Shown here: piece after piece, positions 1-64,000 of the stretch
Layout of the letters: every line of letters begins with the position of its first letter
Position numbering within the stretch: position 1 is the first letter of the stretch
Origin: Rhynchopus sp. YZ270_cl-10
Taxonomy: Eukaryota; Euglenozoa; Diplonemea; Diplonemida; Diplonemidae
Assembly: GCA_964035575.1 (NCBI GenBank)
Contig: OZ037835.1
Location: 930,001-994,000 of the forward strand
Length of the DNA: 64,000 nucleotides
Reading direction: 5' to 3'
Translations under genes and position numbers: made by a program
Notes under the pieces: generated by a model
The model's input: the letters and a program-made list of their open reading frames with translations, nothing else
What the model was told of the DNA's origin: nothing
Databases searched by the model: none

Positions 1-400
1 TTATTTTGCGATAACTTCACGCATTTTTTTCCCAGGCGAGGGCTACTTAATTTGCCGAGCGAAGCGAGGCAAATTGAGTGCACGAGCCTGGGAAAAAAAT
101 AAGTGAAGTATCGCAAAATAATCCGCTAAAAGGAGGTGAATACGTAATTTTATTTCACGGGAAATAAAGTATACGAAAGGATTTGGCACTTTTAGTGTGA
201 CTTATTTATTGTGCAATAACTAACGAGTATGTGTCCTCACAGGAAGCTCTCAGGGAAAAAAAAAAAAAAGAGCGTGAAAAAAAAAAAAAAAAAGCTCTCA
301 TTACCCTCCCGCCAGCGCTACCGGGTCCCGCGGACCCCTAGATAGGCCCGCTGAGGGGCTGGCGGGATTGAGGAGGCTGGAGGGAGGCTAAAAAAGGCTG
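1..400. repeat. Dispersed repeat R1, first copy (cut by window start)
   Basis: Bases 1-122 fold into one long hairpin: TTTTGCGATAACTTCACGC on the left pairs with the arm ending ATCGCAAAATAA, around a core GAGCGAAGCGAG. The bases after it (including AAATAAAGTATACG and CTCCCGCCAGCGCTACCGG) recur at 28011-28370 in the same order, so this is one end of a mobile repeat whose remainder lies left of the window. Part of it also occurs inverted at 33205-33255. Confidence 0.8.
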
Positions 401-1297
401 GAAAAAGGGGGGTCAAGTACTTCAAGTACCATAAAAAATCCGAAAAAAGTACTTCAAGTACTTTGGACATCCATGTCCTACGTATTTTCCCACAGAAAAT
501 AAAAACACAAGTGAAAAAAAGTGAAAATACAGTAGTTTTATTTCCACAGAGACAAATTATCGACAATTAAAATTACCCTTTTCCAACGGAGCCCCACTAG
601 AACTTTATTTAACAAGTGAATTAAAAGTAAAAAAAAAAAGAAAAGAATGTCTGTTCTCCATAAGCGAATGGGGCTTACTACGGTCCCACAATGTTCGCAT
701 CATCCGGGTGGAGGGGGGTAGGAGAGAGAGAGAGAGAGGGGTCAAGGAGTGTGACTAATACTGGGAGGGCCCCCGGAGGAAGAGGAAGAGGAGGAGGAGG
801 AGGAGGGGGTCCGGAAAGATAAAAAGACCAGTCTTTATTCTTTGCTCAAAGTCAAACAAGTTTGTGTTGAAGAGAAAAAGCCCCCCCCCCCTAACCAAAA
901 ACAAACCCGATGTGAAGTAAAACGTACGGGGGAGGAGAAACACACCGACTAGGGAATCAAAAATTGAAAATCCTGATGAAGGAGGTGTTGTTTATTCCCG
1001 GTCCCCTTCCAACCTTACCGTAAGTAAGTGGTAGAAAATATCAAAAAGTGAGAGGAATTGTCGCTATTATTTTTATGTCTTTTTATCCGAACCCCCCAAT
1101 CCGCAGCAAAGCTGCTCAAACAAGTTTGATTGTGAGGAGGAGGAGGAGGAGGAGGAGGAGGAAGAGGAGGAGGAGGAGGAGGAGACTAAAAAAGAGGGGA
1201 GGGGAAGACAGACAAAATGAAATACCCCCCCTTCTTTATTTATTCGTTGTTTGTTGTTTGTTGATCGCATCCATCCATTTTTTTTTTTTTTTCAAAC
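401..1297. other. Intergenic, purine-rich microsatellites
   Basis: No gene seen. The stretch holds a GA run near 722-738, GGA runs near 780-806 and 1135-1183, and poly-A/poly-T tracts. The open frames here are low-complexity Arg or Ser runs produced by these repeats. Confidence 0.6.
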
Positions 1298-1305
1298 CCC
1301 AAAAG

Positions 1306-3136
1306 CAGGGTTTTATCTTGAAAAAACATTTTAAAATTTTACCCGGTCTACCCGGTCTGGCAAAAAAGTGGTCAAAAAAAATTTTTTCGCCTCCGGCGAA
1401 CATGTCCCGGCAAACCGTTAAAACTGCTGCATTCACTCGCATATTGCATATCATCTCACGTTCCCCACCTTTGCGGAATAAGCAAAAAAATCATGTCAGG
1501 TCGGTAGCGTGTGGACATTTCCTCGTATAGACATCTACAAAAAGAAACGGCAGCCATGGCAAAGGTTCCTGGCGAAGCCACGGTACGCAACATTTCAAAA
1601 TATTGTGCTTAAAATTGCACATTTTACAGCCAAATTATGTCATGGGTGGCTTGCAATCTGGCGCCGCAGGCGCACGGTACGCTACTTTTTTCCTTTCGCC
1701 ATGCTGTATGCTTCCTTTTCCTTCGGCGTTTGACCAATTGAGTCGTGTTCTGGCTGTGACGGGGTCACTTTGTTCATGAGGCCAGTTCTGGTCACTCTTA
1801 GAGGTTGGTGTGAGGTACCCAAGATTTATCATTTTGTTTTTTTTTTTGGCCTGACCGGGTGGATATTTTTTTTTTTTTCCCCAGACCGCAGGGGTGTCGC
1901 TAATTCGGGTCCAGGGTCCCGACTTTTTCAAAACTAAAAAAAAAATTTGCACCCCTAGTAAAATCTGTGTAGGAAAAAAAAAATTTGCACCTAATACAGG
2001 GTGGGTTTAATGTGTTAACAACTTGTTCTTTTTTTAAGTGAGAGGCCACCGTGAACTCGGTTGTGTCAGAACGTTCCAAAAACGAGGTTTTTGGGGGTCG
2101 GGGAAAATCACCAGGTGCCGCCCTCACCCCGCGAAGATTTATTTTTTTTGCGTGGGATTTCCTTACCCTGCCTTGCCCTTTTTTTTTGCAAACCAGGGTT
2201 TCCTTAGTAAAGGTACCATAGCGTGTTTTTGCGCACACATGTGACACCACCGTGGAGAGCAATCGGCTCGCGCAATCAAAAGAACGCAGAGAAAGGAAAA
2301 GACAAAAAGACAAAAGCTGGGTACCGTGCGCCTGCGGCGCTACCGTTCTCAGTCAAGAACACCACAATTTCATCTGAAGCTGTGTTTTCAGACTTGAACA
2401 TGACCCTTGTTTACGAGAATCGGCAGTCTCGAAAAGTGCACAGGAATAAAAAAATGGTCAAAACTTAAATACCTAAAACTCGTCCATTTTTCCAAAATGA
2501 CCCCATCACTTTCTGCAATTGCACCGCATCGGACGATGCAATCAACAAAAACGCCTCCCCCTTTTTCGTGATCTGGGAACATGCTTGCAAGGGTTTCCTT
2601 GCTAAAACCAGAGAATCTCATACTTCATAGTAAGGGTACTTTAGCGTATTTTAGCGCACACATGTGACCCCACCGTGGAGAGCAATCGGCTCGCACAATC
2701 AAAAGAACGCAGAGAAAAGGGAAAAAGAAAAAGACAAAAGTTGGGTACCGTGCGCCTGCGGCGCTACCTACTGTTCTCAGTAATGTCAAAAACACCACAA
2801 TTTCATCTGAATTTGGGTTTTCAGACCTGAAAATGACCCATGTTTAAGAGTATGGGTTCATATTTTGTGAAAATTTAAGTCACTAAAAGTTTGTCCATTT
2901 TTCCGTATATCCCCCACCACAGCGTGGGATTGGCTCGGAAATGCCACAAAACACTGTTTTTTCGCCCCCTGGTAATGGAAAAAAAATCCCCACGTAAAAA
3001 AAAAAATTTGCACCCCGATTTCAGATTTTTCAAAAATTTCCCCAAAATTAGCGACACCCCTGGCAGACCGGGTAAATATTTTTTTTTTATTTTACCCGGT
3101 CTAGGGACCACTAACATATAAGGAGATAAAACCCTG
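1306..3136. mobile_element. hAT-type non-autonomous element, long copy (1.83 kb)
   Basis: Starts CAGGGTTTTATCTTG and ends with the inverted GAGATAAAACCCTG. It is flanked by an exact 8-base duplication, CCCAAAAG, at 1298-1305 and 3137-3144. Eight-base target duplications with CAGGG termini are the hallmark of the hAT superfamily. Inside are inverted copies of a block containing GTGCGCCTGCGGCGCTAC (1667 inverted; 2322 and 2745 direct). No transposase frame is present, so movement would need one supplied elsewhere. Confidence 0.88.
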
Positions 3137-3880
3137 CCCAAAAGTCCCGAAAACCCCGAAAAACCCGCGTCCTGAAGTACGGTGGAGAGGTGGAGCACAA
3201 GGGGGGAAGGGGAAAACGGTAAAACTCATGACAATCGACGAGCGCGTCTTTCATTTCCAGACGTATTGCATACTCGTACAAAAAAAATGGTGACCTCTCA
3301 TCACTATGTGTTGAAGGAAATAGGGTGAATAGTATTGTTCAACAATCACTTTGCTAAGTAGTCCGGGTATTGTATTTTCGCACTGCCTTTTGTTTGTGCG
3401 TAAAGTGTGTAATAAATATTCTGTGGTGATATTTTCATTACTGCAATACGCTCCCACTGACTACCTGGCTGTGAAGAGGAGACCTCTTTAAGGCCCCAAA
3501 AACGAAACAAAGTTTTTGTACTCAAAATTGTCCGATAAATTTTTTTTGTGTTGAAAATAAAAAAAAGTACAGCCGATGGTATCACAAATGAAATAACAGT
3601 AAAGAAAAAAAACGTTATGTCATTGGTACCGGGTGTATGTCAAAAAAAAAAGGTAAATATGCAATTTGGAATTCTTAGTTTTCTTGCATATTTTTTTTTG
3701 GGAGGAAAAAAAAAAACACACACACACACCTCTATCGCCTTCTATTAGAGAAAAAGAGAAAAGGGGGGTTTAAAACAAAAAAATAAATGGAAAAAAGAAA
3801 AATGGTATTGCTCCGACTGACCCACGTAAGACACCATCGACGGATAAAAGCACCAAAAACAAAATGAAGAAAGGTTTATG

Positions 3881-3914
3881 AGATGAACCTAAGCCTCTTT
3901 GTGCTTACCTGATG
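3881..3914 (-). other. Hairpin motif H, copy 1
   Basis: Plus strand reads AGATGAACCTAAGCCTC and then GTGCTTA. The inner stem CTAAGC/GCTTA is kept, but the right outer arm is degenerate (CCTGATG instead of TCACCTT). This is the least perfect of the dispersed copies. Confidence 0.6.
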
Positions 3915-3951
3915 AATTATTTCATATACTGGTACTCCTGATAACCCCATT

Positions 3952-4077
3952 TTGCGTACTTGTTGCGTACTTGCTGCGTACTTGTTGCGCACTTTGTGCA
4001 CGAAAAAAAAAAAATACAGGAATACCCTATATTGCGTACTTGTTGCGTACTTAGTGCGTAGTTGTTGCGTACTTGGT
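3952..4077. repeat. TTGCGTACTTG tandem decamer-type repeat
   Basis: Two clusters (about 3952-3990 and 4031-4077) of TTGCGTACT units with small variations, separated by an A-rich spacer. Confidence 0.75.
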
Positions 4078-5218
4078 ATTTTTTATTTCAGGAGCACCAT
4101 ATACTTTCTTTTCTTAACGAAACGAAAAGAAAGCAAATGTCACTGATGAAGAAAAAGAGAACAAAAAAAAACTTGAAAATCACGACGCTCCTCACAGCAC
4201 CCTCAGCGTGTTACGCGATAGCTTTCATCGCAGGAACCGGTACGGGGTTTGTGTGAATAGGGTTTTTATGAAGTTGTTGTTGTTTTTTTTTTTTTTTTTT
4301 TTTTTTTTTGCGTTTAGTTTTGTGGGTGTTTGAAAGTTTGTTTTGCTTTGTTTTGTTTTGTTTTGCGTTGTTTTTGTTTTTTTAACTTTTTTTTTTTTTG
4401 CAGTTTTGTTTCTTTTTTGCAGCACATGACCCAGGACTTCGTATTGCGAGTGAGTATTGACTTTCTAACTTCTTTGGTGCTTTGCTATGAAAATTTTGGT
4501 TGCGTTAGTATATTCCCGAAGAATATTACCAGGCCTATTGGTTGTTAGCTTAGTAGCTATATTATATAGACAGCTCCACTATTGTTTTGTTGTGTCGACA
4601 CTCGTCTGAAGTACCCTTGGGTGGGCCACTAAGACAATAATAATAAGGAGTGCGTGAAACGAAAATCCTTTTTCCTTTTTTTTTTTTGTTTGTTGTTGTT
4701 GATAATTATAAAGTTATGTCCAAGGGTAGCCCTGGGACCGGGCCCCCGTTTTTTTTGTTACCTTTTTTTGTTGGATCATGCTGTGTTTTTCTCGCAAAAT
4801 ATAATAAAAATGAAAAAAATATCCAGAGAATAAGCGTTGAAAACATGACACGTTCAGGTAGTAATCGCGCAAAAAAAATAATTCTTTTTTGATTGCATTC
4901 CATCAAAAAAAAAAAACATACACACGAGGAGAGAGCAAAAAGATGTGTGTCGTGATGAAGGCGGAACAAAGATGAAGAAAAATAAAATCATGATTGATTT
5001 TTTTATCTGTTTTTTTTTGCTATGGTGCTCTGTCGTGAAGCGTAACAATCATAAAAAGGGGAGTGCCACTATTTGTAGGAGTTGTCAAGGGGGGTTGGGG
5101 AACACCATCTTCGAAAGAGCGGAGCGGATCAGTCAGGAGGACTACTAGTGGAACTACGCAGTCATACCGAATAGTTAGTGTTTCTAAACTAGTAGTTAGC
5201 TAACAGCATTTCAACATA

Positions 5219-5321
5219 CAGTAGGACAAGAAACTTGGCGACCAAAAAATATTGGCAGATTTTTGGGGTTTTTTTCTTGCAATTGGCAACTTTTTTTTTG
5301 GTCGCCAATTTTGTCCTACTG
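5219..5321. mobile_element. Tc1/mariner-like MITE, 103 bp
   Basis: Inverted ends CAGTAGGACAAG and CTTGTCCTACTG-like (TTTTGTCCTACTG), with the inner arm GGCGACCAAAAAA also inverted. Bounded on both sides by TA, the usual target duplication of the Tc1/mariner superfamily. A related element lies at 7731-7912. Confidence 0.75.
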
Positions 5322-5379
5322 TATGCATTCAATAAATTTGATAGCATAGGCAGAGGGATCAGCATTAGAAAATTTTGTA

Positions 5380-5413
5380 AGATGATCCTAAGCCTCTCTG
5401 TGCTTTAGTCTGA
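5380..5413 (-). other. Hairpin motif H, copy 2
   Basis: Reads AAGATGATCCTAAGCCTCTC and then TGTGCTTTAGTCTGATTA. The inner stem is intact apart from one inserted T, and the outer right arm has drifted. Confidence 0.65.
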
Positions 5414-6099
5414 TTAGATTACTTAATGTTTTGAACATTGGTTATTCATCAATCTTTTTTTTGTTGTATTTTTTGGATCTCGTGTTAGTCACCTTGCAAA
5501 AGATGCTCTGATCCTTCTTCATGGTGGATCACAATTCGTAAAACACTCATCTGACACTATTAGCACTACTAGTAATTCTGGTTCTGACTAATCCGCCGTG
5601 AGTAAGGGAAGAGGGAAGAGGGAAGAGGGGAGATGGTCAGAGGGGGGAGGGAGGGGGTAGGGAATAGGAAAGCAACACAGGACATCTCACACGCAACCCA
5701 GAGTAACCTTCAGAGCGCTTTCGCCTTGAATTTTACTTTATTTTTTTTTCGGGGAAAAAAAAATTGGTATTTTTTTTTTTTTTTTTTTTAATCGCGTGTG
5801 TTGGTTTTTTTTGCTTTCTGTAATTTTTTTTTCTTTTTCTTTTTCCTTTTGCCAATGGAATATGAGACCCTGAGCAGAATGTGAGAAGCACAAAAAGAAA
5901 ACACCGGGAACCACTTTCCAAAAACAAAAAAACAAAAAAACAAAAAAAAAATCGCACGTTTAAAAAGGTGAGGGGAAGGGGAGAAAGAAAACGAAAAAAA
6001 AAAAATAACGACTAACAAGGCGAATGCTAAAAGACAAACACCTTTTCAAAAAAAAAAACCCCCCCCCCTGAGAGAGAGATAAAAAAAAGGGCTTTTGTT

Positions 6100-6133
6100 G
6101 AGATGGACCTAAGCCTTTCGTGCTTGGTCACCA
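6100..6133 (-). other. Hairpin motif H, copy 3
   Basis: Reads GAGATGGACCTAAGCC, TTTCG, TGCTTGGTCACC. On the minus strand the stem pairs GGTGACC with GGTCCATC and AAGC with GCTT, so the arms have changed together. Confidence 0.7.
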
Positions 6134-6373
6134 ACATATTTGGTTACCCCCCCTGCACTTTGTAGGGTAAGGTTGTAGAGGACTTCAAAAAAAAAGGGGG
6201 GGTTGCAATGTAACAAAGATGTAGTCATCTTGATTGCTTTCATTCAGAAAAAAAAAAATATAGGGGGTTGGTAAAATCATGACGTTGGCAGTTTAGTAAC
6301 GTTGCCCCAATCAATGAGGCCTCAGCAAAAGGGAGCAAAACGCAATTTTTTTTTTTTTTTTGTAACTTTAGAT

Positions 6374-7040
6374 CAGGGTTTTATCTTGAAAAAGCATTTT
6401 AAAATTCTACCCGGTCTACCCGGTCTGGGAAAAAAGTGGTCAAAAAAAAAATTTTTCGCCTCCGGCGAAAATGTCCCGGTAAACCGTTAAAACTGCTGCA
6501 TTCACTCGTATATTGCATATCATCTCACGTTCCCCACCTTTGCGGGTTGGAATAAGCAAAAAAATCATGTCAGGTCGGTAGCGTGCGGACGTTTCCTCGT
6601 ATAGACATCTACAAAAGAAACGGCAGTCATGGCACCCAAAGGTTCCTGGCGAAGACACGGTACGCAACATTTCTAAAAATTGCGCATAAAATTGCATATT
6701 TTTACAGCCAAAATATGTTATGGGTAGGGTGGCTTGCAATCTTGCGCCGCAGGCGCACGGTACGCTACTTTTATTATTTCGCCATGCTGCATGCTTCCTT
6801 TTCCTTCGGCGTTTGACCAATTGAGTTGCGTTCTGGCTGTGACGGGGTCACTTTGTTCATGAGGCCAGTTCTGGTCACTCTTAGAGGTTTGTGTGAGGTA
6901 CCCCCAAGATTTATCATTTTGATTTTTTTTTTGGCCTGACCGGGTGGATATTTTTTTTTTTTTTCCCAGACCGGGTAAATATTTTTTTTTTTATTTTACC
7001 CGGTCTAGGGACCACTAACATATAAGGAGATAAAACCCTG
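6374..7040. mobile_element. hAT-type non-autonomous element, short copy (667 bp)
   Basis: Same termini as the element at 1306-3136 (CAGGGTTTTATCTTG and GAGATAAAACCCTG), with an exact 8-base target duplication CTTTAGAT at 6366-6373 and 7041-7048. Its first ~500 bases follow the long copy closely (a shared block around GCGCCGCAGGCGCACGG). It lacks the central kilobase of the long copy, so it is an internal-deletion derivative. Confidence 0.9.
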
Positions 7041-7048
7041 CTTTAGAT

Positions 7049-7730
7049 ATTGGACTTTTGTTGGAGTGATTTTTATTTTAAAAAAAAAACACAATTTTGC
7101 TTGTTCGGAATGCGTTAGGAAGTGGTGGCCAAAATCGTCCAGAAAATTAGAGACAAACAAATTATTGACACACCATTAGTGGTTTTGAATGGGCTATAAA
7201 ATTATGAAGTTTTTTTGATATTTTTGCTTTGTGCTCTTGTTTTGGAGATACTCGCAGATCTGGCCAGATCTGGAAAATCATATTTCAACCTCTGGAAACC
7301 GAGCCAGATCTGAGATTTCGCGTTCCCCAGATCTGGCCAGATCTGGCAGATATCCGTGTTTGCTCTTGTTTGTTGTGCACCGTAAGGGGTTGGTTAGCTC
7401 ATGCATGCTCTCAGATCAGATCGGAAATTTCCACAAAAAAAAAATCTGTTGCAGATCAAAAAAAAGAAAAAGAAACAAAAGAAAAGATCTGCTTGAGCAG
7501 ATCTCGACAGCTGTTTGCATTGCACGCTTCCACATCACAACAGAATAAAGTAAAAACACATCGGCTTCGTTACAAAAAAAAAAAAACAAAGGGGGTGCTG
7601 CAGATCCAAATATCGACATACATGTTGTATTTTGACATCGGAAAATGTGTTCCCTATTTTTTTTCGTAAAAAGAAACACAAAAAGGAGTAGGCTTCTGTT
7701 CACGAAAATTAAACCTCTCGTACTTAGTTA
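7049..7730. repeat. Cluster of AGATCTGG palindromes
   Basis: Between 7253 and 7504 the hexamer-centred word AGATCTGG recurs many times, including the near-identical pair CAGATCTGGCCAGATCTGG at 7255 and 7329, and the palindrome AGATCTGCTTGAGCAGATCT at 7484. No credible reading frame spans it. Each unit is self-complementary, so it could be a binding-site cluster or a decayed palindromic satellite. Confidence 0.55.
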
Positions 7731-7919
7731 CAGTAGTCCAAGAAACTTGGTGTCCAAATAAGTGGCGAATTTGAAGAAAAAAAAATTTGATAGATTGTTT
7801 GTAGTAGTGTGGTTGCCTTGGGTTGTGTTGCCACAGTTTTTGTGCAAATTTCCACGTTTTTTTGGTGTAATTTGACGCCCCTTTTTGAATGCCAAATATA
7901 TTTGGACTACTGCACCTTG
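7705..7919 (-). other. Hairpin motif H, copy 4, split by a MITE
   Basis: The left part AAACCTCTCGTACTTAGT sits at 7711-7728 and the right part CACCTTG at 7913-7919. The 182-bp MITE at 7731-7912 lies exactly between them. This dates the motif copy as older than the MITE. Confidence 0.65.
7731..7912. mobile_element. Tc1/mariner-like MITE, 182 bp, inserted in hairpin motif
   Basis: Inverted ends CAGTAGTCCAAGAAACTTGG and TTTGGACTACTG, closely related to the ends of the 5219-5321 element. The left flank is TA; the right flank is CA, so one side of the expected TA duplication has mutated. Confidence 0.7.
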
Positions 7920-9606
7920 AAAGAAACAATCGTTTGATTATAGCTGATTACCGTGAGGGCAGTTAGCCACGTTTATTTTTCTCACAAGGTCTACAAGTAT
8001 CAAGATACAAAACCTCGTGTGCTTAAAAGGGGGTTACATTCATTCAAAAAAAGAAAAAAAAGAAAAGAACAAAAAAAAAAAATCTGGAACATTGATGTGC
8101 ACAAATTTCACACGCAGATTGCAGCAAAAAAAAAATATTTAAAAAATCGGCAATCCAAAGTTTTGAAAAAAAAATTCTTTCTTGGTTGGATACGCTTACC
8201 AGAGGGTGTCAAAAAAGGTAAAAGGGGATTTGAAAGTTTGTTTTTGTATTTGTTTTTATTTTTGCTACTCTGTTTGTTTTAAGGTAAAAGGGGATGAGTG
8301 TGTCAAAATAGAACCCCCTTTCGTCTTTTGTTGAGTTAGTACGTGACCAACTAAACAAAAAGTATCAGACGTTTGAGTCATTTCCCACAAAGTATTTGTC
8401 CTAATAGAATTTTTTTTTGTTTGATTATAGACTACTATCACTAGCAATCCACGATCTTTCTTCACAGGAATCCTTATTAGAGAACAGATACCCCAACACC
8501 TCTTTAGAACCGCTGCGTACCGTGGCTTCGCCAGAAACCTCTGGGTGCCATGTTCCACCACGTCTTTTATAGATGTACTGAGAAGTTACTGATGAGAAGG
8601 CGGACACCCAACTACCACTTGTGGTTTCACCCCCTCCTCTCCACCCGCCTTTCACGATTTTGTGCATCAGAGGGGGGAGAAAGAGCCTCACCTCCCTGTA
8701 TTGACAGGAAGTCGCCAAGGAGTCGCGGCCGTTTTTATGGGGGGAAACCTCGGGACCCCCAAAAAATCGCTAAAAATGAAGGGGAAAAAAAAAAGATGAT
8801 GACTCATCGGACCCCCCCTGACTGGAAAGGGGGGTTTGAATGGGCTTTTATGAAGCTTTTGTTATGTTTGCTTTGTGCTCTTGTTTTGTTTTTTCTCTTT
8901 TTTGTTTTTTTTTTTTGTCAAAAATATGATGACTCATCCGACCCCCCTGACTGGAAAAGGGGGGAGGGAAAAAAAAGTTTTTCGCAAATAGAAAAAGAAT
9001 CTCATCAAAAAAGTAAAAAAAATCTCTCAAAAAAAATTGGGCGGGAAATTGAGGAAAGGAAACAAGCCTATTGATCAATGGTATGCGAACATGGCTGAAA
9101 GAAAAATCCTTCAAAAAAAAAATCCTACAGGCCCGTCGCTCCCTTTGCCATTTGTGGCTTTTTTTTATTATTCTCATTGTGTTGTGTTGTGTTTTTGTTT
9201 CGTTGTGTGGTGTTCCCGAAAGGGCCCATATTGACAGGTCCTTGACATGTCCTTGACATGTCCTTGACACAAGGTTTACAGGGGAAAATGACACACCCCC
9301 CCTATATTGACATGTCCCCGACAGCAGATCGGTAACACCATTGTGGTATCAACAAATAAAATAGAATCTGTGGTGTTCCGAAAGGGGCCTATATTGACAT
9401 ATGGGTCAGTCCATAAACCCACCCCCCTAAAAGGTAATCAAAGCATATCCTTGACAGGTATTCAAGAACATCAATCTACCTTTCGGGATATGCCTAGCGA
9501 ATAAACCAAATTGCAGGCAACTCACCTTCATGTTTGATTCTATTTCCTCTTCGAAAAATGCAAAAAATAATAAAAAATAAAAAAAAAAAAACTACTCATG
9601 TCATTA
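7920..9606. other. Intergenic with element fragments, no gene seen
   Basis: About 8490-8580 is an inverted scrap of the hAT-element family (block GGTTTCTGGCGAAGCCACGG on the minus strand). A direct repeat with GACTCATC..ACCCCCCTGACTGGAAA occurs at about 8799 and 8930. Short repeats of TCCTTGACATG and a TATTGACA word occur at 9230-9460. Remaining frames are low complexity. Confidence 0.5.
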
Positions 9607-10125
9607 CTGGGGGGGAGCTATTAAAGTATACGTATACTTTATTCGGCGGGAATTACTGCTTAAATGGCCAAAAAACGAAAAGGGAAAAAAAAAAAAAAAT
9701 CACTGTTATTTTGGGGCTTCTAGTGGCCGAAACCTCGCGAAAACACCACCATTGACATTTTTGGGCCAATCCCAGCCAGTGGTGGGGTCAATGTGGAAAA
9801 ATGAACAATTTTTTGGTGACTTAAATTTTCACAAATCTGAACCCTATCAGCACCAATCGTGTAAAAACTGATACACGCGTTTTAGGTCAAAAATACTCAT
9901 TTCTCAGCGCAAAGTGACCCCATCACAGCACGCACAGAATCCGGACCACCGAAATCAAAAAAAAAAAATTTCGATTTTTTGTGCAAAAAATGCTGTAAAA
10001 AAATTTTAGTAAGAAAAATGTACACAAAAACCGTATACTTTATTTCACAGATTTCCACGCTCAAAATGGGTTTCCGCACCGTATACTTTATTACCCCCGT
10101 ATACTTTATTAGCCCCCCCCCCCAG
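9607..10125. mobile_element. TA-flanked inverted-repeat element, 519 bp
   Basis: Left end CTGGGGGGGAGCTATTAAAG and inverted right end (CTTTATTAGCCCCCCCCCCCAG), both flanked by TA. The word GTATACTTTATT appears four times near the ends. Size, ends and TA flanks suit a Tc1/mariner-like non-autonomous element. No transposase frame. Confidence 0.65.
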
Positions 10126-10500
10126 TAAACAAGAGTAGTGTAATGAGGTGGAATGGTGCACACACACACTATCTTTTGGTAAGGCATTCCTTTTTTCCTT
10201 TTTGTACTTTTTTTCCTTTTGAACATTTTCCTTTTTTTTTGGCTGTCTGTTTCTTTTTTAAAAACAGAACCATACAGGGTGTTACCATCTTAATGAGATG
10301 CGAGACAAAATAAGGGGTTTGGGCGGACACAATGAACGAATGAATCTATGTACTTCGCTGTGTACACTTCATTCAAAGAAAAACAAAAAAAACAAAAAAC
10401 AAAAGAAAAACACTGCCGTAATCGGTAACAAAAACGAACCGTAAAAAAGGTCAAACTCCCCCGAAAAACCAGGAAAAGGTCAAATATTTTTACGGTCAGT
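10126..10500. other. Intergenic, no gene seen
   Basis: A/T homopolymers and AAAAC runs only. Confidence 0.4.
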
Positions 10501-11650
10501 ATATCAGTGGCTGTCACGAAAGGTGTCAATTTGGTGGACCACCTTCCACTAAACTTCTACTCCACTAATCTTATCGATTTTTTTTGCATTTTTTTGCGCG
10601 GACTCCGGAAATGCAGATCCGCGCAGTTTCCGGGGGAAATTTTTTTCTCCCCCTCCCCGGGATTGTGGGATGAGGGTCGAAAAAGTGGCCTAAGGAAACT
10701 GGCCTGTGGACCGACCAGAAGTTGAATATTTTTTTCGAAAATGCTTTCTTTGGATTCATTCGTCAAAAATCTCTCAATTCCGTACTTTTTTTTAAAATTT
10801 TTTGCACCCCATTTTTTCCTGTGGGATGGTCGGCTCTCCCCCCAAAATCGAATTTTCACTACTTTTAATAGGGGAAAACACTAAGGAAAATGGCTCATAA
10901 TCAGAACCTGTCCTGGTAATGCTGGAGCGATGTTGCTTCGTGACAGCTGTGAGAATGGCTGGCAAATTGCGTTGCTGCCGAAGTACGTGCGTGCTTGGTC
11001 CTGGCGTCTTCTGCTGACGTCCCGAAGGAGAGGTGGCTTGGTCTGCCTTGGGCAACAAGGGGAGTTACCACCCCCAGCTCCGGAATACAGTGGAAAGGTG
11101 CAAAAAGTGGGTCGGTCACGTTTGTCGTAGGTTCCACTAGGTCATATATTCAGGTGGCTTTACAACGAGTTGTAAAAAAAACTACATAAAAGACTCTGAA
11201 TAAGGTTTTGAAGCCCTCAAACAACACAAAAGCCTCACCCTCACCACTTTTTTTTACATGGTGGCCCACATAGGCACTTTTGAACGGGTTTTTACCCATA
11301 GGAATACAGTAGTAAAGTGCCCAAACCCAGTGGACCACCTTCCACTAAACTTCTACTCCACTAATCTTCTCGATTTTTTTTTTCATTTTTTTGCGCGGAC
11401 TCCGGAAATGCAGATCCGCGCAGTTTCCAGCTCCGGAAAATTAGGCTCCTATCCCGGGATTTCAAAAAGATTTTCGGCAAAAACCGCTTTTTTGGATTTG
11501 ACTAAATTTGATTTTTTCAAAAGTTCAAAATTCTTGCTCCAATGGAATCAGCGGGCAAATTTAAGCCCAAATACGTACTTTTCAAAAAAAAATTTTGACT
11601 TTTTTTTTTGGGATTCTGAAATTGACACCTTTCGTGACAGCCACTGATAT
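10501..11650. mobile_element. Inverted-repeat element, 1.15 kb, perfect 32-bp ends
   Basis: The 32 bases starting ATATCAGTGGCTGTCACGAA at 10501 recur as an exact inverted copy ending at 11650. Inside, a ~110-base block (GGACCACCTTCCACTAAACT and the following TCGATTTTTTT, CGCGGACTCCGGAAATGC) is repeated directly at 10536 and 11331. A relative of this block lies at 41385-41425. CAGTGG ends recall hAT or mariner elements, but I see no clean target duplication. Confidence 0.75.
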
Positions 11651-12713
11651 GTTACCAGTGTATGACAACGATCATAAACCGAAAACCTCACGTTTTGGTC
11701 AAACCTAACTTCTGAAGGGGAAAAGAGAGAGAAAAAAAATGGGATAAAACTCTGAACTAACTTCCTCTTGGCTCGCATTTCTTTGTGGGGGAGAAAAACA
11801 CACACACAAAAATATCAGGGGGGGGGGGGTGAAACGAGCTAAGAAAAAAAAAATCGGGTGGGGGGACCAGGGAGTGTAGTGACTTTTTTCCAAAAAATCG
11901 CTAACTCTCTCACCTGCTTCCTTCCTTTTTGAGAAGGGAAAGGTGGGGAGGGTGAAGGAGGGGATGGTGTGGGATGTATTATATCTTGATGGATTTTTTT
12001 TTGTTTTTTTTTTTTTTTTGTTTTTTTGTTTTCCATCAAAACCAGAACAGATAGTTTGTGAGTTTTGCGTGTTCTGATGAATTTGTGGTAGGGGGGGGAA
12101 GGGGTAACCATCAAAACTCAATCAAAATACATAAATAACAAACCAAGGGGGAAATGGGGCGATGAAGGAATAGAATGAGGAACGAACGGATCCGGAAAAT
12201 ATATGGAAAAGAAAAAAAAGGGGGGAAATAATAAAAACAAACGAAATACGGACCGCGGAAAGTAACGAATGAGGGGGGGGAAGAGGGGGAAAAAAAAAGA
12301 GGAAAAAAAAAACTGAAATATGAAAGATGCATAGGCCTCAATGCTTACACACCTTCTCTAGAAAAGAAAAAAAAAGAAAAAAAAAAGAAAAAAAAAAAAA
12401 AGAGGGAAAAAAGGGAGAGTCACACACTAAGGAATGCAAACAAAATAAAACAAAAGAAATGGGTAGACAGGTAAAACAATATTTGCTTTTTTTGAGTGAC
12501 GTCGTCATCCACACAAAAGGCAAAAAAAAAACAAACTGTAGTCACTTTTTTAAGATTTTTTATTTCTTGTGGGAATACAGAACATTTATTTTGCCTCTTA
12601 TATAAGACGGGAGAGAGGGGTGTGGAATACTACCCACGTCCTTCCCCCTAGACATCAGTTTCCGTATCTGGCTGTAAAAAATGAGGTTGATGGGGGGAAA
12701 AGAAAAGTTTATT

Positions 12714-12747
12714 AGATGACCCTAAGCCTCTCGTGCTTAGTCACCTT
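12714..12747 (-). other. Hairpin motif H, copy 5
   Basis: Reads AGATGACCCTAAGCCTCTCG then TGCTTAGTCACCTT: both stems complete. On the minus strand it is followed at once by TAATAAACTTTTCTTTTC, a U-rich tract seen after several copies. Confidence 0.8.
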
Positions 12748-12972
12748 GAAAAAAAAAAAAAAAGAAGAAAGATATCGCTCAACGGGTCGTTCCAGCATGA
12801 ATTATTTCACCACACCACACGCACCGCAGCTCTATTGTTCTGCATCTATAAAGCCCCCTCAAAAGAGTCTAAAAAAAAAAAAAAAAAATCCCATTTTTTT
12901 TTTTCTGTTCGTTTTTATCAGCCGCCATTTAAGACAGTCTTCATCCAGAAACAAAAAAAAGGAAAAGTTGAA

Positions 12973-13006
12973 AATGACCCTAAGCCTCTCTGTGCTTAGT
13001 CACCTT
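12973..13006 (-). other. Hairpin motif H, copy 6
   Basis: Reads AATGACCCTAAGCCTCTCTG then TGCTTAGTCACCTT. The inner stem is complete and the outer stem is shortened by one pair. Confidence 0.8.
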
Positions 13007-13231
13007 CAGGTCATGAGAGAGGTATACAGACGCAACTGCAGCGTACATAGTCCACAGCTTTTCTCAACCCTGAGCAATATTTACAAAAAAAAAAAAATCC
13101 ACAACTTTCATAATTATTTCATATAGTTTCTTTTCTAAACGAAAAGAAGGCAAAGAGGGTGCAAAAAATGTACCCTTGCTTTTTTTTCCCACAAAAAAAC
13201 CCCACAACCTTCATAAAAATTTTTTTTTTAT

Positions 13232-13268
13232 AAGATGAACCTAAGCCTCTCTCATGCTTGTCCATCTT
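13232..13268 (-). other. Hairpin motif H, copy 7, with compensatory outer stem
   Basis: Reads AAGATGAACCTAAGCC, TCTCTCA, TGCTTGTCCATCTT. Here the right arm is CATCTT, a full Watson-Crick match to AAGATG, where most copies have CACCTT and rely on a G-U pair. This is direct evidence that pairing is what is conserved. Confidence 0.8.
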
Positions 13269-13481
13269 AAAATATCAGAGTGCCAGAAATGGATTCAATA
13301 AAAAGCTTCTTTAACGGTGACCGAGGGAAGGGGACAAAAGAAATACTTACGGATTTGGGGGAAGGGGTAATAAGAGGAAATTGGGAATGAAGAGAGAAGA
13401 AAGAGCCCCCCACCCCACCCCTCCCAAACAAGCTTACAGCAGGTCGGGGGGCTTTGGTAACGCCTAAGGGGGGTTGGGGGG

Positions 13482-13619
13482 TAATGGTGGCAGTATTGTG
13501 ATGGGAGCCCATTGGAATACGCAAAATACATCAAAATGCATCACAATACGTGTATTGTGATGTATTTTGATGTATTTTGCGTATTCCAATGGGCTCCCAT
13601 CACAATACTGCCACCATTA
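13482..13619. repeat. 138-bp near-perfect palindrome
   Basis: Two 69-base arms (TAATGGTGGCAGTATTGTG outward end) meet at 13550/13551 with no spacer and 67 of 69 positions complementary. A palindrome with so little decay must be young or maintained. It is probably a fold-back element. Confidence 0.9.
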
Positions 13620-13860
13620 GGGGGAAGAGATACAAAGCTGAAACGCTAGGATCGAAGGTTTCTTTATTTCTTTATATAGTTGGTTGGCTGGGGCAGGGAG
13701 TACAATAAAACGTACACAGACGGTGAAAGCAAATAGCTTGATTTTGTGGTTTTACTTTTTTTTGTGATTTTTACCGTTGGTCGTGAAAACAATGAAAAGA
13801 CCGCGTTATTCAGACATCGTATACGTTCCTCTACGGTCCTCTACGCGCCTTTTTTGCGGA

Positions 13861-13895
<35 letters not shown>

Positions 13896-14197
13896 AGGTG
13901 GAACAACGGTGAAACTACACAAAGTCAATTTGCTTCATCTCGTTCGTATAGGTCCGTTCTTTTTGTTACCCTCTCCCTTATTTGTGGACAAAAAAAATCG
14001 CCTAAATCATTCCTCCCCACTGAGATAATTAGGATCTGTCTTCAAATGTTGGCCCTTTTTTTATTATTTTTGCGATTGTCATCAACTCGAGCCTTTTTTT
14101 TTTTTTGTTGAAAATTGACAAAATCGCTCCACCTAGGGAAAATTTATTTTTCCCCTCTCCCCTACCTACCCACCCACCCTACTCACTTCCATTTTTT

Positions 14198-14609
14198 TTA
14201 ATCGCTCGCTTCAATGCAAAGCTGTCCGAAGAATAGAAGGCCGGTGTCCCTGCATGTTCCGGTGCGGGAGAGGGAGGGGTTCCAGACGTATCCGTTGGCA
14301 CAGCGGAAGGAGAGCGTCTCGTCGGATGGTGTGAAGGACTCGTGGAAGAGTGTGCCGGTAGGGGGTGTGGCGAGGCCGCCGTCGAGGGCTCCTCCAATGG
14401 TGCTGACGAGGTTATCGCATGCACGCCAGGCGCAGGCCTTCTCGATGATGAGGTACTGCTGGGTCGAGGTGCAGTCTGTTGAGGGGTGTGGTGAAGAGTT
14501 GGAAAAAGCAAAAAGCAAATAAAAGCGAAGTTGATAGTGCAAAACGCCTCGGGGACGCAGGCATTGGCACTCCGTGGGTTATCGAACCCCGGAGTGTCGT
14601 GGGGGTTGT
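14198..14609 (-). CDS. Possible 3' exons of the CUB-LRR gene: sushi-like Cys-rich tail
   Basis: A minus-strand frame ending at 14198 reads CTSTQQYLIIEKACAWRAC, later RCANGYVWNPS and GTCRDTG, a Cys/Trp spacing like a sushi (CCP) module. A polypyrimidine-AG acceptor just before it (exon from 14475), and a small upstream exon from 14609 after TTTCCCTGTAG, can be joined in phase to a donor (GGTATGATT) near codon 717 of the CUB-LRR frame. The small exon could end at a GT (14571), which fits the phase, or at a GC (14548), which does not. Whether these exons belong to the upstream gene or to a separate fragment is unproven; a cDNA would decide. Confidence 0.4.
14530..14572 (-). repeat. Motif G, copy 1 (TGCCTGCGTCC..GAGGCGTTT)
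   Basis: On the minus strand reads TGCCTGCGTCCCCGAGGCGT then TTGCACTATCAACTTCGC. It is almost identical to 17570-17612. Confidence 0.65.
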
Positions 14610-14701
14610 CTACAGGGAAACTGTAAGCAGGTACACATTATCCCCATCCTGATTGGGAAGGGGGGATAACTGTCCCGGAAGAACATCAGAGAAAAGTTTA
14701 G

Positions 14702-14741
14702 AAGATGATCCTTAGGTAACTAATCCGTGCTTAGTCACCTT
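14702..14741 (-). other. Hairpin motif H, copy 8, enlarged inner stem
   Basis: Outer arms AAGATGA and TCACCTT are kept, while the middle has changed to CCTTAGGTAAC, TAATCCG, TGCTTAG. It lies ~110 bases past the stop of the unspliced CUB-LRR frame, or inside its last intron if the gene continues to 14198. Confidence 0.65.
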
Positions 14742-14851
14742 ACAGATGTTGAAAGCAATAAAAGAAAACAAAACAATGTGGGTTACCAGGGACTATAAAA
14801 TTGATTTGTTATAATTGGGGTGATTGGCGTATCGGAAACTATTTCTCCTTT

Positions 14852-17137
14852 TTAAAAGCTACGCTTGGAGGTATAACAAAATTTGGTGTGGCCGACGACC
14901 CCAAAATAGCAGAAAATAGCAGAAAATAGTACCCCCCCTTCAAGCCACACCAAAAAATGGTTAGTTTGAGTGTCAAAAATCATACCCCATGAGTTCTCAT
15001 GCCACTTTGCAAGGTTCGCCACAAGCGCAGCCTCTGCTGCGGTTGGCTCTGTTCCAGTGAGCCTGTTGTTGTTGATGATGAGCTGTGCCATCTTATGCTG
15101 CCCCGCCTCGTAGTGGTGGAAGCTTCCTGTCATCCTGTTGTTGTATCCCTTGAACATCTCGACAGAGGTTCCTGCGAAGTTTGGCAGCACGCCGTCGAAG
15201 AAGTTGTTCGAGATGTCGATCTCCGTCGCCAATGGCGTCGACTCCGGGTCGTACGACCCTGTCAGCGAGTTGCTGTGGAACGACCCGAGGAGCAGGTTCG
15301 GGAACGCTGCCGGAAGCGGACCGGAGAAGTTGTTTGTATCAATGACCATACGCTTCACAGAGTTCGACTGCGGAACGGGCCCGGTCAGGAGGTTGTTGTT
15401 CACAATGAAGTTGATGATGTTAGCGGGGAGCGGCAGCGGCACCTCCCCTGTCAGCTGGTTGTCCTGCACCTCAATGTGCATCGCTGTCGGCGCAAAGGTC
15501 GGGAAGGCTCCTGTCAGCCCAGCCCCACGCGCAATGATTTTGACAAGCCCAGGAAGGTTAGCCACAACGCTCGGGATTGGCCCATTAATCGGGGTATGCG
15601 AAAACGACACCTCAACCAACGAAGAAGCAAACCCGTCAAAGCCATTTGCCATCGTCGAGTCGACAATGAAGGAGGTCATATACTGCATCTTCGAGAAGTC
15701 GTTGACACGCGCCGTCAAGGTGCCCTGCCCTGCCATGTTGAACGCCACAACACGCTGGTCGCCGTTACAGCTAATCCCAGGCCACGTACAGTAATCCTCT
15801 CCGGTCCAGGACGCCATGTGTCCCCCTTGCTCTTCATCGTAGAAGCGAGCACGGTACTCTCTGAGGGTTGCAAGCTCATCAGCGCGGGTCGACCTAGGCA
15901 CGCAGGTGTACTGAAGGGAGAACCCTGCAGCCTCGATCATGTAGTTCGACTCGAATTTGACGACCGCAGGCCCCTCGAGAACCAGCTGGTGTGGCAGCGA
16001 CGCGAAGGCACCGTACTTCTCAAGCACCGGGACGAAGACCGCGGCGTCTTGGTTAGAGTAGACGTTCACGATGTCGTAGTACATCTCCGTCTCGAAGGCC
16101 ACGAACGAAGCTGTCACCTCCCCTTCACAGTCAAGCCTCCAACAGCGCTTCTCATCACTCCCATACGGTCCATGCGAGAGCGTGCCGTCTGCAGGAAGCA
16201 CCACGTTGACGGCGTTCGCGCACTCCTCATGAAATCCTGGTGGAGCTGGGATGAGTGGTGCATCGGTGGGGGCTGCCGTCGCATCGACGCAGGTGTACTG
16301 CATTTCAAAACCCTTTCCTTGAGTATTGTAGTCGCTTGCAAAACGGATCGCCATAGTACCCGATACGGTTACAACGACGTCGGCCTCACTTCCAGAGAAG
16401 GTGTCAACAGCGGAAGGTGTGTTTCCGTCGTAAGAGAAGATGGTCACCTCGTCGTATCCAAGCTCTGTGTCAAATTTGCGGAATGACGCAACAATAGTTC
16501 CATCACAATGCATCATCCAACAGAGGTTTTCATCTGGTGCATACCCAGATTCAAAAAAGTGGTTAATAACTCCGTTCTCAGACAACACGGTCTCCTCCTT
16601 GCAATGCTCCGGGAAAGGGACCATCGAGGGGATCGGTGTGTCCGGGACCGGAGGGGCAGGGGTAGGGGCAGAGCTTGGGGCGGGGGATGCATCGGGAGAT
16701 GTCGTGCCTTCGACGCAAACGAAACTGTATTCAATCCCGGTGCGCTCAACGGAGCTGTCAGAGGTGAGCTGGAGGACGGCGGTGCCGGGGTAGGCCTTCT
16801 CAGGGATGTTGTTGTGGGTGCCCGAGAATTGTTCGTCGCGTGTGTAGTATCCTGTTACCTTCTTCGAGTAGATGTTGATGTAGTCGTTGCCCGCCTCAGT
16901 TCTGATCCGCGAGAAGGTCAGAAGCACGTCCTGTCCTGCGGGGCAGTTGAAGCGCCAGCAGACGTTCTCGTTGCTTTCGTAGTTCCAGCGGGCCCCGCGG
17001 TACCCTGGGTAGTACCGGTCCCCAATGGTGTCGGTGACGGTGCTCATCTCCCCTCCGTTGCGGCATTCGTAAGGGTACTCCTCAGCATGCACAACAACCA
17101 TGGCGCAGAGCACCATACACAAAGTTATGGAATTCAT
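14852..17137 (-). CDS. Secreted CUB-CUB-CUB-LRR surface protein
   Basis: The ATG at 17137 is the first after a strong TTTTTTTTCAG acceptor (AG at 17159-17158) and begins a signal peptide (MNSITLCMVLCAMVVVHA). The 761-aa frame has three CUB-like beta-sandwich modules at about residues 25-141, 179-283 and 305-412, each with the C..W..C and Y-S-F/Y-T-C features; a Pro/Ala-rich linker at 143-176; an LRR N-cap at 418-468 with the SW..DYCTWPGISC signature; and leucine-rich repeats (N.LTG.P) at about 490-710. CUB and LRR modules bind proteins or glycans, so an extracellular recognition or adhesion role is inferred. There is no membrane anchor in the clear part. After residue 717 the frame becomes Phe-rich and improbable, and a donor GGTATGATT lies there, so the true protein may splice to exons at 14609 and 14475. 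Confidence 0.85.
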   Translation of the reverse strand: MNSITLCMVLCAMVVVHAEEYPYECRNGGEMSTVTDTIGDRYYPGYRGARWNYESNENVCWRFNCPAGQDVLLTFSRIRTEAGNDYINIYSKKVTGYYTRDEQFSGTHNNIPEKAYPGTAVLQLTSDSSVERTGIEYSFVCVEGTTSPDASPAPSSAPTPAPPVPDTPIPSMVPFPEHCKEETVLSENGVINHFFESGYAPDENLCWMMHCDGTIVASFRKFDTELGYDEVTIFSYDGNTPSAVDTFSGSEADVVVTVSGTMAIRFASDYNTQGKGFEMQYTCVDATAAPTDAPLIPAPPGFHEECANAVNVVLPADGTLSHGPYGSDEKRCWRLDCEGEVTASFVAFETEMYYDIVNVYSNQDAAVFVPVLEKYGAFASLPHQLVLEGPAVVKFESNYMIEAAGFSLQYTCVPRSTRADELATLREYRARFYDEEQGGHMASWTGEDYCTWPGISCNGDQRVVAFNMAGQGTLTARVNDFSKMQYMTSFIVDSTMANGFDGFASSLVEVSFSHTPINGPIPSVVANLPGLVKIIARGAGLTGAFPTFAPTAMHIEVQDNQLTGEVPLPLPANIINFIVNNNLLTGPVPQSNSVKRMVIDTNNFSGPLPAAFPNLLLGSFHSNSLTGSYDPESTPLATEIDISNNFFDGVLPNFAGTSVEMFKGYNNRMTGSFHHYEAGQHKMAQLIINNNRLTGTEPTAAEAALVANLAKWHENSWGMIFDTQTNHFLVWLEGGVLFSAIFCYFGVVGHTKFCYTSKRSF

Positions 17138-17157
17138 GATGTTTTTTTTTTTTTGTT

Positions 17158-17185
17158 CTGAAAAAAAAGGGGGGTAAAAGGGGAG
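17158..17185 (-). promoter_or_regulatory. Polypyrimidine-AG splice acceptor before CUB-LRR ATG
   Basis: Minus strand CCCCCCTTTTTTTTCAG ends 20 bases upstream of the ATG. It is suited to trans-splicing of a leader or to a 5'-UTR intron. Confidence 0.55.
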
Positions 17186-17251
17186 TAGGAATGAAAGGTG
17201 AAAGTGTAAAAGTGTAAAAGAAAAATTCGGTTTTTGCGTGTTGCGTATCAA

Positions 17252-17751
17252 AGTAAAAGACGAATGAGGATTTTTGCTTAGAATGGCAATACGAGGTTTA
17301 GTACAGAAGCTGCACCTCCCCTCTGTGAAGTGTTGTGACAGCTGCTTTCAACAGTTCTCCAAAAAAAAAAAGGGGGGGGAGGGGAAGGGGAGGGTTGTCC
17401 TGTATTACCACCTCTCTTGGGCTAGGATTTTGAAATCGTAGCTTTTTTGCATTTTTTTTTTTACTTTTTTTATATTTTTGTTGCACCACACGACAGTGAA
17501 GTAAACAACTTTGACTTTTTGTGATTTTCTCCGTTGTGGGTTTTTAACAGTGGGAAAAAAAAAAAAAAAGTGAAGTTGATAGTGCAAACGCCTCTGGGAC
17601 GCAGGCACTGACAAAAAAAAAACCACAAAGTTCAAACGTATTTCCTTCACCGTCGATGTCGCGATCCCCCTGCTCACCACCCACTTCCCCCCCCTTCCCC
17701 CCCTTCTCCCCCCCCTTCTCCCCCCCCTTCTCCCCTATTTCTTGTGTTCTC
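17252..17751. other. Intergenic between CUB-LRR and coiled-coil genes
   Basis: Holds motif G copy 2 (17570-17612), A/T and C/G runs, and a CCCCCCTTCTCC repeat at 17690-17735 just past the coiled-coil stop codon. No gene. Confidence 0.5.
17570..17612 (-). repeat. Motif G, copy 2
   Basis: Minus strand: GTTTTTTTTTTGTCAG followed by TGCCTGCGTCCCAGAGGCGT and TTGCACTATCAACTTCAC. It matches 14530-14572 except for a few bases. It lies 140 bases past the stop codon of the coiled-coil gene. Confidence 0.65.
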
Positions 17752-18507
17752 TTATTCATCGTCGTCGATTCCGTCGTTGACTGGCACAAACGGTTTTTTC
17801 TTCCCGTCTGTATCGGAGTCCTCTGCCGCTATGTTGTTGTGGAGGGCACCTACTAAGACTTCGGTCTTATCACGCTTTGCAGTCTTGTTTCTCTGTATCA
17901 CACCAATATGCTCTCCTATGCCCGGAAGGGTAGCCAGGGTGGACGCCATTTCAGTGATGACATCGTCTTCACGCTTTTGGTCGGCCGCTTCTTTTGCTTC
18001 TTCCTTTTTCAGACGGAGGAGAAGTTTTTGTTCTAAACGGAGTGCCCGGATTTTGAGTTTTAACGTACTCCTGATAGAGGAGACATTTACTGTTGCTAGG
18101 CTGAGGCTTGCGTTTAGATTTGATATTTCTTCAGAAGCTTTAGCTACGTCGTGTTCCAGGTCTTCTTTGTCGACCTGGGAGTTGTGCCGTTCGGCTTCTT
18201 GTTGTGTTTCGCATGCATCTGCGTTCGAGCGCTTCTTAATACGCAAGGCCACGGCATCCCCGTGGAGAGTTTCTTGCTCATGAATCTTTTCTGAAATAAA
18301 GTCGCTGCTCGCATGCTTGTTCGCAGTCTTCCCGGTGCACGTGGAGACGACTTCCTGGAGACGGCGGTTGCTCTCCTGGTATTCTAGGAGGATTTCGCTC
18401 TGGAAGTTTGCGGAGTGTGTGGCACCCAAATTAAATCCGAGCCCTGCGCAAACGATGACACCGACACCAACGAAGAAGTAATAGCGCACACCTTCGGAGA
18501 CGGGCAT
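17752..18507 (-). CDS. Single-pass membrane coiled-coil protein
   Basis: A complete 251-aa frame from an ATG at 18507 to TGA. Residues ~9-29 (YYFFVGVGVIVCAGLGFNLG) form one hydrophobic segment right after a short N-terminus, so it should be a signal anchor. Residues ~35-200 are charged and heptad-like (EYQESNRRLQEVV, KLKIRALRLEQKLLLRLKKE), a long coiled coil. The tail is acidic (NDGIDDDE) with a basic GKKKPF patch. No enzymatic motif. I do not recognise a family; a membrane-tethered scaffold is a structural guess only. The gene shares the strand of its neighbours. Confidence 0.75.
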   Translation of the reverse strand: MPVSEGVRYYFFVGVGVIVCAGLGFNLGATHSANFQSEILLEYQESNRRLQEVVSTCTGKTANKHASSDFISEKIHEQETLHGDAVALRIKKRSNADACETQQEAERHNSQVDKEDLEHDVAKASEEISNLNASLSLATVNVSSIRSTLKLKIRALRLEQKLLLRLKKEEAKEAADQKREDDVITEMASTLATLPGIGEHIGVIQRNKTAKRDKTEVLVGALHNNIAAEDSDTDGKKKPFVPVNDGIDDDE

Positions 18508-19056
18508 GGTGTGGTAGGGGGGAATGGGGGATGGGGAAAGGAGGACAAAGAAGAAGGTGGTTGCTGTTGTCTAGTGGTATGGGAGGAGAGAGAGGAGGGG
18601 GTTTGAAGAATAAGCAAATTTATTTCAAACAAAAAAAAAAAGGCACCCCGTATCCGAGAAGGGGGTGGTGTGTAGAGGAGGTAAAGTGGCACGGCCCCAA
18701 CTGACAGGAGCAATGATAACAACACCGGGGGATAAGGGTGCTACAGAGTTTGGGTGATCTGTAGTAGTGTGGAAAAGGGGAGGATAAGGGCTAGGGAGCA
18801 GGAGGGAATCGCGTTTCTTTTAGGAGTATTTTTTTTTTGAACCAAAAAAAATATATAGAAAAACAGACAGGGAAAGACAGAAAAGGTACAGAAATCTAAA
18901 CATTGAACAAAAATAGAAGATCGGGATTTTCAAAAAAAGCACATTTTTTTTCACCATGCTTTTTTTCTTGTTGTGACAATCATATTACACCAGAAGAAAA
19001 AAACCATTTTTTTCTTTTTAAAAACTTTGAAACAAAAGCAGAGGGGGTTTTTTGTT
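18508..19056. other. Intergenic, no gene seen
   Basis: GGA-rich and A/T-rich tracts only. No hairpin-motif copy found here. Confidence 0.4.
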
Positions 19057-22000
19057 CTATTTTTTCTCTACTTTTTGGGATGCTTCAGCTTGCTCTTGTT
19101 TTGTAGGTTGTGACTGCGAGCCTGCGGTGGCGTAGACTAGTGTAGGAGACCCGTACGCGTCTACCATGGTCTCAGCCTTCGTGCTGGTTGTGTTCACGAC
19201 AGTGAGTGGTGAGAACTGCAGAATGACTACCTCCGTGACCATCATCGCGGAGCGCAGGTCTTGTGCGCTCTCCACCTTTACACCGTTGCAGTCAATGAGA
19301 CGGCGGCCCCTGTGGATGATAAGAAGATGAGAATTATTGCAACGCTAAAAAAGTTGTTTCATAATATTATGGACTCCGGAAACCCCCCCCGATTAAGATT
19401 TATCCTTTTGGTTTTTTTTTTTTTGGGTTTTTTATATTATACTAACCATTCTACGGAATAGAAGGTATAATAGGGTGCACTAGAAAACGCTAAGAACGCT
19501 AAAAAAGGAAATTGAACACCGTTCCCCAACTCCCTTTTTTTCTATTCTGGGACGGGTTGGAGTAGTCTCCCTAGAGAGTGTAATATCATTAAGATTTTGT
19601 TTTGGATATTTGTTTGTATAAAAATAGAAGAGGAAAAGAGAAAAGGACAAAAAGGTACTACCACCGAACGCATACATAAACCGCTTTGCATCAGCTGCCT
19701 CGGCTGGACTGCCTGCCTTCACCTCCATCACAGCCTGTGTGTGTCGTTGTTGATATTATTATGCTGTGCCTATGCATGTCTTAACAGAAGCTGTCCCACC
19801 CTTAGCTTCCAGTACTACATGATAAAAACTTACTGTCATGGAATCACCTGAATTGTCCCGACACCCCCAAAAAAACAAAACAGATCGTGTGTTTTGCGTC
19901 GTGTAAAATATGGTCCAAGCCGGCCGCCAAAAAGCGACTTAAATTAGTACGGCATTGCGTACACTGTGGGTGAACTGAACTGAACGGGGAAATGCTGGGA
20001 ACCGATCACTTATCCAGCCGCGTCCAGAGCAGCGTGGAAGCCTGGAGCGACGCACGACACAGAGGAAGCCCTGGGCGAAGACATCCTACTACCTCTGCGT
20101 ACACAAACCAGACCTCATGCGGTACAGGGTGCAGGAAGGCCCCCCTAACCTCAGGGTCCAATGCGGGGTGCATCAATGCCAAAAGAAACACTCAAGAAAG
20201 AGAAGCTTTTTTTTTTTTCACATAGCTCAGCCCCTACCACATACCATATTACTGCTGAACGCAATGCCCAACTCCTCCTGGCTCTGCCGCAGCACGACAC
20301 AACCGCTCATCGCAAGCTCTTCTAGGAGCTTCGAGACCTGCTTGCTCTCTGCAAAGCACGCAGACGTGAAGTTTGGACCCATCGCATCCGTATTCACCCA
20401 CTCCAATGCACATATCCGGGTTTTGCTGGACTTCAACCCGGGCACTCTTATTGGCTTATCCACACGGAACGTGGTAAACGGTGCTACAAGCACCTCGGCT
20501 TCATGAGGGTATTGGCTCATATCTCTAAGCGGGAGTCCTCTGCGTACACCCTTTACATAGTAGAATACGGTTCCACCTTTAGATTTGAAGGCGTTGGTGG
20601 CCTCGCCGTTGACGTATCGGGTGGCAACATCTTCGTCCTTTGCGCAGGAAGACGGTGCTGGCCAGTGCAAGATCGCGCCAGGTTTGAGTCCATCGTGCAT
20701 AGTAGTGACGTCATCAGGTAAGCCAGCTAAACCGCGGAAGTACGCAGGGCATTGCTGTACCATGCCAGATTCCTGCTCTAAAACCTTGTCAGAATATGTG
20801 TCGTGACACAGTGAGTATAATAGTCCCATCGTTTTCACCCATTTTTCCACCCCGCCCCACGCCTTTTCACTGTCTTTAAGGATAAATTCGCGCGCCTCGT
20901 CTGCTTTGATAATGGCGTTTCGGGTGACCTGGTTCATTTCCCTGAAGGGCGCGGAGTTGCGGTTGGGGTACTGCTTTGCGTATTGCGAGAAGTCTTCGTC
21001 CGATTCCGGCACTGCGGGGAACAGCAGTGTCCGGTCCACATCTGCACCCGCCATGGTGTAGAGCGCCATCACGAAGACTTCGATTCTGTTACGAAGACGG
21101 CCAGACACGCTTTTTGGTGCGACGTCGTGCTTTGCGTGGTAGGTGGTGTGCACAGCCTGCGCGAGGGCAAGAAGTTTGAACTCCGGTGTGTCACAGACCC
21201 GCGGGACATGAATGTTTGCAACCAGCTCGTCGAGGACGCTCCACGCACGGCGTGTCGTGGGGTCGCGCTTCTCGCGCCAAAGCTGTTTAAAGCGTTCGGA
21301 GCCACCGAGAATGTCGACTTCGGGTTCGGCGGTGGCAGACTGAGCTTTGGACTTCTCTGTGTTGATGCCACGTGTCGTGCGCCACACCATTGCTACATTC
21401 CGCAAAGACCGTCCTGCCCTCAACCACCGTTTGTGCGCAAGGCCACGTGGCTTCTGATTGGGGTTAGGCAACTCCTCATCCACAAGGGAGTCTGCAGCGC
21501 GTGTCTCCTCAACCCCGTAGCGCCTAGGGGGGAGCTCCTCAAGCACGTCGTTGTGGCGTTCGTCCTCCTCCTGTGGGGTGAGCTTTGGGGGCTTGGGCTT
21601 CGGCGGGATCGGAATCTGCTCGTGGTCAGCGACGGTCTGTAGGGAGAGAAGGGGTTGTGCGGAGGAGCTAGGTATGGCTCGTTATGTTATAATAAGGTAT
21701 AAAAAGGTAGTAGGTGACTATGCTACCTAGGTGCATGAGGGTTTGCACGATGATGTTACTAGGGTTTTTTTGGTGATATGACATGCTGTATGGTCAAGCA
21801 TGTCATATCACCAAAAACTTTAGTAACATCATCGTGTTGAATGTAAGGGGGGGAGGGGTAAGGAGTACAGGGCATTTGCAAGCGGGGATGAAGACACGAC
21901 ACTTATCTCTCTTAGCACAGCGCGACACATGGCAGGGCATACCTGAAGCAGCTGCGGGTGTATGTCATCATCATCGCTGTAGCACACATCCTTCCATTCT

Positions 22001-22676
22001 AGCCCAGCATTCTGCCTGGTGGTGGAGTTGAGTGTTATCGTCACCCTTTCGTGCGTTCGGGTGATCTGCTCCTGCAGGATGTTGCTGACTTTGTGCCACT
22101 CCTCTACCAGATGCTGCATGCCATGTGCCAGAGTCATTTCGTCAAACAGAACCCACCCAACCACCTCAGCCACCAAAGGAGCCGAGACCCACCGCAGCGG
22201 CGGGAGGGTCTCCATGCCTCGCGTGATTTCTATGAAATGCCGTCGCGATGCGTCTAGCTCTTCTTCGAGATCGATGCACTTCCGTCGCCAGGTGATGTCC
22301 GTTTGGCGCAGCTTTTTTGCTTTCTCTGAATCGCGTACCAGACGTGCCCGGTCGGCTGTGGTTGCTTGGTAAACGATGCCCCGCTCCATGAGTTCGTGCA
22401 GAACCGCCTCTGCGTCTTCTTCGTCCATGCCGCGGACAAACTGTAGTGCCGGGCAGTGTCGTTGCAAGGAGACCCAGTCTGGTGTCCACTGCAGCTGCGA
22501 GAAGACATCGCAGACAGCTTCGACCTCGGGGGAAGGCGACTCGTCGAAGAGTTGTGTCAAGAGCTTGGCAATTTCCTGCAGTGCTAGGTCCGCCCGGATG
22601 AGTTCTTGGAGATTGTGGACGGGAGATGCAGTGCGGGTAACAACACCAACAAGGCGTGCAACGGAGTCTTGGCCGT
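19057..22676 (-). CDS. ADP-ribosyltransferase-fold protein with C-terminal PDZ domain (multi-exon, 5' end missing)
   Basis: Four exons join in phase: 22676-21943, 21636-20245, 19734-19682 and 19309-19057, with introns of 306, 510 and 372 bases, all GT-AG (donors GTATGCC, GTATGTGG, GTTTATG). Together they give at least 809 aa; no start codon fits the first exon, so a 5' exon is missing. The N-terminal ~245 aa are acidic and partly helical. The ADP-ribosyltransferase fold shows all three R-S-E elements: R in PAYFRGL (codon at 20736), a WPAPSSC strand in place of the usual STS, and the E-x-E pair in YPHEAEVLVAP (20502, 20496). The last exons complete a PDZ domain: the LGIAFSSN peptide-binding loop, then VKAGSPAEAADAK, then RRLIDCNGVKV. 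Arginine-type transferases move ADP-ribose from NAD to protein side chains. The PDZ domain, which reads C-terminal peptides, presumably targets it. No signal peptide is visible, so it is probably intracellular. Activity is untested and SSC is not the canonical STS. Confidence 0.78.
21746..21836. repeat. Hairpin element inside an intron of the ART-PDZ gene
   Basis: Arms CACGATGATGTTACTA.. and ..TAGTAACATCATCGTG (about 40 bases each) surround a ~10-base loop. It occupies a third of the 306-base intron between exons 21943 and 21636. Probably a small fold-back transposon. Confidence 0.8.
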
Positions 22677-22978
22677 CTGCTGTATTGGGTTTGAATTAAT
22701 TTGGTTGTAATTTTTCACAAAAAAAAAATAATAATAACAAGAAAGCTCCTTCTCAGGTCCTTGTAGGGTCCCAAAACCCAATACCATTATGTTATAGGAT
22801 TACATGCAACAAAAAGGTCTCTCTTCTTACTTGTGTGCTACAGACAAACATGACAACGCTAACCACGACTGCCACGGCAGAGCGGGGTCCCTAACGGTTC
22901 ACTGGGGGGGATCCACATAGATAAAGAAAACAAAAAATACGAAAGCAAGGAAGAAAACCAGTATAGTATTTAATTACT
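22677..22978. other. Upstream of ART-PDZ, unresolved 5' exon
   Basis: An ATG with a consensus donor (CACACAAGTAAGAAG, minus strand, near 22830-22851) is present, but its phase does not fit the next exon, so I do not join it. Confidence 0.35.
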
Positions 22979-23116
22979 ATGCAATTATTTCACCATAATT
23001 GCTACGAGGAGGTGTTTTTTTCACGAGTGGTTAATTGCACGAGCGCAGCGAGTGCAATTAACAAAACGAGTGAAAAATACACCTCCGAGTGCAATTTTCT
23101 GTGAAATAATTGCATG
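22979..23116. repeat. 138-bp hairpin with GAGCG(C)AGCGAG core
   Basis: Arms ATGCAATTATTTCAC and GTGAAATAATTGCAT enclose further paired blocks (GAGGTGT..ACACCTC, TTAATTGCAC..GTGCAATTAA) around CGAGCGCAGCGAG. The core resembles that of repeat R1 (GAGCGAAGCGAG), so both may belong to one fold-back superfamily. Confidence 0.7.
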
Positions 23117-23255
23117 GAATTTGATATTTAATTGCCGTAAAATTATTTCCGAAAGCCAAAATCCGTTTTCGGCAGCCTGTGCTGTCACGGTGCGCTGGTC
23201 AGAGGTCTGACCAGGTCACCTGGTCACATTTACCCAGGTACGTACCCAGTCACCC

Positions 23256-23388
23256 AGGTACACAGGTACACAGGTACACAGGTACACAGGTACACAGGTA
23301 CACAGGTACACAGGTACACAGGTACACAGGTACACAGGTACACAGGTACACAGGTACACAGGTACACAGGTACACAGGTACACAGGTA
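23256..23388. repeat. ACACAGGT octamer minisatellite, ~16 copies
   Basis: Near-perfect tandem octamers. Because the unit has no stop in several frames, it creates long spurious frames on both strands (Tyr-Thr-Gly-Thr-Gln-Val-His-Arg and Val-Pro-Val-Tyr-Leu-Cys-Thr-Cys). Confidence 0.95.
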
Positions 23389-23874
23389 AGTCGTGACAGG
23401 GCAACCACAGCCAACCCGCCAGTCACTGAGAAGTGACCAGACAGTCCACTTGACAAACACAAAAGTGTCCAGTCACGTGGGGCATTCATGCACTGAGGAG
23501 ATAAATGATCCAACAATTTACAAGAAAGCATTACTTAACCTACTGCTGGAAGTTGCCAGGTCGTAGTAACACACAAAGTGTGCCTCCGTTCGGGAATACC
23601 GGATATTCTAGAGACCAAAAAGGCCTCTTCCGCTGGTCAAGGTATAACCGAGTGAACGGCCCAAGACCCCCGTGGAGAAGTTAAATGTTGTAATGCTATC
23701 AAGTAGAAACTGCGACCACTGTCTTACCCTCCTCAATGCATGGTGGAAGATGTCTTTGACAACAAACCGAGCTCTGATTATCAATCGTTAGACTCAGAGG
23801 AATGCCTGCGGTACAGGTATCAAACCCGGGGTGTTCACAAAAGAAAAAAAGAAAAAAAATCGCGATTTTTTTTT
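23389..23874. other. Intergenic, no gene seen
   Basis: Unremarkable mixed sequence between the octamer array and the 89-bp palindrome. Confidence 0.35.
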
Positions 23875-23963
23875 TAGCCGGGTTTCCCACACAAAAAATA
23901 ATTACCGTGTAATTATTTCCTATAATTACACGGTAATTATTTTTTGTGTGGGAAACCCGGCTA
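23875..23963. repeat. 89-bp perfect palindrome
   Basis: Two exact 42-base arms (TAGCCGGGTTTCCCACACAA outward) with a 5-base centre TTCCT. A pair of outer inverted blocks (ATTGCCGTAAAATTATTTCC at ~23136 and its complement at ~24041) suggests it sits inside a larger inverted-repeat element. Confidence 0.9.
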
Positions 23964-24059
23964 AAATACCTCCACTGCAATTATTTCCAGACGTCAATTA
24001 TGGCATTCTTAAAACTCCGCTCCTAGAAGGATTTTGGCTTGAGGAAATAATTTTACGGC

Positions 24060-24094
<35 letters not shown>

Positions 24095-24159
24095 AAACCT
24101 CTGATATGCCCTCCCCACACGGTGGCCCAAACGGACCCTTAGGGTACGGTCCGAGCGGA

Positions 24160-24292
24160 CCCTGACTCTGGCACTGGGTGCACAGGTACACGGTACACAG
24201 GTACACAGGTACACAGGTACACAGGTACACAGGTACACAGGTACACAGGTACACAGGTACACAGGTACACCCAGAGTGTCAGAGTCAAGGGT
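24160..24292. repeat. Second ACACAGGT array, framed by inverted repeats
   Basis: About 11 octamers (24180-24270) are enclosed by GACCCTGACTCTGGCACTGG on the left and its inverted relative (CCAGAGTGTCAGAGTC) on the right, so array and frame may have moved as one unit. Confidence 0.8.
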
Positions 24293-25330
24293 CCGCGCGG
24301 GGTACCCCCCCCCCAATGACATAACGAAGTATCGCTTGAAAGTCCCGTTCAATATATGTTGCTTGGTGTGCATGAAGTAGCACACACAAGGTATATCAAA
24401 CGATAAATCAATCAGATAAACGTTACATCATTGGAAAATTGTCGGCACCGCCCCCCTGTCTTCGTATCTATTACGTCGACAGGCCAAACAGCGTTGGGCT
24501 CAGAAGAAGCAGTGCAAGACACTGGGGATCAACATGAGAACCAACTCCCAACAACACAGGCTACCGAAGTAGCAGGTGGGGTGTTGCGGGTGTTTGGGGT
24601 GAGAAAATCGATTTTGGTAAGTTCCATCAGAAAATTCTTAAGTTTGCACTAGTCGAGAGAGGCTTACCCGCTGCAGTGAAGCAGTGCACCCATTTAAGGG
24701 TGGAGAAGCGTGACACGCACATATAAGTATGCACGTTACTTCAACAAAGGCTGGATTCTGGTAATTCTAAGGGATGTGAATTCAGCCACCACGCAGGTAG
24801 TGTTTTAAGGTTCCTCGCTTTGTGCTGCACAGCGGACTCATGACACAAAGGAGTTGCCCCCGCTCTCTTTCGCGCAAACTTAAGAAAATTCTGGAGTAAC
24901 TACAACCTGGCGTGCGGGTACAGATGCATTGCTTTGTTCTTTCCTCAAAGTCATATCTGATCTCTCGGGTCTGTACTAAAGTCAGTGTTTAGATAAGCAT
25001 CCACTTGACTCGTTCTAACAACCGTTGAAATCTAGAACAAAACAATACACTGCCCCTTCTCACACCAAGCCGCCATGCTTCAAGAGCATGCCCTGGGCAA
25101 AAATTACATGACAAAAATTGGTTTTCTGGGGGAACGCAATATTTTCTTGTGCCTACTGTAGTCCTCCGCAAGAGCAGAGGACAGACTTTCCGGATCCCGA
25201 AGTCGAATTTCTTGCACTAGCTATGCTCCCTGGGTTAAATGGCTATAGCAGTGACTGACTAAGAGTTTCATAATAATTAAGGTGGTCTATGGGGTGGGTT
25301 AATGGAAAAATTGGTTATAAAACCCAACTT
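24293..25330. other. Intergenic downstream of the Ser/Pro-rich gene
   Basis: Mixed-composition sequence without a frame that I can support on either strand. Confidence 0.35.
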
Positions 25331-28300
25331 TTACGGTCGCCACCTGGTTTGAAATAATTGCACCAGCTCTTCCGTCGGCACTGCTTCGCTGTCACGATGA
25401 AGGGTCGTCGGTTCGGGTACCTGTTGAGAGAAATTGAGTGCAAAAGTAGAGACTGCAACAAAAAAACAAGAAGCCGCTCCGTACCTTTTCCATGCAAAAA
25501 AGAAAGTAAAAGACTGCCCTTCCTCAGTCCGGAAGTAGCACCTCATCCGGTTCCCTGCCGTAAAAGAGTTGTAGAGGTTACGAGATGACATGATAAAAAA
25601 ATATAGTGGAGTTCATCCTCGGGTGTCTACACTAATACAACCAAGTTTTCAAAACAAAATATGCTTCAATTTACATCCGAGCGGGACAATGGCGAAAAGG
25701 GGGAGCGGGGGGTGTAAAAACCGGGGGTTAAAAACATACCTTGCAGTACTCGGCCTACTCTCCAGGTACGAGAACATCACTGCACGAACAAACCCACTAA
25801 TACTGATACCTGCATTCTATTTGCCACATGGTCATGAGTATTTACAACCCTCCCGCTGGGTTTTTTGCTCGAGGGACCCTGTTGGACCACGAGGGGACCC
25901 GTGTGGGCGCGAGGCTGGAGCGCCATACCGGCGTAGAACGGCACGATGGTCGGGAGGGCTGTAGGAACGGGTTGAGAGCCGCTCTTCGATTGTGTGTACG
26001 TGCTGGGGGCCGAAGTGGCGTCAGACAAGGGGACTGCGAGTTCGGACTCATCGACGAGGTCCATAGAGAACTCGCTGTCCTGCGAAGGGACGGGCGGCCG
26101 CTCTCTCGCGTGGATGGAAGAGGGAGCTGCTACAGACACATTTTTTGTCTTCACAATTTGCTCAATCTGAGACTTTGGATTTTTTGGGCCATTTATGACC
26201 TACCACGCCCGATTTTGGGCGACAAAAAAATTTTTTTTGGGTCAAAAATCGACGTGTCTTTGGTAAAAACCACGAATTTTCGGGTGCGCGAAACCACGTT
26301 TTAGACCCCCATAGATGCTCAAAAGTGCCAAATTTTGCTTTTAATGGCCTCAAAGGATCATGGGAGCACCCCTCGTAGTTACGAGGGCACCCCTCGTCAT
26401 GACGTCGTCGTGAGGAAAACCCCACGCCGTGCGTCGTCATTACGAGGGGCTGCCCCCGTCGTGACGACGTCATTGCGCGCGTAATTTCCCACGTATTTTC
26501 CCTCGTCGCTCGTCACGTAATGTCATTACGAGTCCATGGTCACATGATGGTGCGGGCGTGGTAGGTCATAAAATGGCCCAAAAAATCCAAAGAAAACCTC
26601 AGATTGACCAAATCGAGAAAAAAATTGTCAAGTCGAAATTCCAGCCAAAATACGGTCATTTTGGTCATACCCCGGTGTATGTAGTAGCTAGAACTACGTA
26701 CACAGTCAATTTCCTGTGTGATTTCCTTCACAAAAAAAAAAATTTTTTTTTGTGAAAAATTGGTCAAAAATCGACTTGTCTGTGGTAAAAACCACGAAAA
26801 ATTGGCTGCGCAAAACCGCGTTTTAGACCCCCACAGATGCTCAAACGTGCCAAATTTTGCTTTTAATGGCCTCAAATCGTCGAAATTAGGCCTATATAGG
26901 GCAAAAAAAAAAAATTCGAGAGTCCCTTTCCCTGGGAGGCAATAGCCACCGAGTGTGACGGGGTACCCCGCGACGAACCCTAGGGGTACCCCGCGGGGTA
27001 CCCCTCAGATTTTGGGGGTACCCCGCGGGGTACCCCTCAGGTTTTGGGGTACCCCAAAACCCGGCTAACACCCCGCAAGGGTACCCCCCGGGGTACCCCG
27101 CGCGGACCGTACCCTACCCTGCGGGGTACCCCGCGCGAGGGGTACCCCTCGCGGACCGTACACGACGCGGTCCAGGACCAATTTCACTTGTCATGGTGAC
27201 AAGTGAAATGACAAGTGAAATGTATGACAAGTGGTCACTTGTCATGACAAGTGACTCACTTGTCATGACAAGTGAACCACTTGTCATGACAAGTGAATCA
27301 CTTGTCATGACAAGTGATTTACCTGAGGAATGCCTGTGAGCTCATGATTTCATTTATTCCTACATGAAATGAAGTAAAAAAATGTAAAATGATGTACTTT
27401 TTATCTCTTTCTTTTTTAGCCTGATGTGGGTAGTGGCGGCTATCTGATGGTTTTCTTTTATTGATTAGGGAGTGGGTTGTGCAGGCAACGTAAGGAAATG
27501 GGGTGGGGACTGGGGAACGGTAAAGAAAAGTATGGTTAAAGTGACGTAAGGACTTTTGCGAAGGGCTTTCACTCACGGACTGACGCTTCATTTTTTAAAA
27601 AAATTTGAAATGTAAAAGACAACAAAAGGTGATGTTTTATTTTTCCTTCCTTCAAAACTTCACACACAACGCTTTTTTGGTTTTTGGGAGACACACAAGG
27701 TGCCAGGTTCTATGGTAAGCACGGAACCACCCTGCACCTGTTTGTCATGTTGTTTCCCGTGCAATACATGGAGAAACGTTTCGCACTCGAAACAAAGCTT
27801 TTTTAATAAAAAATGAACGAAGCACAAAAACAAGCGTGTGTGGAAGAAAAAAGAAAAGGGAAAATATTTTTTCTGATTCACAGTGGTGTTTATGTTTTGG
27901 GTACGGGGCGGAGAATAAAATCTGTTCGATAAAAGAAACGCAAGCTTTTTGTTTTATCTTGTTCATTTTTAAAAGCAAAAATAACTATTTATTCAACGCC
28001 TTTTAGCGTGGTTTTTTTTTGCGATAACTTCACGCATTTTTTTCCCAGGCGAGTGGTAGTTGAAGCGAGGCAAATTGAATCCACGAGCCGGGAAAAAAAT
28101 AAGTGAAGTTATCGCAAAAAAATTCGCTAAAAGGCGTTGAATACGTAATTTTATTTCACGTTAAATAAAGTATACGAAAGGATTTGGCACTTTTAGTGTG
28201 ACTCATTTATTGTGCAATAACTAACGAGTATGTGTCCCTCCAGGTAGCTTTCCTTACCCTCCCGCCAGCGCTACCGGGAATCCCACGGGACCCCTAGCTA

Positions 28301-31300
28301 GGATAGCGGGACTCCCGCTGGGGGGGCTGGCAAACCTGAGGGGGCTGGAGGGAGGCTAAAAAAGGCTGAAGGGTCCCTCCAGACCTGTTACCCTCCTGCG
28401 GGGAAACCTGCAAAAACCCGATAAACTGGGCCTACCCTTATATGTGGGGTGGGATACACGTTTTCGGGGTGTCATAACCATGTGTGAGCCACACAGGGTG
28501 GTGCACAGGTGACCCCATGCAGTACACGCAACCCACGTTTTGATACACAACAGCATTTTGCGTGTAGCGCATACAGCGTGTAGCCTATTTAGCCCACGCA
28601 TAGCGTGTAGCGTGTGGTCGGGTTCTGAAAGCTGCCTCAAAGGTACACAAAGCTACATCCCGACGTCTCCCCACCCTCAGGGTCCCCTCGGGTGCTAGCG
28701 GAGGCCGGGAAATGGCTATCGTGCAAGAGCGAGACATTCAGAAGATCCCCGCCCATCACAGAATATCATGCCAGCCACCGCCTTCCTCACAATGAAGTAA
28801 GGGGGTGGTGTGTCCTCCGCCTTCATAGGTAATGAAGGAGTCGATTTCTTGTTTCGTAAGTGCGGAGTGCCTTGGACTGTCGTGTCGGTAGCCGGTCTGG
28901 TTTTGTTTCAAGAGACACACGAGCCTGCGCAAACTGGTCTTGCAGTTGCACCCCATACTTCCTCGCCAATATGCTGCTCAGCTTACTGAACGCTGTCCAT
29001 TACGACGACGATTTGTACGTGAGATCGTCACGGAGATGCACTATGCACAAAACAAAGTCGGCTTCCGTGGGCTTACCGTTGGGCTTGCCAATGAATTCCT
29101 TAAAAAGCGGTCCCATCAAGGGTACCTGTAACTCGGGGATCGGGCCCCGGATTTTTTTTGGGAAATTTTCCCCACGTAAAAGTACATGGGGAAAGGCTAT
29201 CTGTTTGTTATTAATTTAAAACCGATTTACGGCCGAGGCCGAAATTTGTATTCCGACTCAGATCGTTCCGATCTTTCAAATAAAGCCGGTTTCAATTTGA
29301 AAAACGTTACCCTGAGGAGCGAGTGGGTATTTTCAAGTTTTTTACGTGTAATAACCCTCTGGTATGTGTGTCCTTTACCTTACACTGGCGTTGACCACGG
29401 TATTTGCGGATTTCCGGCCGGGCCGAAATTTGTATTCCGACTCAGATCGTTCCGATCTTTCAAATAAAACAGGAGCAGAAAAAAAAAATCACGCAGCGAG
29501 TGACTTTTCTGAGATTTCCCCATTCCCTCTCCCTCCTTGAAAACCCTCCTCCACCACAGCCCCTTCAGGGATTCTTGCTTTTATCTTTTATCTTAAGTTA
29601 AAATGCAGTATCATGTTCTCGACTTTTTGCCAACGTACCTCTGCACCCGGAAAACAGCGTGTGAGACGCATGCGCAAAGGTACGCAACGAAGACAACCGC
29701 GAGTGCTGATACCGGGGATGCGCAGCAGAAGCTGACATGCGGGTACGTCGCATTGATGGGGGCAAAGCTGTGGTCCGACGAGCGCAAGCGGATGGGATCG
29801 GCACCGAGCAAAGAGGAGATCCGCGAGTTCATCGCGAAGACGACAAGGGACGACTTCGGCATGACGGCGGAGAGGTGGCAAGAGGTTCACGAAGGTAGCC
29901 TGCGTGGGACATTTGTGTGCCTCACAAACCTTGAGGTTGACCACTTCGCTAAAAAAAACATACGATCCACTTCTGTTGTCACCCCGCCCCAGTTCCAGCG
30001 GGGACCAGTGATGTTGGGGACGGTGATCCTCTTCCTTCCTCCCGTGGGGTGTCAAAAGCACGGGCACTTTTGCACCTTTTTTTTTGTTCAAGCGCCGAAT
30101 GAACGAAAACGAGTAGCACTCTCCTTCGCCAATGGCAAGCTCGTCGTTAAGGCGGCTGATGGTGGAGAGCTGCTGCGGCCGAACCCCACCACAACAGCAG
30201 ACCCGAAGGCCTGCTTCAAAAAAGTAGGTGGCAAGTGGGGGTGCCAGACCTGCGCAGATGCCGTGAAGAATCGGCGGATGGAGAAGTTCGGCCAGGAGGA
30301 GAAAAATGCCTGGATAGACTTCCAGGTTACTCACTCCTCAGATGCGCTTCGACGGGCACAGAACAAGCACCTCACCTCCACGGCGCACAACAAGGCAAAC
30401 GACGCGAAGTCAGAGAAAGGAGAGGCAACGCAGCCGAAGCCCCGCAAGATCATCCGGCCCTCACAAAAAAAGGTCGATCTGTTTTCCCAACTCCACTGCA
30501 CGTTTTATAGTGCAGTGCGAAAGGGGACAGAACACAGCGTGGTGGCAGCAACAGCCGGCTCCCTCCCCGGCATTACGAACAAGTACGCTGTCCCCCGTCA
30601 CGTGTCAGAAATGATCACGATATGGGCAAAGCAGTGTCGGGAGAAAATCTCTGTGGAGGTAAAGCGCTGCAGTGTGCTTGCACTAATTACCGACGGCAGT
30701 TCCATCAAAGGGGTTCATAAAGACGTCAACGTGTTCTTGCTCCGCTTTCTCCTGTACTCGGCGGCGGGACAAGCATTACGTGTTGTGGAGAGATATGTAG
30801 GGCTTACAGAGAACAAAGATGTGTCCGCCAACGCTAAGTCTGTCTACAAACAGTTGCAAGACGCCATTGGTGCTGTGGGTGTTACAGAAAAGGAGGTGTC
30901 GGGGGTTATTGCTGACAGCTGCAGCACGTTGACGGGGCATAAAAACGGTCTCGTCGGGGTGATGAAGCTCAAGGAGAGGTGTCTGCAGGGGCATTTCGCT
31001 GACAGTGCGCACCTCATCCAGGTGGAGATGAAGCCCCTGATGAAGCTCTCCGGGGTGAAGGAGCTGTCGGACATGATCCGGGACCTCGACCGTAGCTACT
31101 TTTCTTCGCCCAAGCTCTACCGCGATTTGGTGCTCGAGTCGGAGAAGAAGTTCACGAAGACCGGCAAGCAGAGGAAACTGGTGCTGAGACCTTCTGTCTC
31201 GTACAGAATCCGGTGGCTGGCCAAGCACACAACCACGTTTCTGCGGGCGAAGCGGATGCTCCCTATGTGGAGGCACCACGTGGCTGTCGGCACTGCGTGG

Positions 31301-34300
31301 ACCAACACAAAGGCTCGCAACGACGACGGTGAGACAAAAACGAAAGGACTCAAAGCCACCCACACGAAGCTCCTCCGCCTTCTTGAAGATGAAACCCTCG
31401 CGCCGAATTTGGATTTCTACTGTGCCTTGCTAAAAATTTTGCAGAAATCAACTCTGGTGGCACAGGGATCTGGCGCCATCCTCTTGCACGTCCTCTTTAC
31501 CGTCAACGAGAGCATCGCTGAGATTGAGTTGCTGAAAAATGAAGAGAGCAGTATGGAAGCGCGCATGGAAGCTTGCGAAGTGTCCATAGCGGGGCTGAAG
31601 CGCTATGTCCAGAGGACAGGTCCAGTTGCAAAGGCGGTTGTAACGATGTTGAACATCTACCGCATATCTGCGCTCTCTGACGCAGACCTGAAGGGATACG
31701 CAAACCAGGAACTGGGCCTGGTTTTAGAGTCCCTGGGTATGCAACGTCAACTGCCGGATGAGAGCGACGACTTCACATCTGGTCAGTGGCTTCTTGCTAA
31801 AACTATGGCCAAGCAGGACACGTCGTGGAGCCGGTGGTTCGCAGTGATAAACGGTGTACAGGGGAGAGTAAAGATCGCCTTGGAATACGGTGTTGTCTTC
31901 TCGTCGTGTTCTTCATGTAAAGCGGAGGGTATGTTCGGGAAGCTGCGCCACTCTGTGCTCAAAAGAACCCAGGTAGCAGTGACGACACTCTGCGATGAGC
32001 AGATTATCAGGGATTCTGGCCCGGCACCTGCAGACGCGGCGACATTTATCCGTGATGGCACGATTAAATTTTTGGAAAAGCCACGTCGCCTAGCTCGCAA
32101 ACGGAAGGAACGTGTCGCACCAAAAGGAATATTTGATAAAGTTGAGGAGCGTATGCGTGCAGCCAAAGGTTCTCTCCCCCACTACGAAGAAGAGATGGAT
32201 GACGAGGAAGTTGAGGAAGAGTCGTCTGAAGAAACGTCGTCTGGAGAAAACGAAGAATTCGAAGAGGAGGAAGACGAAGAAGACGAAGAAGGAGAAGAAG
32301 AAGAAGAGGAGGAGGAAGAGGAAGGCGGAAGCGATGACGGCGACTGCCGACAAACCAAGCGCGTGAAGCATTAGACTTTTCATTATCAATAGATGACGTC
32401 ATTTTATTTTTTCTCTCCACACGAAGACATCTAAGTGTGTAGAAACCAGACAAAAAGAGAATCGACATTTGACTTGTTAACGGCTTTTCCATTTCCTTTT
32501 CACATCATTTCACTTTGCGTGCCACATCAGGATTTCACCTTTTGGGCTGCGTTCAACGAAGGCAAGTCTTCTTTCCTATCATCAAGTTATCAAGATCAGT
32601 TGGTTGGCTAATTGTCTGTTTTTCTTCTTTTTTATTTTTATTTTCCTTATTTCTTTTTGACTGCACCTCTCCGCTTTGGCGGTAGGTAGCGAAATGCGAT
32701 ACATAGGCACCCCTCTGCGCCCTCCCTGCACCCCTCTTTAAGAGCCCCCTTACAAAAACCCCCCTAAACGTAATCCGGGGATCGGGGATCGGGGATCGGG
32801 GATTTTACCCCCAATATTTACAGGTACCCTTGGGTCCCATTCACGGATGTACGGTGTCGACGATGCCAGTCCTTCAGCAAAACCACTGTAGCGCTCGTCC
32901 ATCTCTTGTCGGAGGACCGTTTGCGTCTTAGATCCTTCGGCATGTTGCGTGTGTCAAAAAAAAATGGGAAAAGTGCAAAAAAAATTCGAAATTTTCAATT
33001 TTTAGGCGGGTGGTGGTGCAGGATATACCAAAATTTAGCGTGAAGTTATCGCCAAAAAAAACCCCTGTTTTGGCGTGAAAAAAACAAAAATAAAATCACG
33101 CTCCTAAGGAATTGCAGTGAAAAAAAGTGAAAACGCGTGAAATAAAGTTCAATTAGCGTGGTTTTTATTTGTGAAAAAAACACGGCGTGAAATTATCATT
33201 AAAAAGAATCACGCTAAAAGTGCCAAATCCTTCGTATACTTTATTTAACTGTGGAATAAAATCAAAAAATCAAAAAATCTGTCGGTGGATAGGTGGTGCA
33301 CAGGGTATAGTTTCATATTCAATGAAAAGGAAATCAAGTTGGTCGCACCCGAAGACGCGAGGCAGAACGACGCCTCGGAAGAAGAGGATGACGACGAAGA
33401 CGACGAAGGCGACGACGCTGTGACAATTGAATGAGAGCAATGCTATCATAATCAAAAAAAAAAATCGTTTGATGCCTCAAACGGGATGGTTATAACCCTG
33501 GTAATATGGGTAGGGGGTATTACCAGGGTTAGTGAACCGCATAGTCGTGTCCTTACGTCACTTTAAACAATACTTTTCTTTTTTTTTTTTTTCTTTTCTT
33601 TTCCTTTTTTCCCCCACTCCCCACCCCATTGCCTTACTTTGCTTGCGCAACCCACTCCCTAATCAAAAAATAACAATAAAAAGAATCCAGGGTTAACAGG
33701 GACCCTAAGGATTCACTTGTCATGACAAGTGAATCACTTGTCATGACAAGTGGTTCACTTGTCATGACAAGTGATTTACATGTCATTTCACTTGTCACTT
33801 TTATGACATGTCATTTCACTTGTCAGGTGCCTCTGGACCGCGTCGTGTACCCTACCCTGTGGGGTACCCCCCGGGGTACCCCTCTCCGGGGTACCCCGCG
33901 GGGTACCCCTCAGAGGGTCCAATGGGCCACCGTGCAAGATAAAAAGGAAAAAGAAAATACCTTCGTTCTCAGCCTCCAAAGACTCCGCACTGCTTGCCCC
34001 AAAGCTGATCAATGAGTCCTTCCGCATACGCCCTGAGCCTGGCTTGCTTCCGCCACCCCCTCCCCCTCCTCCCCCTCCACCCATCACAGACTGCTGACTC
34101 CTCAAGCCTAATGACATACTCGACGCGGTGCGTTGTGGAGGAAGAATGAGCTGGCTTGCGTCAAGACGCTGTGTATCACGCAGGAAGGCAGACTCGAGGC
34201 CACTCATGCCCACAGCACCGCCACGCAGGCCTTCTGCGGAAGGGCTGAACTGCGGTGATTTGTTCGGACTATGCGGGGAGCCGTTGGGAGAGGCGGAGAG

Positions 34301-35374
34301 TGCATCGCTGTCGGTTCGGATGTGCGCTCTCGATCCGAGACGAGGTGAGCGGCTGGGCATCAGAGTGGAGGATGCTTCGAACTGGCTGAGCGGGGTGCAG
34401 GGGAGGCGGAGGTCGCCTGGTGGCGCTGCTGCTGCAGCCTCGGCTTCGTTGTCACCGGCTCGTTTGGAAAGGGCGCGCAGTTCTCGTAGTAGGGCCACGG
34501 CGTCGCTTGCGCCGTCCGGGCTGTGGACATCCTCCTCAAATGGGCGGGAGCGGAGAAGGGAGTTCTTCCTAGGTTTCAAAGCGCCAGAGGAGACAGCACG
34601 CTGCGAGGCGGAAAGGGTCTTGATAGAAGAGCGCAGCAGTAAGGTGGAGGAAGCGCGTTCACGTTTGGGTCGTGATCCTGAGAGAAGTTTTTTTTTTACA
34701 AAATGAATTTCTTTTAAACCGTAACGTACGTTCTCTCTTTCTAAAACGGTAAAAAAAAATCGCGATTCGGGAAGAGGTTGAAAAAGTTGGAACTCTTCCT
34801 CACCCCGCAGATCACACCGAGGGAGGCCATATTCAAAAAAAAATTTACCCCCTTATTTTTCAAAACAAATCCATATCATACGTGGTGACGGCGGTGCCAA
34901 CGACTCCCTCCCTCCTCGTGGTGGAGTGCCCCTCGGTGGTGACCGTCTTGGCAATGACTGCGGAGACCTCGAACCCCTAGATGAACCTCTAGGTGTGTCT
35001 TCCTCCAGAGGCACATCCTCTAAGGTCACCATGGGGAAGAGTGCGGAGAGCTCATCAGAGTGGGATTTTGCGTGGATGGGGAGGAGAGGGATTTTGGGGG
35101 GGAGTGCGCGGGCCTCGGGTGGCGTGACGCAGTCAACGTTGTGCCGTGGTGAGAGCTGTGGCGAATCCGGTTCAAACCCCGGCACAGCAGGGCACGACAA
35201 CGGCGACGTCGGAATTGGTTGCAGCGGAACCCCCGCCCCCGGGGTCGTCGGCGTCGACCCCGGCACCACCACCTCTGCCGGTAGCGCTACCCTCCTCCGT
35301 ACGGGAAGCGACACCTTCTTGCGTGCATGCCCACCTGGCAATGTGCCTGCGGTCATGACGTCCCGAAGACTCAT
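25331..35374 (-). CDS. Ser/Pro-rich protein, four exons, transposon-filled intron
   Basis: Exons 35374-34882, 34677-33961, 26129-25810 and 25420-25331 sum to 1620 bases, exactly 540 codons, and every junction keeps phase (1, 1, 0). Donors are GTATGATA, GTATTTTC and GTATCAGT; acceptors are CTTCTCTCAG, TGTGTCTGTAG and TTTCTCTCAACAG. The ATG at 35374 follows a pyrimidine-rich AG by 15 bases. The 539-aa product is largely disordered: many SP/TP dipeptides, basophilic sites such as RKNS, RTAS and RKDS, SPNKSPQFSPS repeats, a poly-Gly run and a short helical stretch (VALLRELRALSKRAG). I recognise no domain; a phosphorylated scaffold or regulator is a guess. Intron 3 (26130-33960, 7.8 kb) carries a whole DNA transposon with its gene on the other strand. 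Confidence 0.75.
26165..26945. mobile_element. Inverted-repeat element family E, intronic copy
   Basis: Shares blocks such as ATGACCTACCACGCCCGATT, CAAATTTTGCTTTTAATGGC and AAAAAAATTCGAG with 61700-62680. The left block at 26170-26205 returns inverted at 26553-26590. Between them is a palindromic GTCGTGACGACGTC-rich stretch. No coding capacity. Confidence 0.65.
27184..27330. repeat. CTTGTCATGACAAG palindrome array, left arm
   Basis: Five or more perfect palindromes CACTTGTCATGACAAGTG spaced by 4-6 bases. The partner array is at 33715-33830. Arrays of identical palindromes near transposon ends are often transposase-binding sites. Confidence 0.85.
28011..28370. repeat. Dispersed repeat R1, second copy
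   Basis: Follows the window start (1-400) closely, including the TTTTGCGATAACTTCACGC hairpin and the CCGCCAGCGCTACCGG block, but its hairpin core is partly deleted. It forms part of the left arm of the large transposon. Confidence 0.8.
28740..29135 (-). pseudogene. Decayed coding fragment inside the transposon arm
   Basis: After a CCGAGTTACAG acceptor the minus strand gives VPLMGPLFKEFIGKPNGKP and TEADFVLCIVHLRDDL, then codon-like sequence in shifted frames (RKYGVQLQDQFAQARVSLE, SALTKQEIDSFITYEGG). The composition looks protein-coding but no single frame runs through. Family unknown. It may be a relic of a second transposon gene or a captured host exon. Confidence 0.4.
29220..29480. repeat. 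Direct repeat of ~45 bases
   Basis: CGAAATTTGTATTCCGACTC followed by AGATCGTTCCGATCTTTC occurs at about 29249 and 29425, just upstream of the transposase gene. Confidence 0.8.
29603..32374 (+). CDS. hAT-type transposase with zinc finger and acidic tail
   Basis: A 923-aa open frame, the only long plus-strand gene, starting 5 bases after TTTTATCTTAAG. Around residues 225-270 is a TTF/BED-like zinc finger (WGCQTCADAV .. KHLTSTAHNKA: C..C..H....H). The central part has the hAT catalytic layout: LITDGSSIKGVHKDVNVF, then VIADSCSTLTGHKNGLVG, then HFADSAHLIQVE, matching the D..D..H-type motifs of ZNF862-like hAT proteins. Near residues 770-800, FSSCSSCKAEGMFGKLRHS resembles the hAT dimerisation segment. 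The last ~75 aa are Glu/Asp-rich. A pyrimidine tract ending TTGTTCAAG near 30088 hints at a small intron over the weak stretch at 29940-30088. The frame looks intact, so the element may be recent. Its ends do not match the CAGGG hAT elements at 1306 and 6374. Confidence 0.8.
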   Translation: MQYHVLDFLPTYLCTRKTACETHAQRYATKTTASADTGDAQQKLTCGYVALMGAKLWSDERKRMGSAPSKEEIREFIAKTTRDDFGMTAERWQEVHEGSLRGTFVCLTNLEVDHFAKKNIRSTSVVTPPQFQRGPVMLGTVILFLPPVGCQKHGHFCTFFFVQAPNERKRVALSFANGKLVVKAADGGELLRPNPTTTADPKACFKKVGGKWGCQTCADAVKNRRMEKFGQEEKNAWIDFQVTHSSDALRRAQNKHLTSTAHNKANDAKSEKGEATQPKPRKIIRPSQKKVDLFSQLHCTFYSAVRKGTEHSVVAATAGSLPGITNKYAVPRHVSEMITIWAKQCREKISVEVKRCSVLALITDGSSIKGVHKDVNVFLLRFLLYSAAGQALRVVERYVGLTENKDVSANAKSVYKQLQDAIGAVGVTEKEVSGVIADSCSTLTGHKNGLVGVMKLKERCLQGHFADSAHLIQVEMKPLMKLSGVKELSDMIRDLDRSYFSSPKLYRDLVLESEKKFTKTGKQRKLVLRPSVSYRIRWLAKHTTTFLRAKRMLPMWRHHVAVGTAWTNTKARNDDGETKTKGLKATHTKLLRLLEDETLAPNLDFYCALLKILQKSTLVAQGSGAILLHVLFTVNESIAEIELLKNEESSMEARMEACEVSIAGLKRYVQRTGPVAKAVVTMLNIYRISALSDADLKGYANQELGLVLESLGMQRQLPDESDDFTSGQWLLAKTMAKQDTSWSRWFAVINGVQGRVKIALEYGVVFSSCSSCKAEGMFGKLRHSVLKRTQVAVTTLCDEQIIRDSGPAPADAATFIRDGTIKFLEKPRRLARKRKERVAPKGIFDKVEERMRAAKGSLPHYEEEMDDEEVEEESSEETSSGENEEFEEEEDEEDEEGEEEEEEEEEEGGSDDGDCRQTKRVKH
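32375..33290. other. Right transposon arm with a small basic ORF
   Basis: On the minus strand 32943-32818 encodes 41 aa starting MPKDLRRKRSSDKRW, Arg/Lys-rich, ending at an AGGTACC that pairs with the 29.1-kb block. It could be a first exon or chance. The rest is spacer with GGGGATC tandem words at 32780-32805. Confidence 0.35.
33290..33432 (+). pseudogene. Exon-like acidic C-terminus remnant
   Basis: After an AG at about 33322 the frame FIFNEKEIKLVAPEDARQND continues into SEEEDDDEDDEGDD and a stop. It resembles the acidic end of the transposase next door, so it is probably the tail of an older transposase copy or a second transposon gene. Confidence 0.4.
33492..33532. repeat. Short palindrome TAACCCTGGTAAT..ATTACCAGGGTTA
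   Basis: A 41-base inverted repeat between the acidic exon remnant and the outer arm. Confidence 0.7.
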
Positions 35375-35399
35375 CTCAAAAGCAACCCCCTCCAGGGAA

Positions 35400-35608
35400 G
35401 AAAGGAATAAGAATACGTAGTGTAGGGGGGGAGGGGTGCTGTGGAGAGGGTATTGTGGTTGGGAGAAGGTGGGAGGAAGGAGGAGGAGGAGGAGGAGGAG
35501 GAGGAGGGGGGAAAAATACTGTAAAAAGACGTTATTTGTGCGCATATTATCTTCTGCATCGCTTTTTTTGGGGAAGGAGAAAAGGGGGAGAGGGGATTAA
35601 AAAAAAAA
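35400..35608. other. Upstream of Ser/Pro-rich gene
   Basis: CCT/AGG microsatellite (35478-35508) and pyrimidine-rich minus strand leading into the candidate splice acceptor at 35391-35390. Confidence 0.4.
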
Positions 35609-35862
35609 AATGCTCGAGAGCCTCTTTTGCTTTCTCTCAGACTATGAACTGGGGGAGAAAAAGATATGTGGTTTTCTTTCCTTACTTCAAAAACTCTTGA
35701 AAAAAGATGAAACAAGCAGAGAGTAGACAGCAAAAACGTTTGTGTGAAAAAGTTTACAGCAATAAAAGACTCCTGCGTCGGGTTTCTTTTTCACATTGTT
35801 CGTTTCCATCATAGATACGCACAACCCGCAACGTTTTCATCATGAGCGTTCTCGAGCATTTT
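35609..35862. mobile_element. AAAATGCTCGAGA inverted-repeat element, copy A
   Basis: 13-base ends AAAATGCTCGAGA and TCTCGAGCATTTT, about 254 bp apart. Copy B at 63228-63467 has the same ends and similar inner borders (GACTATAAAC / GACTATGAAC). No coding frame. Confidence 0.65.
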
Positions 35863-36386
35863 GTTAAATACGATGTGGCAACTATAAAGCGTGTATTGTT
35901 AAAGACAAAAAAAAGGGGGAAACAACTGGAGGGGAGAAGCTCTCCTTGCGAGCTCACGTGAACCTTCATACGTACGGCATAAGAGGACCGTACGGAGGCA
36001 GCAGGGAATCAAGAACAACAAAGGTACCGATTGGTGTCTCCGGAGGGGGGTCGATATTGACAGGTCGCTGACAGGTCGTTCACCGACTTCCGAAAGCACC
36101 AAGATTATGGGGGGGTGTCTCCTGAGGACCCCATTCTTAGCGTCGTACTTCGGTTTTTTTTGGATTCCTTGAGGTACCAAGATTACCTACCTCCTCACGA
36201 GGGTGCGCGCAACCTTGCGTTTCAACCAGAAGACATGATATCTGGAAGAAGATCGGTTGCCATACATGCAGTAAGAAAGCAAGGAGGGGAGGGAGAAAAA
36301 AAAAACAAAAGATAAATAACGTTAGAATGAGTTCCCTGTACAGTGAACATCATTTGAAAATAAAACAAAAAAAAGGGGGTTTTTTT
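35863..36386. other. Intergenic, no gene seen
   Basis: Contains a repeated word GACAGGTCG near 36058-36082 similar to those at 9230-9460. No supportable frame. Confidence 0.35.
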
Positions 36387-36421
36387 AAGACGAACCTAAG
36401 CGTCTCGTACTTAGTCACCTT
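36387..36421 (-). other. Hairpin motif H, copy 9
   Basis: Reads AAGACGAACCTAAGCG, TCTCG, TACTTAGTCACCTT. The changed bases (GACGA, TACTT) still pair as G-U on the minus-strand RNA but not on the plus strand, which indicates the functional strand. Confidence 0.75.
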
Positions 36422-36480
36422 GATCACAATCATCCTTTATATGTAACAGAAGACAGAGAAGTTGAAAGTTGTTCCATATA

Positions 36481-36570
36481 CAGTGGTTAAAGAAAGTTTA
36501 CGCCTAAACTAATGGCGGAATTGAAATCGATGGCGGAAATTACTTTAGGCGGAACTTTCTTTAACCACTG
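36481..36570. mobile_element. Tc1/mariner-like MITE, 90 bp
   Basis: Inverted ends CAGTGGTTAAAGAAAGTT and AACTTTCTTTAACCACTG, inner arms CGCCTAAA/TTTAGGCG, flanked by TA on both sides. Confidence 0.85.
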
Positions 36571-36602
36571 TACGAACTATTCTACAGAATAGTTAGTATA
36601 TG

Positions 36603-36683
36603 AAACACTTTCAACAGCAAAGTTGAAAGTGTAAAAAAGTGTAAAAAAACGCCTCACCTTACACCAACGAACCGCAGGCACTG
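36603..36683 (-). repeat. Motif G, copy 3 (expanded)
   Basis: Minus strand: TTTCTTTTTCTTTCAG, TGCCTGCGG, an insert, GAGGCGTTTTT, then CACTTTCAACTT. Order and orientation match copies at 14530 and 17570. Confidence 0.45.
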
Positions 36684-36806
36684 AAAGAAAAAGAAATTGT
36701 CTGCAAATACAAACCCCTCTCGTGTACAGTGTACCAAAAAAAGGGAAGCGAGGAAAATTTGTTACCATAGGGAAGCCTCTTTTTTACTTTCAACGGATGT
36801 CATCCG

Positions 36807-36812
36807 GGGGGG

Positions 36813-36845
<33 letters not shown>
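36807..36845. repeat. Poly-G tract, ~39 bases
   Basis: Nearly uninterrupted G; shorter G runs at 38487-38502, 40694-40716 and 41535-41555, and a C run at 44371-44392. Length is likely uncertain in any assembly, and such runs can form quadruplexes. Confidence 0.9.
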
Positions 36846-36846
<1 letters not shown>

Positions 36847-36851
36847 AGGGG

Positions 36852-37619
36852 CGGTCATATCCTGTATTAAAAGTGTGAGAAAATGACATTTTTCAAAATG
36901 TTGTCAAAAGCGATTCTAAGGTAAAAAAAAGTAGAAAATCCACCCCACAGGCCCAAAAAAATGTGGTGTGCCCCGTTTTCCACCCTTTTTGTGCCTCTCA
37001 GGGGCCCAAATCACAGTTTTTTAAAAATTGCCTACATGTGGTACCTGAGTGCCCCCTTGGTTTGCCCTTCAGGTTGACTATGAAACAGAAAACACCCCAA
37101 TATGGCCCAGAACATAGAGCAAAGGACCCCCAAAACCCCACAGGAGACCCACAGAACCGTTACTGGGGTGTTTCGTGACACCTGTTGGGGCTCAAACCTC
37201 ATAAAACCTGAAACACCGGTCAGGCAGTGAAAATAGGCCAAAATAGGCCAAAATAGCCTGAAAATGGCCTAAAAACGCCCATATTTTATTTCAAACACCC
37301 AGAAAGTTGCAGAAACCCGATTCCAGGGTGGTCCTGGGCACCTGTGGGGGCGCATGCCCCATAAAACATCAAAAAAACGGTGTGGAACCGGTGTGGGAGG
37401 GTGTTTTTGCAAATTGCCCACAAATAGCCTGCCTCAGGTACCACTGGTAGGCAATTTTTTAAAAACCGCGATTTGGGTACCTGAGAGGCACAAAAAGGGT
37501 GGAAAGCGGGGCACACCACATTTTTTTGGGCCTGTGGGGTGGATTTTCTTGGTTTTTACCCTTTTTGTGGGGTTTTCGGGCATTTTTGAAAAATGTCATT
37601 TTCTCACATAGATATGACC
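36852..37619. mobile_element. Fold-back element with ~170-bp arms
   Basis: Left arm (GGTCATATC, GTGAGAAAATGACATTTTTC, then AAAATCCACCCCACAGGCCC and TGTGGTGTGCCCCG) returns inverted at 37420-37619. The centre holds GGCC-rich spacer without a gene. Confidence 0.8.
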
Positions 37620-37622
37620 CCC

Positions 37623-38487
37623 CCTAGGCATACTGTGCAGGCGAGCCGTTTTTAGGCGAGTTTTTCGTTTTCCTGATTTTCAGGAAAAACTCGCCAAAAA
37701 CTCGCCCTACTCGCCCATTACTCGCCTATTACTCGCCAAAACTCGCCAAAAACTCGCCAAAACTCGCCTAAACTCGCCTAAACTCGCCTAAACTCGCCTA
37801 AACTCGCCTAAACTCGCCCACATTTGGGTGCAAATCCTGGTGCACATACGCACCTTGGGGGTGAAAATGTGCACCAGGATGTGAAAATGGAGGGCGGGGG
37901 TGACTGATGACAACATGCCACTCGAAAACACACAAAAAAATTGAAATTGTGTCACTTGTACGTCTAAAGGCAACCATGTCACGGCAGTGGCTGACAGGCA
38001 TGTATGTAAACATTTGCTCCAGGGGAAGATTCAAGCGTGCCATAGATCCCGGGGGACAAGACGTGCTACAATCCGGAGGATGACGAAGACATGGATGAGC
38101 CGGGGCTACACTCGCTATACAACAATGTCCTCGCCATGCCGGTAAATGGCAACCCTGCAGGCCACCCCTTGGCGGTATTCCCCCACGACTACATCGCACC
38201 CATCTGTGCAAGCTTCATGGATCCGCAGAAGCTACAGCTGGACTGGTGGTACTGGTTGTGGAAGCCTACAAAGCAAACTGCAGAGGTCTTGTTCAAGTGG
38301 AACGAAAAAAATTTTCTCTTCAAAACTCAAATTTCCCTCATATTTTCGTGTGTACACTTTTCCCAAGGTAAAATCCCTACCAAAAAAAAAAACTCGCCAA
38401 AACTCGCCCCCCAAAAATGGGCGAGTTTTAGGCGAGTTTTTGGCGAGTAGGCGAGTTTTTTTTACTCGCCTGCACAGTATGCCTAGG
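37623..38487. mobile_element. 865-bp element with perfect 23-bp inverted ends and ACTCGCC repeats
   Basis: Ends begin CCTAGGCATACTGTGCAGG and are exactly inverted. Subterminal tandem ACTCGCC units (37680-37816) have inverted partners (GGCGAGT) at 38391-38475. The middle carries a short exon-like frame (38058-38330). No transposase, so non-autonomous. Confidence 0.8.
38058..38330 (+). pseudogene. Exon-like frame carried inside the 865-bp element
   Basis: Reads TCYNPEDDEDMDEPGLHSLY, then NPAGHPLAVFPHDYIAPICA and QLDWWYWLWKPTKQTAEVLF: good amino-acid complexity without a plausible start. It is probably a captured piece of a host or transposon gene. Family not recognised. Confidence 0.35.
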
Positions 38488-38502
38488 GGGGGGGGGGGGG
38501 GG

Positions 38503-39283
38503 TAGGGGATACGACTCCAGCCATTTTGGCTGGGACCAAACGCACGGAAAATTCATTTGGCATTATCTGGCCATCTCCAAGGCAACTGCGGGTGAAAAAC
38601 ACCCTCAGAGTGGGTCACAGGGGGCCTGTGGGTCGAAAAACGACCCAGAAGCCACCCCAGAATACAAAAAAATGGAAAAAAATAGTGAAAAAACGGCTTT
38701 TTTCACGTTTTGGCCACTTTGGGCAAAATAGCGATTTTTCGAGAAAAAAATCAAAAACCGGGATATTTTTTGACATCACAAAGCCTCCTTTGGCACAAAT
38801 ATACCCCAAAAGTGGCCTGTGAGTCCATTCCAACCTGTTTTGGACATATTTGACACTTTTGGAAGTGTTTTTTTGGTGTTTTTAGGTCAAAAAAATGCCC
38901 AAGACGTCCCCAAGACATCCCCAAGACACTTTGCACACCCCCTGTTACGGTCATATTTTTTTCGTTTTTTTGCCTGAAACCCCCAAAATACCCCTCCCGG
39001 ACCCCACATAGTCCCGAATATCCATCACACACCCACTCAGAGTGAGTAGAAGCACCCCAAAAAAAATAATTTTTAAAGCCCTTCAACTTCAACGTGGATG
39101 CTGCCGAAACTGAAGCACAATTTTAGGGCTTTAAAAAATATTTTTTTTGGGGTGCTCATTGCTCGTGATTTTGGGGTGCTCATCATATGAATGAGGAGGG
39201 CTTGGCCTGCAACGAACGCTACAATGCACAATGTCGAAAAACCCAGGTGTCTCTGTCCTGCAATAAAAATTTTGGGATAGTGG
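38503..39283. other. Repeat-derived spacer, no gene seen
   Basis: A/T-rich, with a small inverted pair (CACCCCAAAAAAAATAATTT at ~39052 and AAATATTTTTTTTGGGGTG at ~39136). Confidence 0.4.
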
Positions 39284-39784
39284 TCATTTGTTTATTAGCA
39301 TACCCGATCCATCTATCCCGAGAGGGATTGGTTTCCCTTCAACCAACTTCAGTAGCACACCCTCGATCTCCTTCACGAACTTCGTGGAGCGGCCCAGGAC
39401 CGTTTTCCCGGTTGGGAAGTCCTCTCCGAAGAGGGGACGCACTGGCAGCGACATAATGTCGGCTTGGCGTTCTGTGAGTCCGCAGACCAGCACAGCCAAT
39501 GCCCATGTTGTGACAAACGCCGCCAACCCCATCACCGGCGTCAACACCTGCTGCCGCTTCTCCTTCGTGTCACCAACTGGAGCTGCAGCCTTCTTCTTCT
39601 TCTTCTTCTCCCTACGCTCATTATTTTTGTGGCGGTCGCTTTGGACGTGTACCTTGGCGGTACTACTTTCACCGTGTTGCACCACTCCACGGCAATGTAC
39701 ACAAAAAAGAACTGTGTCGTCTCCCTTTCGCCCTGTTTTCTTCGCTGCTGCCTTTTCCTCGAAGGGGAGCTCATCAACCTCCAT
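39284..39784 (-). CDS. Small zinc-finger protein or truncated transposon gene
   Basis: 166 aa from an ATG at 39784. Residues ~27-52 (VLFCVHCRGVVQHGESSTAK..HVQSDRH) give C-x2-C with a distal S-x-x-H, like the BED/TTF fingers at the N-terminus of hAT-type transposases; a Lys-rich stretch follows. The catalytic domain is absent and the frame stops soon after GSGMLINK, so this is probably a truncated transposon gene. Lies within the 36771-41605 nest. Confidence 0.45.
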   Translation of the reverse strand: MEVDELPFEEKAAAKKTGRKGDDTVLFCVHCRGVVQHGESSTAKVHVQSDRHKNNERREKKKKKKAAAPVGDTKEKRQQVLTPVMGLAAFVTTWALAVLVCGLTERQADIMSLPVRPLFGEDFPTGKTVLGRSTKFVKEIEGVLLKLVEGKPIPLGIDGSGMLINK

Positions 39785-39891
39785 TACCTGAGATTTTTTT
39801 GTTATTTGTTACATTTTTTTTATTTTTTATTACTTTGTATTCACCCTAGTCACTTTAGCGCCGCCGTAGCAGTGTGGCCCCTCATTTTGTT

Positions 39892-40278
39892 CTATACTGA
39901 CCGGTTTTTTAATACATTTTTAGCGATACATACTTCATAACACTCTGCAATTGATCGGTCGTACTTCTCCAGCGCGGTTAAACGACCCTGCGCGGTTACC
40001 GACGATCCCGCCTTCGCCTCCGCCGACACCTCCTTCAGCTTCTTCCGAGACTCTATGGTCTCTTTGCGCTTCTCCGCCGGGGTCTTCTCTATCGCGCCGC
40101 CTTTCTTGGCTGGTGGCTTGCTTGCAGTCTTTGTAGAAGGCTTATTCGTTGCCTTCTTCGCTGATTTTTTCACTCTTTTCTTTGTTTGTGCCCTGGTGGA
40201 AGAGGAATCGCTCGCGTCCGTGTTGCTCGAGACAATGGTCGTCTCGTCGACCTTCCTCTTTCTGCTTTTTGGGCCCAT
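39892..40278 (-). CDS. Lys/Ser-rich small protein, unknown
   Basis: 128 aa starting MGPKSRKRKVDETT, with KKRVKKSAKKATNKP-type basic repeats (a nuclear-localisation-like composition) and a helical end (LTALEKYDRSIAECYEVCIA). It is upstream of, and codirectional with, the zinc-finger frame, 107 bases apart, so the two may be exons or partner genes of one element. Confidence 0.4.
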   Translation of the reverse strand: MGPKSRKRKVDETTIVSSNTDASDSSSTRAQTKKRVKKSAKKATNKPSTKTASKPPAKKGGAIEKTPAEKRKETIESRKKLKEVSAEAKAGSSVTAQGRLTALEKYDRSIAECYEVCIAKNVLKNRSV

Positions 40279-40572
40279 TGATGATATTTTTTTTAGCGTT
40301 TAAACTGATAAATTCCTGTTGATAGTGTAGGGGTGCACCGAAAAGAATTCACCGAAGCACGTCATATATTGTGCAAACCTAAACGCGATAATTTTCGGCG
40401 AAAATTCATGGAAAGCCCGCGGGGCTTCGAAATACAAAAGTGACTTTCTTTCTTCTTTTTTTTTGGACTTTTTTTTCTCTTTTTTTCCCCTTCCCCCCCA
40501 TTTTTGGATTTTCCGAGCCAATTGCGGAACGTGGTGGGGTCTATTTCAAAAATATGATACATTCCTGTTGGT

Positions 40573-40682
40573 GATACGTGTATTCGGGTCATATTCGGCC
40601 TATATTCGCCTATATTCGGATCCGAATATAGGGCGAATACGCATATTCGGATCCGAATATAGGCCGAATATCATATTCGCTT
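40573..40682. repeat. TATTCGGATCCGAATA palindrome cluster
   Basis: Two copies of the 16-base palindrome within a larger inverted repeat built of ATATTCG words; directly before a TATGCCTAGGGGG junction like the one at 38478. Confidence 0.8.
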
Positions 40683-40716
40683 TCTAGGTATGCCTAGGGG
40701 GGGGGGGGGGGGGGGG

Positions 40717-41214
40717 TCTCCGGGGGGGTGAGCGGACAAGTTTGGTAATTTGGCAACGGGGGGTTCTAGTACAAAACCGTGGTCACATGGATTTTATGAA
40801 TTTTCTTCAAAAAAAAAAAATTTCGAATTTTATTTATTTGGAAAGATCGGTTACGAAAACGTTCAATTCCGGGGTCGCACAATTTTTTTTATGCCTCTGT
40901 GAATGGTTAGGTGATTTTTGGCTGTGGTACCCCCTTTGGGAACGTTTCTACGCAGGTTTCTTAAGGAATTCCTTAAGAAAACCTCCTCTTTGGGTCGCAG
41001 CACAGTGGCGTCTCTAAGTTGGATTTCTTTTGAAGAAGGTTTTCGATTTTTTTCCTTTGGATTTATTTTTTACGAATCTTTCAATCCCGACCATTTTTTT
41101 TATTCAGGAACACACTCCACGGTACGCAACTTTTGGTGGAGCCGACCCCCCTTTATGCACTGAAATCCCTATACGTTACTGTATAAAGACCCGTGGAGCC
41201 TTTAAATTGACTTC
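40717..41214. other. Spacer, no gene seen
   Basis: Contains a 31-base palindrome near 40950-40985 (TTTCTTAAGGAATTCCTTAA) and scraps of the hAT-element family (ACACTCCACGGTACGCAAC). Confidence 0.4.
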
Positions 41215-41377
41215 ACTGTACTGTGTACTGTGTACTGTGTACTGTGTACTGTGTACTGTGTACTGTGTACTGTGTACTGTGTACTGTGTACTGTGTACTG
41301 TGTACTGTGTACTGTGTACTGTGTACTGTGTACTGTGTACTGTGTACTGTGTACTGTGTACTGTGTACTGTGTACTG
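41215..41377. repeat. ACTGTGT heptamer minisatellite, ~23 copies
   Basis: Perfect tandem heptamers; the reverse complement (ACACAGT) forms the array at 49654-49699. Confidence 0.95.
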
Positions 41378-41831
41378 GAGCCACTTTAAATTAACTTCTA
41401 CTCCACTAAAGTGGTCGATTTTTTTTGTGGTGAAAAGCGGGGAGCTCGGAAATCCACTTCCGCTGGTTTTCGAATTTTTTTACGTCTGTCCAAAAGCCGA
41501 AAACTTCAGGTTGCCAAATTTACAATCTTCTCCGGGGGGGGAGGGGGGGGGGGGTTTCTCAAAATCGGACGGATGACATCCGTTGAAAGTAAAAAAGAGG
41601 CTTCCCATAGCCAAAAAAAAAAGTCTGGAGAAACACAAAGGAAAAAGTAGGAGTACGGGTTCAACTTCTTTTGATGTGTATTTTGTTTCTTTCCTAGGCA
41701 GGAGGACACACATCTAAAGATAGCAACTATGATTTTGACCCGAGTTTGACGTTTGTTTGGTGTTTGGTGGAAGTTACCAACATTAGGTCCTTGAAAAAAT
41801 CCCTCCAAAAATAAAACAAAACTAAATTCTA

Positions 41832-43016
41832 TCACAAATGAACCTTGATCATAGCTGCTAACTTTTCGAGTTGGTCTACCTCCTCCATGTCCAGATCGGT
41901 TTGGCATCCTTGCACACGCACGGTGCTCTCAGAGTCCGGAGATGACGCTGCACCGTCGCTGTCTGAGGAGGCACACTTGTTTGTGACGTCGTTTTCTTCT
42001 TCGTCGCTTTTGTAGTTGTGGACCTCGGCACTGTGGAAGATGGGCATGCAGGTTGTGGTCACCAGGTCGTGGTGCATTTCTGCTGAGGGCAGGGTACGTG
42101 AGACCTTCGATTCTCTCTTGACGCTTGTGTCTGTTGTGTCCGAGCCGTCGATGCTGAGGTCGGGCATCTCCGGGCCCATATCCAACACGGTCTCCACCTC
42201 TGTCTCCAACGCCATTTGTGTACGCCTCAGGCTCACCAACCCCGGCATCTCTTTGATAGGTGATTGTGCAGGTGGTGCTGGCGCAGATGGAGGGCTGCTC
42301 GCAATTAACGCAGGGATCTCCCCCGCGCCCACTGCCCAAACAGCAACCTTCCGTTGCGCGAAGAACACCCGCTTTGCTTCGTCTGCCAACGTCACAGCGC
42401 CACCCCGGACACGGTGCGTGCTCAGCCACTGGCACGATGTTTCCCCATATTTGCGTTTACTTTGATGATTCAATTTCTGCAGTTGCAATACATGTACACA
42501 TGCCTTCGTCTCCGTGCAGTAATGTCCATCCCAACGAGGAAGAAAGGGAACCACACCACACCGCGAGGGCACCATTTCCTGCGCGGCAGCGTCGCTCAGC
42601 ATAGACACATAGATGAGGAAAGAGCGGTTTTTTTTTGTCCTGGCGGCACGCCGGCTCTTCGATTCTGCGATCGCGACCGACTCCAACTCCGCAACAGGAA
42701 ACCCCATGCCATGCAAGCATAGCAACGCCTCAGAGAGACTAGGCGGGCTGGTCCGGAAGAAGTGCACCATCACTGTTTTCGAGTCGCATGTGTCCCCCTC
42801 AGGCAGACCATTCAGGGTGTACCCTCTCACCTGGATCCCCTTTTCCACCCACGCGTCAGGAAGCGTTGGCGCCATGTCTCCTGTGCACGCCACCAGGATC
42901 GCCTCCATCCCGATCATCCTCTCAACAACCCGATACTGTGGACCCAGCACAGCAACATCTGACACCTTAAAGTCAGATGGTACCTTAATCAGTTTCCAGT
43001 AGCTCTGGAAAACCAT
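41832..43016 (-). CDS. Orphan protein, 394 aa, intact
   Basis: Complete frame from an ATG at 43016, preceded 10 bases upstream by the tract CCCCTCCTCTCCTACAAG, to TGA at 41832. No signal peptide or membrane segment. Residues ~1-240 look globular (VSDVAVLGPQYRVVERMIGM, KTVMVHFFRTSPPSLSEALL), with spaced Cys/His (C..H.LQL..H..C..THRVRGG at ~175-215) that could bind a metal. The C-terminal 150 aa are disordered and acidic (SDEEENDVTNK, SSDSDGAASSPDSES) and end in a short helical stretch. I recognise no family. It lies only 380 bases from the tyrosine-recombinase retroelement, but outside its repeats, so I treat it as a host gene; an unrecognised transposon protein is the alternative. Confidence 0.6.
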   Translation of the reverse strand: MVFQSYWKLIKVPSDFKVSDVAVLGPQYRVVERMIGMEAILVACTGDMAPTLPDAWVEKGIQVRGYTLNGLPEGDTCDSKTVMVHFFRTSPPSLSEALLCLHGMGFPVAELESVAIAESKSRRAARTKKNRSFLIYVSMLSDAAAQEMVPSRCGVVPFLPRWDGHYCTETKACVHVLQLQKLNHQSKRKYGETSCQWLSTHRVRGGAVTLADEAKRVFFAQRKVAVWAVGAGEIPALIASSPPSAPAPPAQSPIKEMPGLVSLRRTQMALETEVETVLDMGPEMPDLSIDGSDTTDTSVKRESKVSRTLPSAEMHHDLVTTTCMPIFHSAEVHNYKSDEEENDVTNKCASSDSDGAASSPDSESTVRVQGCQTDLDMEEVDQLEKLAAMIKVHL

Positions 43017-43026
43017 TTTTTTAAAG

Positions 43027-43060
43027 CTTGTAGGAGAGGAGGGGAGGGAGGGGGAGAGAG
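43027..43060 (-). promoter_or_regulatory. Polypyrimidine-AG acceptor before the orphan gene
   Basis: Minus strand TCCCTCCCCTCCTCTCCTAC then AAG, ending 10 bases before the ATG: the strongest acceptor-like signal in the window. Confidence 0.6.
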
Positions 43061-43395
43061 AGAGAGAAAAATATCTAGGTGGTGAGGCTATGTTGAAGGA
43101 AGAGTAAAATTAGATGTATTTTTTCCGCAAAAAAAAAAAAGTAACTGCGGAAGACGCAAAACAAACTCGCAAACGAAAATAGAGTTTTTTCTGCGAAGTG
43201 TGTGGTAAGAGGGGGAGAATAAAACATTACGAAAAAGCCTGCACCATCCGTATGCAAGCTTCATTACCATTTTGGTTTTCTCCTCACAAGAAAAAATATA
43301 TCACGAAAGCAGTTCATTGCCCACCACGGCAAAATACTACCAAAAAGCGAAGAAAACAGGCGCTGATCGGCTTACAACGGAACGGTGAAACCACA

Positions 43396-43638
43396 AAAAT
43401 AGAAACTTAACACTCATCACACGATAAAACCCATGGGAGAGGTTGTGGTGAAACGCACACACCTCGACCTGTTTGGTGAGGAGTGGCTCTGCAGCGCGGT
43501 TCGTCTCTAGAACCGCAAAGTGTGTTCAAAATGCTTCGTTTCTATTTCCTCCTTCATTTCATGAGGTGACAAAATAGAAACTTAACACTCATCACACGAT
43601 AAAACCCATGGGAGAGGTTGTGGTGAAACGCACACACC
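43396..43638 (-). repeat. B1-A2-B2 repeats at the 3' side of the retroelement
   Basis: B copies at 43396-43463 and 43571-43638, with A copy 43443-43571 between and overlapping them. Confidence 0.9.
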
Positions 43639-43869
43639 CAACCCCCTTTGGGACTGGGGATCGCTTCGATCCCTCAGCCTTCTCATAATCTTGTTGCCCT
43701 CTAGGCTGTTCGTTTACACTGGTCGCTCTCATGTCATTCTCAGACGCAAACTACCACTCCAGTATGTACACTGCCACTTCTTGTGTAATCGGTCCCTTTA
43801 AAAACTATTGCCACTCTCGGTCGGAAAGAACGCCCCTACTCTTAAGTTATTTTATTTCAGACAAAACGG

Positions 43870-44345
43870 ATACCGGCCACACCCGGGCGGTACCTTCCCA
43901 CTCTCGGGGTATTCCTTTTCACAACAGTTCGGTTTCATGCCACACACGGGCGGTACATTCCCACTCTCGGGGTATTACTTTGCACACACGTAACGGTTAT
44001 ATGCCACACTCGGGCGGTACCTTCCCACTCTAGGGATAGTACTTGCACAGAAAAAACGGATTTTTGCCACACACGGGCGGTACATTCCCACTCTCGGGGT
44101 CTTACTTTGCACACACGTAATGGTTATATGCCACACTCGGGCGGTACCTTCCCACTCTAGGGATAGTACTTGCACAGAAAAAACGGATTTTTGCCACACA
44201 CGGGCGGTACATTCCCACTCTCGGGGTCTTACTTTGCACACACGTAATGGTTATATGCCACACTCGGGCGGTACCTTCCCACTCTAGGGATAGTACTTGC
44301 ACAGAAAAAACGGTTATACGCCAACCACGGGCGGTACATTCCGCA
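43870..44345. repeat. ~126-bp tandem repeat in the 3' region of the retroelement
   Basis: Roughly three units, each of two ~63-base halves with CGGGCGGTACNTTCCCACTC, lying between the reverse-transcriptase frame and the B1 repeat. Length variation here would be an easy marker between copies. Confidence 0.85.
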
Positions 44346-44419
44346 TAAAACAAAACAAGTAAAGAAAAAACACCCCCCCCCCCCCCCCCCCCAACAAAAA
44401 ACCCTCCCGCACCCCTCAA

Positions 44420-46114
44420 TTAAATCCCCACTATCTGCTCAATCTGTGATCCTCGCGTGAACTCGTCAGCCACCTGTTCCGCCGTGCATACCCACAGTGG
44501 CCGCACCGCCATCCCCTTACGGTCCGCGAGTAGGAACATTTCCTGCATCATCAGGTTTGCGAGGTAGTTCCCCGAGTGGCCCTTCTCAAGACATCGCACC
44601 ACCGGTAGGTTGTCGATGCGCAGGGTGAGGGTTCCTCCGGTAAACCCTAAACTGCTCGCCAGCCTAATTCCCATGAATGCCGCCCACATTTCTTTCAAAA
44701 ATATGTGATGTTCTTTCTCTGTGCTCTGGAAGGCTCCCTGTGCCCCCTGTCGCCAGTCGGTGACCGCCGCCCAGGCAGTGCTAGATGCATCCGTCCACAC
44801 CACCAGTGTCGCCGTCCCAAGTCCCTTCTGAGGAACCCACACGTTCTCGCAGATTTCCTCTATGCACCCTTTTATTTCCCGCACTGCGCCTTGCTGTATC
44901 GTTACACTGTGATCCCAACTCTGTTCAGTAGTGGCGTGTTTAGCTACGCTCCGCACCGCTCCAATCATACTCGGGAAGAAACACAAACGTCTATCACGGG
45001 TGTACATCCACCACACAATGGATCCTACCACCTTGAAGAAAGCCCGCGGCGAAGTTCCTCCTTCGATAGCTGCCTTCACCTCCGCCGACTCAACGAGCTT
45101 TGCCACCCATTTTTCTGTAGATCTGAAGCCTTTCACAGTAAGATCGAATTCCAGCCCGAGTGCTTCGAAACGCTGTTGCGGTCTCCCCCCTTCTTCTTCG
45201 TGTAGCTCCACTTGAGCCGTGTCGCACCTCCCTTTGAACTTCCTGTACTCCTCTGCTGCGAGTGCGCTGCTTTTTCCCAGAAGTAGAAAGTTGTCCACCC
45301 ACGCAATGTTCTGTCGTCCCACCAAAACCCTCGAGATACGCTGTGCTATTGCGGGACTCCATGACCACCCCATGCACAGCACTGCCAGCTGCACATCCTC
45401 CGTACTTCCCCGTGCGCCCGCCAGTCTCAGCGAGAAGTACTTACGGATCTCGTGAGCCAGAGGGATCTGGTAAAAGTACGAGACTCCGTCTGCAACGCAC
45501 ACGGCCTCCGAGACCACGATGTCGCGCACTACATCTCGGATAAGCGGCAGCCGCATCTCAGGAGGCCTAACCATTATCCGGTTTAGACGTCGGGCGTCCA
45601 CCACCAATCTCAGTTCTCCCGACTTCTTCGCCACTGTGAAAGCGGGCAGCACCACCCCGTCACCTCCTTCAGCAGCCTCGACAACTCCCCATTCGCGTAG
45701 TGCACTCGCGTATTGCGCCATGTGTCGGGAGGTACCACGTGATAGCTTGTTCGGGGGCTTTTCCGTGAACAGCGACATGAATCTATCAAAGTTGGTGATC
45801 ACATCCAGTACCTGATCTGTCTCCCCCTCGGCATCCATCCTCCGGATCGCGTCCAGGTCCATTCGGTTCGACGAGATCCGTGCCATCTGTCCCCTGGGTT
45901 CCCTCCTGGAATCCGGCCGTACGTGTTCCCCTTCCACTTCCACCGAGAAATCGTTGTCGTACCACGCCTCGAAGCCCGCTGAGTAAGAGTCTGGTTCCTC
46001 ATTTGATGTATCGTATGCTTGTACAGACGGAGTCAGGATCTCGCTGAATGACACTCGCCGTATGGTGGACTGTGTTTGCTGTGGGAAACGCTGCACCCCA
46101 AGCAACTTTCTCAT
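44420..46114 (-). CDS. Retroelement reverse transcriptase-RNase H
   Basis: Part of the DIRS-order element. Starts MRKLLGVQRFPQQ, overlapping the end of the recombinase frame by a few bases, so the two may be translated by re-initiation. The RT palm (LRLVVDARRLNRIM, VSYFYQIPLAHE, CMGWSWSPAIAQRISRVL) and a downstream RNase H-like fold (LVVWTDASSTAWAAV) can be recognised. Confidence 0.82.
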   Translation of the reverse strand: MRKLLGVQRFPQQTQSTIRRVSFSEILTPSVQAYDTSNEEPDSYSAGFEAWYDNDFSVEVEGEHVRPDSRREPRGQMARISSNRMDLDAIRRMDAEGETDQVLDVITNFDRFMSLFTEKPPNKLSRGTSRHMAQYASALREWGVVEAAEGGDGVVLPAFTVAKKSGELRLVVDARRLNRIMVRPPEMRLPLIRDVVRDIVVSEAVCVADGVSYFYQIPLAHEIRKYFSLRLAGARGSTEDVQLAVLCMGWSWSPAIAQRISRVLVGRQNIAWVDNFLLLGKSSALAAEEYRKFKGRCDTAQVELHEEEGGRPQQRFEALGLEFDLTVKGFRSTEKWVAKLVESAEVKAAIEGGTSPRAFFKVVGSIVWWMYTRDRRLCFFPSMIGAVRSVAKHATTEQSWDHSVTIQQGAVREIKGCIEEICENVWVPQKGLGTATLVVWTDASSTAWAAVTDWRQGAQGAFQSTEKEHHIFLKEMWAAFMGIRLASSLGFTGGTLTLRIDNLPVVRCLEKGHSGNYLANLMMQEMFLLADRKGMAVRPLWVCTAEQVADEFTRGSQIEQIVGI

Positions 46115-47517
46115 AGGAGCTGAGAGATCGCGGCCGTCTTCTTTACCAGTGTCGTTGCTGCCAGCGGCGCGTACTGCAGAAGCCCCTCCACGGTCTTGTG
46201 TCGCGTCACCTTGCACACGTCTTCCAACTCCACGTCCCTTGTGACAAGCCTGTGTATTGCCCCCCGCCGTAGGCTGTGTGGAGTCAGCTTCTTGTTGACC
46301 TTCTTCAGTGCCTTCGCTACTTTGAAATAGGATGCGTGTTGCAGAAGTTGCCCCTGGTTCCCTCGTTTCGCCCTGTGTAGTAGCTGCGTCATGCCCTTGT
46401 CCAGCGTCAGTCCCGTCGTCTGTCCTTTCCCAAAGGGATCGTTCTTGGTTCCTCTCCAGGTGATCGCCGATGTATCCCCTTGAGTCGTTACCTCCCTCGC
46501 GGCGATGCTCATCACGTCTGAGTGTCTTGCAGCTCCGTACCACATCAAACCTATCGCTAGACGCACTTCGGGGTCGCTTTCCTCTCGCATGGCTTGTTCC
46601 GCTTCCTCCCTTGTCGCCGGTATGGCTTGCACCCTCGGAACCTCGGCTCCCATTCGCCGTAAACCCCTCCGGAAAGCGTCCAGCTTCGTGCTTTCGACCG
46701 GCTTCTCCAAGAGGTGTTTGCGCGCAGAAGAGATCGCGTACGTGTAAGCCAGCGCAGAGCTGTGAGCTATGCCGTCCATCTCTAGCTTCTTGGATACCCA
46801 CAAGATGATCGCAGTCGGAACGTCCAGCACGCCTTCGGCTTCCTCCCATGCTTTGCGAAACTCCGCGAAACGGCGGTAGCACGACGCTATGTTCCCCCAC
46901 GTACTCTTCGCCAAAGCCTGGTCGAGGATAAGGTTTGCATTCGTGGTGATCTTGTCCCTCTCCTCTAGCGTGAGGTGACCCCCTTCGTATCTGCGCGGTC
47001 TCCCCAGAGTGCACGGTTCCTGCCGTAACCTCCGCTGCAGCCCCGTCTCCACCCTGTCCGCCGTCCGTCCCTGCATCCTCTCCCCCTCTCCCCGTAGTAT
47101 GTTTTGCAGTGCGCTGGCACATGCTTTCTTCGGATTTTGTTTCGTGTTGTGAGTTGGTGTTGTATCTTTGTAGTTTAGTATGTTTTGCAATGCGCTGCCC
47201 TTCTTCGGATTTTGCTTCGTGTTGTGAGTTGGTGTTGTATCTTTGTAGTTTAGTATGTTTTGCAATGCGCTGCCCTTCTTCGGATTTTGCTTCGTGTTGT
47301 GATTTGGTGTTGTATCTTTGTAGTTTAGTATGTTTTGCAATGCGCTGCCATTCTTCGGATTTTGCTTCGTGTTGTGAGTTGGTGTTGTATCTTTGAAGTT
47401 TAGTATGTTTTGCAGTACGCTGCCATCTGCTTTCTTCGGATTTTGTTTCGTGGTGTGATTTGGTGTCGCAGTTACGTAGTTTAGTCTGTTCTGCTGCGGC
47501 TGCTGCGCACACAACAC
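46111..47517 (-). CDS. Retroelement tyrosine recombinase
   Basis: Part of the DIRS-order element. The N-terminal ~150 aa contain five 25-residue tandem repeats (ALQNILNYKDTTPTHNTKQN core); the C-terminal part is a tyrosine recombinase with an SAM-like helical domain and the conserved AARHSDV, HSLRRGA and terminal Tyr regions. The recombinase integrates a circular cDNA without making target duplications. Confidence 0.8.
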   Translation of the reverse strand: MLCAQQPQQNRLNYVTATPNHTTKQNPKKADGSVLQNILNFKDTTPTHNTKQNPKNGSALQNILNYKDTTPNHNTKQNPKKGSALQNILNYKDTTPTHNTKQNPKKGSALQNILNYKDTTPTHNTKQNPKKACASALQNILRGEGERMQGRTADRVETGLQRRLRQEPCTLGRPRRYEGGHLTLEERDKITTNANLILDQALAKSTWGNIASCYRRFAEFRKAWEEAEGVLDVPTAIILWVSKKLEMDGIAHSSALAYTYAISSARKHLLEKPVESTKLDAFRRGLRRMGAEVPRVQAIPATREEAEQAMREESDPEVRLAIGLMWYGAARHSDVMSIAAREVTTQGDTSAITWRGTKNDPFGKGQTTGLTLDKGMTQLLHRAKRGNQGQLLQHASYFKVAKALKKVNKKLTPHSLRRGAIHRLVTRDVELEDVCKVTRHKTVEGLLQYAPLAATTLVKKTAAISQLL

Positions 47518-47571
47518 CTTCTCCCCCTCGACCCGTAGCAGTTCCTCGTGATGGGTGGGTGGGTGGGACTG

Positions 47572-48570
47572 TCACTTCTTCCCCTTCCCCCCCTTTCCCC
47601 CTTTTCCCCCTTTTCCCCCCTTCTGTCCGAACCTAACGTCTCCCTGCGCAAAATTTGAGTCCCCTTCAATTCTCCTCCTCTTCCTCTGCTCGGCCTCCTT
47701 TTCCCCCGCGGTCTGGGCCTGCGCCGTAACTGCCCGAAGCAGCTGCTCCGTCAGGTCCGCACACAGGATGTGCTGCATCCTGGTCTCCCACAAGACCGCT
47801 GCATCGTGTCCGTAATACGTACGGAGACGCACGGACTCCATCCTCAACACCCCCCTGTGCACCGCCTCCCTTGCCTCCGGATGGGCCACCACCAAAGGGA
47901 GCAAGGGAAGAATGACGCCATACAGCGTGCGGATCTCGTGCTCCGTCCCCGAAGCGGCGGTACCTGCGTCCTCCGCGCCGCGACCATACCTCTCGTAAAG
48001 GGCATGGCGCGCCATCTGTTGCATCGCCGGGAAGCGCATTCGGCCGTACCATGACGACACCCTCTGGATGAGGGTTCCCGTCAGTCCCCGCGTCACCTCA
48101 TCTCTCTCCAATCTCATTTCTTCGCGCTCCTGCCGATGTGCCTCCCGCTCCGCCAAAAGAGCTTCGAAAAGTTGCTGGGATGCGGGGTCCTTTACCCGTT
48201 GTAGAAGCCCTCCTTGCTGGTCTGGCTCCGCCTCCTTACCTTCGCTCTTGTCACGCATATCCCACTGTTGTACCCCCTGGTGCACCCGTACTGCACACAC
48301 GGGACAAACCCACGTCGTGTCCTTGAACCCGACCGAGAAAGTGTCGAGTGCGTCCCCATGAGCCTGCAGGTTGGCGGTGAGGCATGCGGTCGTCGTCCGC
48401 CTACCGCACATACGGCACGTGCCCGATTCTCCGTCACTGTGTGTTTCACCGCACTGGGGAAACACACAGTCCGGAATTTGCGTCGGCGCCAAAGCTCCCT
48501 TGGGGACCTCCGACACCACCTTTATCTCCTCCCACTTGACATCGTCCAGACGCATGTCTGCCCGGGACAT
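47572..48570 (-). CDS. Retroelement ORF1 (Gag-position protein)
   Basis: Part of the DIRS-order element; starts MSRADMRLDDVKWEE. Contains Cys/His pairs arranged like a zinc finger (PQCGETHSDGESGTCRMCG and later WVCPVCAVRVHQG), a long helical region and a Gly/Lys-rich basic C-terminus, as expected for a nucleic-acid-binding structural protein. Confidence 0.65.
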   Translation of the reverse strand: MSRADMRLDDVKWEEIKVVSEVPKGALAPTQIPDCVFPQCGETHSDGESGTCRMCGRRTTTACLTANLQAHGDALDTFSVGFKDTTWVCPVCAVRVHQGVQQWDMRDKSEGKEAEPDQQGGLLQRVKDPASQQLFEALLAEREAHRQEREEMRLERDEVTRGLTGTLIQRVSSWYGRMRFPAMQQMARHALYERYGRGAEDAGTAASGTEHEIRTLYGVILPLLPLVVAHPEAREAVHRGVLRMESVRLRTYYGHDAAVLWETRMQHILCADLTEQLLRAVTAQAQTAGEKEAEQRKRRRIEGDSNFAQGDVRFGQKGGKGGKGGKGGKGKK

Positions 48571-48597
48571 TTTATTTTTGTAGAGGTTGTGTAAGAT

Positions 48598-48726
48598 TTG
48601 TGGTGAAACGCACACACCTCGACCTGTTTGGTGAGGAGTGGCTCTGCAGCGCGGTTCGTCTCTAGAACCGCAAAGTGTGTTCAAAATGCTTCGTTTCTAT
48701 TTCCTCCTTCATTTCATGAGGTGACA
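48598..48726 (-). repeat. A1 repeat at the 5' side of the retroelement
   Basis: 129 bases nearly identical to 43443-43571. Confidence 0.9.
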
Positions 48727-49055
48727 CAAAAAAAGTCACGCCTTTTGTACTTCACCGTTGAAAGCCGATAGGCAGCGGCATTTCTACTCCACTTCACACG
48801 CGAAGAGTGTGAAGAGGAAGGCGATGGACAAAAAAATACGATGCTTTCATGGACTCCCAACCGAGGGGAACGGAAGAACGACCTTGACAGAAGAAAATAA
48901 AATTGCACCCCAAGCTGCCAAAGTGAGCGAAAATGTTGAGCGAGGTTACAACTCTGCATAGAGCAGCTGACGAAGCTTCTGTGAACACACATGAAGCAAA
49001 GCTGTTTGATAAAACCAACAAACACATTCAGAAGAACTTCAGAGCAGCCACCTGA
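48727..49055. other. Spacer, no gene seen
   Basis: Unique sequence without a supportable frame. Confidence 0.35.
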
Positions 49056-49124
49056 ACTAGCTGGGTGTTGGGAGGTGTTGGGAGGCGTTGGGAGGCATTG
49101 GGAGGTGTTGGCGGGCGTTGGGAG
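49056..49124. repeat. TTGGGAGGTG decamer minisatellite, copy 1
   Basis: About seven units; the same decamer forms 50490-50568. Confidence 0.85.
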
Positions 49125-49267
49125 GTGAGACACTTTTTTCCCCACCTGCGTGAGCCTTTTTCTCGTTGGTGAAGTTTTTAAACACCTGCATTGTCATTTC
49201 CGGAATCCGTCCTCGCTGTGGTGGGGTCAATTTGCCGAAATGGACAAGTTCTGAGTATATACGTGAT

Positions 49268-49660
49268 CACAGTATACACAGTATACACAGTATACACAGT
49301 ATACACAGTATACACAGTATACACAGTATACACAGTATACACAGTATACACAGTATACACAGTATACACAGTATACACAGTATACACAGTATACACAGTA
49401 TACACAGTATACACAGTATACACAGTATACACAGTATACACAGTATACACAGTATACACAGTATACACAGTATACACAGTATACACAGTATACACAGTAT
49501 ACACAGTATACACAGTATACACAGTATACACAGTATACACAGTATACACAGTATACACAGTATACACAGTATACACAGTATACACAGTATACACAGTATA
49601 CACAGTATACACAGTATACACAGTATACACAGTATACACAGTATACACAGTATACACAGT
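49268..49660. repeat. ACACAGTAT nonamer minisatellite, ~43 copies
   Basis: Perfect tandem nonamers, 393 bp. The unit length is a multiple of three and stop-free, so long spurious frames appear on both strands (His-Ser-Ile, Val-Tyr-Thr, Tyr-Cys-Val, Cys-Ile-Leu). Confidence 0.97.
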
Positions 49661-49699
49661 ACACAGTACACAGTACACAGTACACAGTACACAGTACAG
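49654..49699. repeat. ACACAGT heptamers, 6-7 copies
   Basis: Directly abuts the nonamer array and is the reverse complement of the heptamer array at 41215-41377, showing how the nonamer could have arisen by a two-base insertion. Confidence 0.9.
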
Positions 49700-49915
49700 C
49701 ACCAGAGGTCGGGATTTTCCTTTGGAGGGCATCTAAATTAATACATTTTTTCGCTTTTTTCCCAAATTTCCACTTTGCCTTTGCCACTATTCTTTTGTTT
49801 GACTTTGGAACCGGGACCCCACCCTGGAACCCCCTCCAGAAGGGGGTACAGAACACCAGTGTTTTTTCTAAGGGGGTTGGAGGGGGGCACTTTACACCCC
49901 TGGGATTTTTTTGGG

Positions 49916-49949
49916 GAAATACCGCCCCCCTCGAGGGGGGCGGTATTTT
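49916..49949. repeat. ACCGCCCCCCTCGAGGGGGG palindrome
   Basis: A perfect 24-base palindrome (ACCGCCCCCCTC and its complement); a half-copy recurs at 50400, so the two may bracket an inserted segment holding the zinc-finger fragment. Confidence 0.7.
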
Positions 49950-50007
49950 GGATTTTATTTTTTGGATTACTGTGGGTTTAAAGATCAGTGGGACATTTTC
50001 AAACACC

Positions 50008-50304
50008 ATGTCGCTCACTCCGACCACTGCGCCGTCCGTCTACGCCCAGGACAGGCGTTTTTTGGTAGCAGTCAGCAAGTACTGCTGGCTAGAAGCCAAC
50101 GCAGACGGGTACTATTGTACCCTCTGCCGCCGACACTACAACACTGGGAGTGGGTATCAAGCCCAATGGACAACGTGCAGAGGCTGGACGAGAAAGCAGA
50201 GCGACACCACGTCAGCGTCCACAGGAGAGCAACGATCTGAGCAACGATCCCAGCAACGATCCTCCTCCTATGTCTTGATAAAGTACGCTACACACACACC
50301 ATGA
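50008..50304 (+). pseudogene. TTF/BED-type zinc-finger fragment of a hAT-like gene
   Basis: From an ATG at 50008: YCWLEANADGYYCTLCRRHY has the W..(x)..C-x2-C start typical of the fingers that precede hAT transposase domains; after ~60 aa the frame becomes Ser/Gln-rich repeats (EQRSEQRSQQRSS) and ends. No catalytic domain follows, so it is a truncated transposon gene. Confidence 0.45.
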
Positions 50305-50489
50305 TATTCTGATGAGACTGAGGCCTCGTCGAGAAAGCTCGGAATACACCCAAAAATCCCTGAAAAACCACTTTTTCTGGGGAAAAATTTTTTTTTTTTA
50401 CCGCCCCCCTCGAAATGAAAAACCCAAATCCTAGAAAAAACACTGAACACCCTCAAAAAAAAAAATTCCCAAAATTCGGGCTAAATTGG

Positions 50490-50568
50490 AGGGGTGTTGG
50501 GAGGTGTTGGGAGGTGTTGGGAGGTGTTGGGAGGTGTTGGGAGGTGTTGGGAGGGCGTTGGGAGGGTT
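50490..50568. repeat. TTGGGAGGTG decamer minisatellite, copy 2
   Basis: About seven units with one GCG variant. Confidence 0.85.
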
Positions 50569-50589
50569 TGCCGTTTTTTGCAAATCAGG

Positions 50590-50915
50590 TGGAGCAGGTC
50601 CGGAAAGCAAGGCGCATTTCATCGTCCATGATTTGGGTGCCACGGGGGAGTGCAGTGTGCACAATACAAAGAGCGCGAAACTGCGATGCGAGTTTTGCAC
50701 TGGAACCCCGTACCCTCAAGGGGACGAGCTTCACGGGAGACGAGTTCATAGGAGTGACCAAAGACGCCTTCCAAAGGAGACGGGGAAATGGTGTGGCCGA
50801 AGAGGACATTAAGAAGCACTTCAGGGGAAGGTCCTGCAGGCCAGGCGCATTTGTAATAAAAGAGATGCCTTTCAAAAGAGGCGGGGATACCTATTACCAG
50901 GGACACCTATCCTGA
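50590..50915 (+). pseudogene. Decayed coding fragment, unknown family
   Basis: Codon-like sequence in two frames in turn: KAHFIVHDLGATGECSVHNT..LRCEFC, then TFTGDEFIG-like GTSFTGDEFIGVTKDAFQRR and EEDIKKHFRGRSCRPGAFVI. It is probably a fragment of the gene that the zinc-finger piece at 50008 came from. Confidence 0.35.
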
Positions 50916-51482
50916 TCTTATCAAGAAAACAAAAAGTTAACTTGAAGTACAACAGCCCCGCTCGTGAACAGCCTACCTTGGTACATGACCGGTGTACCGG
51001 GGTGGAATAGTCATACCATCCATTTCTTGGTTTGTATGCTTTAAAAAAAAAAACAAGTAATTGCTATCGGGAAGAGAAACAAAACGGGGTGTACTGTGGA
51101 TATGGGGAGGTCTTTTTTGAAGGAAAAAAAATAGAGAAATTGGAGGGGAAAAAAGGGGCGATTTGTAACAAAACAAGGTTCTAGCGTGGAGTGCATCCTC
51201 GGGTGTCCTACGCTTATACAACCAAGTGGAAAAAGAAAAAGGAGAAAAAAAAACGCCCCTTTAGGCAAGCCAAGAATGAGAAAAAGCGTGAAGCTTCTGA
51301 GGATGCTTCAGCTTGACAAAATTTTGGCGTTCGTGATGGTGTGGGGAGGAGTATTCAGTATTGATGGGTTGTCTGAGGTCGAAATGGGTGGGGTGGGATC
51401 TTGTTTCTGTTTTCTTTTGCACGACCCATGAGAGAAGATAGGATGGCTGCGACATCCTTTGGTCGCTGCAAACCCCTGCCCT
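50916..51482. other. Downstream flank of the Ubl-WD40 array
   Basis: From about 51270 it begins to resemble the array spacers (CATGAGAGAAGATAGGATGG recurs at each spacer, e.g. 52908). No gene. Confidence 0.45.
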
Positions 51483-52685
51483 TCACGAACACACACACCC
51501 ACTGCAGCGTGACTCAACAGTTGCCTGCAAGGGGGGCGGACGGGGACGAGGTGGACCATGTTGCAGGGCGTCCTGCTCTGACACCTGCATGTTGATGGCA
51601 GCAATGTCGAGCACCGAGATGACGTTTCCGACAACGACCAGCCTGCACCCGTCAGTCGAGGCATGCACAGACCACGTGCCATCTGCGTCGATGCGTCCCA
51701 TGGGGGCTCCACTGCGTGCGTCCCACTGCTGCACACTCCTGGTAGAGGCCGTGAAGAGGTATCGCGAGCACGCACTGAAACAGGCAGCATTCATCGCGTC
51801 ACCTCCGCTGGGCAGTGTGCAGAGGACCTGCCCGGAGTCCATGTCAATGGTGCGGACGGTGTCCTTGTAGCCACAGCTCAACACTGCGAGGCTTGCGTCA
51901 GGCGAAAATGACGGCCTCACAGAGGACGACCCCCTCATCCCTCTGTGCACACGGTGCACCTCACGCAGCTCAGGGGTGTCCAGACGGAACACCACAATTT
52001 CTGGGATTGCGTTGATCAATAACAGGGACTCGCAGGGTGACACTGCAAAGGGGTACCCACATTGAGCAATGGCACGCATCGTCACCCCCTCGCCGGAGTA
52101 CTGTAAGATCCGCTCCCTTTTCGCAATCAGCACCGTCTCGCTGACCCTCATGGCCACAAGCCTGTGAACCCTGCATCCCATACGTACCACAACCTCTGCA
52201 CCGCTGTCCCGCCGTCTAAAGTGCACAGCATTGCTCCCTGCATCACAGTAAACGATGTGGTGTGGCATGAGAACCATCTTGAACTGGGGTACGTCTATGG
52301 GAGGGAGAGGTGTGACCTCGGTGGTGACGAGGTTGATGGTGACGGCGTGTTCGCCACCCACTACGAGTGTGTCCTCGCATACGTCTGCGATGCAGCCTCC
52401 CACAGTATAGCGCTTCGGCACCCACACACCACTGCTGTCCTGCTTCCGTCTGCTCACATGGACAGTCCCGCCTGCGCACAGTGTGGTGTGGGCAATCAGA
52501 ACCTCCGGTGCCAGCACCTCACCATCAGCACCATCCACACACAGCCCCACTGCCTCGGCCGACACCACGCTCTGTGGGTACAACACCGCAACAGCACGCT
52601 CCTGCAGATCTGCAGCACTGCAACCCTCCCCCACCTCTGCAGCACAGCGTTTTCCAGATGTTGTGCATTCAAACCATATCTCCAT
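51483..52685 (-). CDS. Ubl-WD40 array gene 1
   Basis: 400 aa, complete, one exon. Residues 1-80 (MEIWFECTTSGKRCAAEVGE start, GTVHVSRR end) have the beta-grasp pattern of a ubiquitin-like domain. Residues ~88-365 form WD40-like blades: FAVSPCESLLL, SFSPDASLAVLSCG, CFSACSRYLFTAS followed by QQWDARSGAPMG, and ASTDGCRLVVVGN. The tail is Pro-rich and ends RCSGCVCS. It differs from its siblings at short windows such as PIDVPQFKM (129-137), DAGSNA (148-153), AKRERIL (188-194) and GYKDT (272-276). No enzymatic motif; beta-propellers bind proteins or peptides, so a recognition role is inferred. The ATG follows CCCCCTCTCAG by 14 bases, as in all copies. Confidence 0.8.
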   Translation of the reverse strand: MEIWFECTTSGKRCAAEVGEGCSAADLQERAVAVLYPQSVVSAEAVGLCVDGADGEVLAPEVLIAHTTLCAGGTVHVSRRKQDSSGVWVPKRYTVGGCIADVCEDTLVVGGEHAVTINLVTTEVTPLPPIDVPQFKMVLMPHHIVYCDAGSNAVHFRRRDSGAEVVVRMGCRVHRLVAMRVSETVLIAKRERILQYSGEGVTMRAIAQCGYPFAVSPCESLLLINAIPEIVVFRLDTPELREVHRVHRGMRGSSSVRPSFSPDASLAVLSCGYKDTVRTIDMDSGQVLCTLPSGGDAMNAACFSACSRYLFTASTRSVQQWDARSGAPMGRIDADGTWSVHASTDGCRLVVVGNVISVLDIAAINMQVSEQDALQHGPPRPRPPPLQATVESRCSGCVCS

Positions 52686-52699
52686 TGTGTGGTCACTGT

Positions 52700-53443
52700 C
52701 TGAGAGGGGGCGGTGGGAGAAGCAGGGTGTCGGTGTGCTGAGTGGATGGGGGATGTTTGAGTGAATGGAACAAAGGTTGCTTTTGTGAGATGAATGTGCA
52801 CCTCCCAGCTACACACCATCTGCAGTGATCCAAGAACACATAGGGAGGGGTTGTGTGAGGTCGAAATGGTTCAGGGGTGGGATCTTGTTTTTGTTTTCTT
52901 TTCCAAACTCATGAGAGAAGATAGGATGGCTGCAACATCCTTTGGTTGGGTAAGCAGCCTCACCGAAGCCTTTGCTTTGCATGTTTAAGAGAAGGGGTAA
53001 CACAGAGAAGAGTTGAGATGAACCTAAGCCTCTCTGTGCTTGGACACCTCATAAAAGGGAAGCAAGATGCAACAACACAAACCGATACACACAGTGGTAT
53101 GATGATCTTGTGCAGAGCGAGATGTGGTTTTGGGTTTCTTTTTGGGTCTCGACTAAATGTCAAATGTAATTTCGATATTTTCAAAATCTTTTTTTCGAGA
53201 TCTCGATTCTCCCTGTCAACAGTACATAACGACTTTCTCGTGTATAAAATTTAGCAAGAAATTTTATTCTTCCTTTTGTCTACAAACATACGAAGCGTTA
53301 CGTGTACGGTTTTTAAGGAAATAATTCAAACCGACATGATTCCTCATCATTGTATAAAAAAGAACACAAAACCCCCCCACCACAACAGACGAGCCACTAC
53401 ACAAATAACACCTCACAGACTCATCTTGGGCACACCCTCCCCT
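52700..53443. other. Array spacer 1/2 (758 bp), with acceptor and motif H
   Basis: Minus strand CCACCGCCCCCTCTCAG (AG at 52701-52700) is the presumed trans-splice or 5'-intron acceptor of gene 1. Spacer sequence is strongly conserved between copies, including an initiator-like run of T and the AATTTCGATATTTTC block. No gene on either strand; plus-strand frames are shadows. Confidence 0.6.
53014..53050 (-). other. Hairpin motif H, array copy a
   Basis: GAGATGAACCTAAGCCTCTC, TGTGCTTGGACACCTC. About 330 bases before gene 1 and 394 bases past the stop of gene 2. Confidence 0.75.
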
Positions 53444-54724
53444 TCACGAACACACACACCCACTGCAGCGTGACTCCGTTGCCACAACAGTTCCTTTCAA
53501 GGGGAGCGGACGGGGACGGGGGGGGCCATGTTGCAGGGCGTCCTGCTCTGACACCTGCATGTTGATGGCAGCAAGGTCGAGCACCGAGATGACGTTTCCG
53601 ACAACGACCAGCCTGCACCCGTCTGTCGAGGCATGCACAGACCCGCAAACCCGCAAACCGACAGACCACGTGTCGGTATACACAGACCACGTGTCATCTG
53701 CGTCGATGCGTCCCATGGGGGCTCCACTGCGTGCGTCGTACTGCTGCAAACTCCTGAGAGTGACAGTGAAGAGGTATCGCGAGCACGCACTGAAACAGGC
53801 ACCGTATATAGTGTCACCTCCACAGCTCAGTGTGCAGAGCGTCTGCCCGGATACGATATCAATGGTGCGGACAGTGCGCTTCTCGCCACAGCTCAACACT
53901 GCGAGGCTTGCGTCGGGCGAAAATGAGGGCCGCAAACAGGACGTCCCGCTCGACCCTCTGTACAACCCTGTGTCCATACAGTGCACCAGACGCAGCTCAG
54001 GGGTGTCCATACGGTACAATGCAGAAGGTCGGTATCCATTGCTCAATAACAGAGACTCGCAGGGTGACACTGCAAAGGAACACCCATAGTGATCAATGGT
54101 ACGCATCTTCACCCCCTCGCAGGTGTACTGTACGATCTTCTTACTGGTCCCAATCAGCACAGCCTCCGTGACCCGCATGGCCACAAGGCGGTGAACCCTG
54201 TACTCAACCGTGCGTGCCACACGTACCACAACCTCTGCACCGCTGTCCCGCCGTCTAAAGTGCACAGAAGTGCCAAGTACACCACAGTAGACGATGTGGT
54301 GTGGCATGAGAACCACCAGGCACAGACGTCCGAGTCCACTAGGGAGAGGTGTGACCTCGGTGGTGACGAGGTTGATGGTGACGGCGTGTTCGCCACCCAC
54401 TACGAGTGTGTCCTCGCATACGTCTGCGATGCAGCCTCCCACAGTATAGCGCTTCGGCACCCACACACCACTGCTGTCCTGCTTCCGTCTGCTCACATGG
54501 ACAGTCCCGCCTGCGCACAGTGTGGTGTGGGCAATCAGAACCTCCGGTGCCAGCACCTCACCATCAGCACCATCCACACACAGCCCCACTGCCTCGGCCG
54601 ACACCACGCTCTGTGGGTACAACACCGCAACAGCACGCTCCTGCAGATCTGCAGCACTGCAACCCTCCCCCACCTCTGCAGCACAGCGTTGTCCAGATGT
54701 TGTGCATTCAAACCATATCTCCAT
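53444..54724 (-). CDS. Ubl-WD40 array gene 2
   Basis: 426 aa. N-terminal 125 residues are identical to gene 1 apart from K12Q. The central blades carry another sequence set (GVLGTS, GTSKKIV, GYRPSALY, GEKRT, TVTLRS), and an internal duplication adds YTDTWSVGLRVCGS before ASTDGC. Its central blades match gene 5 almost exactly, while its first blade (PSGLGRLCLV) matches gene 3. Ends with the same ATESRCSGCVCS tail. Confidence 0.8.
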   Translation of the reverse strand: MEIWFECTTSGQRCAAEVGEGCSAADLQERAVAVLYPQSVVSAEAVGLCVDGADGEVLAPEVLIAHTTLCAGGTVHVSRRKQDSSGVWVPKRYTVGGCIADVCEDTLVVGGEHAVTINLVTTEVTPLPSGLGRLCLVVLMPHHIVYCGVLGTSVHFRRRDSGAEVVVRVARTVEYRVHRLVAMRVTEAVLIGTSKKIVQYTCEGVKMRTIDHYGCSFAVSPCESLLLSNGYRPSALYRMDTPELRLVHCMDTGLYRGSSGTSCLRPSFSPDASLAVLSCGEKRTVRTIDIVSGQTLCTLSCGGDTIYGACFSACSRYLFTVTLRSLQQYDARSGAPMGRIDADDTWSVYTDTWSVGLRVCGSVHASTDGCRLVVVGNVISVLDLAAINMQVSEQDALQHGPPRPRPLPLKGTVVATESRCSGCVCS

Positions 54725-54738
54725 TGCGTGGTCACTGT

Positions 54739-55541
54739 CTGAGAGGGGGCGGTGGGAGAAGCAGGGTGTCGGTGTGCTGAGTGGATGGGGGATGTTTGAG
54801 TGAATGGAACAAAGGTTGCTTTTGTGAGATGAATGTGCACCTCCCAGCTACACACCATCTGCAGTGATCCAAGAACACATAGGGAGGGGTTGTTTCAGGT
54901 CGAAATGGTTTATGGGGTGGGATCTTGTTTTTGATTTCTTTTTCAAACTCATGAGAGAAGATAGGATGGCTGCAACATCCTTTGGTTGGGTAAGCAGCCT
55001 CATCGAAGCCTTTGCTTTGCATGTTTAAGAGAAGGGGTAACACAGAGAAGAGTTGAGATGAACCTAAGCCTCTCTGTGCTTGGCCACCTCATAAAAGGGA
55101 AAGCAAGATGCAATAAAACAAACCGACAGTCAACAACACAGTCGTGCAAAGATCTTTGTGCAGAGCGAGATGTGGTTTTGGGTTTCTTTTTCGAGTCTCG
55201 ACTAAATGTGAAATGCAATTTCGAGCTCTCGATTCTCCCGGCCAACAGTTGATAAAGATTTCTTGTGCAAAAAATTCGAGAACAACCCCGGGAGACACAA
55301 ACGTGTACGATCACAGGCCTTGCCACTCCGCAAGCTGTTGTGTTGTTTCCCCACTGCACGGTGCTGGTTGTGGCGTGTGAAAAAGCTAAACAAAGCATCT
55401 GTCAGAAGTTTCTATTTCCTGTTGCAAGAAATTGGTATAACAATAAACACACACACACAAACTTCCTCATCTCACTCAGCTCAACAACAAACAGCTTCAA
55501 TCACCCGCAGACGCACGGCCCAACGAACCACACCCTCCCCT
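54739..55541. other. Array spacer 2/3 (817 bp)
   Basis: Same acceptor and first ~350 bases as spacer 1/2, then a diverged half (around 55300-55480) shared only with the spacer upstream of gene 5 (61460-61565). Two spacer types therefore exist. Confidence 0.55.
55054..55090 (-). other. Hairpin motif H, array copy b
   Basis: As in copy a but with TTGGCCACCTC at the right arm. Confidence 0.75.
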
Positions 55542-56744
55542 TCACGAACACACACACCCACTGCAGCGTGACTCCGTTGCCACAGCAGTTCCTTTCAAGG
55601 GGAGGGGACGGGGGGGACCATGTTGCAGGGCGTCCTTCTCGGATACCTGCATGTTGAAGTCAGCAATGTCGAGCACCGAGATGACGTCTGCTACAACAAG
55701 CAGCCTGCACCCGTCTGTCGAGGCATGCACAGACCACGTGTAGTTGTTGCGGATGCGTCCCATAAGGGCTCCACTGCGTGCGTCCCACTGCTGCACACCC
55801 CTGCTAGAGGCTGTGAAGAGGTATCGCGAGCACGCACTGAAACAGGCAGCATTAATAGTATATCCACTACCCAATGTGCAGAAGAATCGCCCGGAGACGA
55901 TGTCAATGGTGCGGACCCTGTACCTCTCACCATAGCGGAACACTGCGAGGCTTGCGTCGGGCGAAAACGACGGCCGGAAAGAGGACGGTCGCAAATGGGA
56001 CAAACCTGTGTCCACACGGTGCACCAGACTCAGCTCAGGGGTGTCCAGACGGTGCACCACAACGGAAGGGTTGTTGCTCAATAACAATGTCTCGCAGGGT
56101 GACACTGCAAAGCGGTACCCAGAGTGATCAATGGTACACATCTTCACCCCCTCGCAGGAGTACTGTACGATCTGTTTTCTGGTCCCAATCAGCACCGTCT
56201 CGGTGACACGCATGGCCTCAATGCTGTTCACCTCTTCACCCATACGTACCACAACCTCTGCACCGCTGTCCCGCGGTCTAAAGTACACAGCATAGGGTTC
56301 AATACAGTACACGATGTGGTGTGGCATGAGAACCACCAGGCACAGACGTCCGAGTCCACTAGGGAGAGGTGTGACCTCGGTGGTGACGAGGTTGATGGTG
56401 ACGGCGTGTTCGCCACCCACTACGAGTGTGTCCTCGCATACGTCTGCGATGCAGCCTCCCACAGTATAGCGCTTCGGCACCCACACACCACTGCTGTCCT
56501 GCTTCCGTCTGCTCACATGGACAGTCCCGCCTGCGCACAGTGTGGTGTGGGCAATCAGAACCTCCGGTGCCAGCACCTCACCATCAGCACCATCCACACA
56601 CAGCCCCACTGCCTCGGCCGACACCACGCTCTGTGGGTACAACACCGCAACAGCACGCTCCTGCAGATCTGCAGCACTGCAACCCTCCCCCACCTCTGCA
56701 GCACAGCGTTTTCCAGATGTTGTGCATTCAAACCATATCTCCAT
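55542..56744 (-). CDS. Ubl-WD40 array gene 3
   Basis: 400 aa. The most divergent centre: IEPYAVYF, GEEVNSI, GTRKQIV, NNPSVVVH, SHLRPSS, GERYRV, RNNYTW and VAD at the positions that vary elsewhere, while framework words (VLMPHHIVYC, FSPDASLAV, ACFSACSRYLF, DARSGA) are kept. The domain plan and the RCSGCVCS end are as in gene 1. First-blade sequence PSGLGRLCLV shared with gene 2. Confidence 0.8.
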   Translation of the reverse strand: MEIWFECTTSGKRCAAEVGEGCSAADLQERAVAVLYPQSVVSAEAVGLCVDGADGEVLAPEVLIAHTTLCAGGTVHVSRRKQDSSGVWVPKRYTVGGCIADVCEDTLVVGGEHAVTINLVTTEVTPLPSGLGRLCLVVLMPHHIVYCIEPYAVYFRPRDSGAEVVVRMGEEVNSIEAMRVTETVLIGTRKQIVQYSCEGVKMCTIDHSGYRFAVSPCETLLLSNNPSVVVHRLDTPELSLVHRVDTGLSHLRPSSFRPSFSPDASLAVFRYGERYRVRTIDIVSGRFFCTLGSGYTINAACFSACSRYLFTASSRGVQQWDARSGALMGRIRNNYTWSVHASTDGCRLLVVADVISVLDIADFNMQVSEKDALQHGPPRPLPLKGTAVATESRCSGCVCS

Positions 56745-56758
56745 TGTGTGGTCACTGT

Positions 56759-57503
56759 CTGAGAGGGGGCGGTGGGAGAAGCAGGGTGTCGGTGTGCTGA
56801 GTGGATGGGGGATGTTTGAGTGAATGGAACAAAGGTTGCTTTTGTGAGATGAATGTGCACCTCCCAGCTACACACCATCTGCAGTGATCCAAGAACACAT
56901 AGGGAGGGGTTGTTTCAGGTCGAAATGGTTTATGGGGTGGGATCTTGTTTTTGATTTCTTTTTCAAACTCATGAGAGAAGATAGGATGGCTGCAACATCC
57001 TTTGGTTGGGTAAGCAGCCTCACCGAAGCCTTTGCTTTGCATGTTTAAGAGAAGGGGTAACACAGAGAAGAGTTGAGATGAACCTAAGCCTCTCTGTGCT
57101 TGGCCACCTCATAAAAGGGAAGCAAGATGCAACAACACAAACCGATACACACAGTGGTATGATGATCTTGTGCAGAGCGAGATGTGGTTTTGGGTTTCTT
57201 TTTGGGTCTCGACTAAATGTCAAATGCAATTTCGATATTTTCAAAATCTTTTTTTCGAGATCTCGATTCTCCCAGTCAACAGTAGATAACGACTTTCTCG
57301 CGTATAAAATTTTGCAAGAAATTTTATTCTTCCTTTTGTCTACAAACATACGAAGCGTTACGTGTACGGTTTTTAAGGAAATAATACAAAACGAGATGAT
57401 TCCTCATCATTGTATAAAAAAGAACACAAAACCCCCCCACCACAACAGACGAGCCACTTCACAAATAACACCTCACAGACTCATCATGAGCACACCCTCC
57501 CCT
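56759..57503. other. Array spacer 3/4 (759 bp)
   Basis: Nearly identical to spacer 1/2 in length and sequence; same CCCCTCTCAG acceptor upstream of gene 3. Confidence 0.55.
57074..57110 (-). other. Hairpin motif H, array copy c
   Basis: Right arm TTGGCCACCTC; position relative to the genes as in copy a. Confidence 0.75.
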
Positions 57504-58739
57504 TCACGAACACACACACCCACTGCAGCGTGACTCCGTTGCCACAACAGTTCCTTTAAAGGTAGAATGCAAGGGGAGCGGACGGGGACGAGGTGGACCA
57601 TGTTGCAGGGCGTCCTGCTCTGACACCTGCATGTTGATGGCAGCAAGGTCGAGCACCGATATGACATGTATTTTGGAGACAACGACCAGCCTGCACCCGT
57701 CTGTCGAGGCATGCACAGACCACGTGTCGTCTGCGTCGATGCGTCCCATGGGGGCTCCACTGCGTGCGTCCCACTGCTGCACACTCCTGGTAGAGGCCGT
57801 GAAGAGGTATCGCGAGCACGCACTGAAACAGGCAGCATTTATCGTGGCTCCTCCGCTGGGCAGTGTGCAGAGGGCCTGCCCGGATACGATGTCAAGGGTG
57901 CGGACGGTGTGGTTGTCGCTAGAGCTCAACACTGCGAGGCTTGCGTCGGGCGAAAACGACGGTATCGGCCGCACCCAGGACGTCGTACCCATCGCTCCGT
58001 CCACACGGTACACCTCACGCAGCTCAGGGGTGTCCAGACGGAACACTGCAGAAGTTAGGTATCCGTTGATCAATAACAGGGACTCGCAGGGTGATACTGC
58101 AAAGGGGTACCCCCATTGATCAATGGCACGCATCTTCACCCCCTCGCAGGTGTACTGTACGATCCGATGACCCATCCCAACCAGCACTGTCTCGCTGACC
58201 CTCATGGCCACAAGGCTATAAACCCTGTCTGCCATACGTACCACAACCTCTGCACCGCCGTCCCGCGGTCTAAAGTGTACAACATTCCCCAGCGTACTAC
58301 AGTAGACGATGTGGTGTGGCATGAGAACGATCGTGCACCCAGGTACGTTTATGGGAGGGAGAGGTGTGACCTCGGTGGTGACGAGGTTGATGGTGACGGC
58401 GGGTTCGCCACCCACTACGAGTGTGTCCTCGCATACGTCTGCGATGCAGCCTCCCACAGTATAGCGCTTCGGCACCCACACACCACTGCTGTCCTGCTTC
58501 CGTCTGCTCACATGGACAGTCCCGCCTGCACACAGTGCGGTGTGGGCAATCAGAACCTCCGGTGCCAGCACCTCACCATCAGCACCATCCACACACAGCC
58601 CCACTGCCTCGGCCGACACCACGCTCTGTGGGTACAACACCGCAACAGCACGCTCCTGCAGATCTGCAGCACTGCAACCCTCCCCCACCTCTGCAGCACA
58701 GCGTTGTCCAGATGTTGTGCATTCAAACCATATCTCCAT
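57504..58739 (-). CDS. Ubl-WD40 array gene 4
   Basis: 411 aa. N-terminus differs from gene 1 at three positions (Q12, A68, P113). Variable windows read PINVPGCTI, STLGNV, ADRVYSL, GMGHRIV, GYLTSAV, GAMGTTSW, SDNHT and SKIH. The Pro-rich tail is longer (LPLHSTFKGT). The partial gene at the window end has the same STFKGT insertion, so those two share a tail type. Confidence 0.8.
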   Translation of the reverse strand: MEIWFECTTSGQRCAAEVGEGCSAADLQERAVAVLYPQSVVSAEAVGLCVDGADGEVLAPEVLIAHTALCAGGTVHVSRRKQDSSGVWVPKRYTVGGCIADVCEDTLVVGGEPAVTINLVTTEVTPLPPINVPGCTIVLMPHHIVYCSTLGNVVHFRPRDGGAEVVVRMADRVYSLVAMRVSETVLVGMGHRIVQYTCEGVKMRAIDQWGYPFAVSPCESLLLINGYLTSAVFRLDTPELREVYRVDGAMGTTSWVRPIPSFSPDASLAVLSSSDNHTVRTLDIVSGQALCTLPSGGATINAACFSACSRYLFTASTRSVQQWDARSGAPMGRIDADDTWSVHASTDGCRLVVVSKIHVISVLDLAAINMQVSEQDALQHGPPRPRPLPLHSTFKGTVVATESRCSGCVCS

Positions 58740-58753
58740 TGTGTGGTCACTGT

Positions 58754-59496
58754 CTGAGAGGGGGCGGTGGGAGAAGCAGGGTGTCGGTGTGCTGAGTGGA
58801 TGGGGGATGTTTGAGTGAATGGAACAAAGGTTGCTTTTGTGAGATGAATGTGCACCTCCCAGCTACACACCATCTGCAGTGATCCAAGAACACATAGGGA
58901 GGGGTTGTTTCAGGTCGAAATGGTTTATGGGGTGGGATCTTGTTTTTGATTTCTTTTTCAAACTCATGAGAGAAGATAGGATGGCTGCAACATCCTTTGG
59001 TTGGGTAAGCAGCCTCACCGAAGCCTTTGCTTTGCATGTTTAAGAGAAGGGGTAACACAGAGAAGAGTTGAGATGAACCTAAGCCTCTCTGTGCTTGGCC
59101 ACCTCATAAAAGGGAAGCAAGATGCAACAACACAAACCGATACACACAGTGGTATGATGATCTTGTGCAGAGCGAGATGTGGTTTTGGGTTTCTTTTTGG
59201 GTCTCGACTAAATGTCAAATGTAATTTCGATATTTTCAAAATATTTTTTTCGAGATCTCGATTCTCCCAGTCAACAGTAGATACCGACTTTCTCGCGTAT
59301 AAAATTTTGCAAGAAATTTTATTCTTCCTTTTGTCTACAAACATACGAAGCGTTACGTGTACGGTTTTTAAGGAAATAATTCAAACGGACATGATTCCCC
59401 AAAATTGTATAAAAAAGAACACAAAACCCCCCCACCACAACAGACGAGCCACTACACAAAACACCTCACAGACTCATCTTGGGCACACCCTCCCCT
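58754..59496. other. Array spacer 4/5 (757 bp)
   Basis: Near-copy of spacers 1/2 and 3/4, with the same acceptor upstream of gene 4. Confidence 0.55.
59069..59105 (-). other. Hairpin motif H, array copy d
   Basis: Right arm TTGGCCACCTC, as in copies b and c. Confidence 0.75.
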
Positions 59497-60756
59497 TCAC
59501 GAACACACACACCCACTGCAGCGTGACTCCGTTGCCACAACAGTTCCTTTCAAGGGGAGGGGACGGGGACGGGGGGGACCATGTTGCAGGGCGTCCTGCT
59601 CTGACACCTGCATGTTGAAGTCAGCAAGGTCGAGCACCGAGATGACGTTTCCGACAACGACCAGCCTGCACCCGTCTGTCGAGGCATGCACAGACCCGCA
59701 AACCCGCAAACCGACAGACCACGTGTCGGTATACACAGACCACGTGTCATCTGCGTCGATGCGTCCCATGGGGGCTCCACTGCGTGCGTCGTACTGCTGC
59801 ACACTCCTGAGAGTGACAGTGAAAAAGAGGTATCGCGAGCACGCACTGAAACAGGCACCGTATATAGTGTCACCTCCACAGCTCAGTGTGCAGAGCGTCT
59901 GCCCGGATACGATATCAATGGTGCGGACAGTGCGCTTCTCGCCACAACTCAACACTGCGAGGCTTGCGTCGGGCGAAAATGAGGGCCGCAAACAGGACCC
60001 TCTGTACGACCCTGTGTCCATACGGTGCACCAGGCGCAGCTCAGGGGTGTCCATACGGTACAATGCAGAAGGTCGGTATCCATTGCTCAATAACAGAGAC
60101 TCGCAGGGTGACACTGCAAAGGAGCACCCATAGTGATCAATGGTACGCATCTTCACCCCCTCGCAGGAGTACTGTACGATCTGCTCACTCGTCCCAACCA
60201 GCACAGCCTCCGTTACCCTCATGGCCACAAGCCTGTGAACCCTGTCTGCCATATGTACCACAACCTCTGCACCGCTGTCCCGCGGCCTAAAGTGTACAAC
60301 ATTCCACAGTGAACTACAGTAGACGATGTGGTGTGGCATGAGAACCACCTTGCACAGACTTCCACCTACGGGAAGGAGAGGTGTGACCTCGGTGGTGACG
60401 AGGTTGATGGTGACGGCGTGTTCGCCACCCACTACGAGTGTGTCCTCGCATACGTCTGCGATGCAGCCTCCCACAGTATAGCGCTTCGGCACCCACACAC
60501 CACTGCTGTCCTGCTTCCGTCTGCTCACATGGACAGTCCCGCCTGCACACAGTGCGGTGTGGGCAATCAGAACCTCCGGTGCCAGCACCTCACCATCAGC
60601 ACCATCCACACACAGCCCCACTGCCTCGGCAGACACCACGCTCTGTGGGTACAACACCGCAACAGCACGCTCCTGCAGATCTGCAGCACTGCAACCCTCC
60701 CCCACCTCTGCAGCACAGCGTTGTCCAGATGTTGTGCATTCAAACCATATCTCCAT
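59497..60756 (-). CDS. Ubl-WD40 array gene 5
   Basis: 419 aa from the ATG at 60756 used by all siblings; the frame stays open upstream to 61074, but that stretch crosses the conserved acceptor and is spacer. Early windows (SSLWNV, ADRVHRL) resemble gene 4; from the third blade on (HYGCSFAV, GYRPSALY, GEKRT, TVTLRS, and the YTDTWSVGLRVCGS duplication) it matches gene 2. The join makes it a recombinant of the two. Tail as in gene 2. Confidence 0.8.
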   Translation of the reverse strand: MEIWFECTTSGQRCAAEVGEGCSAADLQERAVAVLYPQSVVSAEAVGLCVDGADGEVLAPEVLIAHTALCAGGTVHVSRRKQDSSGVWVPKRYTVGGCIADVCEDTLVVGGEHAVTINLVTTEVTPLLPVGGSLCKVVLMPHHIVYCSSLWNVVHFRPRDSGAEVVVHMADRVHRLVAMRVTEAVLVGTSEQIVQYSCEGVKMRTIDHYGCSFAVSPCESLLLSNGYRPSALYRMDTPELRLVHRMDTGSYRGSCLRPSFSPDASLAVLSCGEKRTVRTIDIVSGQTLCTLSCGGDTIYGACFSACSRYLFFTVTLRSVQQYDARSGAPMGRIDADDTWSVYTDTWSVGLRVCGSVHASTDGCRLVVVGNVISVLDLADFNMQVSEQDALQHGPPRPRPLPLKGTVVATESRCSGCVCS

Positions 60757-60770
60757 TGTGTGGTCACTGT

Positions 60771-61571
60771 CTGAGAGGGGGCGGTGGGAGAAGCAGGGTG
60801 TCGGTGTGCTGAGTGGATGGGGGATGTTTGAGTGAATGGAACAAAGGTTGCTTTTGTAAGATGAATGTGCACCTCCTGCTACACACCATCTGCAGTGATC
60901 CAAGAACACATAGGGAGGGGTTGTGTGAGGTCGAAATGGTTTATGGGGTGGGATCTTGTTTTTGATTTCTTTTTCAAACTCATGAGAGAAGATAGGATGG
61001 CTGCAACATCCTTTGGTTGGGTAAGCAGCCTCACCGAAGCCTTTGCTTTGCATGTTTAAGAGAAGGGGTAACACAGAGAAGAGTTGAGATGAACCTGAGC
61101 CTCTCTGTGCTTGGACACCTCATAAAAGGGAAGCAAGATGCAATAAAACAGACCGACAGTTAACAAACAACACAGTCGTGTAAAGATCTTTGTGCAGAGC
61201 GAGATGTGGTTTTGGGTTTCTTTTTGGCGACTGAAAATGTGAATAATGTAATTTCGATATTTTCAAACTCTTTTTCGAGATATCGATTCTCCCAGTCAAC
61301 AGTAGATGACGACTTTTTGTGTAACACCTTCGAGAAGAATATTAGAACCCGACTTCAGAATATGATGAGAGAAGTAATACCGAATAAAAAGTTCTAGTTA
61401 TGTGACGGACAAAGAAAAACAAGACGGGGCAAACGCTTATTTCGTTTGACACTCAGCAAGCTGTTGTGTTGTTTCCCCACTGTACGATGCTGGTTGTGGC
61501 GTGTGGAAAAAGCTTAACGAAGCAACAGTCAGACTTTTCTCCTTTACCCTGTTGCAAAAAATTGGTACCGG
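60771..61571. other. Array spacer 5/6, proximal part
   Basis: Acceptor and motif as in the other spacers, then the spacer 2/3 type sequence (CTGTTGTGTTGTTTCCCCAC at 61460), cut at 61571 by inserted elements. Confidence 0.5.
61086..61121 (-). other. Hairpin motif H, array copy e
   Basis: GATGAACCTGAGCCTCTCTG, TGCTTGGACACCTC; one stem base changed (CTGAGC), leaving a G-U pair on the plus-sense reading only. Confidence 0.7.
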
Positions 61572-62886
61572 GGGGTATGTAACTTTGTGTATTAGTGTGT
61601 AAAATTTGACCGGCCCTTTGGGTGAAAAAAGAAAGAGTGAGGGGAGTTGGGTCCAGTCATAGGGGGTATAGCATATTTTTTGGAAAATTCTTCAAAAAAG
61701 CAAGGATTTTTGCTGGGCACAATGAAATTTTCAGAAAAATCCCGATTTTCGGCCAAATTTGGAGCAAATTATGACCCACCCACCCCGATTTTGGGTCAAA
61801 AACCGACTTCATTTTTGCACAGGAGTGCTTACGATTTCGTAAACCAGGGGTCCTCTGGATGCATGCATTGATAAACACAACACTGGAAATTGCAAGGAAC
61901 GGGTCTGCATGCGTGTTCTCTAGCCACTACAGTCACAGGGTATTGCGGCTGAATTTTGACTTGCGAAATTTTTTCGCGAACATCTATTTCTGAGGTTTTC
62001 TTTGGATTCTTTGGGCCATTTTATGACCTACCACGCCCGATTTTGGGCGATAAAACAAAATTTTGTCAGGTCAAACTCCGTACTTGTGAAAAGAATTGCT
62101 AAGGAAATGTGAAATATGCGTGTTTTTGTACACGAAATGTGGGCCCCTGTAGTAATGCATAAGGTGCATAATGCATATGGTTTACACCCAGCTCGTCAAA
62201 ACACCCGATTTTTGCGTTTTTTTGCACTTTTTGGTGCCCAAAAACCCAACTCAGGGGTCGAAATTTTCCCGAAAAAAAAATTTTTTTTTTTGAGATTTTT
62301 TGATTTTTTGACAAGGCGCTGGCCCATACAAAATGCACTGGTGGTGCAGAAAATGACTGGGGAATTAACTCTAGATGCTCAAAACAGCCCAATTCTTGCT
62401 TTTTTTGACTTTTTGGTCCCAGAAGGGGACCTAGGGTGTAGTGAGCAGGCCTCAAAAACACTTGTGAAAAAAAAATTTTGGGATTTTTTTTTTTGAGATT
62501 TTTTCAAAAATCGACTTGTTTTTGGTAAAAATCACGAAATTTTGGGTTCGCGGAACCGCGTTTTAGACCCCCCGAGATGCTCAAAAGTGCCAAATTTTGC
62601 TTTTAATGGCCTCAAATCGTCGAAATTAGCCCAATATAGGGGCAAAAAAAAAAATTCGAGGGTCTAGGTATGGAGAGCGAGCACCTTAGAAGCGTCGTAG
62701 GCAACCCGTGTTTTTTGTGTATAAATAGTACCCGGTCAAAATGCCGGTCAAAATGGGGTGCCGGTCAAATTACATACCCTATTTTGACCGGGTACTATTT
62801 GTACACAAAAATACCCGATTTTTTCGGGAATTTTTGACAACACACTGGTTTAGTTACCGGTCAGAACCGGTCAAATTACATACCCC
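61572..62886. mobile_element. Element family E, second copy, ends GGGGGGTATGTAA
   Basis: The left end GGGGGGTATGTAAC..TTTGACCGG returns inverted at 62855-62886. The interior repeats the ATGACCTACCACGCCCGATT and TTTTGCTTTTAATGGCCTC blocks of 26165-26945. It sits in the last array spacer, lengthening it to 3.2 kb. No coding frame. Confidence 0.65.
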
Positions 62887-62888
62887 CC

Positions 62889-63221
62889 ACCGTAAAAATA
62901 TTTATTCTGGGCTGTAACTATTCTGAGACAGAAGTATACTGGACCGGAACAAAACTGGAACACTTGGGGTTTTTGGGGGTGTCCCAGTTTTGTTCCGGCC
63001 CAGAACAGTTCTGTTGGGGTAGAATTTTTATCCCCATTCCCACCCCACCCAGGTGCATAGTGCATCTTTGGGCAAAAAAAATTCGTCGCACTCCTCGTTT
63101 TTTTTGACAAGGCACGGATACCCCCCCAAAACAATGCTGGTACGGAACAAAACTGGAACAATCGACGATTTTTTGGGGTGTTCCAGTTTTGTTCCGGCCC
63201 AGAATAAATATTTTTACGGTA
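62889..63221. mobile_element. 333-bp inverted-repeat element
   Basis: Ends ACCGTAAAAATATTTATTCT and the exact inverse at 63198-63221; two inner hairpins of GGAACAAAACTGGAACA with TGTTCCAGTTTTGTTCC. Confidence 0.85.
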
Positions 63222-63227
63222 TATAAA

Positions 63228-63467
63228 AATGCTCGAGAGACTCGTTCCTCTTTGCTTGTTGCTCAAAAGACTATAAACGGGGGGGGAAAAAGTAAAAGTT
63301 GTTTGTTGTTCGCTTCCTTTTTTTTTTCTTTCTTCTTCGACTTGATTTACGATATGGATGTGTTTGCCTGAAGTACAGAAAGTGTCGTGGAGCACAGGGG
63401 GGAAAAGAGGGGAAACAAGCGGGGAGCGGATACGCCGACGCGCGACTTTTCACGAGGGTCTCGAGCA
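63228..63467. mobile_element. AAAATGCTCGAGA inverted-repeat element, copy B
   Basis: Same 13-base ends as 35609-35862, about 240 bp long; adjacent to the previous element. Confidence 0.65.
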
Positions 63468-63926
63468 TTTTGTCAAATACTACGTGTTTACTTTAAAAAA
63501 AAAAACACAAACAACCCCCCACCACAACAGACGAGTCACTTCACCAATAATACCTCACAGCCTCATCTTGGGCAAATGCCCTGTGCAGGAACTAGACAAA
63601 AACTGATGTTCACACACATCACACATAACCCTTTCCCTCACAAAGCCCTGCACAGGAACTATGCAGAACGCATTTCCACATTCCTTTCTTCCTCATCTCC
63701 CTCAGCTCAACAAACAGCTCCAATCACCCGCAGGCCCATGCCGTAGAAGCACGACCCAACGAACCACTACTGCTGCTCTGCGGCAGGACACGTCAGGGAC
63801 AGCAACACATTCGCACCACGTCTGTTCACAAGCATGTCTCCGAGAGTCGACCCACCTGCCGAGCAGTGCTCCTTCGCCACCTGCATGAAGTAGCCTGCCT
63901 CCAGCACTGTCGCCACACCCTGGCCT
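63468..63926. other. Array spacer 5/6, distal part
   Basis: Resumes the spacer sequence (CACCACAACAGACGAG, then CAATCACCCGCAG), with an extra ~170 bases before the sixth gene's stop codon. Confidence 0.5.
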
Positions 63927-64000
63927 TCACGAACACACACACCCACTGCAGCGTGACTGCGTTGCCACAACAGTTCCTTTAAAGGTAGAACGCAAGGGGA
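63927..64000 (-). CDS. Ubl-WD40 array gene 6, C-terminal end only
   Basis: The last 24 codons on the minus strand read LRSTFKGTVVATQSRCSGCV and end CS; the gene continues past the window end. Tail type matches gene 4. Confidence 0.75.
   Translation of the reverse strand, partial: PLRSTFKGTVVATQSRCSGCVCS

Follow-up and report, generated by a model that had tools for sequence, protein, structure and literature searches.

A tandem array of WD40-propeller genes in Rhynchopus sp. YZ270_cl-10 with variation concentrated on one propeller face

Why would a genome carry, head to tail, several copies of a gene whose products begin alike and then differ in short, regularly spaced windows? The question is raised by one end of the window, a stretch of 64,000 nucleotides of Rhynchopus sp. 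YZ270_cl-10 (contig OZ037835.1, positions 930,001 to 994,000). A head-to-tail array of genes encoding a ubiquitin-like N-terminus and a WD40-like propeller had been proposed there, and the arrangement was found as described: the minus strand carries five complete open reading frames (ORFs) and, at the edge of the window, the 3' end of a sixth (Table 1). Gene 6 spans C3:993927-995165 and, therefore, just positions 63927-64000 fall inside the window; in gene 5, the mechanical ORF start lies upstream of the conserved ATG, at 61074. An Rfam search of the 64-kb window returned no match.

Table 1. Coordinates, within the 64,000-nucleotide window, of the array genes and of the parts of gene 1.
Feature	Position	Strand	Length	Description
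Gene 1	51483..52685	-	400 aa	ORF and AlphaFold2 model; constant N-terminal domain, seven-bladed propeller, CaaX-like tail
Gene 2	53444..54724	-	426 aa	ORF
Gene 3	55542..56744	-	400 aa	ORF
Gene 4	57504..58739	-	411 aa	ORF
Gene 5	59497..60756	-	419 aa	Counted from conserved ATG
Gene 6, 3' end	63927..64000	-	412 aa	Length refers to the whole copy, C3:993927-995165
N-terminal domain, gene 1 residues 1-82	52440..52685	-		Near-invariant; low-confidence fold; ubiquitin-like at most by inference
5' block, gene 1 (about -100 to +250 around ATG)	52436..52785	-		Nearly uniform, 43 genes compared
WD40 propeller, gene 1 residues 90-365	51591..52418	-		Seven blades, 14 variable d-a/b-c loops
CVCS, gene 1 residues 397-400	51486..51497	-		CaaX-like C-terminus

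The search for further copies was rewarded: 64 near-full-length copies are present on 14 contigs of the 152-Mb genome, 63 of them free of internal stops. Near-full-length copies were defined by a match from residue 1 to at least residue 388 at no less than 67% identity (63 rows), and gene 5, whose match is split, was added to these. The DNA-level reading covered 44 distinct genes, with 20 of the 64 copies outside it; selection statistics were computed on 43 of these genes, C29:639864 with its broken frame having been dropped, and because two C29 copies are identical, the 43 genes represent 44 of the 64 places. Among the matches listed in protein searches, none is a relative from beyond Rhynchopus sp. 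YZ270_cl-10, and none of seven viral pattern matches was confirmed. The same genome also harbours further repeat families of recognition-type kinds, namely, WD40 frames with NACHT, Ubl-LRR, and ankyrin families.

AlphaFold2 predicts that the product of gene 1 forms a seven-bladed WD40 propeller (residues 90-365), with seven four-stranded blades among the predicted strands and a block pLDDT mostly of 75-91 over residues 101-360 (low point 62, residues 201-210). Foldseek matched this model to G-beta, RACK1 on ribosomes, and WDR61 (E 3e-13 to 1e-11), with TM scores, normalised to the target, of up to 0.75 and identities of 11-18% among the 50 matches listed. The Pfam WD40 cut-off (27) was not reached by genes 1 and 2 (best 17.5 and 14.4 bits, respectively), and one database member, P0026, has a precomputed PF00400 match. 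WD40 membership is, thus, backed by the predicted fold; the sequence profile alone does not back it.

Smoothed entropy across 43 members peaks at residues 98, 114, 134, 150, 172, 190, 210, 228, 253, 273, 297, 315, 335, and 354 (gene 1 numbering), with a tail peak at 386. All twelve windows of the original prediction were recovered, at most three residues off, but the propeller has 14, those at 98 and 114 being visible only on comparison with other arrays. Their spacing of about 20 residues is matched by a period of 20.0 over residues 91-360, the spectral power of which (33.3) exceeds the maxima reached in 300 shuffles (11.7) and in 300 shuffles of 5-residue blocks (25.2). The near-invariance of the first ~125 residues holds within this array, but family-wide its limit lies at about residue 82-90; likewise, the last ~10 residues of the supposedly near-invariant tail are conserved, whereas the stretch at about 380-390 is variable and proline-rich. 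Two windows per blade had been expected to fall on the d-a and b-c loops, that is, on one face of the propeller. In the AlphaFold2 model of gene 1 this is the case: all 14 d-a and b-c loops are variable (mean entropy 1.21-2.44) and the 13 a-b and c-d loops on the opposite face are without exception conserved (0.09-0.44), the loop and strand classes having been assigned from DSSP strands with the entropy profile already seen and with two 2-residue strands (91-92 and 259-260) counted by hand. The variable faces differ in all 43 genes, and the windows are nearly uncorrelated with each other. Codon position 3 varies less than positions 1 and 2 at the 39 sites of highest variability; in the framework it varies more.

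The expected signature of selection, dN/dS above 1 on the variable face and below 1 in the framework, was recovered for the two classes of loops, with 1.24 in the variable-face loops (codon bootstrap 1.02-1.53) versus 0.25 in the opposite loops (0.16-0.39). By group, the variable-face value is 1.44 in C3, 1.68 in C8, and 2.09 in C33. The excess over 1 is modest, with bootstrap lower bounds of 1.02-1.12; in C33, which comprises four close genes, the opposite loops also stand at 1.01 (bootstrap 0.24-1.78), and the d strands reach 1.18 family-wide. A site test on block trees identified 32 positive sites, of which the variable-face loops account for 22 (among their 66 sites) and the opposite loops for none (among 61); five neutral simulations yielded 0-1 false positives. 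Collectively, these results indicate that the family very probably presents a binding surface diversified on one face under selection. Block trees replaced a single tree because neutral simulations with per-block trees gave many false positives in the single-tree test (32, 17, 4, 13, 3, 12, 25, and 6); that demoted test had returned 49 sites, 47 of them in the propeller, where 28 fell in variable-face loops, 18 in strands, and one in an opposite loop. Synonymous divergence at fourfold codons is about twofold higher in the variable loops than in the opposite ones (0.218 versus 0.106) and, therefore, selection alone may not account for all of the variation, to which age or mutation rate could contribute.

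The family copies are mosaics. Pairwise differences among the 43 genes amount to 1-8% in the 5' block and to 20-58% upstream of it. Linkage among framework third positions alone shows no decay with distance (34 sites; the observed value was attained in 768 of 2000 shuffles), so that the evidence for exchange is drawn from window matrices, linkage across all sites, and identical runs. We also asked whether a mutator restricted to certain bases, for example a diversity-generating retroelement, might be at work, and rejected this idea: at the variable sites, each codon position shows all four bases, and the adenine-only signature is, therefore, absent.

The N-terminal domain is near-invariant (residues 1-82; pS 0.032 and pN 0.012 in 43 genes). 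Its proposed ubiquitin-like nature was not confirmed: neither the Pfam ubiquitin profile nor a PDB sequence search matched it, the hhalign score was reached by 16 of 200 shuffles, and a separate fold prediction returned a strand-strand-helix-strand order at a pLDDT of 41. The domain has relatives in the same genome (31-41%); six N-terminal matches lie in frames of 383-449 codons. Distant paralogues are located at C3:2147525, C91:223647, C5:233323, and C43:809818. One protein, L004 (C45), combines an N-terminal domain of similar start with WD40 repeats; unlike the array proteins, it has canonical repeats (110.6 bits) and lacks the CVCS tail. This tetrapeptide is the C-terminal end of 42 of the 44 DNA-derived proteins and of 55 of the 57 database members, and corresponds, as a motif, to a CaaX box, in which a cysteine at the a2 position is unusual. 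Prenyltransferase matches were found at three places in the genome. The CaaX-like tail suggests an intracellular membrane protein, and on this motif putative membrane anchoring of the family appears likely.

We read the family as a recognition repertoire that acts inside the cell and is probably anchored to a membrane; its variation resembles that of WD40 sensors in fungal NLRs, although it does not itself belong to the NLRs. Each copy would bind a different ligand through its variable face, the constant N-terminus would link every copy to a single shared partner, perhaps one in the ubiquitin system, and a prenylated C-terminus would hold the protein at the inner side of a membrane. New faces would be generated by point changes in loops, small indels, and short gene-conversion tracts between copies, and would be maintained by diversifying selection. 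The original prediction favoured a diversified recognition or self/non-self system, which such a repertoire might be. The likeliest candidate for its purpose is that it recognises non-self, be it viruses, intracellular bacteria, or products of either, with about even chances of being right, and the complete model, a lineage-expanded intracellular recognition family serving this purpose, hangs in a similar balance. More tentatively, the family may be a non-NLR, membrane-anchored innate repertoire built of a constant module and face-variable WD40 propellers, and part of a wider arsenal including the NACHT/WD40 frames, Ubl-LRR, and ankyrin families, in which gene conversion would keep the 5' block uniform and selection would keep the faces different.

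By analogy with fungal het genes, individuals could instead differ in their sets of faces, with mismatched contact or fusion leading to rejection. Such allorecognition would fit the loops and the type of selection shared with the WD40 domains of het-d and het-e, but seems unlikely, given that 64 copies in one genome far exceed the Podospora family, put at 10 members in excerpts of PMC1805685, and that Pfam revealed no death domain in genes 1 and 2. We also consider it unlikely, and slightly more so, that the proteins serve the ubiquitin system as substrate adaptors. In that case, the face would pick targets, the constant N-terminus, if ubiquitin-like, would dock onto the proteasome or a ligase, and diversification would track changing, possibly foreign, targets. 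The adjacent Ubl-LRR genes, which score above the Pfam ubiquitin cut-off, and the ubiquitin-like genes found in arrays elsewhere in the genome point this way; the N-terminus of the family itself, with the profile, structure-database, and hhalign results given above, argues against it. Large diversified arrays are common in parasites and predators, and if the organism is one of these, the faces might bind varied outside targets as effectors or as prey- or host-contact proteins; this is improbable in view of the N-terminal start, MEIWFECT, in which no signal peptide is evident by eye, and of the CaaX-like tail. Finally, relaxed constraint, whereby copies diverge and loops exposed to solvent drift with no selected function of the variation, would agree with the raised synonymous divergence of the same loops but is highly improbable considering the low dN/dS of the opposite-face loops (a-b and c-d) in the same propeller, the variable-face bootstrap bounds above 1, and the open frames of nearly all copies.

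The preferred reading, a face-diversified recognition repertoire, can be set against several known systems. G-beta, RACK1, and WDR61 share the fold of the array propeller at the low identities given above; they are conserved single genes rather than face-diversified families. TRIM proteins are linked to ubiquitin biology, and finTRIM proteins combine TRIM with a B30.2-type domain and have no WD40 propeller. Like the array family, the fish finTRIM genes, as excerpts of PMC2657112 describe them, form an expanded family diversified via duplication and positive selection. Fungal NLRs with ANK and TPR repeats likewise have a repeat-domain binding face under positive selection, on other repeat scaffolds and within an NLR architecture (PMC4986451, in part). 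A further likeness is to the HNWD genes het-d, het-e, and het-r of Podospora anserina, and the proposed resemblance to fungal HET/NLR WD40 proteins holds for the location of variation but not for architecture. The sections available of Paoletti et al. (PMC1805685) assign the selected codons of these fungal proteins to the interaction face, at its d-a loop and b-c turn; together with parts of PMC12222747, they describe a WD40 propeller, positive selection on one d-a/b-c face, and exchange between members, and selected d-a/b-c variation on one face is equally found in the array family. HNWD genes alone have HET and NACHT domains and repeats 80-100% identical within one gene (same excerpts), whereas variation between separate genes, a constant N-terminus, and the CVCS tail are peculiar to the array family. 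NACHT was found neither among the Pfam matches for genes 1 and 2 nor in precomputed domains among the members listed, and a direct-repeat search of gene 1 revealed no near-identical internal repeats, the sole 26-nt pair being located in the N-terminal part. No non-NLR WD40 family of such kind was recognised in the openly licensed literature, as judged from titles and the beginnings of abstracts. One-face WD40 diversification, described for fungal NLRs in the same excerpts (PMC1805685, PMC12222747), has in this array family a clear case of different architecture, in which 43 distinct faces from one genome make the putative binding surface visible straight from the variation. If confirmed, it would offer, in a single propeller and its 14 loops, a simple system for studying how an intracellular repertoire diversifies and what it recognises.

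As read from open reading frames, the window carries five complete genes plus the 3′ end of a sixth, all on the minus strand and arranged head to tail, as the original prediction had it. A check for further copies by six-frame search of the genome (152.4 Mb, 126 contigs) with gene 1 as query returned at least 91 matches (104 of 320 candidates scored). Among the matches listed, 64 are near-full-length copies spread over 14 contigs, 63 of them extending from residue 1 to at least residue 388 at ≥67% identity and the other being gene 5, the match to which is split. One of the 64 has an internal stop (C29:654125; C-numbers denote contigs, the window being on C3), and broken or shorter copies occur on C3, C8, C12, C29 and C33. 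With residues 1–90 as query, 75 matches were listed genome-wide: 65 running from residue 1 to at least residue 85 (the 64 and the broken copy C29:639864), four fragments, and six at 31–41% identity on C2, C5, C7 and C91. Matches listed from a database of 5.8 billion proteins include 61 family members and three generic WD40 proteins covering 17–28% of the query; since 38 of the 61 are identical, letter for letter, to one of the 44 DNA-derived proteins, we take all 61 to come from the same organism. No relatives were found in the viral contigs searched.

Features of the family and its surroundings (L-numbers denote other stretches of the same genome)
Feature	Coordinates	Strand	Remarks
Near-full-length copies	C3, C5, C8, C12, C19, C21, C29, C33, C38, C41, C57, C58, C60, C91
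Ubl-LRR gene	L040:2933–3769 = C3:1016932–1017768	-	ubiquitin and LRR_5 above Pfam cut-offs
Ubl-LRR gene	L040:5774–6892 = C3:1019773–1020891	-	ubiquitin and LRR_5 above Pfam cut-offs
Truncated family copy	L040:3904–4794 = C3:1017903–1018793	+	beside Ubl-LRR genes, opposite strand
Ankyrin-repeat genes past gene 6	L039:5578–6999 and 9143–10000 (C3:995578–1000000)	-	first one Pfam-scanned
Dispersed repeat	window 61567–62894		between genes 5 and 6
799-aa frame	window 14852–17251	-	CUB domains and leucine-rich repeats above Pfam cut-offs
Ubiquitin-family matches	C31, ~985–1485 kb		>30 in separate small frames, among 150 matches listed

Judged by its predicted fold, the family consists of WD40 propellers. 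The AlphaFold2 model, computed with 57 family members as input (mean pLDDT 66.8, pTM 0.66), contains a good propeller at residues 90–365, with pLDDT of 75–91 per 10-residue block except at residues 91–100 (67), 201–210 (62) and 361–370 (60); confidence is poor at residues 1–89 and 368–400. There are seven blades, residues 91–92 providing the last d strand. Most of the 50 Foldseek matches listed are to G-beta, ribosome-bound RACK1 or WDR61, and genes 1 and 2 did not reach the Pfam WD40 cut-off in a Pfam scan.

The geometry of WD40 propellers places the d-a and b-c loops, labelled by the strands that they join, on one (top) face. Across 43 genes, mean entropy is 1.21–2.44 in the seven d-a and seven b-c loops and 0.09–0.44 in the seven a-b and six c-d loops. 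The anticipated location of the variable windows on one face is thus borne out, with 14/14 loops of that face variable and 13/13 opposite loops conserved. The cited part of PMC1805685 likewise assigns the d-a and b-c loops together to the top face. Entropy exceeds 1.5 at 68 propeller sites, 48 of which fall in d-a/b-c loops (67 of 270 propeller residues); the other 20 are mostly strand residues, five of these adjoining such loops. All 43 genes have distinct faces. Trp, Asn, His, Gly, Lys and Pro are over-represented at variable loop sites and Ile and Val under-represented, and in some blades an invariant Val is flanked by two variable sites (153–155, 172–174). Near gene 1 residue 338, genes 2 and 5 carry a 15-residue insertion repeating part of the d-a loop (TWSVYTDTWSV), which suggests that loops grow through small duplications.

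Selection estimates (Nei-Gojobori, 43 genes, bootstrap ranges) agree with the predicted contrast between face and framework: dN/dS is 1.24 (1.02–1.53) in variable-face loops, 0.25 (0.16–0.39) in opposite loops and 0.71 (0.56–0.90) in strands, d strands taken alone giving 1.18. Within contig groups, the variable-face value is 1.44 (1.03–2.09) on C3, 1.68 (1.12–2.84) on C8, 1.23 on C29 and, for four C33 genes, 2.09 (1.02–6.27), with 1.01 (0.24–1.78) in the opposite loops of the latter. Entropy at codon positions 1, 2 and 3 is 1.31, 1.20 and 0.83 at the 39 most variable sites and 0.10, 0.07 and 0.24 at 130 framework sites. A FUBAR-like test on a single tree placed 49 of 378 sites above 0.9; in neutral simulations (eight replicates each), false positives numbered 0–1 under one tree versus 3–32 under a different tree per block. 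With block trees, 32 sites remained positive in the real data, comprising 22/66 variable-face loop sites versus 0/61 opposite-loop sites, nine elsewhere in the propeller, one beyond it and none in residues 1–90, and five matching neutral simulations yielded 0, 1, 0, 0 and 0 false positives. At fourfold codons for the same residue, the fraction of pairs differing at the third base is 0.218 for variable-face loops, 0.137 for strands, 0.106 for opposite loops and 0.020 for residues 1–82. The raised value in variable-face loops counts against a purely selective reading: these loops either escape homogenisation, so that their alleles would be older, or mutate faster.

Several observations bear on exchange between copies. 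Distance matrices of the 14 windows are almost independent (r = 0.18 for adjacent windows, 0.04 at five or more windows apart). In 54 of 258 blade-to-blade steps, a figure given without a null, the nearest relative stays the same; it lies on the same contig in 211/301 cases. Genes 2 and 3 are identical over residues 92–139, and genes 2 and 5 differ by 0.8% over residues 262–344. In a GENECONV-like test, 16 of 903 pairs (eight across contigs) exceeded the 95% threshold set by 300 null maxima, and four, all within C3, surpassed the largest null value. Linkage decays with distance over 231 informative sites (correlation −0.064, against a minimum of −0.040 in 500 shuffles) and over all third positions (0/2000 shuffles); decay is absent at 34 framework third positions alone (768/2000).

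The 5′ end is nearly uniform. Pairwise difference among the 43 genes is 7.6% at −100, 2.1% at −40, 1.1–1.5% in the first 200 coding bases, 4.4% at 200–260 and 19.5% thereafter; the flanks, with fewer comparable columns, differ more (20–58% upstream of the block, 35–48% 3′ of the stop). Comparison across contigs gives a 1.8% difference over the first 246 coding bases, and synonymous divergence is 0.032 in residues 1–82 versus 0.131 in opposite loops. Such uniformity requires either conversion or constraint on the DNA of the block. In most of nine upstream sequences examined, a pyrimidine-rich run ending in CAG directly precedes the ATG and, at the sequence level, resembles a splice acceptor.

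The ubiquitin-like (Ubl) nature originally ascribed to the N-terminus is plausible but tentative. The model has strand-strand-helix-strand order at a pLDDT of only 41, neither a Pfam ubiquitin match nor a PDB sequence match was obtained, and an hhalign alignment was equalled in 16 of 200 shuffles. Indirect support comes from two Ubl-LRR genes ~22 kb past the window, the N-termini of which score 27.5 and 25.8 against the Pfam ubiquitin cut-off of 25.4. The longer one, used as query, gave at least 185 matches, pieces included (110 of 2515 candidates scored). Polyubiquitin genes lie on contigs other than C31. At the other end, the CaaX-like CVCS terminus, with further Cys upstream, is present in 42/44 DNA-derived and 55/57 database members, the DNA-derived exceptions being C5:1459135 (altered end) and C29:639864 (broken frame). 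PF00432 prenyltransferase matches occur at three places in the genome, and the tail is probably prenylated.

Other repeat genes were also observed. Three stretches on C21 and C3 (L003, L006, L007) contain frames of 1745–1770 codons with WD40 repeats, preceded in L003 and L006 by a conserved RHKSLGEHLAARRLARDP stretch; in a three-way alignment, differences bunch, by eye, at d-a- and b-c-like repeat positions. Same-sized frames on C64, C25 and C18 have NACHT and WD40 matches together. The dispersed repeat between genes 5 and 6 gave at least 76 matches (40 of 2685 candidates scored), with ~1.3-kb copies at 98–99% identity on C27, C1, C80, C34 and C43 alongside numerous partial copies.

In the simplest reading, the repertoire would combine a constant module, a variable face and a membrane tail, the face picking the ligand and the remainder of the protein reporting binding. 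We favour non-self recognition as its purpose, given that so many copies are open and that the genome has other repeat families; allorecognition or a role as ubiquitin-type adaptors is also possible. Membership among fungal-type NLRs is rejected on two defining features, genes 1 and 2 having no NACHT match in the Pfam scan and gene 1 no near-identical internal repeats, so that of the proposed likeness to fungal NLR/HET WD40 proteins the architecture falls but the pattern of variation stands. In the cited passages on Podospora, codons 7/9 and 25/27 show the same arrangement as the variable-Val-variable sites here.
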